Assembly: GCA_026625625.1 (NCBI GenBank)
Contig: CP113055.1
Coordinates: forward strand, 312,501-376,500
DNA: 64,000 nucleotides
DNA from: Blastomonas sp. SL216
Lineage (GTDB): Bacteria; Pseudomonadota; Alphaproteobacteria; Sphingomonadales; Sphingomonadaceae
Reading direction: 5' to 3'
Part shown: one piece after another, positions 1 to 64,000 of the stretch
Layout: each line of letters starts with the position of its first letter
Position numbering within the stretch: position 1 is the first letter of the stretch
Notes under the pieces: generated by a model
Databases searched by the model: none
Told to the model about the DNA's origin: nothing
Seen by the model: the letters and a program-made list of their open reading frames with translations, nothing else
Program-made: the position numbers and the translations under genes

Positions 1-318
1 CGCGTCCAGTGCATCAAGGTTCTCGGCGGATCGAAGCGTCGCTTCGCCGGCGTGGGCGACATCATCGTCGTCTCCGTCAAGGAAGCCGCTCCGCGCGGCC
101 GCGTGAAAAAGGGTGACGTGCACCGCGCCGTCATCGTGCGCACCGCCAAGGATGTGCGCCGCGCCGACGGCAGCGTCATCCGCTTCGACAGCAATGCTGC
201 TGTGCTCATCAACAAGAATGACGAGCCCATCGGCACCCGTATTTTTGGCCCGGTGGTCCGTGAGCTGCGCGCGCGCAAGCACATGAAGATCATCTCGCTG
301 GCTCCGGAGGTGCTGTAA
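1..318 (+). CDS. rplN: 50S ribosomal protein L14 (5' end cut by window)
   Basis: This is the C-terminal 105 residues of large-subunit protein L14, which lies at the subunit interface and contacts 23S rRNA. The frame is open from base 1, so the start (about 17 residues of a normal ~122) lies before the window. [14 protein letters not shown] opens the visible part, [11 protein letters not shown] follows, and the basic tail with [19 protein letters not shown] is the usual L14 end. The stop is followed after 2 bp by rplX, the standard order in the spc ribosomal operon, so the two are translated from one mRNA. The window position is thus inside the main ribosomal protein cluster. Confidence 0.96.
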
Positions 319-320
319 CC

Positions 321-641
321 ATGGCAAGCGCGAAGATCAAAAAGGGTGACAAGGTCGTCGTCCTGTCCGGCAAGGACAAGGGCCGCAACGGCACCGTCAC
401 CAAGGTGATGCCGAAGGACGACAAGGTCGTCGTTTCGGGCCTGAACGTGATGGTCCGCCATCGCAAGCCCAGCCAGACGAACCCCCAGGGTGGTCTGGAC
501 CGGGTCGAGGCCCCGCTGCACATTTCCAAGGTCGCCGTGGCTGACCCCAAGACCGGCGCGCCCACGCGCGTTCGTTTCGAGACGGTCGACGGCAAGAAGG
601 TCCGCGTGGCTGTAAAGTCCGGGGAGAAGATCGATGGCTGA
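321..641 (+). CDS. rplX: 50S ribosomal protein L24
   Basis: L24 is an assembly-initiating protein that binds the 5' domain of 23S rRNA and sits near the exit of the peptide tunnel. The 106-residue product has the KOW motif at about residues 6-24 ([18 protein letters not shown]), followed by the VKHR-like patch here read as [15 protein letters not shown]. Length is normal for the family. The ATG follows rplN by 2 bp, and the 3' end overlaps the rplE start by 8 bp, which indicates translational coupling. Confidence 0.97.
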
Positions 642-1215
642 TAAGTACGTGCCCCGCCTGCGTCAGCGTTATGACGACGTCATCGTCAAGGCGATGCAGG
701 AAAAGTTCGGCTACACGAACCCGATGCAGATCCCGAAGCTGGAAAAGATCACCATCAACATGGGTGTCGGTGAAGGCAGCCAGGATAAGAAGAAGGTGAC
801 CACCGCCGCTGCCGAAATGGAACTGATTGCCGGCCAGAAGCCCGTGATCACCAAGGCGCGCAAGTCGATCGCTCAGTTCAAGCTGCGCGAAGGCATGCCG
901 ATCGGCTGCAAGGTGACCCTGCGCAAGGAGCGCATGTTCGAGTTTCTCGATCGTCTGGTGACGATCGCGATGCCGCGCATCCGCGACTTCCGTGGCCTGA
1001 ACCCCAAGAGCTTCGACGGTCGTGGCAACTATGCCATGGGCCTGAAGGAGCAGATCATTTTCCCCGAAATCAGCTACGACCAGATCGACGCTGTTCGCGG
1101 AATGGACATCATCGTGACCACGACCGCCAAGACGGACGATGAAGCGCGCGAACTGCTGCGCCTCTTCGGCTTCCCGTTCCCGGTTGAGGAAACCCAGGAA
1201 AAGGCGGCGGCTTGA
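634..1215 (+). CDS. rplE: 50S ribosomal protein L5
   Basis: L5 binds 5S rRNA with L18 and L25 and forms part of the central protuberance that touches the P-site tRNA. The 193-residue protein begins [15 protein letters not shown] and contains the family stretch [11 protein letters not shown] (about residues 39-49) and the late [17 protein letters not shown] segment. A GGGGAG ribosome-binding site lies in the end of rplX just before the ATG. The gene overlaps rplX by 8 bp and precedes rpsN with a 42-bp spacer, as in other spc operons. Confidence 0.97.
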
Positions 1216-1257
1216 TTGCCCTCCGTCTCGCATTTTAGAAAGGCGAGAACTTAAGTC

Positions 1258-1563
1258 ATGGCGAAACTGAGTTCCATCAACAAGAACGAACGTCGCAAGA
1301 AGATGGTCAAGCAGTATGCTGGCCGTTATGCGCGTCTTCGTGCGAAGGCAGAAGACAGCAGCCTGGACGAGACCGAGCGTCTCATCGCCCGGCTGAAGAT
1401 GGCTGAACTGCCCCGCAATGCAAACCCCACGCGCGTTCGCAACCGGTGCAACACCACCGGCCGTCCCCGCGCTTATTACCGCAAGTTCGGGCTCTGCCGT
1501 ATCGAGCTGCGTGATCTGGCCAACAAGGGCCTGATCCCCGGCGTTACGAAGTCCAGCTGGTAA
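1258..1563 (+). CDS. rpsN: 30S ribosomal protein S14, long zinc-free form
   Basis: S14 belongs to the head of the small subunit and assembles late with S3 and S10. At 101 residues, and without paired CxxC motifs, this is the long zinc-independent (C-minus) form. The conserved [19 protein letters not shown] core and the C-terminal [10 protein letters not shown] ending are both visible. It lies between rplE and rpsH in the standard order, with its own ribosome-binding stretch in the 42-bp spacer. Confidence 0.97.
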
Positions 1564-1575
1564 GGATTTGATGAT

Positions 1576-1971
1576 ATGGCAATGACCGATCCTCTGGGCG
1601 ATATGCTCACCCGCATCCGCAATGGCCAGCAGGCCAGGAAGGACAGCGTGATGTCTCCGGCGTCGAACCTGCGCGCTCGCGTGCTCGACGTTCTGCAGCG
1701 CGAAGGCTATATCCGCGGATATACCGAAGAGCTGCTGGGCCGCCACAAGGGCCTGCGCATCGAGCTGAAGTATTTCGAGGGCCAGCCCGCGATCAAGCAT
1801 GTCGCGCGCGTGTCCAAGCCTGGCCGCCGCGTCTATTCGGGTTCCAAGGAACTGCCGATCGTGCGCAACGGCCTGGGTATCACCATCGTATCCACCCCCC
1901 GTGGTGTTCTGTCCGACGCGGAAGCGCGCGAACAGAATGTCGGCGGCGAGGTGCTGGCGGAGGTATTCTGA
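1576..1971 (+). CDS. rpsH: 30S ribosomal protein S8
   Basis: S8 binds the central domain of 16S rRNA and is a primary assembly protein; in enterobacteria it also represses spc operon translation. The 131-residue product starts [18 protein letters not shown] and ends with the highly conserved [16 protein letters not shown] followed by EVLAEVF. Spacing to rpsN is 12 bp, and rplF starts 1 bp after the stop, so the cluster is tightly coupled here. Confidence 0.97.
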
Positions 1972-1972
1972 T

Positions 1973-2506
1973 ATGAGCCGCATTGGTAAAAAGCCTGTGG
2001 CAATTCCCGCAGGCGTCACTGCTTCGATGGCCGATGGCGTCATCACCATGAAGGGCCCCAAGGGCGAGCTGACGATGCAGACCGTTCCCGACATCGCCTA
2101 TGAACTGGGTGATGGCGAGCTTTCGGTGAAGCCGGCCAACGGCACCCGCCGTGCCCGCGCTTTCTGGGGCATGCAGCGTACGCTGGTTCAGAACCTGGTG
2201 GTCGGTGTGACCGAAGGTTTCACCAAGACGCTGAACATCACCGGCGTCGGCTATCGTGCCAACGTCCAGGGTAGCAATCTGAAGCTGCAGCTCGGCTACA
2301 GCCATGACGTCGATTTCGCTATCCCCGATGGCATCGATATCAAGACCCCGGACCAGACCACGATCCACATTTCGGGCAGCGATCGCCAGAAGGTCGGTCA
2401 GGTTGCCGCCGAAATCCGTCGCTGGCGCAAGCCGGAGCCCTACAAGGGCAAGGGTATCAAATATGCGGGCGAGTTTATCTTCCGCAAGGAAGGGAAGAAG
2501 AAGTAA
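1973..2506 (+). CDS. rplF: 50S ribosomal protein L6
   Basis: L6 lies near the base of the L7/L12 stalk, next to the sarcin-ricin loop of 23S rRNA, and is important for elongation factor binding. I place the start at the ATG at 1973, giving MSRIGKKPVAIPAGV and 177 residues, the normal family size; the frame is open farther upstream but that part overlaps rpsH and does not look like L6. The conserved C-terminal IRRWRKPEPYKGKGI motif is present. The gene is 1 bp from rpsH and 3 bp from rplR. Confidence 0.97.
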   Translation: MSRIGKKPVAIPAGVTASMADGVITMKGPKGELTMQTVPDIAYELGDGELSVKPANGTRRARAFWGMQRTLVQNLVVGVTEGFTKTLNITGVGYRANVQGSNLKLQLGYSHDVDFAIPDGIDIKTPDQTTIHISGSDRQKVGQVAAEIRRWRKPEPYKGKGIKYAGEFIFRKEGKKK

Positions 2507-2509
2507 GCC

Positions 2510-2860
2510 ATGGCGAAGCTCTCTTTGTTCGATCGTCGCCGCCAGCGCGTCCGCAGCTCGCTGCGGGCCCGGGCCGGTGGACGTCCCCGTCTTTCGGTGC
2601 ACCGCACCGGCAAGCACATCTATGCGCAGATCATCGACGACGCAGCCGGCAAGACGCTGGCTTCGGCTTCGACGCTCACCAAGGGCAGCAAGGCTACGGG
2701 TGCAACCGTTGCCGACGCGATTGCCGTGGGCAAGCAGATTGCAGAAGCCGGCAAGCAGGCTGGCGTGACCACCGTTGTGTTCGACCGTGGCGGTTTCATT
2801 TTTCATGGCCGGGTCAAGGCCCTGGCCGATGCCGCTCGCGAAGGCGGTCTGGAGTTTTAA
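2510..2860 (+). CDS. rplR: 50S ribosomal protein L18
   Basis: L18 binds 5S rRNA and anchors it to the large subunit together with L5. The 116-residue sequence shows the basic N-terminal segment [20 protein letters not shown], then [16 protein letters not shown], and ends in the typical [20 protein letters not shown] pattern. Flanked by rplF (3-bp gap) and rpsE (3-bp gap), in the canonical order. Confidence 0.97.
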
Positions 2861-2863
2861 GCG

Positions 2864-3565
2864 ATGGCAGATGAACTGAACAACGCAGAAGGCGGTGCCG
2901 ACGGTAACCCTCAGGGTGAACGTCAGGGCCGTGGTGGTCGCGGTCGTGGCCGTGGCGGCAATGATCGTGGCGGTGAGCGCGGTGGCCGTGGTCGTCGTGA
3001 CGATCGCAACAAGCGCGATGAAGAGCAGGGCGAAGAGCTGATCGAAAAGCTCGTTCACATCAACCGCGTGTCGAAGACCGTCAAGGGCGGTAAGCGCTTC
3101 GGTTTCGCCGCTCTGGTGGTGGTTGGCGACGGTCAGGGCCGTGCCGGCTTCGGTCATGGCAAGGCGCGCGAAGTGCCTGAAGCGATCAGCAAGGCGACCG
3201 CTGCTGCCAAGAAGAAGATGATCCGCGTTCCGCTGAAGGAAGGCCGCACGCTGCATCATGACGGCAAGGGCCATTTCGGTGCGGGCAAGGTGACGCTGCG
3301 CAGCGCGCCGCAGGGTACCGGCATCATCGCCGGTGGTCCGATGCGCGCCGTGTTCGAAAGCCTGGGCGTGGCCGACGTTGTGACCAAGTCCAACGGCACC
3401 TCCAACCCCTATAACATGATCCGCGCGACCTTCGAGGCGCTCGGCGAACAGACCAGCCCCAAGTCGGTGGCAGCACGTCGTGGCAAGAAAGTTGCCGACC
3501 TGCTGGGCCGTGGTGGTGCATCGGCTGCTGTCGCCGAGGTCGAAGCCGCCGCGATTACGGAGTAA
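2864..3565 (+). CDS. rpsE: 30S ribosomal protein S5 with RG-rich N-terminal extension
   Basis: S5 lies at the mRNA entry channel and is involved in decoding accuracy and mRNA unwinding. The core starts at about residue 57 ([20 protein letters not shown]) and carries the usual second half ending near VADLLGRG. At 233 residues the protein is longer than the ~166-residue E. coli form. The extra length is an N-terminal low-complexity, arginine/glycine-rich segment (about residues 18-53, with many RG, GRG and RGG units) plus an alanine/glutamate-rich tail. The extension is probably disordered and RNA-binding. Start follows rplR by 3 bp. Confidence 0.96.
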
Positions 3566-3570
3566 TCGAC

Positions 3571-3747
3571 ATGGCAACCATCAAGGTAAAGCAGACCGGA
3601 TCGCCGATCCGTCGCCCGGAATCGCAGCGCAAGGTGCTGGCCGGTCTGGGCCTCGGCAAGATGAACCGCGTGTTGGAACACACGGACACGCCCGAAATTC
3701 GCGGCATGATCCAGAAGGTCCGTCACATGGTGACCATCGTCGACTGA
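3571..3747 (+). CDS. rpmD: 50S ribosomal protein L30
   Basis: This 58-residue reading frame begins [20 protein letters not shown] and ends [13 protein letters not shown], a complete bacterial L30, a small protein on the back of the large subunit. It starts 5 bp after the rpsE stop, in the canonical rpsE-rpmD-rplO order. It is short and easily missed by length cut-offs. Confidence 0.95.
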
Positions 3748-3756
3748 CCAACTTGT

Positions 3757-3871
3757 CCCTCTCCCTTCACGGGAGAGGGTTGGGAGAGGGGCTTGCGCTG
3801 AGGCTTGCCCCTCTCTACTGCGCCTAGCCAGCAGGCTGGAAAGGCTGCGTATCTCTCCCCTCAAGGGGAGA
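3757..3871. repeat. two palindromic intergenic repeats between rpmD and rplO
   Basis: The 165-bp gap between rpmD and rplO holds two hairpin-forming palindromes. The first is CCCTCTCCC (3757-3765), 5-base loop, GGGAGAGGG (3771-3779). The second is TCTCCCCT (3854-3861), CA, AGGGGAGA (3864-3871), followed by a short AT-rich stretch. Similar palindromes recur between genes across the window, so this is a dispersed element rather than an operon-specific signal. It nevertheless interrupts an otherwise tightly packed ribosomal operon. Confidence 0.8.
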
Positions 3872-3912
3872 AATTTTGTATTAGCGCGAACAAAGCGAAA
3901 GCGAGTGCACCA

Positions 3913-4413
3913 ATGAAACTGAATGAGATCAAGGACAATGATGGCGCCCGCAAGGGCCGGATGCGCGTCGGACGCGGCATCGGCTCGGGCAAGGGCAAGA
4001 CCAGCGGACGCGGTCAGAAGGGCCAGACCAGCCGCTCGGGCGTCTCGATCGCCGGATTTGAAGGCGGCCAGATGCCGCTGCACATGCGCATCCCGAAGCG
4101 CGGCTTCAACAATCCGTTCGGCAAGGATTACGACATCGTCAACCTGGGCATGATCCAGAAGTTCATCGATGCCGGCAAGCTCGCCACCGATGCGACTGTC
4201 GATCAGGCCGCTCTGCGTGCAGCCGGTCTGTCGCGTGGTGGCAAGGATGGCGTGCGTCTGCTCGCCAAGGGTGAACTCTCGGCCAAGGTGACCTTTGCGG
4301 TTGCCGGTGCCTCCAAGTCGGCGGTGGAAGCCATCGAAAAGGCTGGCGGCAAGGTTGAAATCATCGCTCCGCGCGAGCCCTACCGCAAGCCGGAACGCGA
4401 AAAGAAAGCCTGA
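3913..4413 (+). CDS. rplO: 50S ribosomal protein L15
   Basis: L15 is a late-assembling large-subunit protein that bridges 23S rRNA domains. I choose the ATG at 3913 ([20 protein letters not shown]; 166 residues) because the family always starts this way; the open frame upstream is intergenic palindrome sequence. The conserved [19 protein letters not shown] stretch and the [18 protein letters not shown] motif are present. The C-terminal extension ends in basic residues. It is separated from rpmD by 165 bp, unusual for this operon. Confidence 0.96.
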
Positions 4414-4431
4414 CCCTTACGGTCGGCTTGT

Positions 4432-4479
4432 CAAGCACGCCCCGCCTCCCGATATGGTGAGCGCGGGGCGTCTTGCTTG
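4432..4479 (+). terminator. hairpin between rplO and secY
   Basis: A GC-rich stem pairs CAAGCACGCCCCGC (4432-4445) with GCGGGGCGTCTTGCTTG (4463-4479), allowing a 3-base bulge, around a 17-base loop. There is no T-run after it, so it may attenuate transcription or stabilise the upstream ribosomal mRNA rather than terminate fully. The remainder of the 198-bp gap up to secY contains no gene. Confidence 0.5.
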
Positions 4480-4611
4480 AAGCGCCCCGAGACGGTATCG
4501 CTGCGCTTTGCCGCCACGGCGGACGAACGCAGGGCAGGGCGCTTCGGAAAGATTTTTCGGCCTCGCGCCATCATGGGCGCTGCATAGGCCGCTTTTTGGG
4601 AAACAGGTTTC

Positions 4612-5979
4612 ATGGCATCACGGGCCGACAATCTGGCTAGCAATTTCAGCCTGGCAAAGTTTAGCCAGGCGACGGAGCTGAAGAACCGCATCTGGTTCAC
4701 CATCGGCGCCCTCATCATCTTCCGCCTGCTGAGCTATGTTCCGCTCCCCGGCGTCGATCCGACCGCGCTGGCCACGCTGTACCAGCAGACCAAGGGCGGG
4801 GTTCTCGACATCTTCAACACCTTCTCGGGCGGTTCGCTGGAGCGCATGAGTCTGATCGCGCTCGGCGTGATGCCCTATATCACCGCCTCGATCGTGGTGC
4901 AGCTTGCCGCTTCGCTGTCGCCGCAGCTCGCCGCTATCAAGAAGGAAGGCGAATCGGGCCGCAAGAAGCTGAACCAGTACACGCGCTACGGCACCGTTTT
5001 CCTGACCGCGATCCAGGGCTATTTCATCGCTGTCGGTCTGGAATCCTATGCAGGTGCCAGCGGCATTCAGGCCGTGATCGACCCGGGCATCATGTTCCGC
5101 GTTGGTGCGGTCATCAGCCTTGTCGGTGGCACCATGTTCCTGATGTGGCTGGGTGAGCAGATCACCGCGCGCGGCATCGGCAACGGTATCTCGCTGATCA
5201 TCATGGCGGGCATTGTCGCGCAGATGCCGGTGTTCGCCGCGCAGATGTTCGAAGGCGGCCGTACCGGTTCGATCTCGCCCTTTGCGATCATCGCGCTGAT
5301 CGGCATGATCGTCGGCCTGGTGCTGCTGATCAGCTTCATGGAGCGTGCTCAGCGCCGCGTGCTGATCCAGTATCCCAAGCGTGCCACCCAGCGCGGTGTG
5401 ATGCAGGCCGACCGCAGCCATCTGCCGCTCAAGATCAATACCGCTGGTGTGATCCCGCCGATCTTCGCGTCGTCGCTGCTGCTGATGCCGCTGACCATTT
5501 CGCAGTTTGCCGGCAACTCGACCGATCCCAATTCGGCAGTAGGCGGCGTGCTGGTGACGCTGAACCAGTATCTGGCGCATGGCCAGCCGCTGTACATGAC
5601 GCTCTATGCGCTCGGCATCATCTTCTTCTGCTTCTTCTACACTGCCGTGGTGTTCAACCCGGAGGAAACGTCGGAGAACCTCAAGAAGAATGGCGGCTTC
5701 ATCCCGGGCATCCGTCCGGGCAAGAACACCGCGACCTATCTGGATTATGTGCTCACGCGCATCACCGTGGTCGGCGCAGCCTATCTGACGCTGGTCTGCG
5801 TCCTGCCTGAATATGTGATCGCGCAGACCGGCATCCCGCTGTTCTTCCTGGGCGGCACGAGCCTGCTGATCGTCGTCAACGTCACCGTCGACACGATTAC
5901 GCAGATCCAGAGCCATTTGCTGGCGCATCAATATGCCGACTTGATCAAGAAGGCGAAGCTCAAGGGGCGCTTGCGCTAA
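4612..5979 (+). CDS. secY: Sec translocase channel subunit SecY
   Basis: SecY forms the protein-conducting channel of the inner membrane with SecE and SecG and works with SecA or the ribosome. The 455-residue product shows the expected ten hydrophobic segments. Family motifs include FRLLSYVPLPGVDP (first helix and loop), TASIVVQLAASLSPQL, GNGISLIIMAGIVA, and the cytoplasmic-loop stretch RRVLIQYPKR needed for SecA contact. IPGIRPGKNTATYLDYVLTR is the last conserved loop. It follows rplO, as in most bacteria, and is followed 61 bp later by adk. Confidence 0.97.
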   Translation: MASRADNLASNFSLAKFSQATELKNRIWFTIGALIIFRLLSYVPLPGVDPTALATLYQQTKGGVLDIFNTFSGGSLERMSLIALGVMPYITASIVVQLAASLSPQLAAIKKEGESGRKKLNQYTRYGTVFLTAIQGYFIAVGLESYAGASGIQAVIDPGIMFRVGAVISLVGGTMFLMWLGEQITARGIGNGISLIIMAGIVAQMPVFAAQMFEGGRTGSISPFAIIALIGMIVGLVLLISFMERAQRRVLIQYPKRATQRGVMQADRSHLPLKINTAGVIPPIFASSLLLMPLTISQFAGNSTDPNSAVGGVLVTLNQYLAHGQPLYMTLYALGIIFFCFFYTAVVFNPEETSENLKKNGGFIPGIRPGKNTATYLDYVLTRITVVGAAYLTLVCVLPEYVIAQTGIPLFFLGGTSLLIVVNVTVDTITQIQSHLLAHQYADLIKKAKLKGRLR

Positions 5980-6040
5980 GCGACGCGCTGGGGAATAGAA
6001 TGGGCCGGGCACAACCGGCCCAGTGGGGGATGGATTACCC

Positions 6041-6688
6041 ATGAATATCATACTTTTGGGCCCTCCGGGGGCGGGCAAGGGCACGCAGGCACAGCGTCTG
6101 GTGGACGAACGCGGCATGAAGCAGCTTTCCACCGGGGACATGCTGCGTGCAGCGGTCAAGGCGGGAACGCCGATTGGCCTCAAGGCCAAGGCGGTGATGG
6201 AAGCCGGCGAACTCGTCTCGGACGAGATCGTCTCGGGCATCATCGGCGACGCGCTCGACGAACTGTCGCCCGATACCGGCATCATCTTTGATGGCTATCC
6301 GCGCACGGCGGCCCAGGCAGAATCGCTCGACGAGATCCTCGACGCGCGTGGTCGCAGCCTGCACCATGTGATCGAGCTTGAGGTCAATGAGGATGCGCTG
6401 GTCGATCGCATCACCGGCCGTTTCACCTGCGCCAATTGCGGCGAAGGCTATCACGACCGCTACAAGCTGCCCGCCAAGCAGGACGTGTGCGACAAGTGCG
6501 GATCGACCGAATTCAAGCGCCGTCCCGACGATAACGAAGAAACCGTGCGGACCCGCATGGCCGAATATCGCGCCAAGACCGCGCCGATCCTGCCCATCTA
6601 TGAAGCCCGCGACATCGTTTCGCGCGTCGACGGCATGGCCAGCATGGATGCGGTTGCCGGCCAGATTGCGGCCGTTCTCGACGCCTGA
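6041..6688 (+). CDS. adk: Adenylate kinase, zinc-binding LID type
   Basis: Adk interconverts ATP + AMP and two ADP in the cytoplasm. The ATG at 6041 gives MNIILLGPPGAGKGTQ, with the P-loop at residues 7-16; the open frame begins a few codons earlier but that part is not conserved. The 215-residue protein has the AMP-binding STGDMLR and FDGYPRT motifs. The long LID carries four cysteines at positions 130, 133, 150 and 153 (CxxC pairs), the structural zinc site seen in Gram-positive and many alphaproteobacterial enzymes. The gene follows secY; rpsM does not follow. Confidence 0.97.
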   Translation: MNIILLGPPGAGKGTQAQRLVDERGMKQLSTGDMLRAAVKAGTPIGLKAKAVMEAGELVSDEIVSGIIGDALDELSPDTGIIFDGYPRTAAQAESLDEILDARGRSLHHVIELEVNEDALVDRITGRFTCANCGEGYHDRYKLPAKQDVCDKCGSTEFKRRPDDNEETVRTRMAEYRAKTAPILPIYEARDIVSRVDGMASMDAVAGQIAAVLDA

Positions 6689-6694
6689 TTGACC

Positions 6695-6729
6695 GTTTTC
6701 TCCCCTGCCGGTTGCGGGAGGGGAGAAAC
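6695..6729. repeat. intergenic palindrome after adk
   Basis: GTTTTCTCCCCT (6695-6706) pairs with AGGGGAGAAAC (6719-6729) with one bulged T, making a stable hairpin just after the adk stop. No T-run follows. It belongs to the CTCCCC/GGGGAG palindromes found between many genes here. Confidence 0.6.
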
Positions 6730-6839
6730 GGCAGCGCCTTGGTCAGCCAAGGCAATCGCACGCCTGGCGCCGACGCGCCACTTGCCCCGGCACCATTTCA
6801 GCGGCATGGCTGATACCCTGATCCAGGGGAACCCAACGC

Positions 6840-7724
6840 ATGCGTAACGCTCTTGCCTCTCTCGCCTTTGCCCTTGCCGCCATCGCGCCCGCGCAGGCCG
6901 AAGTGGTCGAGCAGGCCGATAACGGCTTTGTGGTTCAGCACAGCCTGACCGTGTCCACCGATCCCGATGCGACGTTCGCCATGCTGCGCACGCCGGCCAA
7001 GTGGTGGGACAAGGACCATACCTGGACCGGCAATGCCGAAAACCTGTACATGGACGCGCAGGCGGGTGGTTGTTTCTGCGAACTGATCCCCAACGAGGCG
7101 ACCACTGAGAGCGGCGCTCCGCAGCGCACGCTGCGCGGCAGTGTGCAGCATATGCAGATCACTTATGTCGATCCGGGCAGGCTGCTGCGCATGTCGGGCG
7201 CGCTGGGCCCGCTGCAGAGCGAGGCTCTGGCCGGCGCGATGACCTTCACGCTGAAGCCGGTCAAGGGCGGGACGCGGATCACGATGGACTATGTCGTGGG
7301 CGGCTTCATGCGGATGAAGACGGCGGACATCGCGCCTGCGGTCGACAAGGTTCTGGTGGCACAACTGTCGCGGCTGGCCATGGCGCTTGGGCCGCTGGTC
7401 GGGGCAGGGGACGCGGCAGATACGGCGGACGAAAAGCCCGAGGATCCAGTACCTGCCACTGGAGATGAACCTGCCAGCGACAGCGCAGTCAGCGCGCTGG
7501 TCAGCGATCTTGCCCCCGATGATGCAGTCACAGATAGTAGCACCGATCTTGGCGACCCCGAGCCCGAGCTCAAGCCCGAAGCAAAGCCTGCACCCAAGCC
7601 TGCGCCCAAGCCAACGTCCAAGCCGGCCGCCGCCTCGGTTCCTGCGGCCAAGAGCGGCAAGCCCGCCACCCGTCCGGTGACCAGACCGGCCCGCGACGAG
7701 AATGAAAGCGAAAGCGGGCGCTGA
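6840..7724 (+). CDS. Exported SRPBCC-fold protein with Pro/Lys-rich tail
   Basis: The first 20 residues (MRNALASLAFALAAIAPAQA) form a typical signal peptide, so the protein is probably periplasmic. Residues 30-180 fit the START/polyketide-cyclase-like SRPBCC fold, a hydrophobic ligand-binding cavity: VSTDPDATFAMLRTPAKWWD is the usual opening and the segment from MTFTLKPVKGGTRITMDYVV the core strands. The last 110 residues are low complexity, acidic then rich in Lys-Pro-Ala units (KPAPKPAPKPTSKPAA), resembling periplasm-spanning linkers. The ligand is unknown. It stands alone after adk with a 151-bp gap. Confidence 0.75.
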   Translation: MRNALASLAFALAAIAPAQAEVVEQADNGFVVQHSLTVSTDPDATFAMLRTPAKWWDKDHTWTGNAENLYMDAQAGGCFCELIPNEATTESGAPQRTLRGSVQHMQITYVDPGRLLRMSGALGPLQSEALAGAMTFTLKPVKGGTRITMDYVVGGFMRMKTADIAPAVDKVLVAQLSRLAMALGPLVGAGDAADTADEKPEDPVPATGDEPASDSAVSALVSDLAPDDAVTDSSTDLGDPEPELKPEAKPAPKPAPKPTSKPAAASVPAAKSGKPATRPVTRPARDENESESGR

Positions 7725-7971
7725 ACGCAGCGTATTTGCATCGACCATAGCGGTCTGAATTGCTGCAAGACGCGGCGTTTCTCACCGCCGATTTAACCGA
7801 ACTTTGCCGGGCTTGTGGCCCCGCTTCTTGCTGCGCTTTGGCTGTGCGGATTAGCACTTTCGCTGCGCCCGTTTTGCGTTAGAGTTCCGCAGCAATGCAG
7901 GCGAATCAGGAGAGTTCGCTGCATTCGGGCCGGGTCGCGCAGTTCGCAGCATCACCTCAAAGGGGGGACCT

Positions 7972-9327
7972 ATGGCCGTTACCGATCACGTAGATTTGCC
8001 GACCTTCATGGAAGGCGTGAAAAAGCGCAACCCGCACCAGCCGGAATTCGTCCAGGCCGTGCAGGAAGTCGCCGAAGACATTTTCGATTTCATGGCAGAC
8101 AAGGAGCAGTACCACTCGCAGCAGATCCTGCGGCGTATTGCCGAGCCTGATCGGGTTGTCTCGTTCCGCGTCTGCTGGGAGGACGATAACGGCAATATCC
8201 GCGTGCAGCGCGGCTGGCGCGTGCAGAACAACAACGCCATCGGCCCGTACAAGGGCGGCATCCGCTTTCACCCCTCGGTGACCGAATCGGTGCTGAAGTT
8301 CCTGGCCTTCGAACAGACCTTCAAGAACGCGCTCACCGGCCTGCCCATGGGCGGCGGCAAGGGCGGATCGAACTTCAACCCCAAGGGCAAGAGCACGCGC
8401 GAGATCATGCGCTTCTGCCAGAGCTTCATGACCGAGCTGTATCGCCATATCGGCGCAGACGTCGATGTGCCCGCGGGCGATATCGGTGTGGGTGGCCGCG
8501 AGATCGGCTATATGTTCGGCCAGTACAAGCGCATCACCAACCAGTTCACCGGCGTGCTGACCGGCAAGGGCCTCGAATGGGGCGGCTCGCTGATCCGCAC
8601 CGAGGCAACCGGCTATGGCGCGGTCTATTTCCTCGCCAACATGCTGGCGCACAAGGGCGATGACCTGGTCGGCAAGACCGCCGTCATTTCGGGCTCCGGC
8701 AACGTTGCAACCCATGCAGCGGAAAAGATCGTGCAACTGGGCGGCAAGGTGCTCACGCTGTCCGATTCGGGCGGCTTCATCCACGATCCCGACGGCATCA
8801 CGCAGGAGAAGATCAACTGGGTGAAGGACCTCAAGAACGTGCGGCGCGGTCGCATCGAGGAATATGTCGCCCAATATCCCAATGCCAGCTTCACCGCCGG
8901 CAAGACGCCCTGGGGCGTGCCGTGCGACGTCGCCTTGCCCTGTGCCACGCAGAACGAGCTGCTGGGCGAGGATGCCAAGATGCTGGTCGCCAATGGCTGC
9001 ATCGCGGTGGCCGAAGGGGCCAATATGCCGACCGATCTTGACGGTGTGCATATCTTCAAGGCGGCCAAGATCCTCTATGCGCCGGGCAAGGCGTCCAATG
9101 CTGGCGGCGTTGCGGTTTCGGGCCTTGAAATGAGCCAGAATTCCGAACGTCGCGCCTGGAAGGAAGACGAGCTGCAGCAGATGCTCAAGGACATCATGAT
9201 GGGCATCCACAACAGCTGCCTGACGCATGGCGACCAGGGCGGTGGCTATGTCGATTATGTGAAGGGCGCCAACATCGCCGGCTTCAAGAAAGTCGCCGAT
9301 GCCATGCTCGCCTTTGGCGTAGTCTGA
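7972..9327 (+). CDS. gdhA: NADP-type glutamate dehydrogenase
   Basis: The hexameric enzyme makes glutamate from 2-oxoglutarate and ammonium with NADPH, giving ATP-free ammonium assimilation. The 451-residue length suits the ~50-kDa family. GPYKGGIRFHP begins at residue 91, the catalytic lysine region PMGGGKGG lies at 125-132, and the cofactor domain has GSGNVATHAAEK. An AAGGGGGGAC ribosome-binding site precedes the ATG at 7972. It is monocistronic, with a 247-bp upstream region lacking other genes and a downstream break before the rimB/rimK pair. Confidence 0.95.
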   Translation: MAVTDHVDLPTFMEGVKKRNPHQPEFVQAVQEVAEDIFDFMADKEQYHSQQILRRIAEPDRVVSFRVCWEDDNGNIRVQRGWRVQNNNAIGPYKGGIRFHPSVTESVLKFLAFEQTFKNALTGLPMGGGKGGSNFNPKGKSTREIMRFCQSFMTELYRHIGADVDVPAGDIGVGGREIGYMFGQYKRITNQFTGVLTGKGLEWGGSLIRTEATGYGAVYFLANMLAHKGDDLVGKTAVISGSGNVATHAAEKIVQLGGKVLTLSDSGGFIHDPDGITQEKINWVKDLKNVRRGRIEEYVAQYPNASFTAGKTPWGVPCDVALPCATQNELLGEDAKMLVANGCIAVAEGANMPTDLDGVHIFKAAKILYAPGKASNAGGVAVSGLEMSQNSERRAWKEDELQQMLKDIMMGIHNSCLTHGDQGGGYVDYVKGANIAGFKKVADAMLAFGVV

Positions 9328-9411
9328 GACAATGCGGGGGGCGGCGGGCAGGACGAACTGCTCGCCGCAACCCTGTTGCATTGTTGCCGTTGCCTGCTAA
9401 CGGGCGCGGCG

Positions 9412-9882
9412 ATGGCCCGGTCTTCCCGCACCCCACGAGCAGACCGGCAACCGATTGATATCGGCTGGGTCGAATGCGTCGACCTGCCTGATCTGGGCCT
9501 TTCGAAGATCAAGGCCAAGATCGACACTGGCGCTGCCACCTCTTCCATCCACGCAACGCGGGTCAACCCCGTGACGATCGACGGCAAGCTGTTCGTCGAA
9601 TTCTGGTTCCGCGCGCATCGCGGGGAACCGGCGCGTAAATATCGCGCGCCGGGCGTGGAGCAGCGCCGGGTCAAGAGCTCGAACGGCGCGATCGAACTGC
9701 GCTATGTCATAGAAACGACGATGATCCTTGGTAGCGTGCGCTGGAAGGGGCACATGACCTTGGCCAATCGCAACACCATGAACTTCCCCATATTGATTGG
9801 CCGCCGAGCGCTGCGGCGCGGTTTCCGCGTCGACTGCATGCGCAAATGGACGCTCGGCCCGCCAGAGGAAACCGACAGATGA
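9412..9882 (+). CDS. RimB-like retropepsin-fold protease (Zn_protease / ATP-dependent zinc protease family)
   Basis: The product matches the PF05618 family (annotated as 'ATP-dependent zinc protease' but with a retropepsin-like fold), linked to RimK. The Asp-Thr-Gly triad is at residues 38-40 ([15 protein letters not shown]), and the family ending [16 protein letters not shown] is present. I use the ATG at 9412 (156 residues); an upstream frame extension lacks conservation. The next gene, rimK, begins 10 bp downstream, so the two form an operon. RimK adds glutamates to the C-terminus of ribosomal protein S6, and RimB-type proteases remove or trim them. The role is inferred from this pairing. 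Confidence 0.85.
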
Positions 9883-9892
9883 AGTACCCCCG

Positions 9893-10798
9893 ATGAAAAT
9901 CGCGATGCTGGCGCGAAACCCCAATCTCTATTCGCATGTCCGCCTGTGCGAGGCTGCGAAGGCGAGGGGGCATGAAATCGACATTCTCAACACGCTGCGC
10001 GTGACGCTGAACGTCACCTCGCACCGGCCCGGCGCGCAATATCATGGCGAGCCGATCGCGCATTATGACGCGGTGATCCCGCGTATCGGTGCGTCGATCA
10101 CGCAATATGGCCTGGCCGTGCTGCGCCAGTTCGAGATGATGGGCGTGTGGCCGCTCAATGAAAGCGTCGCCATCGGGCGTTCGCGCGACAAGCTGCGCTC
10201 GATGCAGATCTTTGCCAAGCATGGCCTGGGCCTGCCGGTGACGGCCTTTGCCCATGACCCCAAGCAGACCGATGAGGTGCTGAAGATCGTCGGCGGCGCA
10301 CCGGTTGTCATCAAGCTGCTGGAAGGCACGCAGGGCATCGGCGTGGTGCTGGGCGAGACCGAGAAATCGGCCAAATCGGTGATCGAGGCGTTTCGCGGTG
10401 CGAACGTCAACATCCTGGTGCAGGAGTTCATCAAGGAGGCCGATGGCAGCGACATCCGCATCTTCGTGATCGGCGGCAAGGTGGTGGCATCGATGATGCG
10501 CACCGGGGCCAAGGGCGATTTCCGCTCCAACCTGCATCGCGGCGGCAGCGCCAAGGCGATCAAGATCACGCCCGAAGAGCGCTCCACCGCGGTCCGTGCG
10601 GCCAAGGTCATGGGGCTGAATGTCGCAGGCGTCGATATCCTGCGCTCCAATCACGGGCCGGTGATCATGGAGGTGAACAGCTCGCCCGGGCTGGAGGGCA
10701 TTGAAAATGCCACCGGCAAGGACATTGCCGGCATGATCATCGATTTCCTCGCCGCCAACCGCCAGGCGGGCAAGACCAAGACCAAAGGCAAGGGCTGA
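9893..10798 (+). CDS. rimK: Ribosomal protein S6 glutamate ligase, ATP-grasp RimK
   Basis: RimK-type ligases use ATP to add glutamate residues to S6, modulating translation. The start at 9893 ([20 protein letters not shown]) gives 301 residues, typical for RimK. The ATP-grasp signatures are visible: INTLRVTL-like N-domain, [17 protein letters not shown] (the ATP lid), the metal-binding [14 protein letters not shown], and the final [14 protein letters not shown]. The neighbour on the 5' side is the RimB-like protease. Alternative substrate specificities (LysX, other ATP-grasp ligases) cannot be excluded, but the RimB pairing supports S6. Confidence 0.9.
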
Positions 10799-10821
10799 TC
10801 GGAAAGCTGGGGCGGGGGGCC

Positions 10822-11346
10822 TCAGCCCAGCATCCCTGCTCCCAGCAACAGCAGCAGCTTGACGTCGACGCCACAGCCCTCGGCGCGCTTGGTGGCGATG
10901 AACGCCTCCAGATCGGCCAGCGGCACGATATGGACGGTGATATCCTCGCCCTCGACGCCGCCGCCCTCATGAACGCGTTCCAGATCGTGCGCCCGCATCA
11001 GATGGAAGGATTCGCTGACCATGCCGGGCGAGGAATAGAACTCGCCCAGATTCTCGATCCGTCTGGGCCGAAAGCCGGTTTCCTCTTCAAGTTCGCGCGC
11101 AGCAGCCCGTTCGGGCGCTTCACCCTGCGTTTCGTCGCCGACCAGCCCTGCGGGAAGCTCGATGCAGTTGCGGCCCAAAGGCATGCGAAACTGCTCGACC
11201 AGCACCACCGATCCATCCTGCACGGCCAGGATGACCGCCGCGCTGATGCCGCGGCTGCGCGAGACATATTCCCATTTGCCCCGCGTCTTGGCGGTGATGA
11301 AGCGGCCCTGCCAGGCGATTTCCTCGGGTTCTTTCAGGGATTCCAT
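10822..11346 (-). CDS. NUDIX hydrolase, ADP-sugar pyrophosphatase type
   Basis: The NUDIX box is clear in the middle: GDETQGEAPERAAARELEEETGF fits G-x5-E-x7-REUxEExGU when read in order. The N-terminal strand region and the following ENLGEFYSSPGMVSESFHLM (loop typical of ADP-ribose pyrophosphatases) suggest an ADP-ribose or ADP-sugar substrate. The ATG at 11346 is preceded by a weak binding site; a TTG nine bases upstream has an AGGAG in better position and may be the true start (177 instead of 174 residues). It converges on rimK (23-bp gap). Confidence 0.85.
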   Translation of the reverse strand: MESLKEPEEIAWQGRFITAKTRGKWEYVSRSRGISAAVILAVQDGSVVLVEQFRMPLGRNCIELPAGLVGDETQGEAPERAAARELEEETGFRPRRIENLGEFYSSPGMVSESFHLMRAHDLERVHEGGGVEGEDITVHIVPLADLEAFIATKRAEGCGVDVKLLLLLGAGMLG

Positions 11347-11451
11347 TGCGGTCAAAGCGATTGTGCTCCTGATGCCGTCATTCCCGTGGACGCGGGAGCC
11401 CCGCCTCTGCGGAGGTGACGAGGGAAGGACCGAAGAGTGAGCGCCCCGCCT

Positions 11452-12144
11452 TCAAAGCTCGATCAACCGGTCAGGCAGTTCGTTGGGGTTGTCGTCGCTC
11501 TTGGGGAAATGCTCGGCCAGCACCTTGCCGACATCGCGGACAGCCGCCGCCATGCCTTCGCCAGCACGGCCTGCGCGCAGCTCGGCTATCATGTCGGCCA
11601 TGGCTTCGCCCCAGACATCGGGGCTGACCTTGGCCGCGATGGCGCTGTCGGCGACGATTTCGGCCCGGTGTTCGGCCATGGAAAGGTAGATCAGCACGCC
11701 CGTCAGCCCGCGCGTGCGCTTTTCCGCGCTTACCCGGAACAGGTTGATCGCCCGCTGCCGCACGCGCGCGCGTTTCACCGCGCTGGGGGTCAGCGCCAGC
11801 CGGACCAGCTTCCACCCGACAATCAGATGGACCAGCCCGAACTTGGCGGCGAGCGCCAGCATGATCAGCGTCAGATATTCGCTGGCGGTATAGACATGCT
11901 CCCAGCCACCAGTGGCCTGGGCCAGCAGCGCTTCGAACCATTCGGGGAAAACCGCGATACAGGCGAGCGCGAGGAACATCACCGCGACCGCCCAATAGAT
12001 CGGCGTCTCGCGATAATCATCCGAGTGTCCGGCGATGACCGTGACGATCTCGCCATCGGTCTGCTTCTCCGCCTCCGCCACGGCTGCGGTGACGATGCAA
12101 TGCTCGTCGGGACTGATGCTTTCGACCTTGGCCATGTTTACCAT
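11452..12144 (-). CDS. TPM-domain membrane protein
   Basis: The 230-residue product begins with the TPM (YgcG-type) phosphatase-fold domain (about residues 8-45, with TAAVAEAEKQTDGEIVTVIA), interrupted by two transmembrane stretches (about 50-70 and 85-115), and continues with a C-terminal segment containing TRGLTGVLIYLSMAEHRAEI typical of the family. The DIS-like start overlaps the end of the neighbouring TPM gene by 7 bp, so they form an operon. TPM-domain proteins sit at membranes and have been linked to photosystem repair in plants; bacterial function is not settled. Confidence 0.8.
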   Translation of the reverse strand: MVNMAKVESISPDEHCIVTAAVAEAEKQTDGEIVTVIAGHSDDYRETPIYWAVAVMFLALACIAVFPEWFEALLAQATGGWEHVYTASEYLTLIMLALAAKFGLVHLIVGWKLVRLALTPSAVKRARVRQRAINLFRVSAEKRTRGLTGVLIYLSMAEHRAEIVADSAIAAKVSPDVWGEAMADMIAELRAGRAGEGMAAAVRDVGKVLAEHFPKSDDNPNELPDRLIEL

Positions 12145-12977
12145 CCCCCTGACGAGCCGCCGCCGCCGAAGCTGCCGCCGCCACCGCCAAAGCCGCCACC
12201 GCCACCAAAGCCGCCGCCACCGCCGCCCCAGGAAGAGCCCGAAGACGCGCCCCAGGTGGTGATGCCGCCGATGCCCGATCCGCGATACCGGCTGCCCTTG
12301 CCGCGCATGCCGTGGAGCATCGGAATGACGAAGAAGAAGAAAATGATGATCGCCCAGAAGATGAACAGGCCGATGCCGTCGCCGTCATCGGCCTTGCGCG
12401 ATTCCTCTTCGACTTTCGATGCATAGGCGCGCGCTTCCTCTTCGGGCAGCGTCAGCTGGGTGATGATCGCATCGGTTCCCGCCGCGATGCCGCCGGGCAT
12501 GTCCTTGTCGCGAAAGCGTGGCAGAATGTCCTGCTGGATGATCTGGCTGGACAGGGCATCGGTCAGCACACCTTCCAGGCCATAGCCGACCTCGATCCGC
12601 ACCTTGCGGTCATTGGGCGCCACGATCAGCAGCGCGCCATTGTCCTTTTCCAGCGAGCCCTTTTCCGCCTGGCCGATGCCCCATTTGCGGCCGAGCTGAT
12701 AGCCATATTCCTCGATCTCATAGCCCTGCAGATCGGGCAGCGTGACGACGACTAGCTGGCGCGTCGACTGCTTTTCCAGTGTCTCCAGCTTGGCGGTCAA
12801 GGCCGCTTCCTGCGCGGGATCGAGCAGATTGGCGGAATCGACGACCCGGCCCGTCAGCTTGGGAAAGGTCTGGGCGAATGCGGTGCCATGCGCAGCCGCG
12901 ACCAGCAGCAGCGTTACCGCCAGCCACTGGCCGAGCCACGATTTCAGGCCACCCGCAGGAGCGGTGAGGCGTGTCAC
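12138..12977 (-). CDS. Exported YgcG-family TPM-domain protein with glycine-rich C-terminus
   Basis: A signal peptide (about residues 1-35, ending AHGTAFAQ) is followed by the TPM domain: FPKLTGRVVDSANLLD opens the domain and IEVGYGLEGVLTDALSS closes it. A transmembrane helix near residue 210-230 (GLFIFWAIIIFFFFVIP) follows, then a glycine-rich tail with repeated GGGGFGGGGG units. Start is GTG at 12977, giving a GTGA overlap with the LemA stop. The order lemA-TPM-TPM is a recurring set in Gram-negative bacteria. The activity is not known. Confidence 0.85.
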   Translation of the reverse strand: MTRLTAPAGGLKSWLGQWLAVTLLLVAAAHGTAFAQTFPKLTGRVVDSANLLDPAQEAALTAKLETLEKQSTRQLVVVTLPDLQGYEIEEYGYQLGRKWGIGQAEKGSLEKDNGALLIVAPNDRKVRIEVGYGLEGVLTDALSSQIIQQDILPRFRDKDMPGGIAAGTDAIITQLTLPEEEARAYASKVEEESRKADDGDGIGLFIFWAIIIFFFFVIPMLHGMRGKGSRYRGSGIGGITTWGASSGSSWGGGGGGFGGGGGFGGGGGSFGGGGSSGGW

Positions 12978-13564
12978 TTGCCGAAATCGACCTTGGGAGC
13001 CTCCTCGGCGCCTTGGGTCGTGGCCTTGAACGGCACCATCGGCTTGGCACCATGGATCAGGTTCGCGCCGATCGAATCGGGAAAGGTGCGGATGGTGGTG
13101 TTATATTCGCGCACCGCCTCGTTATAGTCGCGACGCGCCACCGAAATGCGGTTCTCGGTGCCTTCGAGCTGGCTCATCAGCGTCGTGAAATTCTGCTGGC
13201 TCTGCAGCTGCGGATAGGCTTCGACCACGGTGCGCAGCTGGCCCAGCGCCTGGGTGAGCTGGTTTTGCGCCTGGCTGAACTTCTCGAAGGTTTCCGGATC
13301 GGACAGATCTTCGGTGGTGATGTTGATTGCCGTCGCGTTGGCGCGCGCCTGGGTCACCTGGGTCAGGATCTTCTCTTCCGATGCCGCCCCGGCCTTCACC
13401 GTCGACACCAGATTGGGGACCAGATCGGCACGGCGCTGATACTGGTTTTCCACATCCGCCCATTTCGCCTTGGCGTTTTCTTCCGCCGTGGGGACCGAGT
13501 TGATGCCGCACGCAGTAAGCGACAGCGCTGCCACCAGGGGCAGGGCATAACGGGTGATACGCAT
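12974..13564 (-). CDS. lemA: LemA family lipoprotein-like protein
   Basis: LemA-family proteins have one membrane anchor and a long helical coiled domain. Here residues 1-19 form a lipoprotein signal with an LTAC lipobox, and the rest is the LemA core, including VENQYQRRADLVPNLVSTVK and YPQLQSQQNFTTLMSQLEGTENRI. The 196-residue size is usual. The stop overlaps the next gene's GTG by 4 bp, so lemA is the first gene of the lemA-TPM-TPM operon. Function is unknown although homologues are reported to be needed for envelope integrity in some species. Confidence 0.88.
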   Translation of the reverse strand: MRITRYALPLVAALSLTACGINSVPTAEENAKAKWADVENQYQRRADLVPNLVSTVKAGAASEEKILTQVTQARANATAINITTEDLSDPETFEKFSQAQNQLTQALGQLRTVVEAYPQLQSQQNFTTLMSQLEGTENRISVARRDYNEAVREYNTTIRTFPDSIGANLIHGAKPMVPFKATTQGAEEAPKVDFGK

Positions 13565-13724
13565 AGTCAGTAATTCCCTCCGATTGATAACGCGCGACCG
13601 TTATATCGTGTTAATACGGCAAGGCTGCAAGGGCATGTTTTACATGTTGCCCTCGCAAGGCGCTCGACATCTCCACGTCGGTTGGGATTATAGGGCCATC
13701 TGCTGACAGCAAAAGGGGAAAGAC

Positions 13725-14150
13725 GTGCTTCAGGAATTCAAGGCGTTCATCGCGCGCGGCAATGTGCTCGATCTGGCGGTTGCGGTGATCATCGGCGCGG
13801 CCTTCGCCACCATCACCACCTCATTGACCGAAGACATCATCATGCCGGTGGTCGGCGCGCTTTTCGGGGGGGCAGACTTTTCCAGCTATTTCATCATGCT
13901 GGGCCCGGTGCCTGAAACCTATGCCGGATCGCTTAGCGATTATGCCGCGCTCAAGAAGGCAGGGGTGCCGCTGCTCGGCTATGGCCAATTCATCACCGTG
14001 ATCATCAATTTCGTGATCCTGGCCTTCATCATCTTCCTCATCGTGCGCACCGCGAACAAGCTGCTCAAGAAGCCGGAGGAACCGGCTGCGCCGTCTGGCC
14101 CGAGCGAAGTCGAGCTGCTCGCGGAAATCCGCGATCTGCTGAAGAAGTGA
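13725..14150 (+). CDS. mscL: Large-conductance mechanosensitive channel MscL
   Basis: MscL is a homopentameric inner-membrane channel that opens under high tension to release solutes during osmotic downshock. The 141-residue product has both transmembrane helices (about 15-45 and 80-105) and the hallmark opening [20 protein letters not shown]. The start is GTG at 13725, preceded by AAAAGGGGAAAG. The C-terminal helix ([14 protein letters not shown]) is normal. It is followed by a palindrome-rich spacer and then the tmRNA gene. Confidence 0.95.
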
Positions 14151-14159
14151 CCGCATTCT

Positions 14160-14275
14160 CCCCTCCCGCGCGCGGGAGGGGTGGACGGAGCGCAGCGACG
14201 GACGGGGTGGGGTAGGCGTTCGACCGGTGGACGCCCCCACCCCGGCCTTCGGCCACCCCTCCCCGCGGGGAGGGG
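14160..14275. repeat. tandem perfect palindromes downstream of mscL
   Basis: Two palindromes flank an inner spacer: CCCCTCCCGCG (14160-14170) with CGCGGGAGGGG (14171-14181), and CCCCTCCCCG (14256-14265) with CGGGGAGGGG (14266-14275). Both are exact inverted repeats with no loop. Only mscL is upstream, so terminator or mRNA-stability roles are possible, but they also resemble the dispersed palindromes elsewhere in this window. Confidence 0.7.
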
Positions 14276-14344
14276 AAAGAGCAGCACCGAAATTCTTGCC
14301 CGCTCACTTCCCATTCACCAAAGCATCGCTATATACGCCTCTGC

Positions 14345-14685
14345 CGGCTCGTCCGGCTATGACGATAAACTGCGGCGTGCAATAGGCACAGCGGACCCGG
14401 GGGCGGTACCCGGCGGCTCCACCATGATCCTCGCGCAGGCGGGGCTTTTGATGGGGCCGAACTAGGATCGACGTGTGTTGAAAGACGTTGTTTTCGTCCG
14501 GGCTGAGTAACCCGTTAAAGGCTCAAACACGATAAGTGCCAATGACAATGACGCACTCGCCCTCGCTGCATAATTCAGCGGCCTAACGGCCAAGAAATAT
14601 CTAGCAAGAGCGCGGTTGAACCCACCGGGCAACAGAAGCGGAGTTCAGCGGTTTGGAGAGCACCGGGCAACAGAAGCTCTCCACT
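14345..14685 (+). ncRNA. ssrA: tmRNA, circularly permuted two-piece type
   Basis: Two pieces can be recognised. The acceptor piece has a T arm (CCGGG 14397-14401, 7-base loop, CCCGG 14409-14413) and the 3' acceptor strand CGGCTCC at 14414-14420 followed by ACCA, ending at 14424. After a ~28-base spacer the coding piece starts at 14453 with GGGGCCG, which pairs with CGGCTCC (one G-U). The tag reading frame at 14538-14573 is GCC AAT GAC AAT GAC GCA CTC GCC CTC GCT GCA TAA, encoding ANDNDALALAA. The gene's outer ends are approximate. tmRNA rescues ribosomes stalled on damaged mRNA, tagging the product for proteolysis. Confidence 0.93.
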
Positions 14686-14696
14686 TTCCCATCATA

Positions 14697-14924
14697 TCAT
14701 TCCGGCCCGTAAGCCTTCTGGTAATCGATCGCGTCGAGCATCTTGGCGCCGGCCATGAACACCGCGCCGGTGCAGGCCACAAACAGCAGCCAGCCGCCAT
14801 AGCCGGGATATTGATCGAGATAGAGCTTGCCGCGTTCGCAGGCGCCCAGGGCCAGGGCATAGGTGATCAGATACACTTCGAACTTGGTCTTGATGATGAA
14901 CAGGCGGCGTATCTTCTCAAACAT
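14697..14924 (-). CDS. Small conserved membrane protein next to tmRNA
   Basis: A 75-residue protein starting MFEKIRRLFIIKTKFEVYLI, with a basic N-terminus and two hydrophobic stretches (about 15-32 and 45-60), so a small inner-membrane protein. A GGGGGAAGAG binding site precedes the ATG at 14924, supporting expression. Codon use and frame are like its neighbours. No named domain is recognised; its convergent position beside the tmRNA gene is the only context clue. Confidence 0.6.
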   Translation of the reverse strand: MFEKIRRLFIIKTKFEVYLITYALALGACERGKLYLDQYPGYGGWLLFVACTGAVFMAGAKMLDAIDYQKAYGPE

Positions 14925-15014
14925 GGCTCTTCCCCCGCAAGCCCTGTGCCAAGGGCGGTTTTCTGCGGAACAGGATAGTTAAGAAAGGGTTAAACTGTAA
15001 AGCCTGCCGACAGG

Positions 15015-16265
15015 TCATCCCAGCGCTTCGAGGTCCAGGGCCGACAGCAGCGCCGCGCGCGCCGTGCGGACGGTGTCTGCAAGAGCGGGATCGGCCAGCG
15101 CATCGGGTGCGATGCTCTCCGGCCAATATTCGGCGATGATGCGTTCGGCCAGGTCGAGCCGTTCGGGCGTGGCGATGAAGCGCGGGTCGACGGTGGCAGG
15201 ATCGGCGACGACGCGGAGCCTGAGGCACGCGGGGCCGCCGCCATTGGCCATGGACTGGCGGACATCGACCGGCACCAGCTTTCGGATCGGGCCATTGCCG
15301 GCGACCATCGCCTCCAGCCAGCCCCATACGGTGGGCACGGCTTGCGCCTCGCTCGGCAGCACCAGCGCCTGACCGCCACCGGGCAGGCTGACCAGCTGGG
15401 CATTGAACAGATAGCTCTTGATCGCATCGGCGAGCGAGACCGCGCTGGCCGGCACCTCGACGATCTGGAGCGGCGGGAAGGCGGCGCGGATGGCGGCATA
15501 AGCGGCTTCGCGGTCCTCGAACGCCTGTTCATGCGTAAACAGCACCGTTTCATTGGCGACCGCGACGACATCATTGTGGAATGCGCCCGCGGCGATCGCG
15601 GTCTCGCTCTGCTGGATGAACAATGTGCGCTCGGGGGCAAGTCCGTGCCGCCTGGCGATCGCCTTGCCTGCCTCGATATGCTGGCGGGCGGGGAAGCGGC
15701 CACCCGCCTTGCCATAGACGAAAATCTCGACGCCGGGCGCGCCATGGCCATCGCACAGCCGCATATGGTTGGCCGCGCCCTCATCGCCGAACGGGGCAGG
15801 CACGGGGCCGTGCACCGCGAAATGCCGCTGGTCGGCAAAGGCGATCTGCAACTGGGCCAGCGTCCCGGTCCATTCATGGCTGCGGTGCGGCATGGTCATG
15901 AGGTTGGCGATCGTGAGGTGGCAGCGGCCATCACGGGTGTCCGGGGCAGGCGAGACGGTGGCCGCATTGGCCGCCCACATCGATGAGGCGGAAAAGCTGG
16001 CGGCGCGCAGATGCGGTTCGGCGCTCGCCATGTCGGTCGCCAAGCGGTCAAGCCAGCCGATATTGGGCCGGTCGAGCGGCATGAAGAAACCCTGCGGCAG
16101 GCCCAGCGCCAGGTTTGCGCGCATTTTGGCGATGCCCTGCAGCGCCGCCGCGCGCGGCGCGCTCACCGATCCGGCATTGTTGGCCGAGGCGATATTGCCG
16201 AGGCTGAGCCCCGCATAATTATGGCTGGGGCCGATGATTCCGTCGAAATTGATTTCGGTGAGCAT
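15015..16265 (-). CDS. astB: N-succinylarginine dihydrolase
   Basis: AstB hydrolyses N2-succinylarginine to succinylornithine, CO2 and two ammonia in the arginine succinyltransferase pathway. The 416-residue product begins INFDGIIGPSHNYAGLSLGN, the family hallmark, and carries conserved HNDVVAVANETVLF and GGGPACLRLR. E. coli AstB is somewhat longer (447), but the whole core is present. It is the downstream gene of astA with a 54-bp gap that contains a small palindrome at 16288-16308. No astC, astD or astE is seen nearby. Confidence 0.93.
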   Translation of the reverse strand: MLTEINFDGIIGPSHNYAGLSLGNIASANNAGSVSAPRAAALQGIAKMRANLALGLPQGFFMPLDRPNIGWLDRLATDMASAEPHLRAASFSASSMWAANAATVSPAPDTRDGRCHLTIANLMTMPHRSHEWTGTLAQLQIAFADQRHFAVHGPVPAPFGDEGAANHMRLCDGHGAPGVEIFVYGKAGGRFPARQHIEAGKAIARRHGLAPERTLFIQQSETAIAAGAFHNDVVAVANETVLFTHEQAFEDREAAYAAIRAAFPPLQIVEVPASAVSLADAIKSYLFNAQLVSLPGGGQALVLPSEAQAVPTVWGWLEAMVAGNGPIRKLVPVDVRQSMANGGGPACLRLRVVADPATVDPRFIATPERLDLAERIIAEYWPESIAPDALADPALADTVRTARAALLSALDLEALG

Positions 16266-16287
16266 CTCTCGTCCTGTTTTTCTTTTT

Positions 16288-16308
16288 CCTCTCCCTTCAA
16301 GGGAGAGG
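16288..16308. repeat. palindrome between astA and astB
   Basis: CCTCTCCCT and AGGGAGAGG form a 9-bp stem around 3 bases in the gap between astA and astB. It is of the same sequence family as the element at 3757 and 26645. Confidence 0.6.
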
Positions 16309-16319
16309 GGTTTTCGGTG

Positions 16320-17330
16320 TCACCGTTCGATCCAGCGCAGGGCATCGCCTGCACCTACCCGCAGCACATCGGCTGCTTGCGCATCCAGCGTGACCCCGTC
16401 TGCGCCATCCGCCACCTTGCCATAGGCGCAGCGGAAATCGGCGAGGCGGCCCGAAGCGACCAGCGACATCGTGCCGCTGTCGCCAAGCCCTGCGACCCTG
16501 GCATCGCGGGCATTGCGGATCGAATGAACCTGATCGGTGCGCGCGGTCATGGTCGGTCCGCCATCGAAGATGTCGACATAGTTTTCGTGCGCAAAGCCTT
16601 CATTTTCCAGCATCCGCATCGCCGCGCGGCCGCTGACATTGGGCCTGCCCAGCACATGGCGCGCGCTGTCGCTCAGCATGGCGACATAGACCGGGTGCTT
16701 GGGCATCAGATCGGCGATGAACTGGTTGCCGTGCAGCGCATTGAACGTGTCGGCCTCGTCGAAGCTCATGCCGAAGAACCGCCCGGCGATGCTGTCCCAG
16801 AAGGGCGAATCGCCGGCATCGTCGATGATGCCGCGCAGTTCGGCCAGAATGCGGTCGGCAAAGCGCGCGCGGTGCAGGCCGATGAACAGATAGCGGCTGC
16901 GCGCCAGCAGCATGCCAAGCCCGCCGGCACGCTCATTGGGGTGGAGGAACAGCCCGCCGACCTCGCTCGACCCTTCAAGATCGGTGACAAGGCTCAGAAT
17001 CTCGGCGCGGAAGGTGCGGCCCAGTTCGGCGCTGTGCTGGGTCAGCGTGCTCAGCCGATAGCTGTAGAACGGCCATTTCTGCCCGACTTGGGTCAGCAGC
17101 TGGCATGTGCCGCGAATCTCGCCGGTCTCGGTGTTTTCCAGTACCAGCACGAACAGCTCGTCGCTCAGGGAATCGTCGTCGCGCCCGAAACAGGCGGTCG
17201 ATCGCTCGAGCTTGCCTTCCAGCGACTTGCGGTCGGCGGGCAGGTTGGTGAACCCCCCGCCGGTCAGCTTGGCCATTTCGTAAATGGCCTGCAGATCGTC
17301 AGGCGTTGCCGCCCGGATGACAAAACTCAT
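16320..17330 (-). CDS. astA: Arginine N-succinyltransferase
   Basis: AstA transfers succinyl from succinyl-CoA to the alpha-amino group of arginine, the first step of the AST pathway, and has a GNAT-like fold. The start at 17330 (MSFVIRAATPDDLQAIYEMA) gives 336 residues, close to the ~344 typical of the family; the frame upstream overlaps the M20 gene and is not conserved. GGGFTNLPADRKSLEGKLER and PEGGLFLHPNERAGGLG-like motif EVGGLFLHPNERAGGLGMLL are visible. The ATG overlaps the upstream M20-hydrolase stop by 4 bp (translational coupling). Confidence 0.93.
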   Translation of the reverse strand: MSFVIRAATPDDLQAIYEMAKLTGGGFTNLPADRKSLEGKLERSTACFGRDDDSLSDELFVLVLENTETGEIRGTCQLLTQVGQKWPFYSYRLSTLTQHSAELGRTFRAEILSLVTDLEGSSEVGGLFLHPNERAGGLGMLLARSRYLFIGLHRARFADRILAELRGIIDDAGDSPFWDSIAGRFFGMSFDEADTFNALHGNQFIADLMPKHPVYVAMLSDSARHVLGRPNVSGRAAMRMLENEGFAHENYVDIFDGGPTMTARTDQVHSIRNARDARVAGLGDSGTMSLVASGRLADFRCAYGKVADGADGVTLDAQAADVLRVGAGDALRWIER

Positions 17331-18565
17331 AACCCCCTCTTTTCGGCAAGCCGCAATATGGTGAGCGCAGACAGCCGGGCGCGTTCGGCCAGGCTGTCGG
17401 TGATCAGGAATTCGTCCGCGCTGTGGATCGCGCCGCCACGCACGCCCATGGTGTCGACCACCGGCACGCCGCAGGCCGCGATGTTGTTGCCGTCGCACAC
17501 GCCGCCGGTTCCGCGCCAGGCGATGTCGAGCCCCAGCGCCGCGCCGCAATCCTTGACCAGCCCGAACAGCTTTTCAGCGCCGGGATCGATCGGCTTGGGC
17601 GGGCGGCCGAAGCTGCCGTGCACATGCACGCCCACCTCGTGCGCTGCCGCAATCTCGTCGCCCAGCCTGCGCAGCGCTTCATCAGCGAAAGCCTGCATCT
17701 CAAGGCTTTGCGGGCGGAAGTTGACGCGCAATATGGCGTGATCGGGCACGACATTGTTGGCGCTGCCACCGTCGATCTTCGCAGGGTTCACCGACAGTCC
17801 GTCACGGGTCAGCGCCTTCAGCCGCACCGCGAGATCGGCGGCGGCGACCAGCGCGTTGCGTCCTTCATGCGGGTTGCGCCCGGCATGGGCGGAGCGGCCG
17901 GTGATGATGATCGCAAAATTGCCCGATCCGCCGCGTTCGCCGGCCAGGGTGCCGTCGGGCAGGGCAGGCTCATACGTCAGGGCGGCGACCTTGCCCGCAG
18001 CAAGGCTGGCGATCAGCGGCGCGGACGAGCCTGAACCAACCTCCTCGTCGCTGTTGATCAGCACGTCATAGCCGATCGATGCAGCGAGCGGCGAGGCTTC
18101 GACGGCCTTGAGCGCCGCCAGCATCACCGCGATGCCGCCTTTCATGTCGGCGACGCCGGGGCCATTGAGCACGCCCGGCTCAATCCAGCGCAATGCCTGG
18201 AAACCGTGATCGGCGGGGAAGACCGTGTCCATATGCCCGGTGAGCAGCAGCCGCAGATTGGCGCCGGGACGAACGGTCACGACCAGATGCTGGCCGCGCG
18301 CAATCGTGTCAACGCTGCCATCGGCGCGCACCGCTTCAACCGGCGCACCATCGACCAGCCGGACCTCGCCGGGCAGGGCGGAGAAGCTGTCGGCCAGCAG
18401 CGCGGCAGTCTGGGCAAGGCCGGCAAGATTGCCCGATCCGCTGTTGATCGCGGCCCAGCGCTCGACCTGTTCCAGCATCGCGGTCTGGTCGATCCGGTCC
18501 AGACAGGCGCGCTCCATCGATGTCAGGCTGGCGGATGCGGTCAGGCTTGAGGTGCTGCTCGTCAT
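17327..18565 (-). CDS. M20-family metallohydrolase (ArgE/CPG2-like)
   Basis: The protein has the dimetal M20 peptidase arrangement: LLLTGHMDTVFP (first metal His), then GVADMKGGIAVML, INSDEEVGSG (catalytic/metal Glu pair) and a late GAIHSADEFL His. That resembles carboxypeptidase G2, ArgE and DapE. It heads the M20-astA-astB operon, so a role as an N-succinyl-amino-acid hydrolase, perhaps replacing AstE, is an attractive inference but not shown. Start 18565 has a better binding site than the ATG 12 bases upstream (18577). A divergent glcB lies 170 bp away. Confidence 0.82.
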   Translation of the reverse strand: MTSSTSSLTASASLTSMERACLDRIDQTAMLEQVERWAAINSGSGNLAGLAQTAALLADSFSALPGEVRLVDGAPVEAVRADGSVDTIARGQHLVVTVRPGANLRLLLTGHMDTVFPADHGFQALRWIEPGVLNGPGVADMKGGIAVMLAALKAVEASPLAASIGYDVLINSDEEVGSGSSAPLIASLAAGKVAALTYEPALPDGTLAGERGGSGNFAIIITGRSAHAGRNPHEGRNALVAAADLAVRLKALTRDGLSVNPAKIDGGSANNVVPDHAILRVNFRPQSLEMQAFADEALRRLGDEIAAAHEVGVHVHGSFGRPPKPIDPGAEKLFGLVKDCGAALGLDIAWRGTGGVCDGNNIAACGVPVVDTMGVRGGAIHSADEFLITDSLAERARLSALTILRLAEKRGL

Positions 18566-18735
18566 CCGCCACCCCATAGCCCGGTTGCAGGCCCGCCGCC
18601 ACCCATGCCGAGCAAAAGCACATTTACTTTGGCCGGTTGCATTGCCATAGGCTGTCGGCCATTCCTCCCCGGGAAAACTCTCTTACTCTGCGCGCCTGCC
18701 GCCGGGGTGATTGTATCAAGCAAAGAGGACCGGGA

Positions 18736-20841
18736 ATGAGCGAATATCTCCAGAGCAACGGCATCAGCATCGATTCCGCGCTGCATGGTTTCATCACCGA
18801 ATCGGTGCTGGCCCCGCTTGCGCTGGATGCGGATCGCTTCTGGGCGGATTTTGCCGCACTGCTCGAACGCTTCGTGCCTGTGAACCGCAAGCTGCTGGAA
18901 AAGCGCGAGGATCTTCAGGCGAAGATCGACGACTGGCACCGGGCGCGTAAGGGCCAGCCGTTCAATGCCATGGAATACCGGACGTTCCTGTATGACATCG
19001 GCTATCTGGTCACCGAGCCGCAGCCGTTCAGCATCGGTACGGAGAATGTCGATCCGGAAATCGCAACCATGGCGGGGCCGCAGCTCGTCGTTCCCTCGCT
19101 CAACGACCGGTTCGTGCTCAACGCCGCCAATGCGCGCTGGGGCAGCCTGTACGATGCCTATTACGGTACCGATGCGCTCGACGCCGCCGCGGCGCAGCCC
19201 GGCGGCTATGACCCCGTGCGCGGCGCGGCGGTGGTGAAGGCGGCCAAGGCTTTTCTGGATGAGGCCGTTCCGCTCGCGGCTGGCAGCTGGGCCGACTATA
19301 CCGGCGGCATGCCTGCGCTCGCCGATCCGGCACAGCTGGTCGGTACGCGCGGTGCCAGCCTGTTGCTGCGCCACAATGGCCTGCATATCGAGATCGTGAT
19401 CGATCCTGCGCACCCGATCGGCAAGGACGATCCCGCTGGCATCGCCGATGTGCTGATGGAAGCCGCGCTCACCACGATCGTCGACATGGAGGATTCGGTC
19501 GCGGCGGTCGATGCCGAGGACAAGATCCTCGCCTATACCAACTGGCTGGGCCTGATGCGCGGCGATCTGCAGGCGAATTTCCCCAAGGGCGGCAAGACGC
19601 TGACCCGCGCGCTCGAAGCGGACCGCGACTATGTCGCGCCCGATGGCACCGCGTTCACCTTGCCGGGGCGCAGCGTCCTGTTCGTGCGCAATGTCGGCCA
19701 TCTGATGACCAACCCGGCGGTGCTGCTCGCCGATGGATCGGAAGCGCCCGAGGGCATTCTCGACGCGGTGTTCACCAGCGCGATCGGCTGCCATGACCTC
19801 GAGGGCCTGGGCCGTTTCCGCAACAGCCGTGCGGGATCGATCTATATCGTCAAGCCCAAGATGCACGGGCCCGAAGAATGCGCCTTCACCAACGAGCTGT
19901 TCAACGCGGTAGAGGACATGTTGGGCCTTGCGCGCCACACCATCAAGGTCGGCGTGATGGACGAGGAGCGCCGCACCTCGGCGAACCTCGCCGCGTGCAT
20001 CCATGCGGTGAAGGACCGGATCGTGTTCATCAACACCGGCTTCCTCGACCGCACCGGCGACGAGATCCACACCTCGATGCAGGCGGGCGCGATGATCCGC
20101 AAGGGCGACATGAAGGCTTCGGACTGGATCAAGTCGTACGAGGCGCGCAATGTCGGCATCGGCCTGAAATGCGGGCTCGATGGCAAGGCGCAGATCGGCA
20201 AGGGCATGTGGGCCGCGCCCGACATGATGCGCGACATGATGGAACAGAAGATTGGCCATCCGCTGACCGGCGCGAACACCGCCTGGGTACCATCGCCCAC
20301 CGCCGCGACGCTGCACGCGATGCACTATCACAAGGTCGACGTCTTCGCCCGCCGCGCCGAAATCGCGAGCCAGCCGGTGCCGACGCTCGAGCCGCTGCTC
20401 AATGTGCCGCTGGCCGCCGGTCAGAACTGGTCGCCGGATGATATCCGCGCCGAGCTGGACAATAATGCGCAAGGGATCTTGGGCTATGTCGTTCGCTGGG
20501 TCGATCAGGGCATCGGCTGTTCCAAGGTGCCCGACATTCACGATGTCGGCCTGATGGAAGACCGCGCGACACTGCGCATCTCATCGCAGGCGCTCGCCAA
20601 CTGGCTGCTGCACGGTGTTTGCACGGCGGAGGAAGTGGACGCGGCGCTGCTGCGCATGGCGGCCAAGGTCGATGCGCAGAATGCGGGCGACCCGCTCTAC
20701 ACACCGATGTCCGACAATCCGGACGGCTCGTTCGCCTTCCAGGCGGCGCGCGATCTGGTGTTCAAGGGTGTCGAGCAGCCCAGTGGCTATACCGAACCGC
20801 TGCTGCACGCCTATCGCCAGAAGGTAAAAGCCGCGGCCTGA
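18736..20841 (+). CDS. glcB: Malate synthase G
   Basis: Malate synthase G condenses acetyl-CoA with glyoxylate to give malate in the glyoxylate bypass or glycolate pathway. The monomeric ~700-residue form begins [19 protein letters not shown], and an AGAGGAC site precedes the ATG at 18736. Conserved features include [17 protein letters not shown] (metal-binding Glu/Asp stretch), [14 protein letters not shown] and [15 protein letters not shown]. The frame is open 100 bp farther upstream but that part is not conserved. The gene is divergent from the AST-M20 operon, which may feed succinate and glutamate carbon into the same central metabolism. Confidence 0.95.
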
Positions 20842-20847
20842 TCCGTA

Positions 20848-20890
20848 CCTGAAAAAATCCCCGTCACTCCCGCGAACGCGGGAGTGACGG
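20848..20890 (-). terminator. bidirectional hairpin terminator for the phaC-phaZ operon
   Basis: A perfect 14-bp inverted repeat CCGTCACTCCCGCG (20861-20874), AA, CGCGGGAGTGACGG (20877-20890) lies between the convergent glcB and phaZ genes. On the minus strand it is followed by GGATTTTTTC, a Rho-independent terminator for the pha operon; on the plus strand there is no T-run, so glcB ends less clearly here. Confidence 0.75.
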
Positions 20891-20923
20891 TAAGGGTGCT
20901 GGAAGTTGGACCCGGCCCAGCCG

Positions 20924-21793
20924 TTACTCGTCCACCGCATCCAGATGGGCGCGGATCGCGGCCAGGCTTTCGTCGAGATGGCTGAGCAGGAACAGGTGCC
21001 CGCCATCCTCGATGATCTTGAGCTCCGAATTGGGGATCAGCGTCTTGAGGATATGGCCATTGGCGACCGGCACGATCTGGTCGTCGCCGCCCATCAGCAC
21101 CAGTGTCGGCTTGTTCATGAACGGCAGGAACGGCGCGCTGGTCCAGCCGAGCATGGCGAGCAGCTGGTAGAAATAGCCGATCTTCGACGGCGGCGTGATG
21201 CGCCCGGTATGGCCGGTCGCGCCTTCGGTCGATCCGCCATAGAGCGTCGCGAAATGCTTCTCCATATAGCTGGGGTCGATATAGCGGCGCGGATCGGCCA
21301 TCTTGCTGAGCGCAGAGATATTGCCGGGGATCATGAACATGCCGGCGGTGGTCGCGGCTAGAACGAGCCGGTTGACGTTGGCCGAATGCTGGAGCGCGAA
21401 ATGCTGCGCCATCGCGCCGCCCCAGCTCACGCCCATCACGTCGACCGTGTCGATACCGAACCGGTCGAGCAGCAGCCAGGCCACACGCGCCATCAGAAAG
21501 GCGTTATAGGGCACGCGCGGATCGGGCGAACCGCCGACGCCGGGCATGTCGAAGGTGATGAACGGCCGCTCTTCCAGCAGGTCGGCAAAGGGCGCGACCG
21601 CTTCCATGTTCGCCCCGATGCCGTTGAAGAACAGCAGCGGCGGCTTGGTCAGCCCTTCGTCAAAGCGCCAGCGCGCCACGCGCAGGGTACGCCCATCGGC
21701 CTGTTCCATCGTGATTTCGGGGCCGGATGCGGCGGCGGGCTTGGGTTTGGTGGCCAAAACGGAATTCCAGTCGGTTGATGTCAGATCGGACAA
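20924..21793 (-). CDS. phaZ: Poly(3-hydroxyalkanoate) depolymerase-like alpha/beta hydrolase
   Basis: The 289-residue protein has the PhaZ-type nucleophile elbow GVSWGG (Ser at about residue 123), the opening FNGIGANMEAVAPF and the late HLFLLSH histidine region of medium-chain-length PHA depolymerases. It would hydrolyse intracellular PHA granules. It lies directly downstream of phaC. The TTG start at 21793 sits inside a perfect 11-bp hairpin (21792-21818) and has a poorly spaced binding site; the ATG at 21709 may be the real start. The end of the operon is marked by the terminator at 20861. Confidence 0.8.
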   Translation of the reverse strand: MSDLTSTDWNSVLATKPKPAAASGPEITMEQADGRTLRVARWRFDEGLTKPPLLFFNGIGANMEAVAPFADLLEERPFITFDMPGVGGSPDPRVPYNAFLMARVAWLLLDRFGIDTVDVMGVSWGGAMAQHFALQHSANVNRLVLAATTAGMFMIPGNISALSKMADPRRYIDPSYMEKHFATLYGGSTEGATGHTGRITPPSKIGYFYQLLAMLGWTSAPFLPFMNKPTLVLMGGDDQIVPVANGHILKTLIPNSELKIIEDGGHLFLLSHLDESLAAIRAHLDAVDE

Positions 21794-21818
21794 ACCCTCC
21801 CCGATCTGGGGAGGGTTT
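21792..21818 (-). repeat. hairpin in the phaC-phaZ gap
   Basis: AAACCCTCCCC (21792-21802) pairs exactly with GGGGAGGGTTT (21808-21818) around GATCT. It occupies most of the 33 bp between phaC stop and the putative phaZ start and could modulate phaZ translation or mRNA decay. It also resembles the dispersed palindromes in this chromosome. Confidence 0.65.
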
Positions 21819-21826
21819 GCAACGCT

Positions 21827-23533
21827 TCACTCCAGTACATACAGGCCGGGCGCGGGTTCCAGCGCGGGGTGTTTCTTGCTGCCGGTCGAGGCTGGCGCGG
21901 CCTTCTTGTCGCCCGAGCGCGCCTGGACCCATTCCATCCAATAGGGCCACCAGCTGCCCTTGACCTCTTCGGCCTTGGCCAGCCAGTCGTCGACATCGGC
22001 CGGGGCCTTGCCCGCCTTGGTCGGCGTGCTGCCCTTCATCTTGAAATATTTGGCCTTGGGGTTGGTCGGCGGGTTGAGGATCGCCTGCATGTGTCCCGAT
22101 TGCGAAAGGATGAAGTCGACATTCTTCGATCCGAACAGCTGGGTCGAGCGATAACAGGCGCGCCATGGCGTGATATGGTCGGTCACGCCGCCCAGGATGA
22201 ACAGGTCGTTGGTCACCTTGGACAGATCGATCTTGTGATCGACCATCTCGACCTCGCCCTTCTTCGTGAAGGCGAGCGTCTCGAAGATGGTGAGGAAGTC
22301 GCCCATCAGGCTGGCCGACAGGTTGGTGGCGTCGGCATTCCAGAACAAGACGTCGAATGCCGGCGGGTCCTCGCCCATCAGATAGTTGTTGATGACATAG
22401 TTCCAGATCAGGTCGTTGGGGCGCAGCCAGGCAAAGCCGCGCGACAGGTCGCTGCCCTTGATCACGCCCTTGCGCGCCGCGCGCTGCTTGGCGAGTGCCA
22501 GGCCATTGTCGCTCATCAGCGATCCGGCCTCGATATCGGTCTGCTTGGGGTGCAGCACGCACACCATCAGCGTTACCGAGCCGATCCGGTCATCGCCCGA
22601 GGCCTCCAGCTTGGACACCAGCATCGCCAGCGTCTGCCCGCCGGAGCACCCGCCCGAGACATTGACCTTCTTGGAGCCCGTAATCTCGCACACCACATCC
22701 AGCGCGCGTGTGCAGGCGGCGATATAATCAGCCATGGCCCAGGCGCCATGTTCCTTTTGCGGGTTGCGCCAGGAGATGACGAAGGTCTGGATGCCGTTGT
22801 CGACCTGCCACTTCACCACCGATTTTTCCGGCGACAGGTCGTTGATATACATCTTGTTGATCTGCGGCGGGATGGTCAGCTGCGGGATCGCGTACACCTC
22901 GTCCGTGGTCGGCGCATACTGGACCAGTTCCATGATCTCGTCGCGATAGACGACATTGCCCTTGGAGGTCGCGACATTCTCGCCCAGCTTGAAGGGCTTC
23001 TTGTCGACCTGGCTGACCATCCCGTCATTATAGACCATGTCGTTATAGGCGTTCTTCAGCCCCTTGAGCAGCGACAGGCCGCCCGAATCGACGATGCGTT
23101 TCTGCGCGGTCGGGTTGCCGATCAGGCTGTTGGTGGGCGCGAGCGCATCGATGATGATCGCGGAGATGAAATTCGCCCGGTCGCGCTCGAGCGCGTCGAG
23201 TTCCAGCTCGTCGATCCAGGTCTTCATGCCCTTTTGCACGGCGAGATAATATTGCGCGCCCGCCTTGAAGAACGGGTTGAACCGCCAGGCCGGGTCCATG
23301 AAGCGCTTGTCCTTGGGGTCGGGCGTCAGCTCCGACTGGCCCATCATGATCTTGACGACATCTTCCGAAAAGGCCTGGGCGTGGCGCATCGTGCGCGCAG
23401 GATCGCTGGCGGTCTCGCGCAGCAAAAGGCCGATCGCGCCGATAAAATCCTCGCGCGCCAGCCCCATCAGCGGACCCAGCGCCGTGGTGGACTGGGCCGC
23501 TTCATCGACCAGATCCGGGGTGTCACCTGCCAT
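21827..23533 (-). CDS. phaC: Class I polyhydroxyalkanoate synthase
   Basis: PhaC polymerises (R)-3-hydroxyacyl-CoA into PHA granules. I set the start at the ATG at 23533 (MAGDTPDLVDEAAQSTT), preceded by GGGAGA; this gives 568 residues, usual for class I. The lipase-box-like VSGGCSGG carries the catalytic Cys near residue 296, and the usual Asp and His follow later (GVTDHITPW and QSGHMQAILNPP). Motifs such as PPQINKMYINDLSPEKSVVKW and DLIWNYVINNYLMGEDPPAFD match the family. It heads a phaC-phaZ operon transcribed on the minus strand. A second phaC lies at the window end. Confidence 0.95.
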   Translation of the reverse strand: MAGDTPDLVDEAAQSTTALGPLMGLAREDFIGAIGLLLRETASDPARTMRHAQAFSEDVVKIMMGQSELTPDPKDKRFMDPAWRFNPFFKAGAQYYLAVQKGMKTWIDELELDALERDRANFISAIIIDALAPTNSLIGNPTAQKRIVDSGGLSLLKGLKNAYNDMVYNDGMVSQVDKKPFKLGENVATSKGNVVYRDEIMELVQYAPTTDEVYAIPQLTIPPQINKMYINDLSPEKSVVKWQVDNGIQTFVISWRNPQKEHGAWAMADYIAACTRALDVVCEITGSKKVNVSGGCSGGQTLAMLVSKLEASGDDRIGSVTLMVCVLHPKQTDIEAGSLMSDNGLALAKQRAARKGVIKGSDLSRGFAWLRPNDLIWNYVINNYLMGEDPPAFDVLFWNADATNLSASLMGDFLTIFETLAFTKKGEVEMVDHKIDLSKVTNDLFILGGVTDHITPWRACYRSTQLFGSKNVDFILSQSGHMQAILNPPTNPKAKYFKMKGSTPTKAGKAPADVDDWLAKAEEVKGSWWPYWMEWVQARSGDKKAAPASTGSKKHPALEPAPGLYVLE

Positions 23534-23637
23534 AGACTGTCTCTCCCAAAATGGCTTGCCGCCCCGTTCATGCAGGGTCGGTCCGGGAGCACAGTATAGC
23601 GCGGCTGCGGCGGGCACAATGGCCGCAATTTCAGGTG

Positions 23638-23928
23638 TCAGACGAGCGCGTCGATGGCGCGCGCGAGGTCGATATCGCGCTGCGACAGGCCGCCCGCGTC
23701 ATGCGTCGTCAGCAATATCTCGACCCGGTTGTAGACATTGGACCATTCGGGATGATGATCGGCCTTTTCCGCAAGGATGGCCACGCTGGTCATGAAGCCG
23801 AACGCGCGGGTGAAATCTGTAAACTTGAACGAGCGGGTGATGCCGTCGCGCGCCGGTTCGTGGCGCCATTCGGCCAGGCTGGCCAAGGCTGCAGCGCGCT
23901 CGGCGTCATCCAGTTTGCGAACCATCAT
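23638..23928 (-). CDS. phhB: 4a-hydroxytetrahydrobiopterin dehydratase (pterin carbinolamine dehydratase)
   Basis: The 96-residue protein holds the PCD signature [16 protein letters not shown] (His58, His59, Pro60, Glu61, Trp62), which dehydrates 4a-carbinolamine tetrahydrobiopterin during phenylalanine hydroxylase turnover and in some cases activates transcription. Two adjacent ATGs (23928, 23925) are possible starts; AAGAGGAG is better spaced for the second. It stands alone between phaC and the divergent ccmAB pair. Confidence 0.92.
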
Positions 23929-23973
23929 CGTCTCCTCTTGGCAGCGGGCGGCAAATGCGCCATCCGGGGGCAG

Positions 23974-24636
23974 ATGGCGCATGATGCTGCAATATCCAAG
24001 GGCTTTGATGCCAACAGCTTTGAAGGGGGCGCGGCGCTGGCATGCACCGGGCTTGCCTGTCTGCGCGGCGGCCGGATGCTGTTTCGCGGGGTCACGTTCA
24101 ACCTGTCGGCGGGCGAGGCGTTGCATGTTACCGGACCCAATGGCCTTGGCAAATCGAGCTTGATCCGGGTGCTCGCCGGACTGCTGCCGGCTTATGCGGG
24201 CGAGGTGACGGCGACCGGGCGCATGGCGCTGGCAGACGAGAAGGTCGCGCTGGATGCTGGCCAGCCACTTGCCCGCGCGCTGATGCACTGGACCCGTCTC
24301 GATGGCAGCGCCGATGCCGATGTAACCGGCGCGCTGGCAGGGGTCGATCTGGCGCATCTGGCCGATGTCCCGGTGCGCTTTCTTTCGACCGGGCAGCGCA
24401 AGCGCGCGCTGCTTGCACGGATCAGCCTGTCGCGCGCCGGGATCTGGCTGCTCGACGAACCGGCCAATGGCCTCGACACCGCCTCGATCGCGCGGCTGGG
24501 CACGCTGATGGAGCGGCACAGGGCAGGGGGCGGCATCGTGCTCGCCGCCTCGCACCAGCCGCTGCCGCTGGAAGGCGCGCAGACGCTGCCGCTGGCTGAT
24601 TTCGTGCCCGCGCCTGAAGCCGAAGAGCCCGCATGA
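23974..24636 (+). CDS. ccmA: Heme exporter ATP-binding subunit CcmA
   Basis: CcmA is the ATPase of the CcmABCD complex that drives release of holo-CcmE during c-type cytochrome maturation. The start at 23974 ([20 protein letters not shown]) is the only candidate preceded by a G-rich binding site. Walker A is GPNGLGKSS at about 54-62, with signature [13 protein letters not shown] and Walker [13 protein letters not shown]. The 220-residue length and the terminal EEPA that overlaps ccmB by 4 bp are usual. Only ccmAB is found here; ccmC and later genes must lie elsewhere. Confidence 0.92.
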
Positions 24637-25304
24637 TCGCTGCGCTGGGCACGCTCATCCGCCGCGAGCTCATGCTCGCCTTTGGTCTGGGCGGCGGCGC
24701 GCGCGGCTCTGCCGGCTTCGTGATGCCGATCATCTTCTTTCTGGCGGTCGCGACCATCTATCCCTTTGCCGTCGGGCCGGATGCGCAATTGCTAGGCCGC
24801 ACCGGCGGCGGAGTGATCTGGGTCGCGGCCTTGCTCGCCAGCATCCTGCCGATCGACCGGCTGGTCCAGGCCGATGTCGACCAGGGCATGATCGACCAAT
24901 ATGTCGTGCGCGGCCTGTCCGAAGAGCTGATCGCGCTGGCCAAGACGATCGGGCATTGGCTGAGCTTCGGCCCGCCGCTGATGCTGGCAGCGGTGATTTC
25001 CGCAGGTTTGCTCGGCCAGTCGGCAGAGCAGCTGATGATCGTCGAGATTGGCCTGGCCTGTGCGACGCCGGCGCTGGCCGCCCTTGGGGTCATGATCGCC
25101 GCACTGACCGCAGGGCTTCGCCATGGCGCGGCGCTGGGTGGCTTGCTGCTGCTGCCCCTCGCAGTGCCGCTGCTGATCTTCGGTGCGGGCAGCCTGACGC
25201 CGGGCAGCCAGAACGGGCTCTTACTGCTTGCCGCCGCCAGTCTGTTGCTCACCGTCATCTGCCCGATTGCGGCAGGCGCTGCGATCCGCGCCGGGCGGGA
25301 GTGA
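24633..25304 (+). CDS. ccmB: Heme exporter membrane subunit CcmB
   Basis: CcmB is the membrane subunit associating with CcmA, CcmC and CcmD in cytochrome c biogenesis. The 223-residue protein has six hydrophobic segments and the hallmark cytoplasmic motif [20 protein letters not shown] and [15 protein letters not shown]. It overlaps ccmA by 4 bp (ATGA). Its stop codon abuts the stop of the converging extensin-like gene with no bases between. Confidence 0.93.
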
Positions 25305-26036
25305 TCAGCGACAGGCGCGCCAGCCCATCGTCCCGCGATCAGCCAGATCGAGGTGAAGATGATCGGCATGCGCAGCGTTGTAATCGGGCGAAAGCGTGGT
25401 CGAAAACAGCGCGCATGCGCCATCACGCACCGCGCGCAGAAAGCCTGCTCTGTCCGCATCGCCATTCCAGTCCTTGAGTACCGAAATGCGCCGCCCATCG
25501 GCGAGCACGAAAGCGCTGACGTCGAGCGCATCGGCAGTGGCATGTTCGCTCCACGGCCCTTCGCCGCGCCCGTACATGCGGCGGCAGGAATAGCTGCCAA
25601 AGGTCTCGATCTTCACGACTTTGCTGCCCAGTATCGCCTGTGCGCGGGGCTGTACCACCTGTGCCTGCCAGAGCAGCAGCCCGATAGCCATCGGGCAGGA
25701 CGGCGCGACCGAGGCCGGGGCGAGCGGGAGCAGCATCTGGCCAGCGTCGGCCCTTACCGCATCTTCGACGCGGCATTGGTCCGCACCGAAAGGATCGCGC
25801 GAGCTGAACTCCAGGCCAGAGCTTTCCAGCAGCGCCAGGCACTGATTGCGCTGCCCGGTCAGGTCGACGATCTTGCCGCGCGTTGCCATGCCGATGGGAT
25901 CGGTAAGGCTGAGCGGCGTCCAGGGCAGGTCCTCGCGTCCAGGTTTCAGCCAGACATAGCCGACCAGCAACGCACAGCCGATCACGGCGAGCCAGATGAG
26001 CCGTTTGAGCCAGCTGAAGATTTTGGGAATACGCAT
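25305..26036 (-). CDS. Extensin-family (peptidase-like) exported protein
   Basis: An N-terminal hydrophobic segment (about 10-28) anchors or exports the protein. The C-terminal two thirds match the extensin-like domain (PF06904): SEHATADALDVSAFVLADGR (with conserved His and Asp) and AHADHLHLDL (His-x-His), arranged like LAS-type D-Ala-D-Ala metallopeptidases. A cell-wall hydrolase role is plausible. It converges on ccmB with no gap. The 117 bp upstream of its start separate it from the next plus-strand gene. Confidence 0.85.
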   Translation of the reverse strand: MRIPKIFSWLKRLIWLAVIGCALLVGYVWLKPGREDLPWTPLSLTDPIGMATRGKIVDLTGQRNQCLALLESSGLEFSSRDPFGADQCRVEDAVRADAGQMLLPLAPASVAPSCPMAIGLLLWQAQVVQPRAQAILGSKVVKIETFGSYSCRRMYGRGEGPWSEHATADALDVSAFVLADGRRISVLKDWNGDADRAGFLRAVRDGACALFSTTLSPDYNAAHADHLHLDLADRGTMGWRACR

Positions 26037-26153
26037 ATCGCTGTCTAACGCGAACCTGTGCCGGAAGATGCAGCGCGATTACCTTTGGCGTAATTGTTCC
26101 GCGTCGGCAAACAACCGACAAGCAACGCATTGGACGCAATGGGAGAGACGCAG

Positions 26154-26588
26154 ATGACCAACTGGACCACGCAGATGACGCTCTGGTGCTTCGGGGTGAT
26201 GCTATTCGGGCTGGTGCTGATGGGCGGCGCGTTTGCGCCCACCGCTGCACCGGTGACGCTGCTGCTGGAGGTGCTGGGGGCAGATGCGCCGATCCGCTAC
26301 GATCCGCTCCACCGCTTCAGCCTGGCGCTGATGGGCGCCGTGTCGCTGGGCTGGGGCGCAAGCCTGCTCGCGGTCGCGCGGATCACGCCGGACCTGTCGG
26401 CACCACATGCGCAGAAGCTGTGGCGGATGGTGACCTGGGCGGTGCTGCTGTGGTTCGTCGTCGACAGTTCACTCTCGGTCGCGACTGGCTTCTGGCGCAA
26501 TGCTATCCCGAACACAGTGCTGCTGGCCTGGTATCTGCTGCTGCTCGCGCGGCTGCCAGGAAGTGCGGGCCAGATGGCGCGGGCATGA
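26154..26588 (+). CDS. Small membrane protein, unassigned
   Basis: A 144-residue protein with four likely transmembrane helices (about 7-25, 47-68, 85-102 and 115-130). The ATG at 26154 (MTNWTTQMTLWCFGVMLFGL) has the ribosome-binding stretch GGGAGAGACGC upstream; the frame is open 20 codons farther but without support. No named domain is recognised. It is alone, between extensin and the gshA operon, which runs toward it. Confidence 0.6.
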   Translation: MTNWTTQMTLWCFGVMLFGLVLMGGAFAPTAAPVTLLLEVLGADAPIRYDPLHRFSLALMGAVSLGWGASLLAVARITPDLSAPHAQKLWRMVTWAVLLWFVVDSSLSVATGFWRNAIPNTVLLAWYLLLLARLPGSAGQMARA

Positions 26589-26644
26589 TCACGGTTCCCC
26601 CTCACCCAGCTTCGACTAGGCAGCGAGCTGCCAAGTCTGCGCAA

Positions 26645-26667
26645 CCCTCTCCCGCAAGGGGAGAGGG
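26645..26667. repeat. intergenic palindrome between small membrane protein and gshA
   Basis: CCCTCTCCC (26645-26653) pairs with GGGAGAGGG (26659-26667) around GCAAG. Same core as the elements at 3757 and 16288. Confidence 0.65.
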
Positions 26668-26688
26668 GAGGACGGGGAGCAACGCCGG

Positions 26689-28077
26689 TCAGAACTGCAT
26701 CGCGCCGTAGATTCGACTGAGATCGCCGCCCCATTCGCCATGGTAGAGCGCGAGCAGGTCTTCGGCCGGGGTCTTGCCGCGCGCGACGACATCGCGCAGC
26801 GGTTCCAGGAAGCCGGTTTCATTGTCGCCGCTGCTGTTCAGCCGCGCTCGTGAGGCAAGGCCCGATGAGGCGATGTCGAGCACTTCGGCTGCGATGTCGC
26901 GTAGCTTGCGACCCCCGGCGATCGGCGCGTCGAGGCCCAGCTTCGGCACCGAATCGCGCAGCGCCTGGCGCTCCTCGATCGTCCAGCCCTTGACCACGTC
27001 CCAGGCGGCATCGAGCGCGCCCTGGTCATAGAGCAGGCCGACCCACAGCGCGGGCAGCGCGCAGATGCGGCTCCACGGCCCGCCATCGGCGCCGCGCATT
27101 TCGAGGAAGCTTTTCAGGCGCACTTCGGGAAAGGCGGTCGAGAGGTGATCGTTCCAGTCGCTCAGCGTCGGCCGCTCGCCGGGCAGGGCAGGGAGCTTGC
27201 CGTTCAGGAAATCGCGGAAGCTCTGCCCCGCCGCATCGATATACAGGCCGTCGCGGAAGACGAAGTACATCGGCACGTCGAGCATATATTCGACATAGCG
27301 CTCATAGCCGAACCCGTCCTCGAACACGAACGGCAGCATGCCGGTGCGCGCAGGATCGGTGTCGGACCAGATATGGCTGCGGTACGAGAGCATGCCGTTG
27401 GGCTTGCCCTCGGTGAAAGGCGAGTTGGCGAACAGCGCGGTTGCCAGCGGCTGGAGCGCAAGGCCGACGCGGAACTTCTTGGCCATGTCGGCTTCGCTGG
27501 CATAATCCAGATTCACCTGGATCGTGCAGGTGCGCAGCATCATGTCCAGCCCCATGCTGCCGACCCGCGGCATATGGTTCAGCATGATGCCATAGCGGCC
27601 CTTGGGCATGATCGGCAGTTCGGCTCGGGTCTTGTCGGGCCACATGCCCAGACCCAGAAAGCCCTTGCCGGTCTTTTCGCCGATCGCCTTGACCTGGGCG
27701 AGGTGCCGCCCGGTCTCTGCGCAGGTTTCGTGCAGGTTTTCCAGCGGCGCGCCCGACAGTTCGAGCTGGCCGGCAGGCTCGAGACTCACCGTGCCATCGG
27801 GGCCGCGCATCGCGATGACATTGCTGCCGCCATCGGGGGTGCGTTCCTCGACCGGCTCCCAGCCGAATTCGGTCAGCGCCATCAGCAGGTCGCGAATGCC
27901 GCCGGGCTCGTCATAGCTGGGTGCGTGGAAGTCGTTGCGACAGAACACGAATTTCTCGTGCTCGGTGCCGATGCGCCAGTTCGCCTTGGGCTTTTCGCCC
28001 GCCGCCATCGGCTCTGCCAGCTGCGCAATCGAGGTGATGACGGGATCGTCTTCACCGGTGGTGGTACGTGTACTCAT
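26689..28077 (-). CDS. gshA: Glutamate-cysteine ligase (GCS2/plant-like type)
   Basis: The enzyme makes gamma-glutamylcysteine, the first step of glutathione synthesis. The 462-residue protein (start ATG 28077, MSTRTTTGEDDPVITS) matches the alphaproteobacterial/plant-like family: NWRIGTEHEKFVF, MPRVGSMGLDMMLRTCTIQVNL (cut here as MGLDMMLRTC), and KSFLEMRGADGGPW. It follows rsmE on the minus strand with a 102-bp gap, a common sphingomonad arrangement. gshB is not present. Confidence 0.93.
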   Translation of the reverse strand: MSTRTTTGEDDPVITSIAQLAEPMAAGEKPKANWRIGTEHEKFVFCRNDFHAPSYDEPGGIRDLLMALTEFGWEPVEERTPDGGSNVIAMRGPDGTVSLEPAGQLELSGAPLENLHETCAETGRHLAQVKAIGEKTGKGFLGLGMWPDKTRAELPIMPKGRYGIMLNHMPRVGSMGLDMMLRTCTIQVNLDYASEADMAKKFRVGLALQPLATALFANSPFTEGKPNGMLSYRSHIWSDTDPARTGMLPFVFEDGFGYERYVEYMLDVPMYFVFRDGLYIDAAGQSFRDFLNGKLPALPGERPTLSDWNDHLSTAFPEVRLKSFLEMRGADGGPWSRICALPALWVGLLYDQGALDAAWDVVKGWTIEERQALRDSVPKLGLDAPIAGGRKLRDIAAEVLDIASSGLASRARLNSSGDNETGFLEPLRDVVARGKTPAEDLLALYHGEWGGDLSRIYGAMQF

Positions 28078-28179
28078 CGCTGCGCCCTGAACCCCTGAAT
28101 ATTCTGTCGCCGGTGCTTTAGTTGCGCCTTGCAACCCATGCCAGCCTTAAAATCTGTAATGGGATCAATGACCGGACAA

Positions 28180-28941
28180 TCAAGGGCCCCAGTCGCCATT
28201 CGCCGCCATCCAGACAGAGGTCGCGACGATGGCAGCAGTCTCTGCCCGCAGGATGCGCGGGCCCAGCGAAACCGGCACTGCTGCCGGATGCGCGCGGATC
28301 GCGGCATTCTCGGCATCGGTAAAGCCGCCCTCGGGGCCGATCAGCACCGCTGCCGGACCGGAATGGTCGCGTGCTGCCTGTGCCAGCGAAACCCCGCCCT
28401 GATCGTGCAGCCGTTCATCGGCGAAGAACAGGTGCCGCCCCTCGGGCCAGGCCTTGAGCAGCGCATCGAGCCGGGTGAGCGGCGCGATCTCGGGCAGGGC
28501 GGTGCGCTCGCACTGTTCCGCCGCCTCGATCATCGTGCCGCGCAGCCGGTCGTCCTTCACCTTGTCGACCACCGCCCGGTCGGTCAGCACCGGGACGAAC
28601 CGCGCAACGCCCAGTTCGCAGGCCTTTTCGGCGAGAAAATCGAACCGCGCCTTCTTGATCGGCGCCGCGCACAGCCAGAAATCGGGCACGGCTTCGCGCG
28701 GACGGGTCTGGCCTTCGATCTCGAGCATCAGATCGCGCTTGCCGCGGGCTGTCACCCGGCCGAGAAATTCGCCGCTGATATCGTCGAACAGCTTCACCGC
28801 CGCGCCTTCGGCCAGCCGCATCACGTTGAGCAGATAATGCGCCTGATTGCCCTCGATGCGCAGCGCTCCGCCCGTGGCGAGCGGCTGATCGGTGAACAGG
28901 CGCGGGGCAGAGCGCGGCGGCCAGGCAGGGGTTGCGGTCAT
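28180..28941 (-). CDS. rsmE: 16S rRNA m3U1498 methyltransferase
   Basis: RsmE methylates U1498 of 16S rRNA using S-adenosylmethionine. The 253-residue product carries the SPOUT trefoil-knot ending LIGPEGGFTDAENAAI and LGPRILRAETAAIVA. The N-terminal PUA-like region includes HYLLNVMRLAEG. Start at 28941 agrees with family length. It lies upstream of gshA, and downstream of the TPR-CHAT gene (33-bp gap); these three may share transcription in part. Confidence 0.93.
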   Translation of the reverse strand: MTATPAWPPRSAPRLFTDQPLATGGALRIEGNQAHYLLNVMRLAEGAAVKLFDDISGEFLGRVTARGKRDLMLEIEGQTRPREAVPDFWLCAAPIKKARFDFLAEKACELGVARFVPVLTDRAVVDKVKDDRLRGTMIEAAEQCERTALPEIAPLTRLDALLKAWPEGRHLFFADERLHDQGGVSLAQAARDHSGPAAVLIGPEGGFTDAENAAIRAHPAAVPVSLGPRILRAETAAIVATSVWMAANGDWGP

Positions 28942-28974
28942 GCCCTACCGACTAGCCCGCGCGCGCGCCTGCGT

Positions 28975-31900
28975 CTAGCGCGCCCCGTCGCCGATCAAGG
29001 TAAACGGCGCCCAGGCATTGGGATGGGCGAGCGTGTCGCTGTCTGAATCCTGGCTGGCATCGTTGCGGATCTCGCGCATCGCCTGGGCAAAGGCTTCGGC
29101 GCGGGACAGCGCGGGGTTGTCGCGCGCGATCTCGATCGTGCGCACCGTCATCTTCGCCGCGACATCGTCGCGCACCGGCCAGTGCGAGGCGAGCAGGTTG
29201 CGCGCGCCGGCATAGAAGAACGCGCGGGCCAGGCCCGACAGTCCGGGCGCGCCTTGCGAACCATCGCCCGCAGCGGTGTTGCAGGCTGACAGGATGACCC
29301 AATCGGCATCGAGCTTGAGCGTGGCGACTTCGGACGCGGTGAGCAGCCCGTCATCGGCCTCGGACGGCGTAGCGGGCGGGGTGAAGACTAGGCCTGGCTC
29401 TGCCGCGCCTTCGATCTCGCCCGCCATCAGCCCGTGCGTCGCCAGCGCGAGAATGCGCGCGTCGGAAAGCCGGGCCTTGCGGACATTGGCCTCGGTGGCC
29501 TGCGCGCCGGTCATCACGCTGGCGGGGCTTGCCCCCAATGCAGCGCGCATCGCGGCAAGCTCCTGCGCGGTACCCGGCAGGCGCGCCATCGATTTGAGCG
29601 TCGCGATATCGACCACGCCGCCGCCCGATCGCGTCGTGCCTTGCGCAAAGACCTGCGATGCGGCGAAGCCTTGCGGCCTGGCGCGACGCGGATCGCGGCC
29701 CTTGCCCTTGACGAATGCCCCGCGACCACCGCCGCCGCGCACGGCGACCGCGCCTTCCAGCACCGGATCGCCAAAGCCCATGAACGGCTGGCGGTTTGCC
29801 GCGCCGCCAGCGGGTGCGGTGCCCAGCTTGTCGCGCAGGAACTTCAGCGATTGCAGCGAGGGGATCTGGATCAGCGCATGGGCATCGGCGAACCATTTGG
29901 TGCTGCGCAAATTGGCCGGATCGCCATCGGCTCCGGTCGGCTTTTCCGTTACCAGCATGCCGAAGGGCAGGGAGGACAGTGCCCCACCTGCCGCGATGAA
30001 CACATGCCGCTTGCCCTTCAGCCCGGCCTCGACCGGCGCGATCAGGCTCTGGTACAGCGCAAAGGCGGACTGGCGATCGAACGGATAGGCGCCTTCGCCC
30101 TCGTTCGACCATTCGGCGTCCTCGACCGTATCGACCTCGACATTGGCCCCGACATCCCAGAGCAGGCGGCGGACGAGCAACGCCACCTCGCGCTTCTTCA
30201 GGCCGGCCCGGTTCCAGTTGACCCCGCTATCGGTCACCGTGATGACATGCGTGCCGAATTCGGACGGCAGCACCAGCAGCAGCGCTTCGTCAGGCTGCAT
30301 CAGGTCGATGATCTGCTTGGCATCGAGCGGACGTGGCTGAACCAGATCGAAATATTGCGGGAAGCGGCCGAGCAGGATCGTATCGATATTGGCGGTCTTT
30401 GCCTCGATCGCGCTGCGTTCCGCGTCGATGGCAGCGACCTTTTGCGGCGTATCCGGCGCGCCGGAGCCCAGCACCAGATTGCGTTCGCTGCCCAGCGCTG
30501 CCCAGCGGTCGCCCAGTTCGCGCCGCTGGCGGACATAATCGCCCAGCCCGCCTGCGCTGTCGGCGGCGGCGCGCGCAGCCGATTCTGCCACCGCCTGGCC
30601 CGCGGGGCCGTCCATCGCCTCTTGCGCGGCGACGATGGCGCGCACGAACATGTCGGCGCGACGATCGGGCTGCACCTCGCCCAGTTGCCAGGCCGCGTCC
30701 ATCAGCGTGGAGAAGTAAAAGGCTTCGTTCTCGGTCGGCTGCTGGCCGGCAGCGGCAAGGCCCCGCCTTTTGCCGACAATGCCGCGCTGGGTACGCAGCG
30801 CTTTCACCGTCTGTTCGGCAATGCGAAACGCTTCATCCTCGCTGCCCTTGCGGCTGAGCAGCGCAATGCCGAAGCTGTTCAGCGCCTGTTGCGTGAACGG
30901 ATGGTTCTTGCCGAACTGTGCCTCATAGGCGGGTACCAGCTCGCGGTAGAGCGGTTCGGCCTCGGCATAGCGACCCTGGAAAAACAGGCACAAAGCGAGG
31001 TCGTTCAGGCTGTAGAGACGTTGCGGGTGCGTCTTGCCCAGCAACCGGGTGCGCGCCTCCAGCGTGCTTCGGATGACCGGCTCCGCCTCGGCAAAGCGTT
31101 GCTGGTACATCAGCAGCGCGCCCAGATTGCCCGCATAGATCAGCGTTTCGGCATCGTCCTCGCCCAGCACATTTCGGCCCAGGTCCAGCGCTTCGCGATA
31201 GAGCGGTTCGGCCTTGGCGAACTGCTCCTGCGCCTCATAGGTGCGCGCCAGGTCGTTGAGCGTACGGATGCGGATCGGCGAGGCCTGGCCATATTCGCGG
31301 GTCGCAACGTCGATGATCCGTTGCTGCAGCGTCTCCGCCTCGGGGAAGCGGCGCTGATCCTTGAGCACAATGGCGAGCCGACCCATGGCGTTCAGCGTAT
31401 CGCGCTTCTGCTCGCCCTGGGTGCGGATATAATCGCTCACCGCCTCGGCCAGCCAGGGTTCTGCCGCCGGGTTCAGACCCTGGTCGGCGAACAGCTGGCC
31501 GATAGAGACCTTGGTGGTAATGGTGGCGGGATTGTCGGGGCCGTTCAGTTCCTTGCGCAGCGCCAGTTGCTCGCGCAACAGGGCCTCCGCTTCGGCAAAT
31601 CGGCCCTGGGATTTGAGATTGAACGCAAGACCATTGAGCGGCGGCAGGATGTCGGGCGTCTTGCGGCCCTCCAGCTTTTCCCAACCGGATACGGCCTGGC
31701 GAAACAGCGGTTCGGCATCCTTGTGGCGGCCCATGGCATCCAGATTGACCGCCACGTTTGTCGTCATCGCCACGGTCGCGGCGTGATCGGTCCCGAACAA
31801 TCGGATCGTCGTCTCGCGCGCCTCGGCCAGCAGCGGGGCGGCCTCGGCAAACCGGCTCTGGTCGCGCAGCACATCGGCCAGCGTGTTGAGCGCGACAAAG

Positions 31901-33021
31901 GTTTCGGCGGCGTCTGGACCGTTGATCCGGCGGCGTTCGGCCAACAGCGTTTCAGCCAGCTTTTGTGCTGCCGAAAGATCGCCGCTGCGCCGCAGGGCCG
32001 CGATCTCTTTGGCCAGTTTTGTCAGCCGCGCCTCATCCGCGCTGCCTGCAGGCCCAGCGCCTGTTTGCGCGGCGGCCTGTTGCGTCTTGGCCGGTGCATC
32101 GGACGTGCGATAGCGCTGCGCGGCATTGGCGATCTGCCGGGTCAGCGGCGCATCAGGACCCAGGGTAGCGGAAAGCCGCGCAGCGGCCTTGTCCATCTTT
32201 TCCAGGCCCTTGGCGGACTGACCCGCCAGGATCTCGTCCGCGCCGAGCAGCGCCAGCGCGGTCAGCGTGTCGACATGGTCTGCACCCTGCTTGCGCTTGC
32301 GGCGGTCGTACACGTCTTGCAGCACCGTGCCTGCGGTCTTGTGGTCGCCGATGTCGGTGAGCAGCATGCCGTAATTCTGCGCGAGCTTCAGCGTTCCCGG
32401 CGCATCCTCGCCCAGCGCCTTGCGCATGCGCGCATAGGTGTCGGCATAGCTGGCCCTGGCCTCATCCTTCTTGCCCTGATCGGCCAGCGCCACCGCAACC
32501 TTGCCCTGCAGTTCGAGCGCGGCTTCGCTGTCCGCGCCATATTGCTTGGCATAGCCTGACTGGACCCGGCGATAGAGCGCCTCTGCCCGGGCCGGTTCGC
32601 CCGCGCGGTTGAGGGCACCCGCCAGATTGTCGGCGGCAGGCAGCGTCTCGGGATGATCCTTGCCGAACCGGGCCTCGATGGCGGTCAGGATGGCTTCGAG
32701 TTCCTTGGCGGCATCCGGGAAGCGGTTTTGCTGGAACAGCGACAGCGCCAGCGCGGTGCGTGTTGCCCGTGCGAGCGGGTCAGCGCCGTCGAGCGCGGTG
32801 CCGATGTCCTGCAACAGCGCGCGCGCCTTGCGCTCGGCATCGACGGGCCTTCCCGACCGGTTGAGCTGCTCGATCTCGCGATTGGCCTGCTCGATCTGCC
32901 TGGAATCGGGCGCGAACGCACTCAGCGGGAGCGATGCCAACAGCATGGCGCTGCTCGCCAGCGCCAGGATGCGCAGCGAAATACGAGGATTCTGGGTGAT
33001 ATCTGGCGAGCCGGAACGCAT
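28975..33021 (-). CDS. Exported TPR-repeat protein with C-terminal CHAT protease domain
   Basis: Start at 33021 gives a signal peptide within the first ~40 residues (RILALASSAMLLASLPLSAFA), so the product is exported. Residues about 50-760 are rich in ~42-residue tetratricopeptide repeats (for example RFAEAEPLLAEA-like units). The C-terminal region (about 1000-1348) is a CHAT caspase-like domain: LALATHGLMAGE has the catalytic His near 1196 and ILSACNTAAGDGSQG the Cys near 1247, followed by GLARAFFYAGARNLLASHW. The 1348-residue protein is alone on its strand, 142 bp from a candidate small RNA. Substrates are unknown. Confidence 0.85.
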   Translation of the reverse strand: MRSGSPDITQNPRISLRILALASSAMLLASLPLSAFAPDSRQIEQANREIEQLNRSGRPVDAERKARALLQDIGTALDGADPLARATRTALALSLFQQNRFPDAAKELEAILTAIEARFGKDHPETLPAADNLAGALNRAGEPARAEALYRRVQSGYAKQYGADSEAALELQGKVAVALADQGKKDEARASYADTYARMRKALGEDAPGTLKLAQNYGMLLTDIGDHKTAGTVLQDVYDRRKRKQGADHVDTLTALALLGADEILAGQSAKGLEKMDKAAARLSATLGPDAPLTRQIANAAQRYRTSDAPAKTQQAAAQTGAGPAGSADEARLTKLAKEIAALRRSGDLSAAQKLAETLLAERRRINGPDAAETFVALNTLADVLRDQSRFAEAAPLLAEARETTIRLFGTDHAATVAMTTNVAVNLDAMGRHKDAEPLFRQAVSGWEKLEGRKTPDILPPLNGLAFNLKSQGRFAEAEALLREQLALRKELNGPDNPATITTKVSIGQLFADQGLNPAAEPWLAEAVSDYIRTQGEQKRDTLNAMGRLAIVLKDQRRFPEAETLQQRIIDVATREYGQASPIRIRTLNDLARTYEAQEQFAKAEPLYREALDLGRNVLGEDDAETLIYAGNLGALLMYQQRFAEAEPVIRSTLEARTRLLGKTHPQRLYSLNDLALCLFFQGRYAEAEPLYRELVPAYEAQFGKNHPFTQQALNSFGIALLSRKGSEDEAFRIAEQTVKALRTQRGIVGKRRGLAAAGQQPTENEAFYFSTLMDAAWQLGEVQPDRRADMFVRAIVAAQEAMDGPAGQAVAESAARAAADSAGGLGDYVRQRRELGDRWAALGSERNLVLGSGAPDTPQKVAAIDAERSAIEAKTANIDTILLGRFPQYFDLVQPRPLDAKQIIDLMQPDEALLLVLPSEFGTHVITVTDSGVNWNRAGLKKREVALLVRRLLWDVGANVEVDTVEDAEWSNEGEGAYPFDRQSAFALYQSLIAPVEAGLKGKRHVFIAAGGALSSLPFGMLVTEKPTGADGDPANLRSTKWFADAHALIQIPSLQSLKFLRDKLGTAPAGGAANRQPFMGFGDPVLEGAVAVRGGGGRGAFVKGKGRDPRRARPQGFAASQVFAQGTTRSGGGVVDIATLKSMARLPGTAQELAAMRAALGASPASVMTGAQATEANVRKARLSDARILALATHGLMAGEIEGAAEPGLVFTPPATPSEADDGLLTASEVATLKLDADWVILSACNTAAGDGSQGAPGLSGLARAFFYAGARNLLASHWPVRDDVAAKMTVRTIEIARDNPALSRAEAFAQAMREIRNDASQDSDSDTLAHPNAWAPFTLIGDGAR

Positions 33022-33162
33022 CGATTGCCCCGCAATGGATCGGCAAGGCTTAGTGCCATGATGCCGACAGATGGGCGCGACCCGAATGTGCACCTTGTGC
33101 GCAATTCCGTGCCGCTGCGCAAGGGGCAGGGCGGTGCGTCAGGCTATGGGATGGGGGGGCAG

Positions 33163-33264
33163 AAAAATATAAGCCCGGGCGCGATGAGAAGGGGGGAGGA
33201 TCGCGCGCCCGGGCTCATGTTTTTTAGGACGGCATTGGAGGGGGGGCTTGGTCTGCCGTCCTGA
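33163..33264 (-). ncRNA. Candidate small RNA with two C-rich loops and intrinsic terminator
   Basis: On the minus strand two hairpins are seen in succession. The 5' hairpin pairs AGGACGGCA and TGCCGTCCT (33226-33262) around a loop with CCCCCCCTCC; an A-rich link AAAAAACATG follows; the 3' hairpin (33172-33215) has a long GC stem and a loop with CCTCCCCCC. The stem is followed by TATATTTTTC, a Rho-independent terminator. CCUCC-bearing loops resemble anti-Shine-Dalgarno loops of alphaproteobacterial small RNAs (alpha-r/cuckoo type, GsrN). An EcfG-like promoter lies just upstream. Expression is untested; it could also be a leader of the TPR-CHAT gene. Confidence 0.55.
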
Positions 33265-33270
33265 ATGAAA

Positions 33271-33295
33271 AACCCATATGCCGATATTAGGTTCC
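33271..33295 (-). promoter_or_regulatory. EcfG-like (general stress response) promoter upstream of the candidate sRNA
   Basis: Reading the minus strand, GGAAC occurs at 33295-33291 and, after 16 bases, GGTT at 33274-33271. The alphaproteobacterial EcfG consensus is GGAAC-N16/17-CGTT, so this has one mismatch in the -10 part. The expected transcription start (~33264) falls immediately before the first hairpin of the candidate RNA, consistent with the model. Confidence 0.45.
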
Positions 33296-33397
33296 AAAAA
33301 ATTTTCGCCGACGATAATTTTTTTGAATGCGCTTCGAGGAGCTGCAGCAACTCCATGAAAATGCGGCACAAACGCACCCGTCGCCGGATAGCCGACA

Positions 33398-33425
33398 CAA
33401 AAAAACGGGGCCCTAAGACCCCGTT
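33398..33425 (-). terminator. Rho-independent terminator after small secreted protein gene
   Basis: On the minus strand AACGGGG, an 8-base loop, and CCCCGTT (33404-33425) are followed by a run of T's. It lies about 50 bp downstream of the 33472 stop codon and ends that transcript before the candidate small RNA region. Confidence 0.85.
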
Positions 33426-33471
33426 CTCTTGATTCAGTTGGACCAGAGCGGTCCGACCATGCCTGAAATAA

Positions 33472-33693
33472 TCAGGGGCTGGTCGGGCTGTCGCTGTCCT
33501 GGTCAGCAGCGATCACGATGCCACCGATCACGGCAGCAGCAGCGACGACACCGATGATGATGCCGGTGCTGCCTTCGGCTTCGCTCTCATCGCTCGAAGC
33601 AGCCGAAACGCGTGCGACACTGGTCTGAGCCAGTACCGGCGTTGCGGCGACGGCAAGTGCGGCAAGAGCTGCCACAGCAAAACGATTCTTCAT
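33472..33693 (-). CDS. Small exported protein with C-terminal hydrophobic segment
   Basis: The 73-residue product (start ATG 33693, with GGAGG seven bases upstream) has a signal peptide ending near AATPVLAQ and a second hydrophobic stretch GIIIGVVAAAAVIGGIVIAA followed by a short acidic tail DQDSDSPTSP. It may stay in the membrane. No domain name is recognised. Similar short secreted proteins are frequent in sphingomonads. A strong terminator follows, so the gene is an independent unit. Confidence 0.6.
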   Translation of the reverse strand: MKNRFAVAALAALAVAATPVLAQTSVARVSAASSDESEAEGSTGIIIGVVAAAAVIGGIVIAADQDSDSPTSP

Positions 33694-33934
33694 TATAGCC
33701 TCCGTCACGTATTCAATTCATCACCAAGATCTTTTTAAAATCAAGGCTTTGCAACCCGTTGCGAAAAGAGTGTTTTACGAGCTCTTCCCGACGCTCAATG
33801 CCCAACTAGGCGGAAAGTTCCCAGCTTGCAAGCCAGTATTGGGCTCTCGTTCACCGTAAAAAAGCTTTTGTGGCAGCCTGTTGCAAGCGGGCAACGAATG
33901 GTTTCTGCATGGTTAACACCGGGTCCATCATCGG

Positions 33935-35608
33935 TCAGCCACCTTCGCCGCGCTGGTAGCGGCGCACCCCGCCGACCCATGTTTCGACGACCTTGGCTCC
34001 GCGCAGTTCTCCGGGCGTACTCAGCAGCGGATCGACATCGAGCAGGATGAAGTCGGCGCGCATGCCGGGCATCAGCGTGCCGAACCGGTCTTCGGCAAAT
34101 CCCGCATAGGCAGCGCCGCGCGTGAACGCATCGATCACCTCGGTACGGCCCAGACGCTCTTGCGGCTGCCACCCGCCGAACGGCTGGCCTTGCGCATCCT
34201 CGCGGGTGATGGCGGCGGCCAGCCCGGCAAAGGGATCGGGCGATTCCACGGGCGTGTCGGAGCCGAAAGCGAGCGGAACCCCCGCCTGGCTCAGCGTCTT
34301 CCACGCATAGGCCCCCGCCAGCCGGGCCGGGCCCAGCCGCGCCTCGGCCATCAACCGGTCGGAAATCTGGTGGACCGGCTGCATCGAGGCGATGATGCCG
34401 TTCTTGGCGAAGCGCGGTATGTCGACCGGGTCGATGATCTGCGCGTGCTCGATGCGCCAGCGCCGGTCGCCCTTGTAATCCTTGGCCAGTTCCTCGATCG
34501 CCGAGAGCGCCTGCGCGTTTGCGCCATCGCCAATGGCATGGGCGGCGACCTGGAAATCGTCCATCGCCGCGCGGCTCATCAGATTGAGCAACTGGGTATC
34601 GTTGACGAATGCAAGGCCGCGCTCGCCGGGCTTGTCGGCATAATCGGCCTTGAGCATCGCGCCGCGCGAACCGAGCGCGCCATCGAGATACAGCTTCACG
34701 CCATTGAGCCGCAGCCTGTCCTCGTAAAGCCAGGGGGTGGGACGCGGGCCGCCGATCGCGACCATCGCCTCGATCCCGGCGGCATAGGACATGATGCGCA
34801 CGCGCAGCCGCCCCTCGTCACCGGCCCGGCGATAGGCCTGCCAGTCGTCGATCGTGGTGCCCATATCGGCGATGCCGGTAATGCCCAGCGCGAGCAGATG
34901 GTCCTGCGCGGCGATCAGCGCGGCATCGCGGTCCACCGCGCGCGGCGGCGGCACGGACTTGCTCACCAGTGCTTCGGCGGCATCGACGAACACGCCTGCC
35001 GGCTTGCCACCGATGCGCTCGACACGGCCACCGGGCGGGTCCTTGACGTCAGGCTTGACGCCCGCGACCTGCATCGCGGCGCTGTTCGCCCAGCCGGCAT
35101 GGCCATCGACCCGCTCCAGCCATACCGGGCGATCGGGCACGACGGCGTCCAGATCTGCGGCGGTCGGGAAGCGGCCCAAGCCCCATTTCTCCTGGTTCCA
35201 GCCGCGCCCGATGATCCACGGGCGGCTGGGATTCTCGTCGGCATAGGCCTTGATCTTGGCCAGCGCCTCTTCCAGCGTCCTGGTGCCGCTGAGGTCGAGC
35301 GTCAGCAGCGAAAAGCCCAGGCCCATGACATGGCCATGCGCGTCGATGATGCCGGGCATCAGGGTGCGGCCGTCGCCGTCGAGTCTGTAGTCGATCTTTT
35401 CGGGGCGCTTGTCGCGGCGCTCGAGCAGGGTCTTCACCTTGCCGTCATTGTCGATCACCAGCCCGGTGAAACTGATCACCTTGCCCTTGGCATCGAGCGT
35501 CATGCCGTTGACATTGTCGATCAGCCCATCGGCGAGCGCGGGCGTGGCCGCGCTGGCGAGCAGGGCGGCGGCGAGTGCGGCGGTGCGCACGAACAGTGAT
35601 CGCCTCAT
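33935..35608 (-). CDS. Exported amidohydrolase (YtcJ-like family)
   Basis: The start at 35608 gives a signal peptide (RTAALAAALLASAATPALA) and 557 residues. The metal-dependent amidohydrolase fold is indicated by MPGIIDAHGHVMGLG near the N-terminus, AAHAIGDGANAQAL, WRIEHAQIIDP, and LAFGSDTPVESPDPFAGL in the later half. Periplasmic members of this group hydrolyse amide or hydantoin-like substrates; substrate here is unknown. It overlaps the upstream dehydrogenase gene by 4 bp, so both are translated together. Confidence 0.85.
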   Translation of the reverse strand: MRRSLFVRTAALAAALLASAATPALADGLIDNVNGMTLDAKGKVISFTGLVIDNDGKVKTLLERRDKRPEKIDYRLDGDGRTLMPGIIDAHGHVMGLGFSLLTLDLSGTRTLEEALAKIKAYADENPSRPWIIGRGWNQEKWGLGRFPTAADLDAVVPDRPVWLERVDGHAGWANSAAMQVAGVKPDVKDPPGGRVERIGGKPAGVFVDAAEALVSKSVPPPRAVDRDAALIAAQDHLLALGITGIADMGTTIDDWQAYRRAGDEGRLRVRIMSYAAGIEAMVAIGGPRPTPWLYEDRLRLNGVKLYLDGALGSRGAMLKADYADKPGERGLAFVNDTQLLNLMSRAAMDDFQVAAHAIGDGANAQALSAIEELAKDYKGDRRWRIEHAQIIDPVDIPRFAKNGIIASMQPVHQISDRLMAEARLGPARLAGAYAWKTLSQAGVPLAFGSDTPVESPDPFAGLAAAITREDAQGQPFGGWQPQERLGRTEVIDAFTRGAAYAGFAEDRFGTLMPGMRADFILLDVDPLLSTPGELRGAKVVETWVGGVRRYQRGEGG

Positions 35609-36489
35609 TTGCGCGGCAGCCTGCGGATCAGCGCGCTGGTATCCTGGCGACCTGCGCCCAGATGCTGCGCCTCGGCAAAGAACTGGTCGAGCAGGGCGGC
35701 AACCGGGAGCGATGCGCCATTGTTGCGCGCCTCGTCGAGCGCGAGCCCCAGATCCTTGCGCATCCAGTCGATGGCGAAGCCGAAGTCGAAACTGTCTTCG
35801 GCCATGGTCTTCCAGCGATTGTCCATCTGCCAGCTTTGCGCAGCGCCGCCGGAGATCGCCGAGAAGACCTTGTCGAGATCGAGCCGGCTGGCCTGGGCAA
35901 AGCGCATCGCTTCGCTGAGCCCGCCCAGCACGCCTGCGATACAGATCTGGTTGACCATCTTGGTGGTCTGCCCGTCGCCCGGTCCGCCGACATGGACGAT
36001 GCGGGTGGAATAGCTTTTGATGATCGGGCGCGCGGCATCGACCGCATCCTTCTTGCCGCCGCACATGATAGCAAGCGTGCCGTTCTCCGCGCCTGCCTGG
36101 CCGCCGGTGACGGGAGCATCGACGCACAGGATGTTCTTGGCGCGGCCCTCGACCGAGATCTGGCGCGCGATGGTCGCAGAGACGGTGGTATGGTCGATGA
36201 ACAGCGCGCCCTTGGGCAGCGTGGTGAACGCGCCCTGGCGGCCCATGATGACCTGGGCAAGGTCGTCATCATTGCCGACGCAGGTGATGACCGCATCGAC
36301 GCCTTCGGCCGCGTCGGCGGGAGTCGCGGCGATGCGTGCCTTGTCCGCCAGATGCGGATGTGCCGCCAGCCAGGCCTCGACCTTGGCCGGGCTGCGATTG
36401 TACAGCGCCAGACTGTGGCCGTCATTTCCAAGATGGCGGGCCATCGGGCCCCCCATCACACCGATACCGATAAATGCTATATTTGCCAT
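35605..36489 (-). CDS. NAD(P)-dependent beta-hydroxyacid dehydrogenase (HIBADH family)
   Basis: The protein starts MANIAFIGIGVMGGPMARHL, the Rossmann GxGxMG motif of 3-hydroxyisobutyrate and tartronate semialdehyde reductases, and has FIDHTTVSATIA, DAPVTGGQAGAENGTLAIM and KMVNQICIAGVL as the substrate and cofactor motifs. The 294-residue length is normal. The stop overlaps the amidohydrolase ATG by 4 bp. The substrate cannot be fixed from sequence. The gene lies divergently from ilvA with a 59-bp gap. Confidence 0.88.
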   Translation of the reverse strand: MANIAFIGIGVMGGPMARHLGNDGHSLALYNRSPAKVEAWLAAHPHLADKARIAATPADAAEGVDAVITCVGNDDDLAQVIMGRQGAFTTLPKGALFIDHTTVSATIARQISVEGRAKNILCVDAPVTGGQAGAENGTLAIMCGGKKDAVDAARPIIKSYSTRIVHVGGPGDGQTTKMVNQICIAGVLGGLSEAMRFAQASRLDLDKVFSAISGGAAQSWQMDNRWKTMAEDSFDFGFAIDWMRKDLGLALDEARNNGASLPVAALLDQFFAEAQHLGAGRQDTSALIRRLPRK

Positions 36490-36548
36490 GGCGGTGCCTT
36501 AACGGATGTTTTCAATCCGCGCCATATCGGTTAGGGGCCGCAGCCGAT

Positions 36549-37775
36549 ATGACCAGCCCCACAGACCGCCTCACCCTGGATGATATCCGCGCCGCGCATG
36601 CTCGCATCGCCGGCTCCATCGTCCGCACGCCCACGCTTGTCAGCAGGACGCTGTCGGCGATTACCGGGGCGACGGTATATCTGAAGTTCGAGAACCTGCA
36701 GTTCACTGCGGCGTACAAGGAGCGCGGTGCGCTCAACTTCCTGTCGCAGATGAGCGAGGAAGCCAAGGCCAAGGGCGTGATCGCTGCGTCTGCGGGCAAT
36801 CATGCGCAGGGCCTGGCCTGGCACGGCACCCGCCTGGGCGTGCCCGTCACCATCGTGATGCCCAAGCCCACACCCACCATCAAGGTGCAGCAGACCGAGG
36901 CCAATGGCGGCCGCGTCATCCTGTTCGGCGAGAAATATGACGATGCCTATGCGCATGCACGCGAGCTCGAAGCCAGCGAAGGGCTGACCTTTGTCCACCC
37001 GTTCGACGATCCGGTGATCGCGGCGGGGCAGGGGACGGTCGCCATCGAAATGCTGGAGGACGCGCCCGAGATCGATCATTTCGTGATTCCGATCGGCGGG
37101 GGCGGGCTGTTCTCGGGCATGGGCACGGCTGCACGTGCGCTCAAGCCCGATATCAGACTGACCGGCGTCCAGGCGCAGCTCTATCCCAGCATGTACAATA
37201 CGGTGAAGGGCACCCAGTATCCGTGCGAGGGCGATACGCTGGCCGAGGGCATTGCGGTCAAGCAGCCGGGCGACTTCACCCGCGAGATCGTGCGCGCGCT
37301 GGCCGATGACATCGTGCTGGTGAGCGAGCCGCAGCTGGAAACAGCGGTCAGCCTGTTGCTGCAGATAGAAAAGACCGTGGCCGAAGGCGCAGGCGCTGCC
37401 GGGCTGGCGGCGCTGCTCGCAGAGCCCGAGCGGTTCAAGGGCCAGACGGTGGGCGTCGTGCTGTGCGGCGGGAATATCGATACCCGGCTGCTCGCCAATG
37501 TGCTGCTGCGCGATCTCGCCCGATCGGGCCGTCTGGCACGCCTGCGCATCGCGCTGCAGGACCGGCCCGGCGCGCTGTTCAAGGTGATGCGCCAGTTCGA
37601 CGCGCATCAGGTCAACATCATCGAGATCTACCACCAGCGCGTGTTCACCAACCTGCCCGCCAAGGGCCTGATCACCGATATCGAATGCGAAGCGCGCGAC
37701 CGCAGCCAGCTCGACGCGCTGGTCGCCTCGCTCAAGGCCAGCGGATATGATGTCGGCCTGGTAGAGGTGGCATAA
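36549..37775 (+). CDS. ilvA: Threonine ammonia-lyase (dehydratase) with ACT domain
   Basis: IlvA converts threonine to 2-oxobutyrate plus ammonia, opening isoleucine synthesis or threonine breakdown. Start at 36549 gives MTSPTDRLTLDDIRAAHARI and 408 residues. The PLP lysine is in FTAAYKERGA (Lys57), the glycine loop is IPIGGGGLFSGMG, and an ACT-like regulatory region follows (ALQDRPGALFKVMRQFDAHQ). The ACT part is characteristic of the single-ACT, catabolic-like group. It is alone and divergent from the dehydrogenase. Confidence 0.93.
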   Translation: MTSPTDRLTLDDIRAAHARIAGSIVRTPTLVSRTLSAITGATVYLKFENLQFTAAYKERGALNFLSQMSEEAKAKGVIAASAGNHAQGLAWHGTRLGVPVTIVMPKPTPTIKVQQTEANGGRVILFGEKYDDAYAHARELEASEGLTFVHPFDDPVIAAGQGTVAIEMLEDAPEIDHFVIPIGGGGLFSGMGTAARALKPDIRLTGVQAQLYPSMYNTVKGTQYPCEGDTLAEGIAVKQPGDFTREIVRALADDIVLVSEPQLETAVSLLLQIEKTVAEGAGAAGLAALLAEPERFKGQTVGVVLCGGNIDTRLLANVLLRDLARSGRLARLRIALQDRPGALFKVMRQFDAHQVNIIEIYHQRVFTNLPAKGLITDIECEARDRSQLDALVASLKASGYDVGLVEVA

Positions 37776-38105
37776 CTCTCTTCTGCCCCCTGTTTGCGCA
37801 GGAGGGTTCAGCCGAAGGGCGGCCGGGCCCGATCACTCTTGCCATGTCCTGTTCACCCCGGTCCGCAAGGCCGGGTGAGGAGAGGGAAGTCGCGTGTTGG
37901 CCAGCATGGCTGATGCCTGCGATTCAGCATGAATCGCGCTTTATCCACAGCCAGCCCGCGCTCTACCGCCGATTTGACTCGACTTGGCGCGCCTTAACCA
38001 AGAAAGTTGGTTAACCGGCTTGGCGGTTGCGGCGGTTGTCGAGCATAGCATGGCAACGGCTTTCATCCGCCGATCTGGACCATTTGGACAAGGACCGTTC
38101 CGTAC
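37776..38105. other. Gene-free interval between ilvA and the aminoacyl transferase gene
   Basis: No protein or RNA gene is seen in these 330 bp. It contains a hairpin TCACCCCGG with CCGGGTGA (37853-37878, one base unpaired) and a perfect TTAACCAA / TTGGTTAA repeat (37994-38001 with 38007-38014), which could be an operator. The rest is unremarkable. Confidence 0.6.
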
Positions 38106-38861
38106 GTGAGCGCACCGGCACGCTTTCCCCGCTTCTTCGTGACCAACCCTGGCCCATGCCCCTATCTTCCGGGCAAGAGCGAGCGCAAGGTGTTCACCGA
38201 GCTGAGCGGTCCGCATGCGGACGAACTCAACGACGCGCTGAGCCGCATCGGGTTTCGTCGCAGCCAGAACGTCGCCTATCGTCCCAGCTGCCTCGATTGT
38301 CGCGCCTGTGTGTCGGTGCGCGTGGTGGCAGACAAGTTCGTGCCCTCGGTCAACCAACGCAAGTTGCTGAAGCGCAACCGCGATCTGATCGTTTCGGCCT
38401 GCAAGCCCTGGTCGACACAGGAGCAGTACGATCTGCTGCGCCGCTATCTGAAGACCCGGCACCCGGGCGGCGGCATGTCCGACATGGACGACATGGATTA
38501 TGCCGACATGGTCGAGCACACCCCGGTGCGCAGCTATGTCATCGAATATCGCGAGCCCAACCCCGATGGCAGCGCCGGCAAGCTGGTCGGCGCGTGCCTG
38601 ACCGATCAGCAGGGCGATGGCCTGTCGATGATCTACAGCTTTTACGAGCCCGACCATCCGACCCGCCGGGGCCTGGGCAATTACATCATCATGGATCATA
38701 TCCAGCGCGCCGCGCGCGCCCGGCTGCCCTATGTCTATCTGGGCTATTGGGTAAAATCTTCGCCGCGCATGCAGTACAAGATAAAATACCAGCCGCTGGA
38801 ACTGCTTGGCCCCGATGGCTGGCACCCTTTCGACCTTGAACGGGACGGCGCTGGCGCATAA
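38106..38861 (+). CDS. bpt: Aspartate/glutamate leucyltransferase (Bpt/Ate family)
   Basis: Bpt transfers leucine from Leu-tRNA to N-terminal Asp or Glu, marking proteins for the ClpS-ClpAP N-degron pathway. The 251-residue product begins at a GTG (38106) with a weak AAGGA. Family motifs: [17 protein letters not shown] near the start, [12 protein letters not shown], and [20 protein letters not shown]. It is preceded by a 330-bp gene-free interval and followed by tamA. Confidence 0.9.
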
Positions 38862-38915
38862 CCACTATTTTGATTTCGGGCGGGAACCCGCCTGCGCTGA
38901 AAGCATATAGGGTTG

Positions 38916-41186
38916 ATGAGGCTGGGTGATCGCGCGCGTCTGTGTAAGGCGGGAACACTGGTCATGCTGGCCGCTGGCTGCGCATGGCCGGGCTATGCGC
39001 ACGCGCAGCAGGTCCCCGCTACTTCCAGCGATGTTGCGGCTCAATCGTCCGAACAACCCGAACTGCCGGCGCCCGAGGCGGAAGACCCGCTGGGCATAGA
39101 CCCGCTCGCCCCGCTGGATCAGCTTCCCGGCATGGAAGTCGAATGGCCCGATGGTGGCGACATTCCCGCATGGCCGGGTGAATTCACTGCCGAAGATACA
39201 CTCCCCGCCGATACCCAGGCCGCCGATGCCTCGGATCGCACCGATGGCGATGCTGTGGCTACGGGCATTGACGATGTCCGCGATGGCCTCGCCGCACTGC
39301 CGGGGGACGCGGCGGTCGATCCCCTGCTCGAAGGTGAGGAAGGGGACGCTGCCCAGCGCCGCGCCGAACGCGAGGCGGAGCGCGAGCAGAGGCGCGCCGA
39401 GCGCCAGGCGCTGCGTGAGCTCGATGATGGCGATGTGCGCTACCGTGTCACGGTCAACTTCCTGCCGTCCGAGGACCTCGCCGATCTGGACCAGGATGCC
39501 TTTCGCGATCGCTTCCAGTCGCTGTCGACCCTCGAGCGACTGTCGGACGACGACGCCAATCTGGCCCAGGTCAACCGCCGCGCCCGCGACGATAACGACC
39601 TGCTCGATACCATGCTGCGCGTCTATGGCTATTATGATGGCGAGGTGCGCAATTCAGTCGCCCGGGTGGCGGGGGAAGATCGGGTTGCGCTGAATTTCGA
39701 GGTGACGACCGGCCCGGTCTATCGCCTGAGCGCGATCGATCTCGCCGGGCTGGACGCGGTGGGGGTCGACGTGCCTGCGGCCCGCGCGGTCTTTGCCATG
39801 CAGGTGGGCGATCCGGCCAATTCGGACAAGATCGTCGCCGGGCGTCTGGCGGTGCTGACGCGCTTGCTGGAAACCGGATTTCCGTTTGCGCAGACCGGCG
39901 AGCCCGATCTGCTGATCGACCACGAGGCGCGCAGCGGTGCGCTGACCGTCCCTGTCACCCCCGGCGGCCAGTATCGCTTTGGCGGCATCATCGCCAACGA
40001 TCAGGGGCTGTTCGGGTCGCGGCACCTGCAGCGGATTGCGCGGTTTGCGCCGGGCGATATCTTCCAGGCGTCGGAGATGGACGATCTGCGCCGCGCGATC
40101 CTCGCAACCGGGCTGGTATCGACCGCGACCCTGACCCCGGTCGCTGCGACCGATCCCGTCGGCAACGAGCCCGGGACAGTGGATGTCACGGTAGAGACCG
40201 TAGCCGCACCGCTCCGCACGATCGCGGGCGCAGTCGGCTATGGTACTGGAGAAGGCTATCGCGCGGAGGTCAGCTGGGAACATCGCAACTTTTTTCCGCC
40301 CGAAGGCCTGGTCCGCGCGCGCGCTGTGGGCGGCACGCAGGAACAGCTCATCAACCTGGTCTTTCGGCGCAACAATTTCCTGAAGCGCGACCGGGTGCTG
40401 ACCGCTCAGGTGCTGGCCAGCAACATCAATCGCGATGCCTTCGAGGCACGGACCTTCCTGGTTGCGGCCTCGCTGGAGCGGCAGACCAACCTGATCTTCC
40501 AGAAGAAATGGACCTGGTCGCTGGGGGCGGAGCTGGTGCTGTCCGACGAACGCGACAGCCGGGCGCGGATTGTCGGCGGTGCAAGGCAGACGTTCTTCAT
40601 CGCCGCGTTGCCGACGGCGCTGACCTATGACGGCACCGACAGCCTGCTCGATCCGACCAAGGGTTTCAGGCTCGGCGGGCGCGTCTCGCCCGAATATTCG
40701 CTGCAATCGGGCAGCAAGGGCTATGTCCGCATCCAGATCGACGGCAGCTATTACCAGCCGATATCGGACAGGATCGTGCTGGCAGGGCGGGCGCGGCTGG
40801 GCAGCACGCTCGGCGCGGACCGCTTCGATATCGCCCCGTCGCGGCGGTTCTATGCCGGTGGCGGCGGGTCGGTGCGCGGCTATGGCTTCCAGCGGATCGG
40901 CCCGCGCGACGGCAATGATGATCCGATCGGCGGCAATGGCCTTGCCGAATTCTCGCTCGAGGCACGCGTGCGCTTCGGCAATTTTGGCGTCGTCCCGTTC
41001 TTCGATGCGGGCAATGTCTATGCCGGCAGCACCCCCGATTTCAGCGGCATGCGCTATGGTGCCGGTATCGGCGTGCGCTATTACAGCAGCTTCGGGCCGT
41101 TGCGGCTCGATGTCGGCACGCCGCTGAACCCGCAGACGGGCGACAGCCGCATCGGTATCTATATTTCGCTGGGACAGGCTTTCTGA
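38916..41186 (+). CDS. tamA: Outer-membrane translocation protein TamA (BamA/Omp85 superfamily)
   Basis: TamA inserts certain autotransporters and other outer-membrane proteins together with TamB. The ATG at 38916 (TTG immediately before) starts a signal peptide, then a ~100-residue acidic linker (many Asp/Glu/Pro), POTRA-like domains, and a C-terminal 16-strand barrel (for example GGGGSVRGYGFQRIGPRD, and the terminal YISLGQAF). The 756-residue size suits the family. The stop overlaps the tamB start by 1 base (TGATG). The acidic N-terminal extension is longer than in enterobacterial TamA. Confidence 0.9.
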   Translation: MRLGDRARLCKAGTLVMLAAGCAWPGYAHAQQVPATSSDVAAQSSEQPELPAPEAEDPLGIDPLAPLDQLPGMEVEWPDGGDIPAWPGEFTAEDTLPADTQAADASDRTDGDAVATGIDDVRDGLAALPGDAAVDPLLEGEEGDAAQRRAEREAEREQRRAERQALRELDDGDVRYRVTVNFLPSEDLADLDQDAFRDRFQSLSTLERLSDDDANLAQVNRRARDDNDLLDTMLRVYGYYDGEVRNSVARVAGEDRVALNFEVTTGPVYRLSAIDLAGLDAVGVDVPAARAVFAMQVGDPANSDKIVAGRLAVLTRLLETGFPFAQTGEPDLLIDHEARSGALTVPVTPGGQYRFGGIIANDQGLFGSRHLQRIARFAPGDIFQASEMDDLRRAILATGLVSTATLTPVAATDPVGNEPGTVDVTVETVAAPLRTIAGAVGYGTGEGYRAEVSWEHRNFFPPEGLVRARAVGGTQEQLINLVFRRNNFLKRDRVLTAQVLASNINRDAFEARTFLVAASLERQTNLIFQKKWTWSLGAELVLSDERDSRARIVGGARQTFFIAALPTALTYDGTDSLLDPTKGFRLGGRVSPEYSLQSGSKGYVRIQIDGSYYQPISDRIVLAGRARLGSTLGADRFDIAPSRRFYAGGGGSVRGYGFQRIGPRDGNDDPIGGNGLAEFSLEARVRFGNFGVVPFFDAGNVYAGSTPDFSGMRYGAGIGVRYYSSFGPLRLDVGTPLNPQTGDSRIGIYISLGQAF

Positions 41187-44100
41187 TGGCGGATGAGCCG
41201 GTGACCGACGCCGTGTCGTCGCAGCCCCTGGCGCCGGCGCGCAAGCCGGTGCGGTGGGTGCGCGGGCTTGTCATCGGCGTGCTGGTGCTGGCCGGCCTGG
41301 TGGCAGCAATGCTGTTCGGGCTGGACAGCGGGCCTGGCCGCCGCTTCGTCGCCGAGCAGATTGCCGGCTATCAGCTCAAATCGGGCCTTTCGCTGCGCGT
41401 CGCACGGATAGAAGGGTCGATCTATGGCAAGGCGGTGCTGCGCGGGGTCGAAATCCGCGATACCAAGCGCGTCTTCTTCACCGCCTCGACCGTCGATCTC
41501 GACTGGCGGCCGTTTCGCTTCCTCAACAACCGGCTCGACATTCGCGATCTGGTCATCCGGCGCGGCGAGTTGCGAAGCCTGCCAGAACTGAACCCGGGCG
41601 ACCCCGACGATCCGCTGCTGCCGGCCTTCGATATCCGCATAGACCGGCTGCAGGCCGATGGGCTGGTGATCCGCGATGGGATTGCCGGGCCGCGCCGGGT
41701 CGCCAATATCGCGGGCAAGGTCGATATCCGGTCGGGCCGGGTGCTGGTCGATGCGCGCGCTGCGCTGGCCGATGGCAGCGACCGGCTGGCGGTGATGATC
41801 GACGCCATCCCCGATCAGAACCGGCTGATGATCAATGGCGACATTGTCGCGCCTGCAGGCGGAGCCATCGCTGCGCTAGCAGGCCTGACGCAGGACATGT
41901 CTGCCTCGGTCAAGGGCCGGGGCGATTGGAATTTCTGGGAAGGCAAGTTGGCTGCCCGCCTGGGCGACCGAGAATTGACCGCGCTCGATATCAACCAGCG
42001 CGAAGGCCAGGTGCGCATCCGGGGCTTTGTCCGCCCCGAGCCGCTGATCGGCAACAGCTTTACCCGCGCGCTCGGCCCTGCCATCGGCGTGGTCGCGCGC
42101 GGCACGCTTGACGCGCGCGTGCTGTCGGGCATGGTCGCGCTGGCGGGCCAGGCTGGGACGATCAATGCCAATGGCGCGATCGATCTTGGCGAAAACCGTT
42201 TCGACAATGTTGAGCTGCTGGCCGCACTGTCTCGCCCGCAACTGCTCGCAGAGGGGCTTGAGGCGCGCAATCTGCGCGGGCAGGTGACGCTGAAAGGTAG
42301 CTTCGGCGAACTGGAAGCGCCCTATCGCCTCTCGGCGGACCGGGTTGCAATGGCCGGTGTCAGCGCCGAAACGCTGCTGGCGCAGGGCACGATAACCCGG
42401 CAGCAGCGCGATTTCACCATCCCCGTCAAGGTCAGCGCGACGCGCGTCGCCACCGGCAATGCCTATGGCGACCGCCTGGCGAACGGCCTGCGCGGGCAAG
42501 GCGTTGTGCGGATGCGCGACGGCATCCTCAGCAGCGATCCCATCAGGCTGGTCAGCAACAGCCTTGTCGCGCTGGTCCAGCTTTCGGGCAGCAGCCAGCG
42601 CGGACGCTATCTGGCCGTCGCTGATGTCCGCCTGCCTGCCTTCGGGGTCGAGAATGTCGGTGATGCCGATATCGATGCCAATCTGCGCCTGGCCTTTGGC
42701 GGCGGTGCCGCCTGGGATCTGCTGGGCGATGTCCGCGTGCTGATGCGCCGTGTGGTCAACGAGACTGTGGTCACCCTGATCGGGCCAGGCCCGCGATTTG
42801 CCAGCAAGTTCAGCTATGGCGCCGGCCAGCCCTTCGTGCTGCGCGATGCGAGCCTGGCGGCGCAGAAGCTGGCGCTGATCGGTGGCGGCCGGCTGGAGCC
42901 CGATGGCCGTATCGTGCTGCGTGCCAGCGGTCGTCACCGCGATTACGGCCCGCTGGATGTGACGGCAGATTCCATCCGGGGCGACACGCGTGCGGTGCTG
43001 ACGCTGGAAGATCCGCTGCCTGCGCTGGGGGTGCAGGATCTGCGGCTGGCGCTGGGCACCGTGCCCGATGGTTTCTCGGTCGATGTCACCGGCCAGTCGG
43101 CGCTCGGTCCGCTCGAAGGTGCAACGCGCATCTTTGCGCGCGAAGCCGGGCGGACGCTGATCCAGATCGAGCGCTTCACCGTATCGCGCGCGCTGTTTGC
43201 GGGCGATATCTATGCGACCAAGGCGGGCATCGAAGGCGCGCTCGACGTCTCGGGCGGGGGCATTACCGGCAATGTTACGCTCGATCCGCGCGCCGGCGGG
43301 CAGGGCGTCAAGGCGTTGCTCAACCTTGCCAATGCGCGCTTCGATGGCGAGGTGCCGATCACCATCAACCGGGGCGCAGCAGAAATTGATGCGCTGATTG
43401 CCGAAGGGCGCAACACGATCGTCGGCAGCATCCAGGCGCAGGGCATCGGGCGTGGGCCGCTGTTCATCGGGCGACTGGCGGCCAATGCCAATCTGGTCAA
43501 TGGTGAGGGCAGGGTGACCGCGTCGCTGGCCGGTCGGCGCGGCAGCAATTTCGAGCTCCAGACCAGTGCGCAGATCGCCGGCAATGCGATCACGCTTGCG
43601 GGCAATGGCCAATATGGCAACCGGCGGCTGCGGCTGGTGCGTCCGGCGCGGCTGACAAAGCTCGAAGACGGCGGCTGGAGACTGGCGCCTGCGGTGCTGC
43701 GCGTCGGTCGCGGGCGCCTGGGCGCGCAGGGGCGCTTTGGCGGCGGCCTCACCGAACTCAGCGCGCAGTTCAACACGGTGCCGCTGGCGCTGTTCGACGT
43801 TGCGGTGCGCGAGCTTGGCTTTGGCGGTAACGCCTCCGGCACGCTCAACTATCGTCAGGCCGATGGTGGCTTGCCGACCGGCAAGGCCAGTGTGAAGCTC
43901 GACAACCTGACCCGTACCGGCCTGATCGTCAGCTCGCGCCCGGTCGATATCGCTGCCAATCTGGCGCTGACCGCCGATGCGCTGGCGGTACGCGCAGTGA
44001 TTGCCGAGCAGGACAAGACCGTCGGCCGCGCGCAGGCGCGGATCGGCAATCTGCCGCAGGGTTTCGACCTGTTCGGCCGTTTGCAGCGCGGTACGCTGGC

Positions 44101-45388
44101 AGGGCAGCTTCGCTTCAACGGTCCGGCGGACTCGCTCTGGCGGCTTCTGGGCATCGAGGCGTTCGACGTCACCGGCCAGGTCGGCGTCGCAGCGGACCTT
44201 TCAGGCTCGCTGCGCGATCCCAGCATCAACGGCATTCTCGCCACCCGCACCGCGCGGCTGGAAAGCGGGCTTTCGGGCACGGTGATCTCCGACATCGTCT
44301 CGCGCGGCCAGTTTAACGGATCGCGGCTGACGCTGACCAGCTTCAGCGGCAAGGCCGGATCGAACGGCACGATCACCGGGTCGGGCTATGTCGATTATGG
44401 CGGCCTATTCGCCTCGCCATCGCAAGGCGTCGCGGTCGAGATCAAGGCGACGGCGAAGAATGCGCAACTGGTCAATCGCGACGATTTCGGTGCCACCGTC
44501 TCGGGGCCGCTGACCATATCATCCGATGGCACGACCGGGACGCTGGGCGGCGATGTCGTGCTCAATCGGGGGCGCTTCCGGCTGGGCCAGTTCAACGCTG
44601 CTGAAGCGCTGCCGGTGATCAACGTGCGCGAAATCAACCGCCGTGCCGACGAGGCCCCCCGCCGCGAGCGGCCCGCCATCTGGCGCTACAATGTCAAGGC
44701 GCGCGCGCCCAACCAGTTCACCGTCACCGGTCTTGGCATCAACAGCGAATGGGCGGCCAATATCACGCTCACCGGAACGGTCGATGCGCCGCGTATCAGC
44801 GGCCAGGCCGATCTGATCCGCGGCGAGTATGAATTTGCCGGTCGCGATTTCGATCTCGAGCGTGGCCGCATCAGCTTCCGCGGGGAATCGCCGCCCAATC
44901 CGGCGCTCGACATCGCGGCCTCGGCCAACCTCACCGATCTCAACGCCACCATCAACGTGCGCGGAACGGGCCTGGCGCCGGAGATCAGCTTTACCAGCAC
45001 CCCGGCGCTGCCCGAGGACGAGCTGCTCGCGCGGTTGCTGTTCGGATCGTCGATCACCGATATTTCCGCGCCCGAGGCGGTGCAGCTTGCAGCGGCGCTG
45101 GCATCGCTGCGCGGCGGCAGCGGGCTCGACCCGATCAACGCACTGCGCGGGGCGATCGGGCTCGATCGTCTGCGCATCGTCGAGGGCAACCAGACCCTCG
45201 GCCAGGGCACCAGCATTGCGGCGGGCAAGTATATCACCCGCAACACCTATGTGGAGATCGTCACCGACGGGCGCGGCTATTCGGCCACCCAGGTGGAATT
45301 CCAGATCACGCGCTGGCTGTCGCTGCTGTCGTCAATCTCGACGATCGGCCGGCAGAGCGCCAACGTGCGGATTTCGAAGGATTATTGA
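41186..45388 (+). CDS. tamB: Translocation and assembly module TamB (AsmA-like bridge protein)
   Basis: TamB is anchored in the inner membrane and forms a long beta-helical groove that bridges to TamA and supports outer-membrane lipid or protein transport. The 1400-residue product has one N-terminal transmembrane helix (LVIGVLVLAGLVAAMLFGL), then a long beta-rich region, and ends with the conserved TamB C-terminal domain (including ISFRGESPPNPALDIAAS and LPEDELLARLLFGSSI). It starts within the tamA stop codon, so tamA and tamB are coupled. The genes work as one module. Confidence 0.92.
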   Translation: MADEPVTDAVSSQPLAPARKPVRWVRGLVIGVLVLAGLVAAMLFGLDSGPGRRFVAEQIAGYQLKSGLSLRVARIEGSIYGKAVLRGVEIRDTKRVFFTASTVDLDWRPFRFLNNRLDIRDLVIRRGELRSLPELNPGDPDDPLLPAFDIRIDRLQADGLVIRDGIAGPRRVANIAGKVDIRSGRVLVDARAALADGSDRLAVMIDAIPDQNRLMINGDIVAPAGGAIAALAGLTQDMSASVKGRGDWNFWEGKLAARLGDRELTALDINQREGQVRIRGFVRPEPLIGNSFTRALGPAIGVVARGTLDARVLSGMVALAGQAGTINANGAIDLGENRFDNVELLAALSRPQLLAEGLEARNLRGQVTLKGSFGELEAPYRLSADRVAMAGVSAETLLAQGTITRQQRDFTIPVKVSATRVATGNAYGDRLANGLRGQGVVRMRDGILSSDPIRLVSNSLVALVQLSGSSQRGRYLAVADVRLPAFGVENVGDADIDANLRLAFGGGAAWDLLGDVRVLMRRVVNETVVTLIGPGPRFASKFSYGAGQPFVLRDASLAAQKLALIGGGRLEPDGRIVLRASGRHRDYGPLDVTADSIRGDTRAVLTLEDPLPALGVQDLRLALGTVPDGFSVDVTGQSALGPLEGATRIFAREAGRTLIQIERFTVSRALFAGDIYATKAGIEGALDVSGGGITGNVTLDPRAGGQGVKALLNLANARFDGEVPITINRGAAEIDALIAEGRNTIVGSIQAQGIGRGPLFIGRLAANANLVNGEGRVTASLAGRRGSNFELQTSAQIAGNAITLAGNGQYGNRRLRLVRPARLTKLEDGGWRLAPAVLRVGRGRLGAQGRFGGGLTELSAQFNTVPLALFDVAVRELGFGGNASGTLNYRQADGGLPTGKASVKLDNLTRTGLIVSSRPVDIAANLALTADALAVRAVIAEQDKTVGRAQARIGNLPQGFDLFGRLQRGTLAGQLRFNGPADSLWRLLGIEAFDVTGQVGVAADLSGSLRDPSINGILATRTARLESGLSGTVISDIVSRGQFNGSRLTLTSFSGKAGSNGTITGSGYVDYGGLFASPSQGVAVEIKATAKNAQLVNRDDFGATVSGPLTISSDGTTGTLGGDVVLNRGRFRLGQFNAAEALPVINVREINRRADEAPRRERPAIWRYNVKARAPNQFTVTGLGINSEWAANITLTGTVDAPRISGQADLIRGEYEFAGRDFDLERGRISFRGESPPNPALDIAASANLTDLNATINVRGTGLAPEISFTSTPALPEDELLARLLFGSSITDISAPEAVQLAAALASLRGGSGLDPINALRGAIGLDRLRIVEGNQTLGQGTSIAAGKYITRNTYVEIVTDGRGYSATQVEFQITRWLSLLSSISTIGRQSANVRISKDY

Positions 45389-45416
45389 GCTTGGCGCGAG
45401 CTATCCCTGAACACCG

Positions 45417-45587
45417 CCGCTCAGCCTGAGCCGGTCGAAGGCCACGCGCTTTGGTGGTGGCCTCAAGCTGCATCTTGCACCAGCCAACCCTGTAAGCGAG
45501 AAGGCATGGTGCGAAAGCGGTCTTGGCTCGATAAGGGTTCTTTGTGAAGGGGTTGCGCGGGGCCTTTGACAAGCTGAGGCTGAGCGG
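45417..45587. repeat. Inverted REP-like pair downstream of tamB
   Basis: The left arm (45417-45441; CCGCTCAGCCTGAGCC start) and right arm (45563-45587) are similar in inverted orientation (GGCTGAGCGG end) with a ~120-bp spacer. The core CTCAGCCTGAGC/GTCGAAGG type is a common intergenic repeat in sphingomonad and other Gram-negative chromosomes. It lies between tamB and the kynurenine-pathway genes and contains no gene. Confidence 0.6.
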
Positions 45588-45627
45588 ACGTGGATGCGGA
45601 CGGAACACCTAGGGGAGGAACCACATT

Positions 45628-46539
45628 GTGCGAACGGTTACATGGGGAGCAATTGGCCTGGCGGTTCTGCTGCTGGGGATCAGGCTCGTCGATGGGTCGC
45701 AGGTCGCAGCCATGCTGAACGACGACAAGCCGATCATGCAATGGCCCGATCTGCTTGATCAGCCGCGCCCCCAGCCGGACCGCACGATCACCTATGGCAA
45801 GGATGCGCTGCAGCTGGTCGACCTGTGGTTGCCCAAGGGCGAGGGACCGCATCCGGTGGTCGTGATGATCCATGGCGGCTGCTGGCAGACCGAAATCGCG
45901 ACACGCGACATCATGAACTATATCGCCGATGATCTCCGCAAGGACGGGATCGCGGTGTGGAATGTCGAATATCGCGGAGTCGATCGTGGCGGCGGCTATC
46001 CCGGCACCTATCTGGATGTCGGCGCAGCGGCGGACCTGCTGGGGGCTGAGGCCAAGGCGCTCAACCTCGACCTTACGCACACCATCGCCATCGGCCATTC
46101 TGCTGGCGGACATCTTGCCCTTTGGCTGGCCGCGCGTCAGGCGCTGCCCGAGGGTGAGCCGCTGCGTGGCGCGAAGCCTCTGCGGATCGACACCGCGATC
46201 AGCCAGGCCGGCATTGCCGATCTGCGCGCTGCGATGAAGCGCACCGGTCATGCCTGCGGCACCGACGCACCGACACGGATGGCGGGTGAAAAGTTCGCGC
46301 TGACCTCGCCTCCCGAAATGCCGGTCAGCACCGCGCAGCAGATCCAGTTCCACACCGACAAGGACAAGATCGCTCCGCCGGCCTATGCCGAAACCTATGC
46401 CGCAGACATGAAGAAGCGCGGGGTCACGGTCGAAAACCATGTCCACGGGCCTGAAGGCCATGTCGAGCTGATCGCGCCCACCAGCCGCAGCTGGGCGGCG
46501 CAAAAGGCGCGGATCAAGCAGTTGCTGGGACAGAAATGA
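45628..46539 (+). CDS. Membrane-anchored alpha/beta hydrolase, kynurenine formamidase-like
   Basis: The GTG start at 45628 gives MRTVTWGAIGLAVLLLGIRL, an N-terminal transmembrane or signal anchor. The hydrolase has HGGCW at residues 82-86 (oxyanion hole, the HGGxW type of Afmid-like formamidases) and GHSAGGHL with Ser at about 158. It overlaps kynU by 4 bp, and a kynurenine formamidase would supply its substrate, so this assignment is inference from motif and neighbour. It is distinct from the KynB metal-dependent type. Confidence 0.72.
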   Translation: MRTVTWGAIGLAVLLLGIRLVDGSQVAAMLNDDKPIMQWPDLLDQPRPQPDRTITYGKDALQLVDLWLPKGEGPHPVVVMIHGGCWQTEIATRDIMNYIADDLRKDGIAVWNVEYRGVDRGGGYPGTYLDVGAAADLLGAEAKALNLDLTHTIAIGHSAGGHLALWLAARQALPEGEPLRGAKPLRIDTAISQAGIADLRAAMKRTGHACGTDAPTRMAGEKFALTSPPEMPVSTAQQIQFHTDKDKIAPPAYAETYAADMKKRGVTVENHVHGPEGHVELIAPTSRSWAAQKARIKQLLGQK

Positions 46540-47774
46540 GCATGGACTATCCTTCGCTTGCCGAGGCAGAAGCACGCGATGCGGCCGATCCGCTGTACGC
46601 CTGGCGCAACCGGTTCACGCTGCCCGAAGGCGTGATCTATCTCGACGGCAATTCGCTGGGTGCATTGCCGACCGCGACGCGCGCACTGATGCGCGATGCG
46701 ACCGATCGGCAATGGGGCGAGGGGCTGATCCGCAGCTGGAACGATGCCGACTGGATCGGCGCGCCGCGCCGCGTGGGCGACAAGATCGCTACGCTGATCC
46801 GCGCTGCGCCGGGCGAGGTGATCGTCTGCGATTCGGTGACGGTCAACCTCTACAAGCTGATGGGGGCGATCCTCGCGGCGAGGCCGGGCCAGGGCAGGAC
46901 GATCCTGACCGAGAGCGGCAATTTCCCGACCGACCTGCATGTTGCTGCAGGAATTGCTGCGCAGCATGGCCTGGTGCTGGATGCCTGCCAGCGCGGCGAG
47001 ATTGCCGATCGCATCGGCCCGGACACCGCGCTGATCGTGCTGACTCATGTGCATTACAAGACCGGCGAGCGGTTCGACATCGCCGCGGTGCAGGCACTGG
47101 CCGACACGCATGATGTGCCGCTGATCTGGGACCTGTCGCACAGCGCGGGTGCCGTGCCGCTGAACATGGCCGCGGATGCTGCGCGCTTTGCCGTGGGCTG
47201 CGGGTATAAATATCTGAACGGCGGCCCCGGTGCCCCGGCGTTCCTCTATGTGGCCGGTGAAGCGCTGGAGTTTCTGGGGTCTCCCATTCAGGGCTGGATG
47301 GGCCATGCCGCCCCCTTCGCGATGACCGATGATTATGCCCCGGCACCGGGTATCGAGCGTTTTCTGGCAGGCACGCCGCCGATGCTGTCGCTGCTCGCGC
47401 TGGAAGGCGGGGTCGACCTGATGCTGGAGGCGGACCGTGATGCGCTGTGGACCAAGTCGCAGGCGCTGTTCAATTTTCTCATCCAGTTGATGGCGGCGCG
47501 CTGCCCGCAGCTTGAGCTGATTACCCCGGCGCGCGCAGATCTTCGCGGCAGCCATGCCAGCTTTGCGCATCCGCAGGCCTGGCCGATCAACCGCGCGCTG
47601 ATCGACGCGGGCGTGATCGGCGATTTCCGTGCACCCAATGTGCTGCGGCTGGGGCTGACCCCGCTCTATCTGGGCTTTGCCGATCTGTGGCACGCGGTGG
47701 ATCGGCTGGCCGCGATCATGGATGAAGGCCGCTGGCAGCGTAGCGAGTACAGCGCCCCGACACGGGTGACCTGA
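46536..47774 (+). CDS. kynU: Kynureninase
   Basis: KynU cleaves kynurenine to anthranilate and alanine with PLP. The 412-residue product has FPTDLHVAAGI, LTHVHYKTGERFDI, the lysine region GCGYKYLNGGPGAPAFLYV, and GTPPMLSLLALEGGVDL typical of the family. It follows the formamidase-like hydrolase with an ATGA overlap. No tryptophan 2,3-dioxygenase is visible in this window, so that step would be encoded elsewhere. Confidence 0.93.
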   Translation: MSMDYPSLAEAEARDAADPLYAWRNRFTLPEGVIYLDGNSLGALPTATRALMRDATDRQWGEGLIRSWNDADWIGAPRRVGDKIATLIRAAPGEVIVCDSVTVNLYKLMGAILAARPGQGRTILTESGNFPTDLHVAAGIAAQHGLVLDACQRGEIADRIGPDTALIVLTHVHYKTGERFDIAAVQALADTHDVPLIWDLSHSAGAVPLNMAADAARFAVGCGYKYLNGGPGAPAFLYVAGEALEFLGSPIQGWMGHAAPFAMTDDYAPAPGIERFLAGTPPMLSLLALEGGVDLMLEADRDALWTKSQALFNFLIQLMAARCPQLELITPARADLRGSHASFAHPQAWPINRALIDAGVIGDFRAPNVLRLGLTPLYLGFADLWHAVDRLAAIMDEGRWQRSEYSAPTRVT

Positions 47775-47812
47775 TGATGCAGCACTCCCATGGCGTAGAT
47801 GCGCATAAATTT

Positions 47813-47846
47813 ATCCGGGTGTAATTGACAGATATTATACCCGGAT
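47813..47846. promoter_or_regulatory. Inverted-repeat operator-like element upstream of DUF2239 gene
   Basis: ATCCGGGTGTAAT (47813-47825), 8 bases, ATTATACCCGGAT (47834-47846): a 13-bp inverted repeat with one mismatch. TTGACA is within it (47825-47830), so a repressor bound here would cover a possible promoter. The position, just downstream of kynU and 37 bp upstream of the next gene, supports a regulatory role for that gene. Confidence 0.6.
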
Positions 47847-47882
47847 GTAATTGGATGCCCACAGCAATGGGGTGTCAGCACA

Positions 47883-48407
47883 ATGTCCAGTTTCACGGCC
47901 TTTCTTGGCGGCAAGCAGATTGCTTCCGGCAGCAGCGACGATGTTGTCAGGGCGATCCGCGATAGCCTGCACCTTCACGATGGCGCGCTTCTGGTGTTCG
48001 ATGACGAGACGGGGCGGGTCACCGATCTTGATTACCGGGCCGTCGCTCAGCAGGGGGCCGGTCGTCCCAGGCTTGGCGTGAAAGCGCGAGAGGTCACGCT
48101 GCTGCCGCGCCACTGGGAATGGTTGTCCGGTCAGCCCGGCGGTGCATCCGCTGCGCTGAGGCGGCTGGTCGATGCGGAGCGGAGCAAGGGGCAGAGCGAG
48201 CACCAGCGCCGCGACGCAGTCTACCGGTTCATGCAGGCCGCTTGCGGCGATATGCCGGGTTACGAGGAGGCATTGCGGGCGCTTTACGCGGCGCGCCGTG
48301 AAGATTTCCTGGCGGCGATTAACCCATGGCCAGCAGACATGGTACGCTATATCGCCAGGCTGCTGACCGGATCTTCCGATGAGCCGGGGGCAGAACCGGG
48401 CGCATAA
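47883..48407 (+). CDS. DUF2239 family protein
   Basis: The 174-residue product matches the DUF2239 family: TAFLGGKQIASGSSDDVV, a DETGRVTDLDYRA segment and the C-terminal YRFMQAACGDMPGYEEALRALY helix region. It is soluble, with no signal peptide. The inverted-repeat element upstream suggests its own regulation. The family's role is unknown. Transcribed in the same direction as kynU, with its own upstream repeat element. Confidence 0.8.
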   Translation: MSSFTAFLGGKQIASGSSDDVVRAIRDSLHLHDGALLVFDDETGRVTDLDYRAVAQQGAGRPRLGVKAREVTLLPRHWEWLSGQPGGASAALRRLVDAERSKGQSEHQRRDAVYRFMQAACGDMPGYEEALRALYAARREDFLAAINPWPADMVRYIARLLTGSSDEPGAEPGA

Positions 48408-48438
48408 CGACGGGGTTCAAGCCAGGCCGGGCGGCGCC

Positions 48439-49485
48439 CTATTCCAGATACAGCGACCGCAGCCTTGCGACATCCACCGCAGTCACTCCGAGCGTCGCCA
48501 GATAACCTTCGACACCGCCATAATCGCGATCAATCACCTCAAAGAACTGCGCGAGATGCGATTTACCCGAGGCGGAATAGAGCGGCTCTGCCTTCACTCC
48601 GCCGGGCTTTTTCGCGGCGGCGGCATAATATTGGACGATCGGGTTGGTCGGATAGTTGGCCGGGTCGAGCGGCGGCATTTCGTTCTGCGGGCGGCGCAGC
48701 TGGGTGGAGAGGTGATAGTCCGCCAGGATCGTCTCGCGATCCACGCCGAGTGCGCTCAGGATCAGCGCCGAGGCAATGCCGGTGCGGTCCTGCCCCGCAG
48801 AGCAGTGATACATCACCGCGCCATCATCGGCGAGCAGCCGCTTGAACAGCGAGCGGTACTGGGGGGCGAGCAGCTTTTCCATGCCGGTATAGACATATTC
48901 GCCCTTCATGCTGCCCATATTGGCCATCAGGGGTTTCAGCGAATAGTCGTTCGATACGAACAGCGCGCCGGTGCGGTCGTCGAGCAGCGTGCCTGCGACC
49001 TCGCGCTCCTCGAGCGAACGCAGATCGACGATAGTGCCGATCTGGAGTCCGCCGAGCAGCGCGTAATCATCCTCGGTCAGCAGCGGCAGCGCGCCTGAGC
49101 GGAACACCTTGCCCCAGCGCACCGTCTTGCCGCCTGCGCCCTTGTAGCCGCCCAGATCGCGGAAATTCGATCCCTTGGCGAGCGGCAGCTCGCGCTCTGC
49201 GGTCAGCGTCAGCGAGGCATCGCCGCCATCGCGCAGCACCAGGAACTGGCGCTTGGTCGAAGGCAGCGCGACAACGGCCTCACCCTTGCGATTGGCCTTG
49301 ACCACGGGCACGGCCGCCCCGGCCGCAACCGGAGTGTCAGTGACGATGATGTCGACCGGATCGCTGTCCTTCCAGCTGACCTTGACATGATCGGCATCGA
49401 CGCGGCTGACCGTGACATTGTCTATGGCAAGGGCAGGCGCGGAGCCAGCGAGCAGCACCAGAGCGAGAGCGGTCTTGAGGCGCAT
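48439..49485 (-). CDS. Exported tyrosine phosphatase (Y_phosphatase3 family)
   Basis: A signal peptide (MRLKTALALVLLAGSAPALA) directs export. The catalytic loop CSAGQDR fits CX5R with Cys228 and Arg234, and the N-terminal half (about 20-95) is a beta-rich domain. The general acid region SNFRDLGGYKG is typical of IphP-like phosphatases. It lies 14 bp downstream of the TonB-dependent receptor, so both are likely in one operon. The true substrate (phosphotyrosine proteins or small organophosphates) is not visible from sequence. Confidence 0.88.
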   Translation of the reverse strand: MRLKTALALVLLAGSAPALAIDNVTVSRVDADHVKVSWKDSDPVDIIVTDTPVAAGAAVPVVKANRKGEAVVALPSTKRQFLVLRDGGDASLTLTAERELPLAKGSNFRDLGGYKGAGGKTVRWGKVFRSGALPLLTEDDYALLGGLQIGTIVDLRSLEEREVAGTLLDDRTGALFVSNDYSLKPLMANMGSMKGEYVYTGMEKLLAPQYRSLFKRLLADDGAVMYHCSAGQDRTGIASALILSALGVDRETILADYHLSTQLRRPQNEMPPLDPANYPTNPIVQYYAAAAKKPGGVKAEPLYSASGKSHLAQFFEVIDRDYGGVEGYLATLGVTAVDVARLRSLYLE

Positions 49486-49499
49486 GTCAGTCTCTCCTG

Positions 49500-52169
49500 T
49501 CAGAAGCCGAAGCGGATGCCGGCAAGGTAGCGCCTGCCGATCTGTTCGACCTCGGTCGGGCGTGCCTTGGTGCCCAGAAATGCCGTGTATTTGGCGTCAG
49601 TCAAGTTGTTGAGATCGGCAAACAGGCTGATGTTCGGGGTGATGTCATAGCGGATCGCGACATCGACATTGGTATAGCCGCCGCGGAACTCGTCCCCGGT
49701 CACGGTACCACCGGTGCCAATCGACAGCGATTCGAGGTAATCGCTGCGCCACTGGTAGCTGGCGCGGATCGAGAGCCCGTATTTCTCGTAATAGAGCGAT
49801 GCGTTGACGATCGTGTCCGACGTGCCGGGGAAGCCGATATTGCGGCGCTGATCGGTATCGAAGCTGCCCTCGATCAGCGTCAGGTTGCCCTGGAAGCCGA
49901 AGCCGTCGAGCGGCGAGGGCAGGAAGGTGAACTGCTGCTGGTAGTTGAACTCGACGCCGTACAACTCGCCCGAATTGCCGTTGAAGCTGGAGGTGAGCAG
50001 ATAGCGCGAACGATCGACGCCATTGCTGTTGAAGGCGTCCGAACCCACGATCTGCGTGTTCGAGAACAGCACATTGTCGACCCAGCGGTGGAAGCCCGAC
50101 ACCGCGATGATGCCCTGGCCGGGAATATAATATTCGAGGCTCGCATCGACGCCCCAGGTATATTCTGGCCGCAGCGTCGGGTTGCCGCCGCTGATCGTGC
50201 CAGGGCTGTTGGTATCGTTGATCGCAGAGCCCACGCGGATTTCGCCGAAGCTGGGCCGGGCAATGCCGCGCTGGCCGGCCACGCGGAACACCAGATTGTC
50301 GGTGACATCAAAGCGCGCGTTCACGCTGGGGAAGATGTCGGTATAGTCCTGCGGTGCGGACAGCGGCACCAGCGTGCCGTTGGCGAGCCGGGCCTGGCCC
50401 TGGTTCTGCAGCCGGAAATGCTCGACGCGCGCACCGGCGATCACCTGGCCGCCATCGAACACCCATTTGGCCATGCCATAGGCGGTCAGGGTCTTCTCGT
50501 TGAGTTCGAAGCGGTTTTCCGCGGGCACATTGTTGGCCGGATTGAACCGGCCCTGGCGCTGCAGCGTCGCGAAGATATTGTCGAGATCGGCGCGCATCCG
50601 CGTGTTGTCGACATAGTTGAAGGTGAGCCCGAGCGGGAAACCGGTGTCCCAGGGCGTGTTGCTGATATAGCTTGCCGGGTTGAAGCTGAGGCCGGTGCCG
50701 GTGAGTGCCTGAGGCGACAGCAGCACCGCATTGGACGTCGCGAAGATGAACCCGCCAATGTCGCGATCGGCATAGAGCAGGCCGCCGGTCAGCGTCACAT
50801 CGCCCAGTTCCTTCGCGACATCGAGTTTCACGGTATAGCTGTCGGTGAACACGTCCTGCACGATCGGGATGACCAGAGCGGGCGAGGTGTTGGCATTGAT
50901 CAGCGTGGTCTGGTCGAAATTCGCCAGCGCCGGACCGCGCACGAAGCTGCCCGCCGTCGCTCCCGGCACGGTCTGGAACAGCTGCACGATTGGGAAGTTC
51001 GGGCGACTGAAATCATAGCGAACCGAAGGCGAGGTCGCGGTCGCCGTGCTTGCCTGGACCAGCGGCAGATAGGTGGTGTTCTCGGTGCGGGTATAATTGG
51101 CCGCGAAGTTCACCTTCCAACCGTTTTCCTCATAATCGCCGCCGATGGTGTTGATGAAGTTGCGCGTGCGATAATTGCCGAGATTGAAAGAGCCCCGGAT
51201 CGGCACGCGGACGAGATCGCCGCCCGACAGGTTGCGCGTGCCCGAGAGCGCGCGGTCGAGCCGGATCTCGTACTGGTCGCGCTGCTCGTCGTCCTTGAAC
51301 TCGGTATAGATGGTCTTGGCGTAGAGCTTCTGGCCTTCTTGCGGTGAGAATTCGAAACCTGCAAACAGGCCGTTATTCTCGCGCACCAGGCGATACTGGC
51401 GGATGTCGATTTCGGTCGGACCAAACTGGGTATCGGTGGGGCCGCTGGGTTCGTCATACAGGCCGACCTCGCGATTGTCCGTGACCTGCTCGCGGCGGTA
51501 ATGCGATGCGCCGGCGACCACGCCGAACGTGCCATCGCTGTACGATACGCGGATCGAGCCCTGGCGCTGCTCGCCTTCGCCCAGTTCCATGAAACCGTAT
51601 CCGACATCGCCCTGGACGTGGAAGCCGTTCTTGCCTTCCAGCGGCGAGAAGGTGCGCAGGTCGATATTGGCGACGATCGCCTCAGCCTGGATATTGGGGG
51701 TGAGCGACTTGTTGATCGCCAGCGCGCTCAGGATCACGGCGGGCACCGCATCGAAGCGATAGGCGCGGGTGAGGCCGCCTTCGTCCGCGCCGATCATCGG
51801 CACGCCATCGATGCTGACCGAAGTCCAGCGGTTGGGCGCGCCGCGCACCTGGATATAGCGTTCCTGGCCCTGGTCGCGCTGCACCGCGACGGCGGGCAGG
51901 CGCGAGAGCGCAGCGGCACTGTTCTGGTCGGGGAAGCGGCCGACCGAGTCTGCTGCCGAAATGTCGATCAGATTGTCGGCGTTGCGCTTCTGCGCGATCG
52001 ATTCCCCCTGCGCGGTGATGATAGCGCCCTGGACGATGATTTCGCCTTCGGCTGCAGCCTCATCCTCGGCCTTGTCCTGCGCCATCACAGGCAGGCCCGC
52101 AGCGGCGACAAAGGCGATGACCGAGATGGATGAGCGCAGCAGCGCATCGGCACGTGTGTTCAGAATCAT
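49500..52169 (-). CDS. TonB-dependent receptor
   Basis: The start at 52169 (MILNTRADALLRSSISVIAF) leads into a signal peptide ending near AAAGLPVMAQ and a TonB-box/plug region (ISAADSVGRFPDQNSAAALS, RYIQVRGAPNRWTSVSIDGV). The C-terminal end is GIRFGF with the final Phe of outer-membrane barrels. The 889-residue size fits the large-substrate (TonB-Xanth-Caul) receptors that take up oligosaccharides or similar. The tyrosine phosphatase follows 14 bp downstream. The transported substrate is unknown. Confidence 0.9.
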   Translation of the reverse strand: MILNTRADALLRSSISVIAFVAAAGLPVMAQDKAEDEAAAEGEIIVQGAIITAQGESIAQKRNADNLIDISAADSVGRFPDQNSAAALSRLPAVAVQRDQGQERYIQVRGAPNRWTSVSIDGVPMIGADEGGLTRAYRFDAVPAVILSALAINKSLTPNIQAEAIVANIDLRTFSPLEGKNGFHVQGDVGYGFMELGEGEQRQGSIRVSYSDGTFGVVAGASHYRREQVTDNREVGLYDEPSGPTDTQFGPTEIDIRQYRLVRENNGLFAGFEFSPQEGQKLYAKTIYTEFKDDEQRDQYEIRLDRALSGTRNLSGGDLVRVPIRGSFNLGNYRTRNFINTIGGDYEENGWKVNFAANYTRTENTTYLPLVQASTATATSPSVRYDFSRPNFPIVQLFQTVPGATAGSFVRGPALANFDQTTLINANTSPALVIPIVQDVFTDSYTVKLDVAKELGDVTLTGGLLYADRDIGGFIFATSNAVLLSPQALTGTGLSFNPASYISNTPWDTGFPLGLTFNYVDNTRMRADLDNIFATLQRQGRFNPANNVPAENRFELNEKTLTAYGMAKWVFDGGQVIAGARVEHFRLQNQGQARLANGTLVPLSAPQDYTDIFPSVNARFDVTDNLVFRVAGQRGIARPSFGEIRVGSAINDTNSPGTISGGNPTLRPEYTWGVDASLEYYIPGQGIIAVSGFHRWVDNVLFSNTQIVGSDAFNSNGVDRSRYLLTSSFNGNSGELYGVEFNYQQQFTFLPSPLDGFGFQGNLTLIEGSFDTDQRRNIGFPGTSDTIVNASLYYEKYGLSIRASYQWRSDYLESLSIGTGGTVTGDEFRGGYTNVDVAIRYDITPNISLFADLNNLTDAKYTAFLGTKARPTEVEQIGRRYLAGIRFGF

Positions 52170-52313
52170 GACGCAACCCCCGTTGATGTTCGAGGGCGCA
52201 GCTAGGGGCGGGGGATGACGCCGCCATGGCGTCACGATGACAGGTTATCCGGGTTGCTGCGGCAAAGCGTCTTCTGGGTGTCAGCGCAATGTCACCAATC
52301 TGACGCTATCGCC

Positions 52314-53027
52314 TCAACCCTTCAGTTCTTCCGCGACCATGTCATCGATGCCGGACACCACCCTGGCGATGCCCTTGGGGTTGGGGTGGATGCCATCAGG
52401 CAGCATCAGCGCCTTGTCGGTGATCACCCCGTCGAGAAAGAACGGATAAAGCTCGGCATCATATTTCTCGGCGAGCTTCACATAAATGGGGTTGAACTTC
52501 GACGCATAATCCTGGCCCAGATTGGGCGCCGCGATCATGCCGGTGAGCACGACGGGGATCGACCGCTTCTGCAATTCCTTCAGCATCGCCTCCAGATTGC
52601 TTTCGGTCTGATCAGGGCTGATGCCCCGCAGCATGTCGTTGCCGCCCAGGCCCAGGATGACGAGATCGGGCTTGCGCGGCAGGCCGTCGAGCGCAAAGGC
52701 AAGGCGCTGCAGCCCTGCTGCGGTGGTATCGCCCGAGACCCCGGCATTGTGGACCGAGACCTTCAACCCCTTGGCGGACAGCGCTTTTTCGAGCTGTGCG
52801 GGGAAGCTTTCATCCTGCCGGACGTTATAGCCTGCATACAGGCTGTCGCCGAACGCCATGACCAGCCGGGTATCGGCGCTCAGCGGATTGCGGCCAGGCT
52901 GTTCGGCGCCATTGTCCGCACCCTTTTCGACCGGAGGCTTCGGCGCTTCGTCCGACGGCTGCGAACATCCGACAGTGCAATGGACAAGCAACAAAGCCGC
53001 CCCATATAGAATGCTGTTCCGACCCAA
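52314..53027 (-). CDS. TesA-type arylesterase / SGNH lipoprotein
   Basis: The 237-residue product is an SGNH hydrolase: the GDS nucleophile block FGDSLYAGYN, NAGVSGDT, GLGGNDMLRG and the terminal D-x-x-H (PDGIHPNPKGI) are the four blocks. The N-terminus ends in TVGCS, a lipoprotein-like cleavage site. The start is TTG at 53027 (AAAGGG in good position). It runs divergently from the ABC pair YbbA/YbbP, the same arrangement as tesA-ybbAP in enterobacteria; only 20 bp separate the two starts. Confidence 0.85.
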   Translation of the reverse strand: MGRNSILYGAALLLVHCTVGCSQPSDEAPKPPVEKGADNGAEQPGRNPLSADTRLVMAFGDSLYAGYNVRQDESFPAQLEKALSAKGLKVSVHNAGVSGDTTAAGLQRLAFALDGLPRKPDLVILGLGGNDMLRGISPDQTESNLEAMLKELQKRSIPVVLTGMIAAPNLGQDYASKFNPIYVKLAEKYDAELYPFFLDGVITDKALMLPDGIHPNPKGIARVVSGIDDMVAEELKG

Positions 53028-53047
53028 AGCGAAAGCCCTTTCATTTC

Positions 53048-53758
53048 ATGCACGATACGCTCACGCGGCCTCATATTGCCATTGCCGCCCGCAATGTCAC
53101 CCTCTCGCTCGGCGAGGCAGGCAATCAGACGCAGATTTTGAAGGGCATCGATCTGGAAATTCCGCTGGGCCAGTCGGTGGCGCTGCTCGGGCCTTCGGGA
53201 TCGGGCAAGTCCTCGCTGATGGCCATCCTGTCGGGTCTGGAACGCGCCAGCAGCGGCGAGGTTCAGGTGGCGGGGCTCGATTTCGGCCCGATGGACGAAG
53301 ACGGGCTGGCGCGGGCACGGCGCGGGCGCATCGGCATCGTGCTGCAGGCCTTTCACCTGCTGCCGACGATGACCGCGCTCGAAAATGTCGCGGTCCCGCT
53401 CGAACTGGCGGGCATTGCCGACCCGTTCGGCACCTCGGCGCGCGAGCTGGAGGCGGTGGGGCTTGGCCATCGCACCACGCATTATCCCAGCCAGCTTTCG
53501 GGCGGCGAACAGCAGCGCGTGGCGATTGCCCGCGCGATGGCACCGGGGCCGGAGATCATCTTTGCCGATGAGCCCACCGGCAATCTCGACGGCACCACGG
53601 GCGAGGCGATCATCGACCTGCTCTTCAGCCGCCAGCGCGCCAGCGGGGCGACGCTGCTGATCATCACCCATGACCCGGCGCTGGCCACGCACTGCAACCG
53701 CGTCATCGAAATGCGCGACGGCCTGATCATCGCGGACCGGCCCGGCGGCGCGGCATGA
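53048..53758 (+). CDS. ABC transporter ATP-binding protein, YbbA-like
   Basis: A 236-residue ABC ATPase with Walker A GPSGSGKSS, signature LSGGEQQRVAIAR and Walker B IIFADEPTGNLD. The closest type is the LolD/MacB/YbbA family. The start ATG has no strong binding site, but the next gene starts in an ATGA overlap. With the large permease downstream it forms a complete exporter-like unit; the divergent TesA-type esterase is a known neighbour. Substrate not known. Confidence 0.9.
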   Translation: MHDTLTRPHIAIAARNVTLSLGEAGNQTQILKGIDLEIPLGQSVALLGPSGSGKSSLMAILSGLERASSGEVQVAGLDFGPMDEDGLARARRGRIGIVLQAFHLLPTMTALENVAVPLELAGIADPFGTSARELEAVGLGHRTTHYPSQLSGGEQQRVAIARAMAPGPEIIFADEPTGNLDGTTGEAIIDLLFSRQRASGATLLIITHDPALATHCNRVIEMRDGLIIADRPGGAA

Positions 53759-56286
53759 GCTGGGCGCAGATCTGGCGGATCGCGCGCCGCGACCTTTCCG
53801 GGCGTTTTCGCGGGCTCAGGCTGCTCATCATCTGCCTGTTCCTGGGCGTGGCGACGCTGGCGACCATCGGCAGCCTGACGGCATCGATCACCGGCGAGCT
53901 TTCGCAGCGCGGCCAGGTGATCCTGGGCGGCGACTTCGAAGCCACCATGTCGCAGCGCATGGCGAGCGATGCGGAGCTCGCCGCGTTCGAGCGCGAAGGG
54001 CTGGTCTCCGAAACCGTGCGCATGCAGGCGATGGCGCAGCGCGCCGCGCCGCGTGGCACCGGAAGCGGCCCCGATGCGATCCTCGCCGAGCTGAAGGGGG
54101 TAGACTATGACTATCCGCTATATGGCACGCTGACATTGCAGTCGGGCAGATATGGCCCGCTCGACCCTCAGAGCACCGTGATTGGCGCGGGCCTGGCCGA
54201 CCGGCTGGACCTGAAACCCGGCGACCAGATCCGCTTTGGCGAGGCCGAGTTCACGATCAGCGGCATCATCACCGATGAGCCCGACCGGCTGGGCGAGGGC
54301 TTCACCCTGGGGCCGGTGGCGCTCGTGTCCGATCTCGGTATCAAGCGGACCGGGCTGATCCAGCCGGGCAGCATGTACGAGGCCAAATATCGCGTGAAGC
54401 TGGGGCCGCTCGCCGACCCGCAACAGGCGATCGCGCGATTGAAGGCCGAGTTTCCTGAAGCCGGGCTGGAACTGCGCGACCGCGATCGCGGTGCGCCGGG
54501 GACGTCTCGCTTCATCGAGCGCATGGGCCAGTTCCTCTCGCTGGTCGGGCTTGCCGCGCTGGTGATTGCCGGGATCGGTGTCGGCAATGGCGTCGCCTCC
54601 TATCTCGCCACCAAGCGCCAGGGCATCGCGACGCTCAAGATCCTGGGCGCAGGCTCGGCGGACATCCTGCGCATCTATCTGGTGCAGATCCTTGCGGTCT
54701 CGGCGCTCGCCATTCTGGGTGGGCTTGTCGCAGGCGCGCTGATCCCGCCTGCGATCATCGCGGCGGCGGGCGATGTGCTGCCCGTAAAGCCCGGCTTTGC
54801 CATCCATCCGCTGCCGCTGTTGGTGAGCGCGGCTTATGGCCTGCTCATCGCCTTCATCTTCGCGTTGCCGCCGCTCGCCCGCGCGCGGCACGTGCCTGCG
54901 GCCGGACTGTTCCGATCGCTGATCGAGGGCAATCGCTGGCCCGACCGCGCGACCATGGTTGCGGTGGCGCTCGGCATTGCGGCGATCGTCGCGCTGGCGC
55001 TGGTCACCGCGCGCGAGGCGCTGTTCTCCGCCTGGTTCATGGCGGCGGCGACCGGCGTGTTGTTGATGCTCGCCGCGATCGGTTGGGCGATCCGCTGGAC
55101 CGCCGCGAGGTTGCCGCGCCCCAAGGCTCCGCTGCTGCGGCTGGCGCTCGCCAACCTGCACCGCCCGGGCGCACAGACCGGACAGCTGGTGGTCGCGCTG
55201 GGGCTGGGGCTGACCCTGTTCGTCATCCTGGCGGGCATCCAGACCAGCCTCACCAACGAGATCACCCGCACGGTCCCCCAGGAAGCGCCCAACCTGTTCG
55301 TGCTCGATGTGCCGGTCGCCAAGGGGGCCGATTTCCGCCGGATCGTCGAACAGGCCGCGCCTGGCGCTGCGGTCAACACCGTGCCGTCGCTGCGCGGAAC
55401 GGTGACCGGCTACAAGAACATCCGCGTCGCCGACCTCAAGGACATTCCGGAAAATGCCTGGGTGCTGCGCGGCGAGCGCGGCCTGACCTATGCCGAGACG
55501 CTGCCGCAAGGGAGCGAGCTGATCGAAGGCACATGGTGGCCCAAGGATTATGACGGTCCGCCTTTGGTCTCTGTCGACCGCGAGATGGCGAAGATCCTGG
55601 ACCTCAAAGTTGGCGACAGCCTGACCGTCAGCCTGTTGGGGCGCGAGTTCACCGCCAGGATTGCCTCGCTGCGCCAGATCAACTGGGACACGATGGGCTT
55701 CAACTATGTGATGGTGTTCAGCCCCAACACGCTGCGCGATGCGCCTCACAACCTTGCCGCAACGGTCTCGCTCAAGGGCATGGCGGATGCCGGTGTGAAG
55801 GAGCGCGCGGTGTCCAAGGCGGTGCTGGCGAACTTCGCGTCATCCTCGGTGATCGAGGTGCGCGATGTCATCGGCCAGGTGACGACCATCCTCACCCAGA
55901 TCGCGACCGCCATCGCCGCCGCCGGGTCGATCGCGATCCTGTCGGGCATTGCGGTGCTGATCGGTGCGATCGCCGCCAGCCGCCAGGCGCGCATCTATGA
56001 CAGCGTGATCCTGAAGACGCTGGGCGCGACGCGCGGGCAGATCTTGTCGGCGCAGGCGCTCGAATACGGCCTGCTCGCTGCCCTGCTGGCGCTGGTCGCG
56101 CTGGCGCTGGGGCTGACTGCGGCCTGGTATGTCATCACCCAGATATTCAGCTTCAACTGGTCGCCTGACTGGCCGGTGGTGATGCTGACGCTGGGGGGCG
56201 GCGCGCTGCTGACCTTGGGGCTGGGGATTGCCGGATCGCTGCCGGTGCTGGCGGCGCGGCCCGCACGCGCGCTGCGCCAGCTGTGA
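53755..56286 (+). CDS. FtsX/YbbP-like ABC transporter permease
   Basis: The 843-residue permease has FtsX-like four-helix domains in duplicate, with a large periplasmic part between the first helix and the second. Helices are visible at about 20-45, 265-290, 320-350, 400-425, and again in the C-terminal third (ALAAGSI-like segments near residues 715-740, 770-790 and 800-825). It starts in the stop of the ATP-binding gene (ATGA). The C-terminal end overlaps bchJ on the other strand by 134 bp. Confidence 0.88.
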   Translation: MSWAQIWRIARRDLSGRFRGLRLLIICLFLGVATLATIGSLTASITGELSQRGQVILGGDFEATMSQRMASDAELAAFEREGLVSETVRMQAMAQRAAPRGTGSGPDAILAELKGVDYDYPLYGTLTLQSGRYGPLDPQSTVIGAGLADRLDLKPGDQIRFGEAEFTISGIITDEPDRLGEGFTLGPVALVSDLGIKRTGLIQPGSMYEAKYRVKLGPLADPQQAIARLKAEFPEAGLELRDRDRGAPGTSRFIERMGQFLSLVGLAALVIAGIGVGNGVASYLATKRQGIATLKILGAGSADILRIYLVQILAVSALAILGGLVAGALIPPAIIAAAGDVLPVKPGFAIHPLPLLVSAAYGLLIAFIFALPPLARARHVPAAGLFRSLIEGNRWPDRATMVAVALGIAAIVALALVTAREALFSAWFMAAATGVLLMLAAIGWAIRWTAARLPRPKAPLLRLALANLHRPGAQTGQLVVALGLGLTLFVILAGIQTSLTNEITRTVPQEAPNLFVLDVPVAKGADFRRIVEQAAPGAAVNTVPSLRGTVTGYKNIRVADLKDIPENAWVLRGERGLTYAETLPQGSELIEGTWWPKDYDGPPLVSVDREMAKILDLKVGDSLTVSLLGREFTARIASLRQINWDTMGFNYVMVFSPNTLRDAPHNLAATVSLKGMADAGVKERAVSKAVLANFASSSVIEVRDVIGQVTTILTQIATAIAAAGSIAILSGIAVLIGAIAASRQARIYDSVILKTLGATRGQILSAQALEYGLLAALLALVALALGLTAAWYVITQIFSFNWSPDWPVVMLTLGGGALLTLGLGIAGSLPVLAARPARALRQL

Positions 56287-56917
56287 GCGGCGCGATGCGA
56301 TAGTGCCAGCGCAAGGGGTAACTCGGATCGGGCGCGGCGCCGGTACAGCCTGAGGCTGCGCGCACCAGCCGCGAATAGAGCCGCGCGAACACCCCGGCGT
56401 ACCAGTGGAACAGCGTGTCGGGCGGCGCGATGCGATCGCCCGCCTGGCTGCGGTCGATGCTGAAATGCCACGGCCCCGCCACGGTGAAGCATCCGGCGCC
56501 GATGAAGGTCCAGGCGTGCCGCTCGATCGCGCGCATCAGCAGCCGCGCGGCAATGGGAGCGGGCAGCCAGCGCAGCGCCAGCGCGGCGAGGCGCGGGATG
56601 CGGTTGGCGATGATATAGTCCGCCGTGCCCAGCGCCGCCTCTTCCGCGACGGCCTCTGCCGCGTCCGGGTGCAGCATCGCCAGCGCCTGGTGCAGCCGCA
56701 GCGCCTCGCCCTCTGCAATCATCGCCTCGCCGGAGGGCAGGGTATCGATCCCCGCTACCTCCAGAACCTCGCGCGCCGCCACTGCGCCGATCTTGGCCTC
56801 CATTGCCGATGCCATTTGCAGCACGGCATTGGGGCCGATCAGCGCGCCCGTGTGCGCCTGCACACTGCCAGCGCGCGAGGGAGCGGCAGCCACCTCACTC
56901 GCCCTTTGGTGCTGCAC
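56153..56917 (-). CDS. bchJ: Bacteriochlorophyll 4-vinyl reductase (BchJ-like)
   Basis: The product (GTG start at 56917; 254 residues) shows the BchJ/4VR-type pattern: [34 protein letters not shown] and the [17 protein letters not shown] core. It would reduce or support reduction of the vinyl group in bacteriochlorophyll synthesis. The C-terminal ~55 residues are low complexity, alanine/proline-rich, and lie antisense to the end of the ABC permease gene; the functional protein may end earlier. It overlaps bchE by 23 bp. Confidence 0.8.
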
Positions 56918-58514
56918 TCAACTCGATGCGATCGCGGGCGCGCTCCTTCATCTGCGCGCGGACGGCGGCGCGGCGTTCGCTGGCGCGGGCGGCGCGGTCT
57001 GCCGCCGTTTCCCAGTCGGTCGCGGCCTGCTCGACCGGAACGCGCTTTTCGTCGAAATGGAAGTCGACGCTCTTGGCGGTCTGCGGCCCCCAATAGCCCG
57101 CCTTGCCAAGGTCATAGAAGGTGCGCTTGAACCCGGCGCGCAGGAACGCATAGAGGCAGCCGAGCAGATAGCGCCGCCGAAAGCCGGTGCCGCGCCAGGG
57201 ATAATGGAACAGGGCCTTGCGCATATAAAACCGGCGGTAATTCGCCATCACCCGGTCGAGCAGCTCGCCGCGCTCCATCGCCGCGGGCTTCATGATCGGC
57301 GTCACGAAATTATACTTGCTGAAATCGTGCACCTCGACCTTGTCCTTCAGCTCCTCGAACAGCGGGGTGAAGGGCCAGGGCGTGTACATCGACCAGTTGG
57401 CAAGGTCGGGCTGCCAGTCCCAGGCCATGCGCCAGCTTTCCTCGAGCGTCTCGGCGGTCTCGTTTTCCAGCCCGACGATGAACTGGGCCTCGACAAAGAT
57501 ATCGGCCTCGCGCAGCAGGCGGATCGCGGTCTTGTTCTCCTCGACCTTGGTTTCCTTGTTGAACATGTCGAGCCGCATCTGCGCCGCTGCCTCGGTGCCC
57601 AGGCTCACATGCACCAGCCCGGCCTTGCGGTAGAAAGGCAGCAGTTCCTTGTCGCGATAGATATCGGTGACGCGGGTGTTGATGCCCCATTTCACCTTGT
57701 CGGGCAGGCCGCGATCAATCAGCTCCTGGCAGAACTCGATGAACTTCTTGCGGTTGATCGTCGGCTCCTCGTCGGCGAGGATGAAGAAGCCGACGCCGTG
57801 CTTCTCGTGCAGCTCCTGGATCTCGTCGACGACCAGCTTGGGATCGCGCACGCGGTAATCGCGCCAGAATTTCCATTGCGAACAGAAGGAGCAGGTGAAC
57901 GGACAGCCGCGCGCCAGATTGGGGATGGCGACGCGCGTGCCGAGCGGGATATAGGTGTACTGCTTCCAGTCGAGAATGTCCCAATCGGGCTTCAGGCTGT
58001 CCATGTCCTTGATCGTATCGGCCGCCTTGCTGGCGATGACCTGATCCCCCTCGCGCCAGGCGAGCCCGGCAATGGCGGCGCGGTCCTGCGGCCAGCGGCC
58101 TTGCGCGATGGCGGTGAACAGCTCGACCGCGATGTTCTCGCCCTCGCCGCGCACGATGACATCGATATGCGGCGCTTCCATCAGCACCTGGGCATACATG
58201 AAGGTCGCATGCACCCCGCCCAGCACCCGCACCGCATGGGGGACGGTGAGCGCGGCGATCTCCAGCACCCGCTCGGCGGCATAGATGCTGGGCGTGATCG
58301 CGGTGGTGCCGACGATATCGGGCTGAAGCTCTGCCATGCGCGCGGCGAGATCGTCATCCGACACCCCCTCGGTCATCGCGTCGATGAAATGGATGTCGTC
58401 AAAGCCTGCGCGCCGCAGCGGCCCGGTGAGATACGCCACCCAGGCCGGCGGCCATGTCCCGGCAATCTCCGCCCCGCCAGAGCGATAATTGGGATGCACG
58501 AACAGGATACGCAT
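56895..58514 (-). CDS. bchE: Mg-protoporphyrin IX monomethyl ester oxidative cyclase, radical-SAM type (BchE)
   Basis: BchE is the oxygen-independent cyclase that closes the fifth ring of (bacterio)chlorophyll. The 539-residue product begins [16 protein letters not shown], with the B12-binding-like N-terminal domain. The radical SAM cluster cysteines are in [10 protein letters not shown] (Cys204, 208, 211). The [13 protein letters not shown] region (here [14 protein letters not shown]) is the usual post-cluster motif. A GGAGGGGCCCC binding site precedes the ATG, and an FNR-like box lies upstream. It overlaps bchJ by 23 bp. No other bch genes are in the window. Confidence 0.92.
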
Positions 58515-58585
58515 GGGGCCCCTCCGGAGACTCGGGGGTGATGCCCCGTATCGTCAGAGGATGGGGGAGGAGGCAGGCGCGATCA

Positions 58586-58599
58586 TTGAGGTGGATCAA
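58586..58599 (-). promoter_or_regulatory. FNR-type box upstream of bchE
   Basis: On the plus strand the site reads TTGAG GTGG ATCAA, which matches the FNR/FnrL consensus TTGAT-N4-ATCAA with one mismatch. It is centred about 78 bp before the bchE start codon. FnrL-type oxygen control of bchE is known in phototrophic alphaproteobacteria, so this site makes sense, although it is not shown that it is used. Confidence 0.5.
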
Positions 58600-58628
58600 A
58601 TTTGGTCGGGGGGTGCCGCCGATCTTAT

Positions 58629-59498
58629 TCAGGCCTCTTCCAGAGGACCCGGTGGCGCCGCTGCCGGACGGGGCCGAACGCCCGCCGCCTCCCCGATCAT
58701 CCGCGCCCATTCGCGAAACGGGTAAAACCACAGGGCAACGAAATCATTGTCGGGCACGCCTGCGCTTCGGGCACCCATGGGGGCGTCGAGCTGGTGCGGT
58801 GCGCGATAGGTGCCGAACAGCCAGTCGTACAGCGGCAGCGCATTGGCCAGGTTGGTATTATAGGCGGGCTCGGCATCGAGGTGATGCCAGCGGTGGAAGC
58901 GCGGGCTGGCGATGACCATGCGCAAGGGCCCGTGGTCCCAATCCAGCGGCGAGTGGACATAGGCCGAATGGAGCAGCACCGCGAGCGTACTGGCCGCGGC
59001 GGCGGCCGGCGGCAGACCCATCCAGCCGATCATGACCAGCGCGAACAGGCGCATCACCACCGCCTCCAGCAGGTGGATGCGCCACTGGGTCAGGCCATTC
59101 ACATGGGTGTCGCTGTGGTGGATGGCGTGGATTGGCCATCCCCAGCGGCTGTGCAGCCAGCGGTGCGACCAATAGAGCCAGAACTCCTTGGCCACAAAGG
59201 CGATGAGCACCAGCAGCGGGAACGGCACATCATGCCAGATCGAGGGCGACAGGCGCGGCAGGCCAAGCGCGTTATAGGCCATGAGAACGCCGGCAGTGGC
59301 CAGCGCCAGCCATGGCGTGAGCACGAGGTTGCTGAACCAGAAAAGCACGCTGACGCCGCTATTGGCCAGCGCATTGCGCGACACCCACGCCCGATATCCG
59401 CCGACCAGGGCGATCAGCAGCGTGACGGCCGCCGTGGCGACGATCACCTGGAAGGATCGCAGCTCCCATAACCGCATCGGATCGAGCGAGAATTCCAA
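58629..59498 (-). CDS. Sterol desaturase / fatty acid hydroxylase family membrane protein
   Basis: A di-iron membrane oxygenase family member with the three histidine clusters: SHRWLHSRW (HxxxH), HAIHHSDTH (HxxHH), and FHRWHHLDAE. There are four transmembrane helices (about 20-40, 55-72, 85-105, 130-150). The start appears to be TTG at 59498, because GGAG sits 7 bases upstream, whereas the ATG at 59477 lacks a binding site. It lies between bchE and a decayed copy of the bchE promoter, so a role with photopigments or membrane lipids is possible but unproven. Confidence 0.85.
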   Translation of the reverse strand: MEFSLDPMRLWELRSFQVIVATAAVTLLIALVGGYRAWVSRNALANSGVSVLFWFSNLVLTPWLALATAGVLMAYNALGLPRLSPSIWHDVPFPLLVLIAFVAKEFWLYWSHRWLHSRWGWPIHAIHHSDTHVNGLTQWRIHLLEAVVMRLFALVMIGWMGLPPAAAAASTLAVLLHSAYVHSPLDWDHGPLRMVIASPRFHRWHHLDAEPAYNTNLANALPLYDWLFGTYRAPHQLDAPMGARSAGVPDNDFVALWFYPFREWARMIGEAAGVRPRPAAAPPGPLEEA

Positions 59499-59560
59499 GC
59501 GACAACTCCGCAGGGGGTGGCGGGGAAGCTTAGCGTGGTTGTTCTCAACAAATCATTTAC

Positions 59561-59750
59561 CGGCGCGCCGAACGCCCGGTGAGATAGGCCGCCCAGGCGG
59601 GAGGCCATGTCATCGCAATCTCCGCCCCGCCCGACGATGTTCGGATGCACAAACAGGATACGCATGAGACCGTCCGGAGACTCGGGGACGGTATGCCCCG
59701 TAATGTCGGACGAGGTTGGGGCAGCGCGGAAGATCATAGAGGTAGATCGC
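59561..59750 (-). pseudogene. Decayed duplicate of the bchE promoter and 5' coding end
   Basis: This segment aligns with 58408-58598 over its whole length. The ATG at 59665 is followed by MRILFVHPN, the same nine residues as bchE (three synonymous base changes), then a 2-base deletion puts the frame out near codon 11, and the similarity continues for about 100 bp further into the former coding part. Upstream, CCGGAGACTCGGGG and TGCCCCGTA are shared with the bchE leader. The FNR-like box is degenerate here (ATAGAGGTAGATCG). It flanks the desaturase gene on the far side from bchE. Confidence 0.85.
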
Positions 59751-59751
59751 C

Positions 59752-60849
59752 TTACAGGGCAGCAAACTCCGGGTTAGCAAAAATCTGCTTTGCGGCTTCT
59801 AAGACCAGCGGCTCAGCAAATAGCGAGATAAACGACTTATGATCATCTTGCAGGACAAACTCTCCAATCCGGTTATGCGCAATTGAGCACCTAACTCTAT
59901 AAATCCAATATGCACACAAATCCGTGATAAATTGACCGAAGTCATCCTCGTTCTGTACCAATCTTTTTAGCTTAAATTGCTGAGGATTTAGTAAATTATT
60001 ATCAATGCAATCTATAAGCAGATTCCACTTGTTCACATCTGAAACTATGTTTCCTGTTTTGCTGTGATGAAAAAATATTTCCTCACGTTCCGTCGAAAAG
60101 GGCGTTGATAAAAGAAGAGATGATGCCAAGCTATTATGATTATTACAAAATTCTCTCATAATTCTCTTAAGCCGATCAAGTTCTGAGCGACCAAATTCGG
60201 AATATATCTGGCTAAAGCCCGCTATATTTTCATCTAATGCTTTGATTCTTTTAACTAAAACGAAATCAAATAAAAGCTCTATGCTCTGGTAAATTTTTAA
60301 AAATCGTTCAAATGGATTGTTTGCATAAATAAATCGATTGATTGACTGGCGATGGTGCTCAGAAGCGATTTTAATGCCGGGGATTGCGGTGATAATGTTG
60401 ACTTCAACCTCATGCTCTAGAGGTTCAATAGGTATGTGACTGAATTTTCCCCAAATAGGAGCCGATACCAGGTAATTATCACGATATTCCTGAAAATATG
60501 CAGCATCTAAAATTAAACAATCTTTTTTAAAGCTGTAATGGTTGTCTCCAATTTCAGAAAAGTCTGCATCTGCCAGAAATGCAACATATTTCCAAATCGT
60601 AAATTCGGAAATCAACATGTTGCCGTTCGATCGACAAAAACACAGCGTTCCAATTGATGCATTGTTTAAATCAATAACCTCAATGTCGGTTTGTTGGCGA
60701 ATTCCACTTGAGATAGCCTCTACTTGAATTGCGATAAACTGATTTATCGCCAAATAACCATCTATCATCCGTGGGTTTTCAACGGTAAAACCCTCGCAAA
60801 TCGGCATTAATTCACTCAAAACCGCTTCTGTTATTTCGTCGACAGTCAT
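59752..60849 (-). CDS. HEPN-like RNase candidate (second gene of AT-rich pair)
   Basis: The 365-residue product has a C-terminal helical region with RCSIAH (RxxxxH, Arg at about 320 and His at about 325), the motif of HEPN ribonucleases and toxins; just before it is YWIYRVR. The N-terminal part (about 1-200) is alpha/beta and has no domain I recognise. Codon use is AT-rich: a hand count of 60061-60120 gives 24 G/C of 60, against 35 of 60 at 57661-57720. The ATG at 60849 shares one base with the stop of the upstream gene (TGATG). Function is inferred from the motif only. Confidence 0.6.
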   Translation of the reverse strand: MTVDEITEAVLSELMPICEGFTVENPRMIDGYLAINQFIAIQVEAISSGIRQQTDIEVIDLNNASIGTLCFCRSNGNMLISEFTIWKYVAFLADADFSEIGDNHYSFKKDCLILDAAYFQEYRDNYLVSAPIWGKFSHIPIEPLEHEVEVNIITAIPGIKIASEHHRQSINRFIYANNPFERFLKIYQSIELLFDFVLVKRIKALDENIAGFSQIYSEFGRSELDRLKRIMREFCNNHNSLASSLLLSTPFSTEREEIFFHHSKTGNIVSDVNKWNLLIDCIDNNLLNPQQFKLKRLVQNEDDFGQFITDLCAYWIYRVRCSIAHNRIGEFVLQDDHKSFISLFAEPLVLEAAKQIFANPEFAAL

Positions 60850-62051
60850 CACTCAGATGCCAACTGCCATGCACGCGCTAACGAACTATCGCCCTCATCT
60901 CGAAAAAACTCCTTAAATCCGTTAAGTAACAGCTTTCTCGTTGCCGCGCCGACATTGACTTTTCTGGGGTTGTTCCCCATCCGAAGCCTATCAAAAACCT
61001 CTAAATCAAGTGGATCAGTTCCTATCGGGGCTGCTTCAAGTTTCTTACTCAATTTTTGGAGGGCTGCATCAAGCCTTTTCCCTTTTAGTTCAATATTCTC
61101 TGGTAACTCGCTTGAAGTGAATTGGGCAACGGCAGCAAAGAATGATACAAACACATTTTCTGATGCAAGCCAGTGCACATTGCGCGACGGCTTTACCGAA
61201 ATAGCACCGTCTATTTGGTCAATAGGATCGAGCTCAGGCTCTGGCTCTGGCTCGTCATCACCCTGATAAATTCGAAATATGTGATCATCGAACTCTGAGT
61301 AAATCTTCAGGTACTTTATGAAGGACTGAAATTGCTCAGAAATATCTTGTTCAGATGCATCAAGTGCTTCCTCTATTTGCATTCTATTTGCAATAATATT
61401 ATCTTTTTGTGATTCTGTCGATGCAGTTATATGTGCTTGGTAGGCTGATACTACAACATTGAGAGGGAATTTTCGCGATCGACGGCGTCTTGTTGTATCT
61501 CTCTCTGTATATATCTGCAGGTTATCAATTTGACTTTCAATTGAAGTTTTGAGCGACATAAAAAGGAGTTCAACCTGATGGCGAATTGACATCGGTTTCT
61601 GGCCGGCATTAAGAACAATAATACGGTATATTAATTTTTTTATGTCAGATTCGAGCCAAAACTCCACTAATATTTTCTGGTCTTCACTGAAAATGTGTCG
61701 AGAATGCAACAAGTCGTGCATAATATATGTACGCTGGAGGCCATCCAAAATATCAACCCGGCCGGGTTTTGATAAAGCTTCAGCCGTTGCGCGTGAATCA
61801 TTGATCAGAGGGATGATTTCTTCTACAAATTCAGGCTTTACTGCTAGTGTTATGGAAGGAAGTAGTGCGCCGTTACGAATATCTAGAGATAATCTTCGGT
61901 ATGCTTTATGCGACTCTCGGCGTCGTTGTATCGTGAAATTTCCGAAATCTTCCCCAACGATGCTCAGGTATTGTGGTATATCCATCTGACAATAGACAAC
62001 TGGTGTGTCAGACCTGAGATCCCGGGTATGTCCCAATACGCTAAGAGGCAT
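60849..62051 (-). CDS. DGQHR/DndB-like protein of AT-rich pair
   Basis: The ATG at 62051 has AGGAGA eight bases upstream and gives 400 residues. Residues 100-107 (VDILDGLQRT) resemble the DGQHR motif of DndB/DGQHR-family proteins, and LNAGQKPMSIRHQVEL (147-162) resembles the following conserved segment of that family; both usually belong to phage-defence or DNA-modification loci. An acidic patch (DDEPEPEPELDP) lies in the middle of the protein. The gene is translated with the downstream HEPN-like gene. Distant resemblance only, no family search possible. Confidence 0.6.
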   Translation of the reverse strand: MPLSVLGHTRDLRSDTPVVYCQMDIPQYLSIVGEDFGNFTIQRRRESHKAYRRLSLDIRNGALLPSITLAVKPEFVEEIIPLINDSRATAEALSKPGRVDILDGLQRTYIMHDLLHSRHIFSEDQKILVEFWLESDIKKLIYRIIVLNAGQKPMSIRHQVELLFMSLKTSIESQIDNLQIYTERDTTRRRRSRKFPLNVVVSAYQAHITASTESQKDNIIANRMQIEEALDASEQDISEQFQSFIKYLKIYSEFDDHIFRIYQGDDEPEPEPELDPIDQIDGAISVKPSRNVHWLASENVFVSFFAAVAQFTSSELPENIELKGKRLDAALQKLSKKLEAAPIGTDPLDLEVFDRLRMGNNPRKVNVGAATRKLLLNGFKEFFRDEGDSSLARAWQLASE

Positions 62052-62258
62052 AAATTCTCCTGTACCGGCCAAACTAGGCTGACCGTCTCGAACCGGACAG
62101 CCATAAGCAGCTAGGTCCGATAGTTTTGCAGATCGCTTCGCGCTGTCTCGCGGTGCCGTCCCGGAGACTTGCTATCGCTCCCGGTTGTTTACGTCTAGTT
62201 TTTCATGACGATATGATTCTGTAATTTCCAACGTCCTATGTGATGGCGCCCGACGCAT

Positions 62259-62294
62259 AAAAAAGCCGCCCCGGTTGCCCGGAGCGGCTTTTTC
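62259..62294 (-). terminator. Bidirectional terminator after the phasin gene
   Basis: A hairpin of GCCGCCCCGG-type arms flanked by A- and T-runs on both sides lies at 62259-62294. It ends phasin transcription on the minus strand and may shield the AT-rich pair from readthrough. Confidence 0.85.
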
Positions 62295-62321
62295 AATTCC
62301 CAGCGGGAAGGGGGGTAAGGG

Positions 62322-63176
62322 TTACGCGGCCTTCTTGAAGCTGTCGACCGCGACGCTGACGCGGTTCGAGATCGGCTGGAACACGTCGCCGGCCAGCTTG
62401 ATGAACGCTTCGCTGTTCTTCGAGGTCTGGGCGACGGCGGTGTCGAAGCTCTTCTTGACCAGCTTGGTCTGCAGCTCGATGAACTCGGTCGGCGACTTGA
62501 CGGTGGTCATTTCCTTGAGCGCCGCGGTCAGCTCTTCAAAGCCCTTCTTGGCGTCTTCGGCATAGGCCTGGCCCATTTCCTGCGCGCCCTTGGCAGCGAT
62601 CTTGCCCGATTCGACCAGGGCTTCAACGTTGCCCTTGTTGAACTCGCTGGCCTGCGAAGCCATTTCGGTGCCCTTTTCATAGGCGGTCTTGGCGCGGGTC
62701 GACATGTCGCCCATCAGGCCCTTCAGGCGCTCGGTCATGGCTTCGGCGGCCTTCTTGGTTTCGGTGGTGATGGTTTCTGCGGTGGTCATGATCTTGGATT
62801 CCTTCTTGATTGCGGGTGCGGCGGCCTTGGCGGCGACCGGTGATGCTTTGACTGCGGACTTCTTGACGATGGTCGTCTTGGGCGTGGTCTTGGGCTTTGC
62901 CGGTTTGGCGGCAGGCTTGGCCATCTTTGGTTCCGCGACCTTGGCGACGGGCTTTGCAGCCGGCGCCTTGACCACGGGGGCAGGCTTCGCCGCCACGGGC
63001 GCTGCGGTGACGGCGGGTGCCGCGACCTTGGCGACCTTCGGCGCGATCACGGGATCGGCAGCCTTGGCAGGTTCGGCCTTGGGAGCCGCCGGAGCGGCTT
63101 CCGCTTTCGCACTCACGGCAGCGGCATTGGCCACGCCTGCGTCCCCGGCGGCGGGCTTGTTGCTTTGATCGGACAT
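62322..63176 (-). CDS. phaP: PHA granule phasin with Ala/Lys/Pro-rich N-terminal extension
   Basis: The C-terminal ~140 residues (from about 145; TAETITTETKKAAEAMTERL to the SFKKAA end) are a phasin 2-type helical domain that coats PHA granules. The first 130 residues are a low-complexity Ala/Lys/Pro segment (for example AKPVAKVAEPKMAKPAAKPA), resembling the DNA- or granule-binding tails of PhaF-type phasins. The start at 63176 (MSDQSNKPAAG; 284 residues) is preferred because GAGAG precedes it. Two operator-like repeats lie upstream, and phaC2 lies beyond. Confidence 0.88.
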   Translation of the reverse strand: MSDQSNKPAAGDAGVANAAAVSAKAEAAPAAPKAEPAKAADPVIAPKVAKVAAPAVTAAPVAAKPAPVVKAPAAKPVAKVAEPKMAKPAAKPAKPKTTPKTTIVKKSAVKASPVAAKAAAPAIKKESKIMTTAETITTETKKAAEAMTERLKGLMGDMSTRAKTAYEKGTEMASQASEFNKGNVEALVESGKIAAKGAQEMGQAYAEDAKKGFEELTAALKEMTTVKSPTEFIELQTKLVKKSFDTAVAQTSKNSEAFIKLAGDVFQPISNRVSVAVDSFKKAA

Positions 63177-63204
63177 TGCGGTATCACTCTCGTGCTGCTT
63201 CATG

Positions 63205-63266
63205 CTGCACTGCACAATAGTGATCGGCGGGCTTGACGTCAAGGAAAATGTTGCACTGCACAAAAG
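63205..63266. promoter_or_regulatory. Two direct repeats in the phasin promoter (PhaR-like)
   Basis: CTGCACTGCACAATAG (63205-63220) and TTGCACTGCACAAAAG (63251-63266) share a 12-base core TGCACTGCACAA. TGC/GCA-rich sites in front of phasin genes are the known binding places of the PHA regulator PhaR in alphaproteobacteria. The spacing between them is 30 bp. Confidence 0.55.
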
Positions 63267-63329
63267 GCCCTGGAGCGCAATAACGTCGCCCGCATTTCAT
63301 AGCGCGCTCCGCCGTGGCTCGCAAGCGGT

Positions 63330-64000
63330 TCAGCGCGTCTTGACGTAGCGTCCCGGCGCATCCTCGATGGCTTTGAGCTTGCCCTTGCCGGGGACGCGCG
63401 CGCCCTTGGCCTTCACGGTTTTCGGGCCATGCGCCTTCAGCCATTCGATCCAGTCGGGCCACCAGCTGCCGCGCGTTTCCTTCGCACCTGCAATGAAATG
63501 CTCCAGGCCGTTCACCGGCTCGTCATTGGTCCAGTACTGGTATTTCTGCATCGAGGGCGGGTTGACCACGCCGGCGATATGGCCGGAACCGGCCAGCACG
63601 AAGCGGGTGGGGCCGGAGAGCTGCTCGTTGAGACGCCACACGCTTTCCAGCGGGGCGATATGGTCTTCGCGCCCGGCCTGAATATAGGCCGGGGTCTCGA
63701 TAAGGCGCAGGTCGATCGGCGTGCCGTCGATGACGATCGATCCGGGGCGGACCAGCCGGTTGTCGCGGTACAGGTCCTTCAGATACGACCGGTGCCATTT
63801 GGCGGGCAGGTTGGTGGTATCGCCATTCCAGTGCAGCAGGTCGAACGGGGGGTAATCCTCGCCCAGCAGATAGTTGTTGATCACATAGTTCCAGATGAGG
63901 TCGCGCCCGCGCAGCAGGTTGAAGGTCGCGGCCATATAGCGCCCGTCGAGATAGCCGGTGCTGCCCAGCTGCTCGATCAGCGCGAGCTGCTCGTCATCGA
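63330..64000 (-). CDS. phaC: Second class I PHA synthase, 3' part only
   Basis: The last ~220 residues of a PhaC continue to the window edge; the frame remains open at 64000. Upstream of the first in-frame ATG (63935), GYLDGRY and DEQLALIEQLG read in frame, so that ATG is not the start. NLLRGRDLIWNYVINNYLLG, and the Asp and His region AGREDHIAPLESVW / GSGHIAGVVNPP match class I. It is a paralogue of phaC at 21827-23533 with a different C-terminal tail (VKAKGARVPGKGKL). It lies 150 bp from the phasin gene on the same strand. Confidence 0.93.
   Translation of the reverse strand, partial: DDEQLALIEQLGSTGYLDGRYMAATFNLLRGRDLIWNYVINNYLLGEDYPPFDLLHWNGDTTNLPAKWHRSYLKDLYRDNRLVRPGSIVIDGTPIDLRLIETPAYIQAGREDHIAPLESVWRLNEQLSGPTRFVLAGSGHIAGVVNPPSMQKYQYWTNDEPVNGLEHFIAGAKETRGSWWPDWIEWLKAHGPKTVKAKGARVPGKGKLKAIEDAPGRYVKTR

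Follow-up and report, generated by a model that had tools for sequence, protein, structure and literature searches.

The question addressed here is whether a short stretch on the minus strand of Blastomonas sp. SL216 (contig CP113055.1 of assembly GCA_026625625.1) is the gene of a stress-related small RNA or merely a terminator hairpin lying beside a promoter-like motif. The stretch belongs to a window of 64,000 nucleotides, by which we mean the whole piece of DNA that was analyzed. A first-pass annotation of this DNA had read it as a GGAAC-N16-GGTT element followed by a pair of stem-loops with an A-rich linker and a U-run terminator, in the order expected for an RNA controlled by EcfG, the sigma factor which phosphorylated PhyR frees from NepR under stress; it had likened the layout to that of GsrN and the alpha-r RNAs.

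The locus and its predicted fold

All parts of this layout were found on the minus strand where the annotation had placed them (Table 1). The 5′-end of the RNA was set at the usual spacing between a -10 box and a transcription start site. The 102-nt stretch beginning there folded with -46.7 kcal/mol, compared with a mean of -23.95 for 200 dinucleotide shuffles (z = -7.1), none of which was as good. Near the 3′-end, 89 of 142 distinct family sequences possess a run of at least four T, the other 53 having fewer than four; the U-run is also weak or absent in some Blastomonas loci (L007, L008, L009).

Table 1. Features of the predicted small RNA locus (positions refer to the window)
Feature	Position	Strand	Basis
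A-tract/T-tract GAAAATTTTTT just 5′ of the -35 box, possible UP element	33296..33306	-	function putative
-35 box GGAAC of the EcfG-type promoter	33291..33295	-	sequence and family comparison
-10 box GGTT, spacer N16	33271..33274	-	sequence and family comparison
Predicted small RNA transcript, ~102 nt	33163..33264	-	fold, R1/R2 matches; 5′-end predicted from the -10 position
Hairpin 1, 9-bp stem (33262-33254 with 33234-33226)	33226..33262	-	fold, covariation
Loop 1, C-rich seed CCCCCCCUCC; family core GCCCCCC(C)	33237..33246	-	counts over 157 distinct sequences
A-rich linker between the hairpins	33219..33225	-	sequence; varies between genera
Hairpin 2, stem 33218-33204 with 33183-33169; also putative terminator stem	33169..33218	-	fold, covariation
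Loop 2, seed CCUCCCCCC	33191..33199	-	counts over 157 distinct sequences
U-run of the putative intrinsic terminator	33163..33167	-	sequence

Upstream of the small RNA, an ORF of 78 aa (33472-33708, minus strand) encodes what by eye is a secreted or membrane protein, for which no match was obtained in Pfam or NCBIfam. It is followed by a hairpin with a T-run (33425-33399), a terminator that can be recognized in each of the nine Blastomonas sequences. The downstream neighbor (28975-33093, minus strand) is a frame of 1372 aa, listed with a GTG start, that contains numerous TPR repeats as well as a CHAT domain at its C-terminus and matches the NCBIfam model FxSxx_TPR with 327 bits (cut-off 300).

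Within the genus Blastomonas the element was present in nine of nine genomes. The A/T tract, GGAAC, both hairpins and the linker form a kept block, and the immediate flanks, both the DNA from the upstream terminator to the A/T tract and that on the downstream side, could not be aligned. A pattern search in organism-named sequences revealed the element in Blastomonas natatoria DSM 3183, Blastomonas sp. AAP53, B. aquatica and Sphingomonas ursincola KR-99, which we take to be a strain also called Blastomonas.

Distribution in the Sphingomonadaceae

Using the whole element as query, blastn matched only 8 of 199 family genomes, and therefore covariance models were used. Four weak blastn matches in other genera exhibited the same layout with different stems, the -10 box after GGAAC-N16 being CGTT in three of them and TGTT in one. 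Plasmids searched by blastn did not disclose any match.

The first model, R1, was built from the nine Blastomonas RNAs with the promoter left out. It matched 19 of the 199 family genomes and 12 of 96 genera (E up to 0.1), including an unconvincing partial match of 38 bases in genome G172. The second model, R2, from which the promoter was left out as well, was built from 11 sequences of genera other than Blastomonas. Since two earlier alignments had mixed the registers of stem 1, which differ between genera, these sequences were chosen in one register; the structure was set by eye, and the sequences were trimmed beforehand to the start of stem 1, which helped that alignment. R2 matched 165 of 397 Sphingomonadaceae genomes belonging to 45 of the 96 genera (E up to 0.01). 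It recovered the window locus with 64.8 bits along with all nine Blastomonas genomes. The other 232 family genomes gave no R2 match with ten candidates scored per genome under strict filters, and because only these ten were scored, absence of the RNA cannot be claimed for them. Genome G221 holds two copies of the RNA (L137 and L169, 74.4 and 44.6 bits), each with a strict EcfG-type promoter.

When 385 genomes sampled from the class were searched, at least five of which belong to the Sphingomonadaceae, R2 matched the window genome, one further family genome and one distant genome. The distant match (28.8 bits), which has neither the C-rich loops nor the promoter, was taken as a false positive; nothing convincing was thus found outside the Sphingomonadaceae in this sample. 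The pattern search in organism-named sequences yielded 90 stretches corresponding to 80 loci, of which R2 accepted 75, mostly from Sphingobium, Sphingomonas, Sphingomicrobium and Blastomonas, but also from Sphingosinicella, Sphingopyxis, Novosphingobium sp. Chol11 and several MAGs (L178, L218, L222, L230, L234, L238). The five loci rejected by the model stem from a Verrucomicrobiales MAG, Achromobacter, Hymenobacter, Synechococcus and an Actinomycetota MAG.

Covariation of the two stems

In a MAFFT alignment of the 11 sequences, 95.0% of the cells were paired. Changes on both sides were seen in 15 of 24 pairs, compared with 6.3 after shuffling; none of 500 shuffles was as high, and versions in which the structure had been slid gave only zero to three such pairs. 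For one of five covariation measures, the number of further pair types, 36 of the 500 shuffles of this alignment attained the observed value. When 98 distinct sequences were aligned to R2, 96.5% of the cells paired and 22 of the 24 pairs had changed on both sides (14.6 in shuffles), counts which lean towards the structure as this alignment was fitted to the model, the MAFFT-based count being that of the 11 sequences. Cells with changes on both sides numbered 318 in the larger alignment, compared with 71 after shuffling, and all five measures beat all 500 shuffles. In hairpin 1, seven of nine pairs were affected on both sides and the other two on one side only; in hairpin 2, all 15 pairs were affected on both sides. 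The first-pass annotation had let its reading hinge on the conservation of both stems in relatives, and across the 98 sequences both are conserved with covariation.

These data also bear on a gene for a small protein, either starting at an ATG in the linker or represented by minus-strand ORFs of 76 and 84 aa, for which the hairpins would serve as leader and terminator. An ATG does occur often in the linker, and the two ORFs overlap the element. Nevertheless, compensatory paired changes and indels that alter loop length argue against a coding function, and the linker ATG is missing in some relatives. Where it is present in the form tested (46 distinct sequences), the frame runs on without a stop through the examined DNA in 28 cases and ends at 12 different lengths in the remaining 18. 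The sequences thus show no sign of reading-frame constraint. We regard a protein gene as very improbable.

An EcfG-type promoter upstream of the RNA

The pattern GGAAC-N15-17-SGTT is found at 95 sites in the 3.86-Mb genome, compared with 250 sites for the reversed pattern. The motif alone is hence common and uninformative, and the case rests on comparison: it is because of conservation that the observation stands above chance, the promoter motif by itself being no evidence. Since both covariance models exclude the promoter, the DNA upstream of their matches provides a test.

We examined 146 loci. The sole locus from outside the family lacked the promoter pair, while all 145 family loci, representing 144 distinct places since L028 and L115 coincide, possess a -35/-10 pair. 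GGAAC-N16-NGTT occurred at 124 of the 144 places, 32-37 bases before the model start and at 109 of them exactly at -34; the background estimated from these loci amounts to about 0.0004 per place. Of the remaining places, 18 have GGAAC with an N17 spacer and two GAAAC or GCAAC, so that GGAAC itself was present in 142 of 144. Among the 124 strict N16 places, the -10 box was CGTT in 87, GGTT in 23, TGTT in nine and AGTT in five. This sample is not random: 100 of its loci were taken mostly by descending score down to E ~7e-7, a few listed loci (e.g., G029, G134, G260 and G361) were left out, and most of the weakest R2 matches (E up to 0.01) are excluded. The organism-named set, which shares 21 RNA sequences with the 144 places, had the promoter at 74 of 75 loci, the exception being a Sphingopyxis MAG with GAAAC-N17-CGTT. 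In the profile of the 145 family loci, A and then T were enriched 19-11 nt before GGAAC; the A-tract/T-tract upstream of the -35 box is perhaps an UP element.

In Sphingopyxis granuli, the EcfG consensus was reported to be GGAAC-N16-CGTT with a flexible -10 box; the regulon shows up to 14 putative -10 boxes, of which CGTT is the commonest, and GGTT is a named EcfG -10 box, a promoter with GGTT being one of the in vitro transcription templates (PMC7083833). The signature of sphingomonad EcfG regulons, GGAAC-N16-17-NGTT at promoter distance, is thus present at the locus. The possibility that a terminator hairpin happens to lie beside a spurious GGAAC-N16-GGTT draws on the abundance of the motif, and it conflicts with the near-fixed spacing at all 144 distinct places and with the covariation of the stems; given this conservation, we consider chance extremely improbable.

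Genes of the general stress response

Two NepR genes were identified in the genome. One adjoins a PhyR gene (359 bits with the PhyR family model, cut-off 240); the other adjoins the gene of a sigma factor that lies above the cut-off of the sigma70-ECF superfamily and also matches the sigma2 domain of PhyR. Among the 25 of 80 NCBIfam matches listed, no equivalog model reached its cut-off; from its neighborhood we infer that this sigma factor is EcfG. A GGAAC-N16-GGTT motif (L263:2572-2596, minus strand) lies upstream of the EcfG-like gene if the gene starts at the inner ATG at L263:2465; its longest frame has a TTG start lying farther upstream. The other nepR is preceded by GGAAC-N16-TGTT. The GGTT of the small RNA is thus in line with local usage. 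The L263 motif is also close to an ORF resembling Dps by eye, as well as to nepR, and beside it a GCAAC-N16-CGTT runs in the opposite direction. Taken together with the -35/-10 pair at every distinct family place tested, the presence of PhyR, NepR and an EcfG-like sigma factor with similar motifs nearby strongly supported the assignment of the promoter to EcfG.

The small RNA is encoded at 345.7 kb and the nepR genes at 132.9 kb and 2640.7 kb, a distance of more than 200 kb to the nearest one. A location next to ecfG, nepR or phyR was accordingly not observed; C. crescentus gsrN is likewise distal from these genes (PMC5869019).

The loops are C-rich

Over 157 distinct sequences, loop 1 contained GCCCCCC in 148 and CCCGCUC in 143 cases, and loop 2 contained UCCCCCC in 132. 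A run of at least six C was present in loop 1 of 155 and in loop 2 of 151 sequences, and 156 of the 157 have at least five C in both loops. The anti-Shine-Dalgarno sequence CCUCC, which had been assigned to both loops, holds for loop 2 in 75 of the 157 sequences and for loop 1 of most Blastomonas, but not for loop 1 across the family (6 of 157). The property shared family-wide is the C-run, and 'C-rich' is a more fitting description of the loops than 'CCUCC-type'.

Relation to known RNA families

At the gathering cut-off, the only Rfam models matching in the 64-kb window were those of tmRNA, and no model matched in the loci of 17 relatives. The tmRNA gene, of the permuted alphaproteobacterial type, lies at 14304-14647 on the plus strand (226.8 bits).

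The best weak Rfam match at the small RNA locus was ar14 (RF02344) with 27.2 bits (E 0.0048), clearly below the cut-off of 58.8. RNAs of the ar14 family comprise three hairpins each containing CCUCCUCCC, and the promoter of NfeR1, which belongs to this family, is of the sigma70 type under the control of LsrB and NtrC (PMC10746234). In both cases C-rich loops sit on several hairpins whose stems vary, so that the locus might be a divergent alpha-r14 member in which one hairpin was lost and an EcfG promoter acquired. The RNA studied here, however, has two hairpins with the loops CCCCCCCUCC and CCUCCCCCC and does not contain CCUCCUCCC; the ar14 alignment lays its first hairpin over promoter DNA, a genome-wide search with ar14 picks another locus (30.5 bits), and R2 found nothing convincing outside the Sphingomonadaceae in the class sample. 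Membership in alpha-r14 is therefore judged very unlikely, though less so than a protein gene, and the statement that the RNA is comparable to the alpha-r RNAs without being a copy holds for ar14.

The locus picked by ar14, C1:665451-665555 on the minus strand (L071:1491-1605), is also where RF00519, the SuhB/MmgR family, gave its match in this genome (33.8 bits, cut-off 41). This second candidate for a C-rich small RNA shows a hairpin with a C7 loop, followed first by a CCUCCUCCC stretch and next by a strong terminator, and is probably the SuhB of this genome. SuhB/MmgR of Sphingopyxis granuli, like the predicted RNA a trans-acting small RNA of a sphingomonad, is 61 nt long, is expressed at high growth rate and acts in an Hfq-dependent manner (PMC6563040). 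At the small RNA locus, RF00519 did not match up to E 10.

GsrN is an EcfG-controlled small RNA which acts through an exposed C-rich loop at its 5′-end; relatives were found by BLASTn only in the Caulobacteraceae, with putative relatives in the Rhizobiaceae, and Erythrobacter litoralis was reported to have no gsrN-like gene (PMC5869019). Compared by the description of GsrN, the RNA shares with it the EcfG-type promoter and the exposed C-rich loop, but differs in having two C-loop hairpins. Likened by description as well, sX13 of Xanthomonas is a multi-hairpin RNA that uses C-rich loops to repress mRNAs containing G-rich motifs (PMC3771888); it differs by its gammaproteobacterial host and its three hairpins.

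Candidate targets

GsrN activates katG (PMC5869019) and NfeR1 represses ntrB (PMC10746234). A pairing like that of GsrN with a G-rich stretch at the 5′-end of the katG mRNA was not found in SL216, another difference from GsrN: in the 150 bases before each of the two katG genes of this genome there is no G-run longer than two. The pattern GGRGGGRGG-N2-12-ATG occurred at 11 sites in the genome, compared with one site for the reversed control. One of the 11 ORFs was identified, by a family-library search of this ORF alone, as argF encoding ornithine carbamoyltransferase; the ORFs at the other ten sites measure 4 to 219 aa. A run of at least five G was present in eight of nine Blastomonas argF leaders (L279-L287), about 30 bases before argF, and adjoins the inverted repeat CCCTCTCC...GGAGAGGG. 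In 21 argF loci of other genera this G-rich leader with its inverted repeat was not seen, and no pairing reached -17 kcal/mol with either loop, the gene starts used being those of the match and possibly off. Thus, argF may be a target at the level of the genus, as a weak lead. This limited search did not reveal a target conserved across genera.

The lack of a cross-genus target in this search and the maintenance of the C-runs while the stems change would also suit an RNA sponge or a protein-binding RNA, e.g., one titrating a translational regulator by its C-rich loops, instead of an RNA pairing with mRNA. Against it, GsrN, sX13 and NfeR1, whose loops are C-rich too, act by base-pairing (PMC5869019, PMC3771888, PMC10746234). 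We consider a sponge improbable, yet the least improbable of the alternatives.

Discussion

The locus is very likely the gene of a trans-acting small RNA belonging to the general stress response of the Sphingomonadaceae, which would be made by EcfG and pair through its C-rich loops with G-rich translation starts. This assignment is based on comparative sequence data, namely a predicted structured RNA, its conservation in many genera, the EcfG-type promoter at every tested place, and homologues of EcfG, NepR and PhyR. A small RNA gene with an EcfG promoter is well supported by these comparisons. Under stress, RNA polymerase containing EcfG would use the GGAAC-N16-GGTT promoter to produce a presumably stable two-hairpin RNA of approximately 100 nt ending at hairpin 2. 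Through base-pairing of its single-stranded C-rich loops with G-rich sequences at ribosome-binding sites or in their vicinity, this RNA could then alter the translation of a set of mRNAs, most likely by repression.

In the open-licence PMC literature we did not find a description of this small RNA. A term search of the Sphingomonas melonis regulon paper (PMC6599016) gave no small-RNA terms, and the Sphingopyxis granuli regulon paper (PMC7083833) did not contain 'small RNA' or 'sRNA'. Within the parts of the open PMC literature that were surveyed, the RNA side of the stress system is described only for GsrN (PMC5869019). Very probably, the RNA of about 100 letters is an undescribed part of the sphingomonad stress response. 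With its EcfG promoter in 45 of the 96 sampled genera it is a concrete candidate for tests in genetically tractable sphingomonads, and the two conserved C-rich loops make loop-mutation experiments direct.

Beyond this, a broader role appears somewhat better than evenly probable to us. The RNA may represent a new family that serves as an integral post-transcriptional branch of the general stress response in much of the Sphingomonadaceae, consistently transcribed from an EcfG promoter, mostly present in one copy per genome, and equipped with two differently tuned C-rich loops (GCCCCCC(C)GCUC in one, UCCCCCC, frequently within CCUCC, in the other), which would silence distinct sets of G-rich translation starts.
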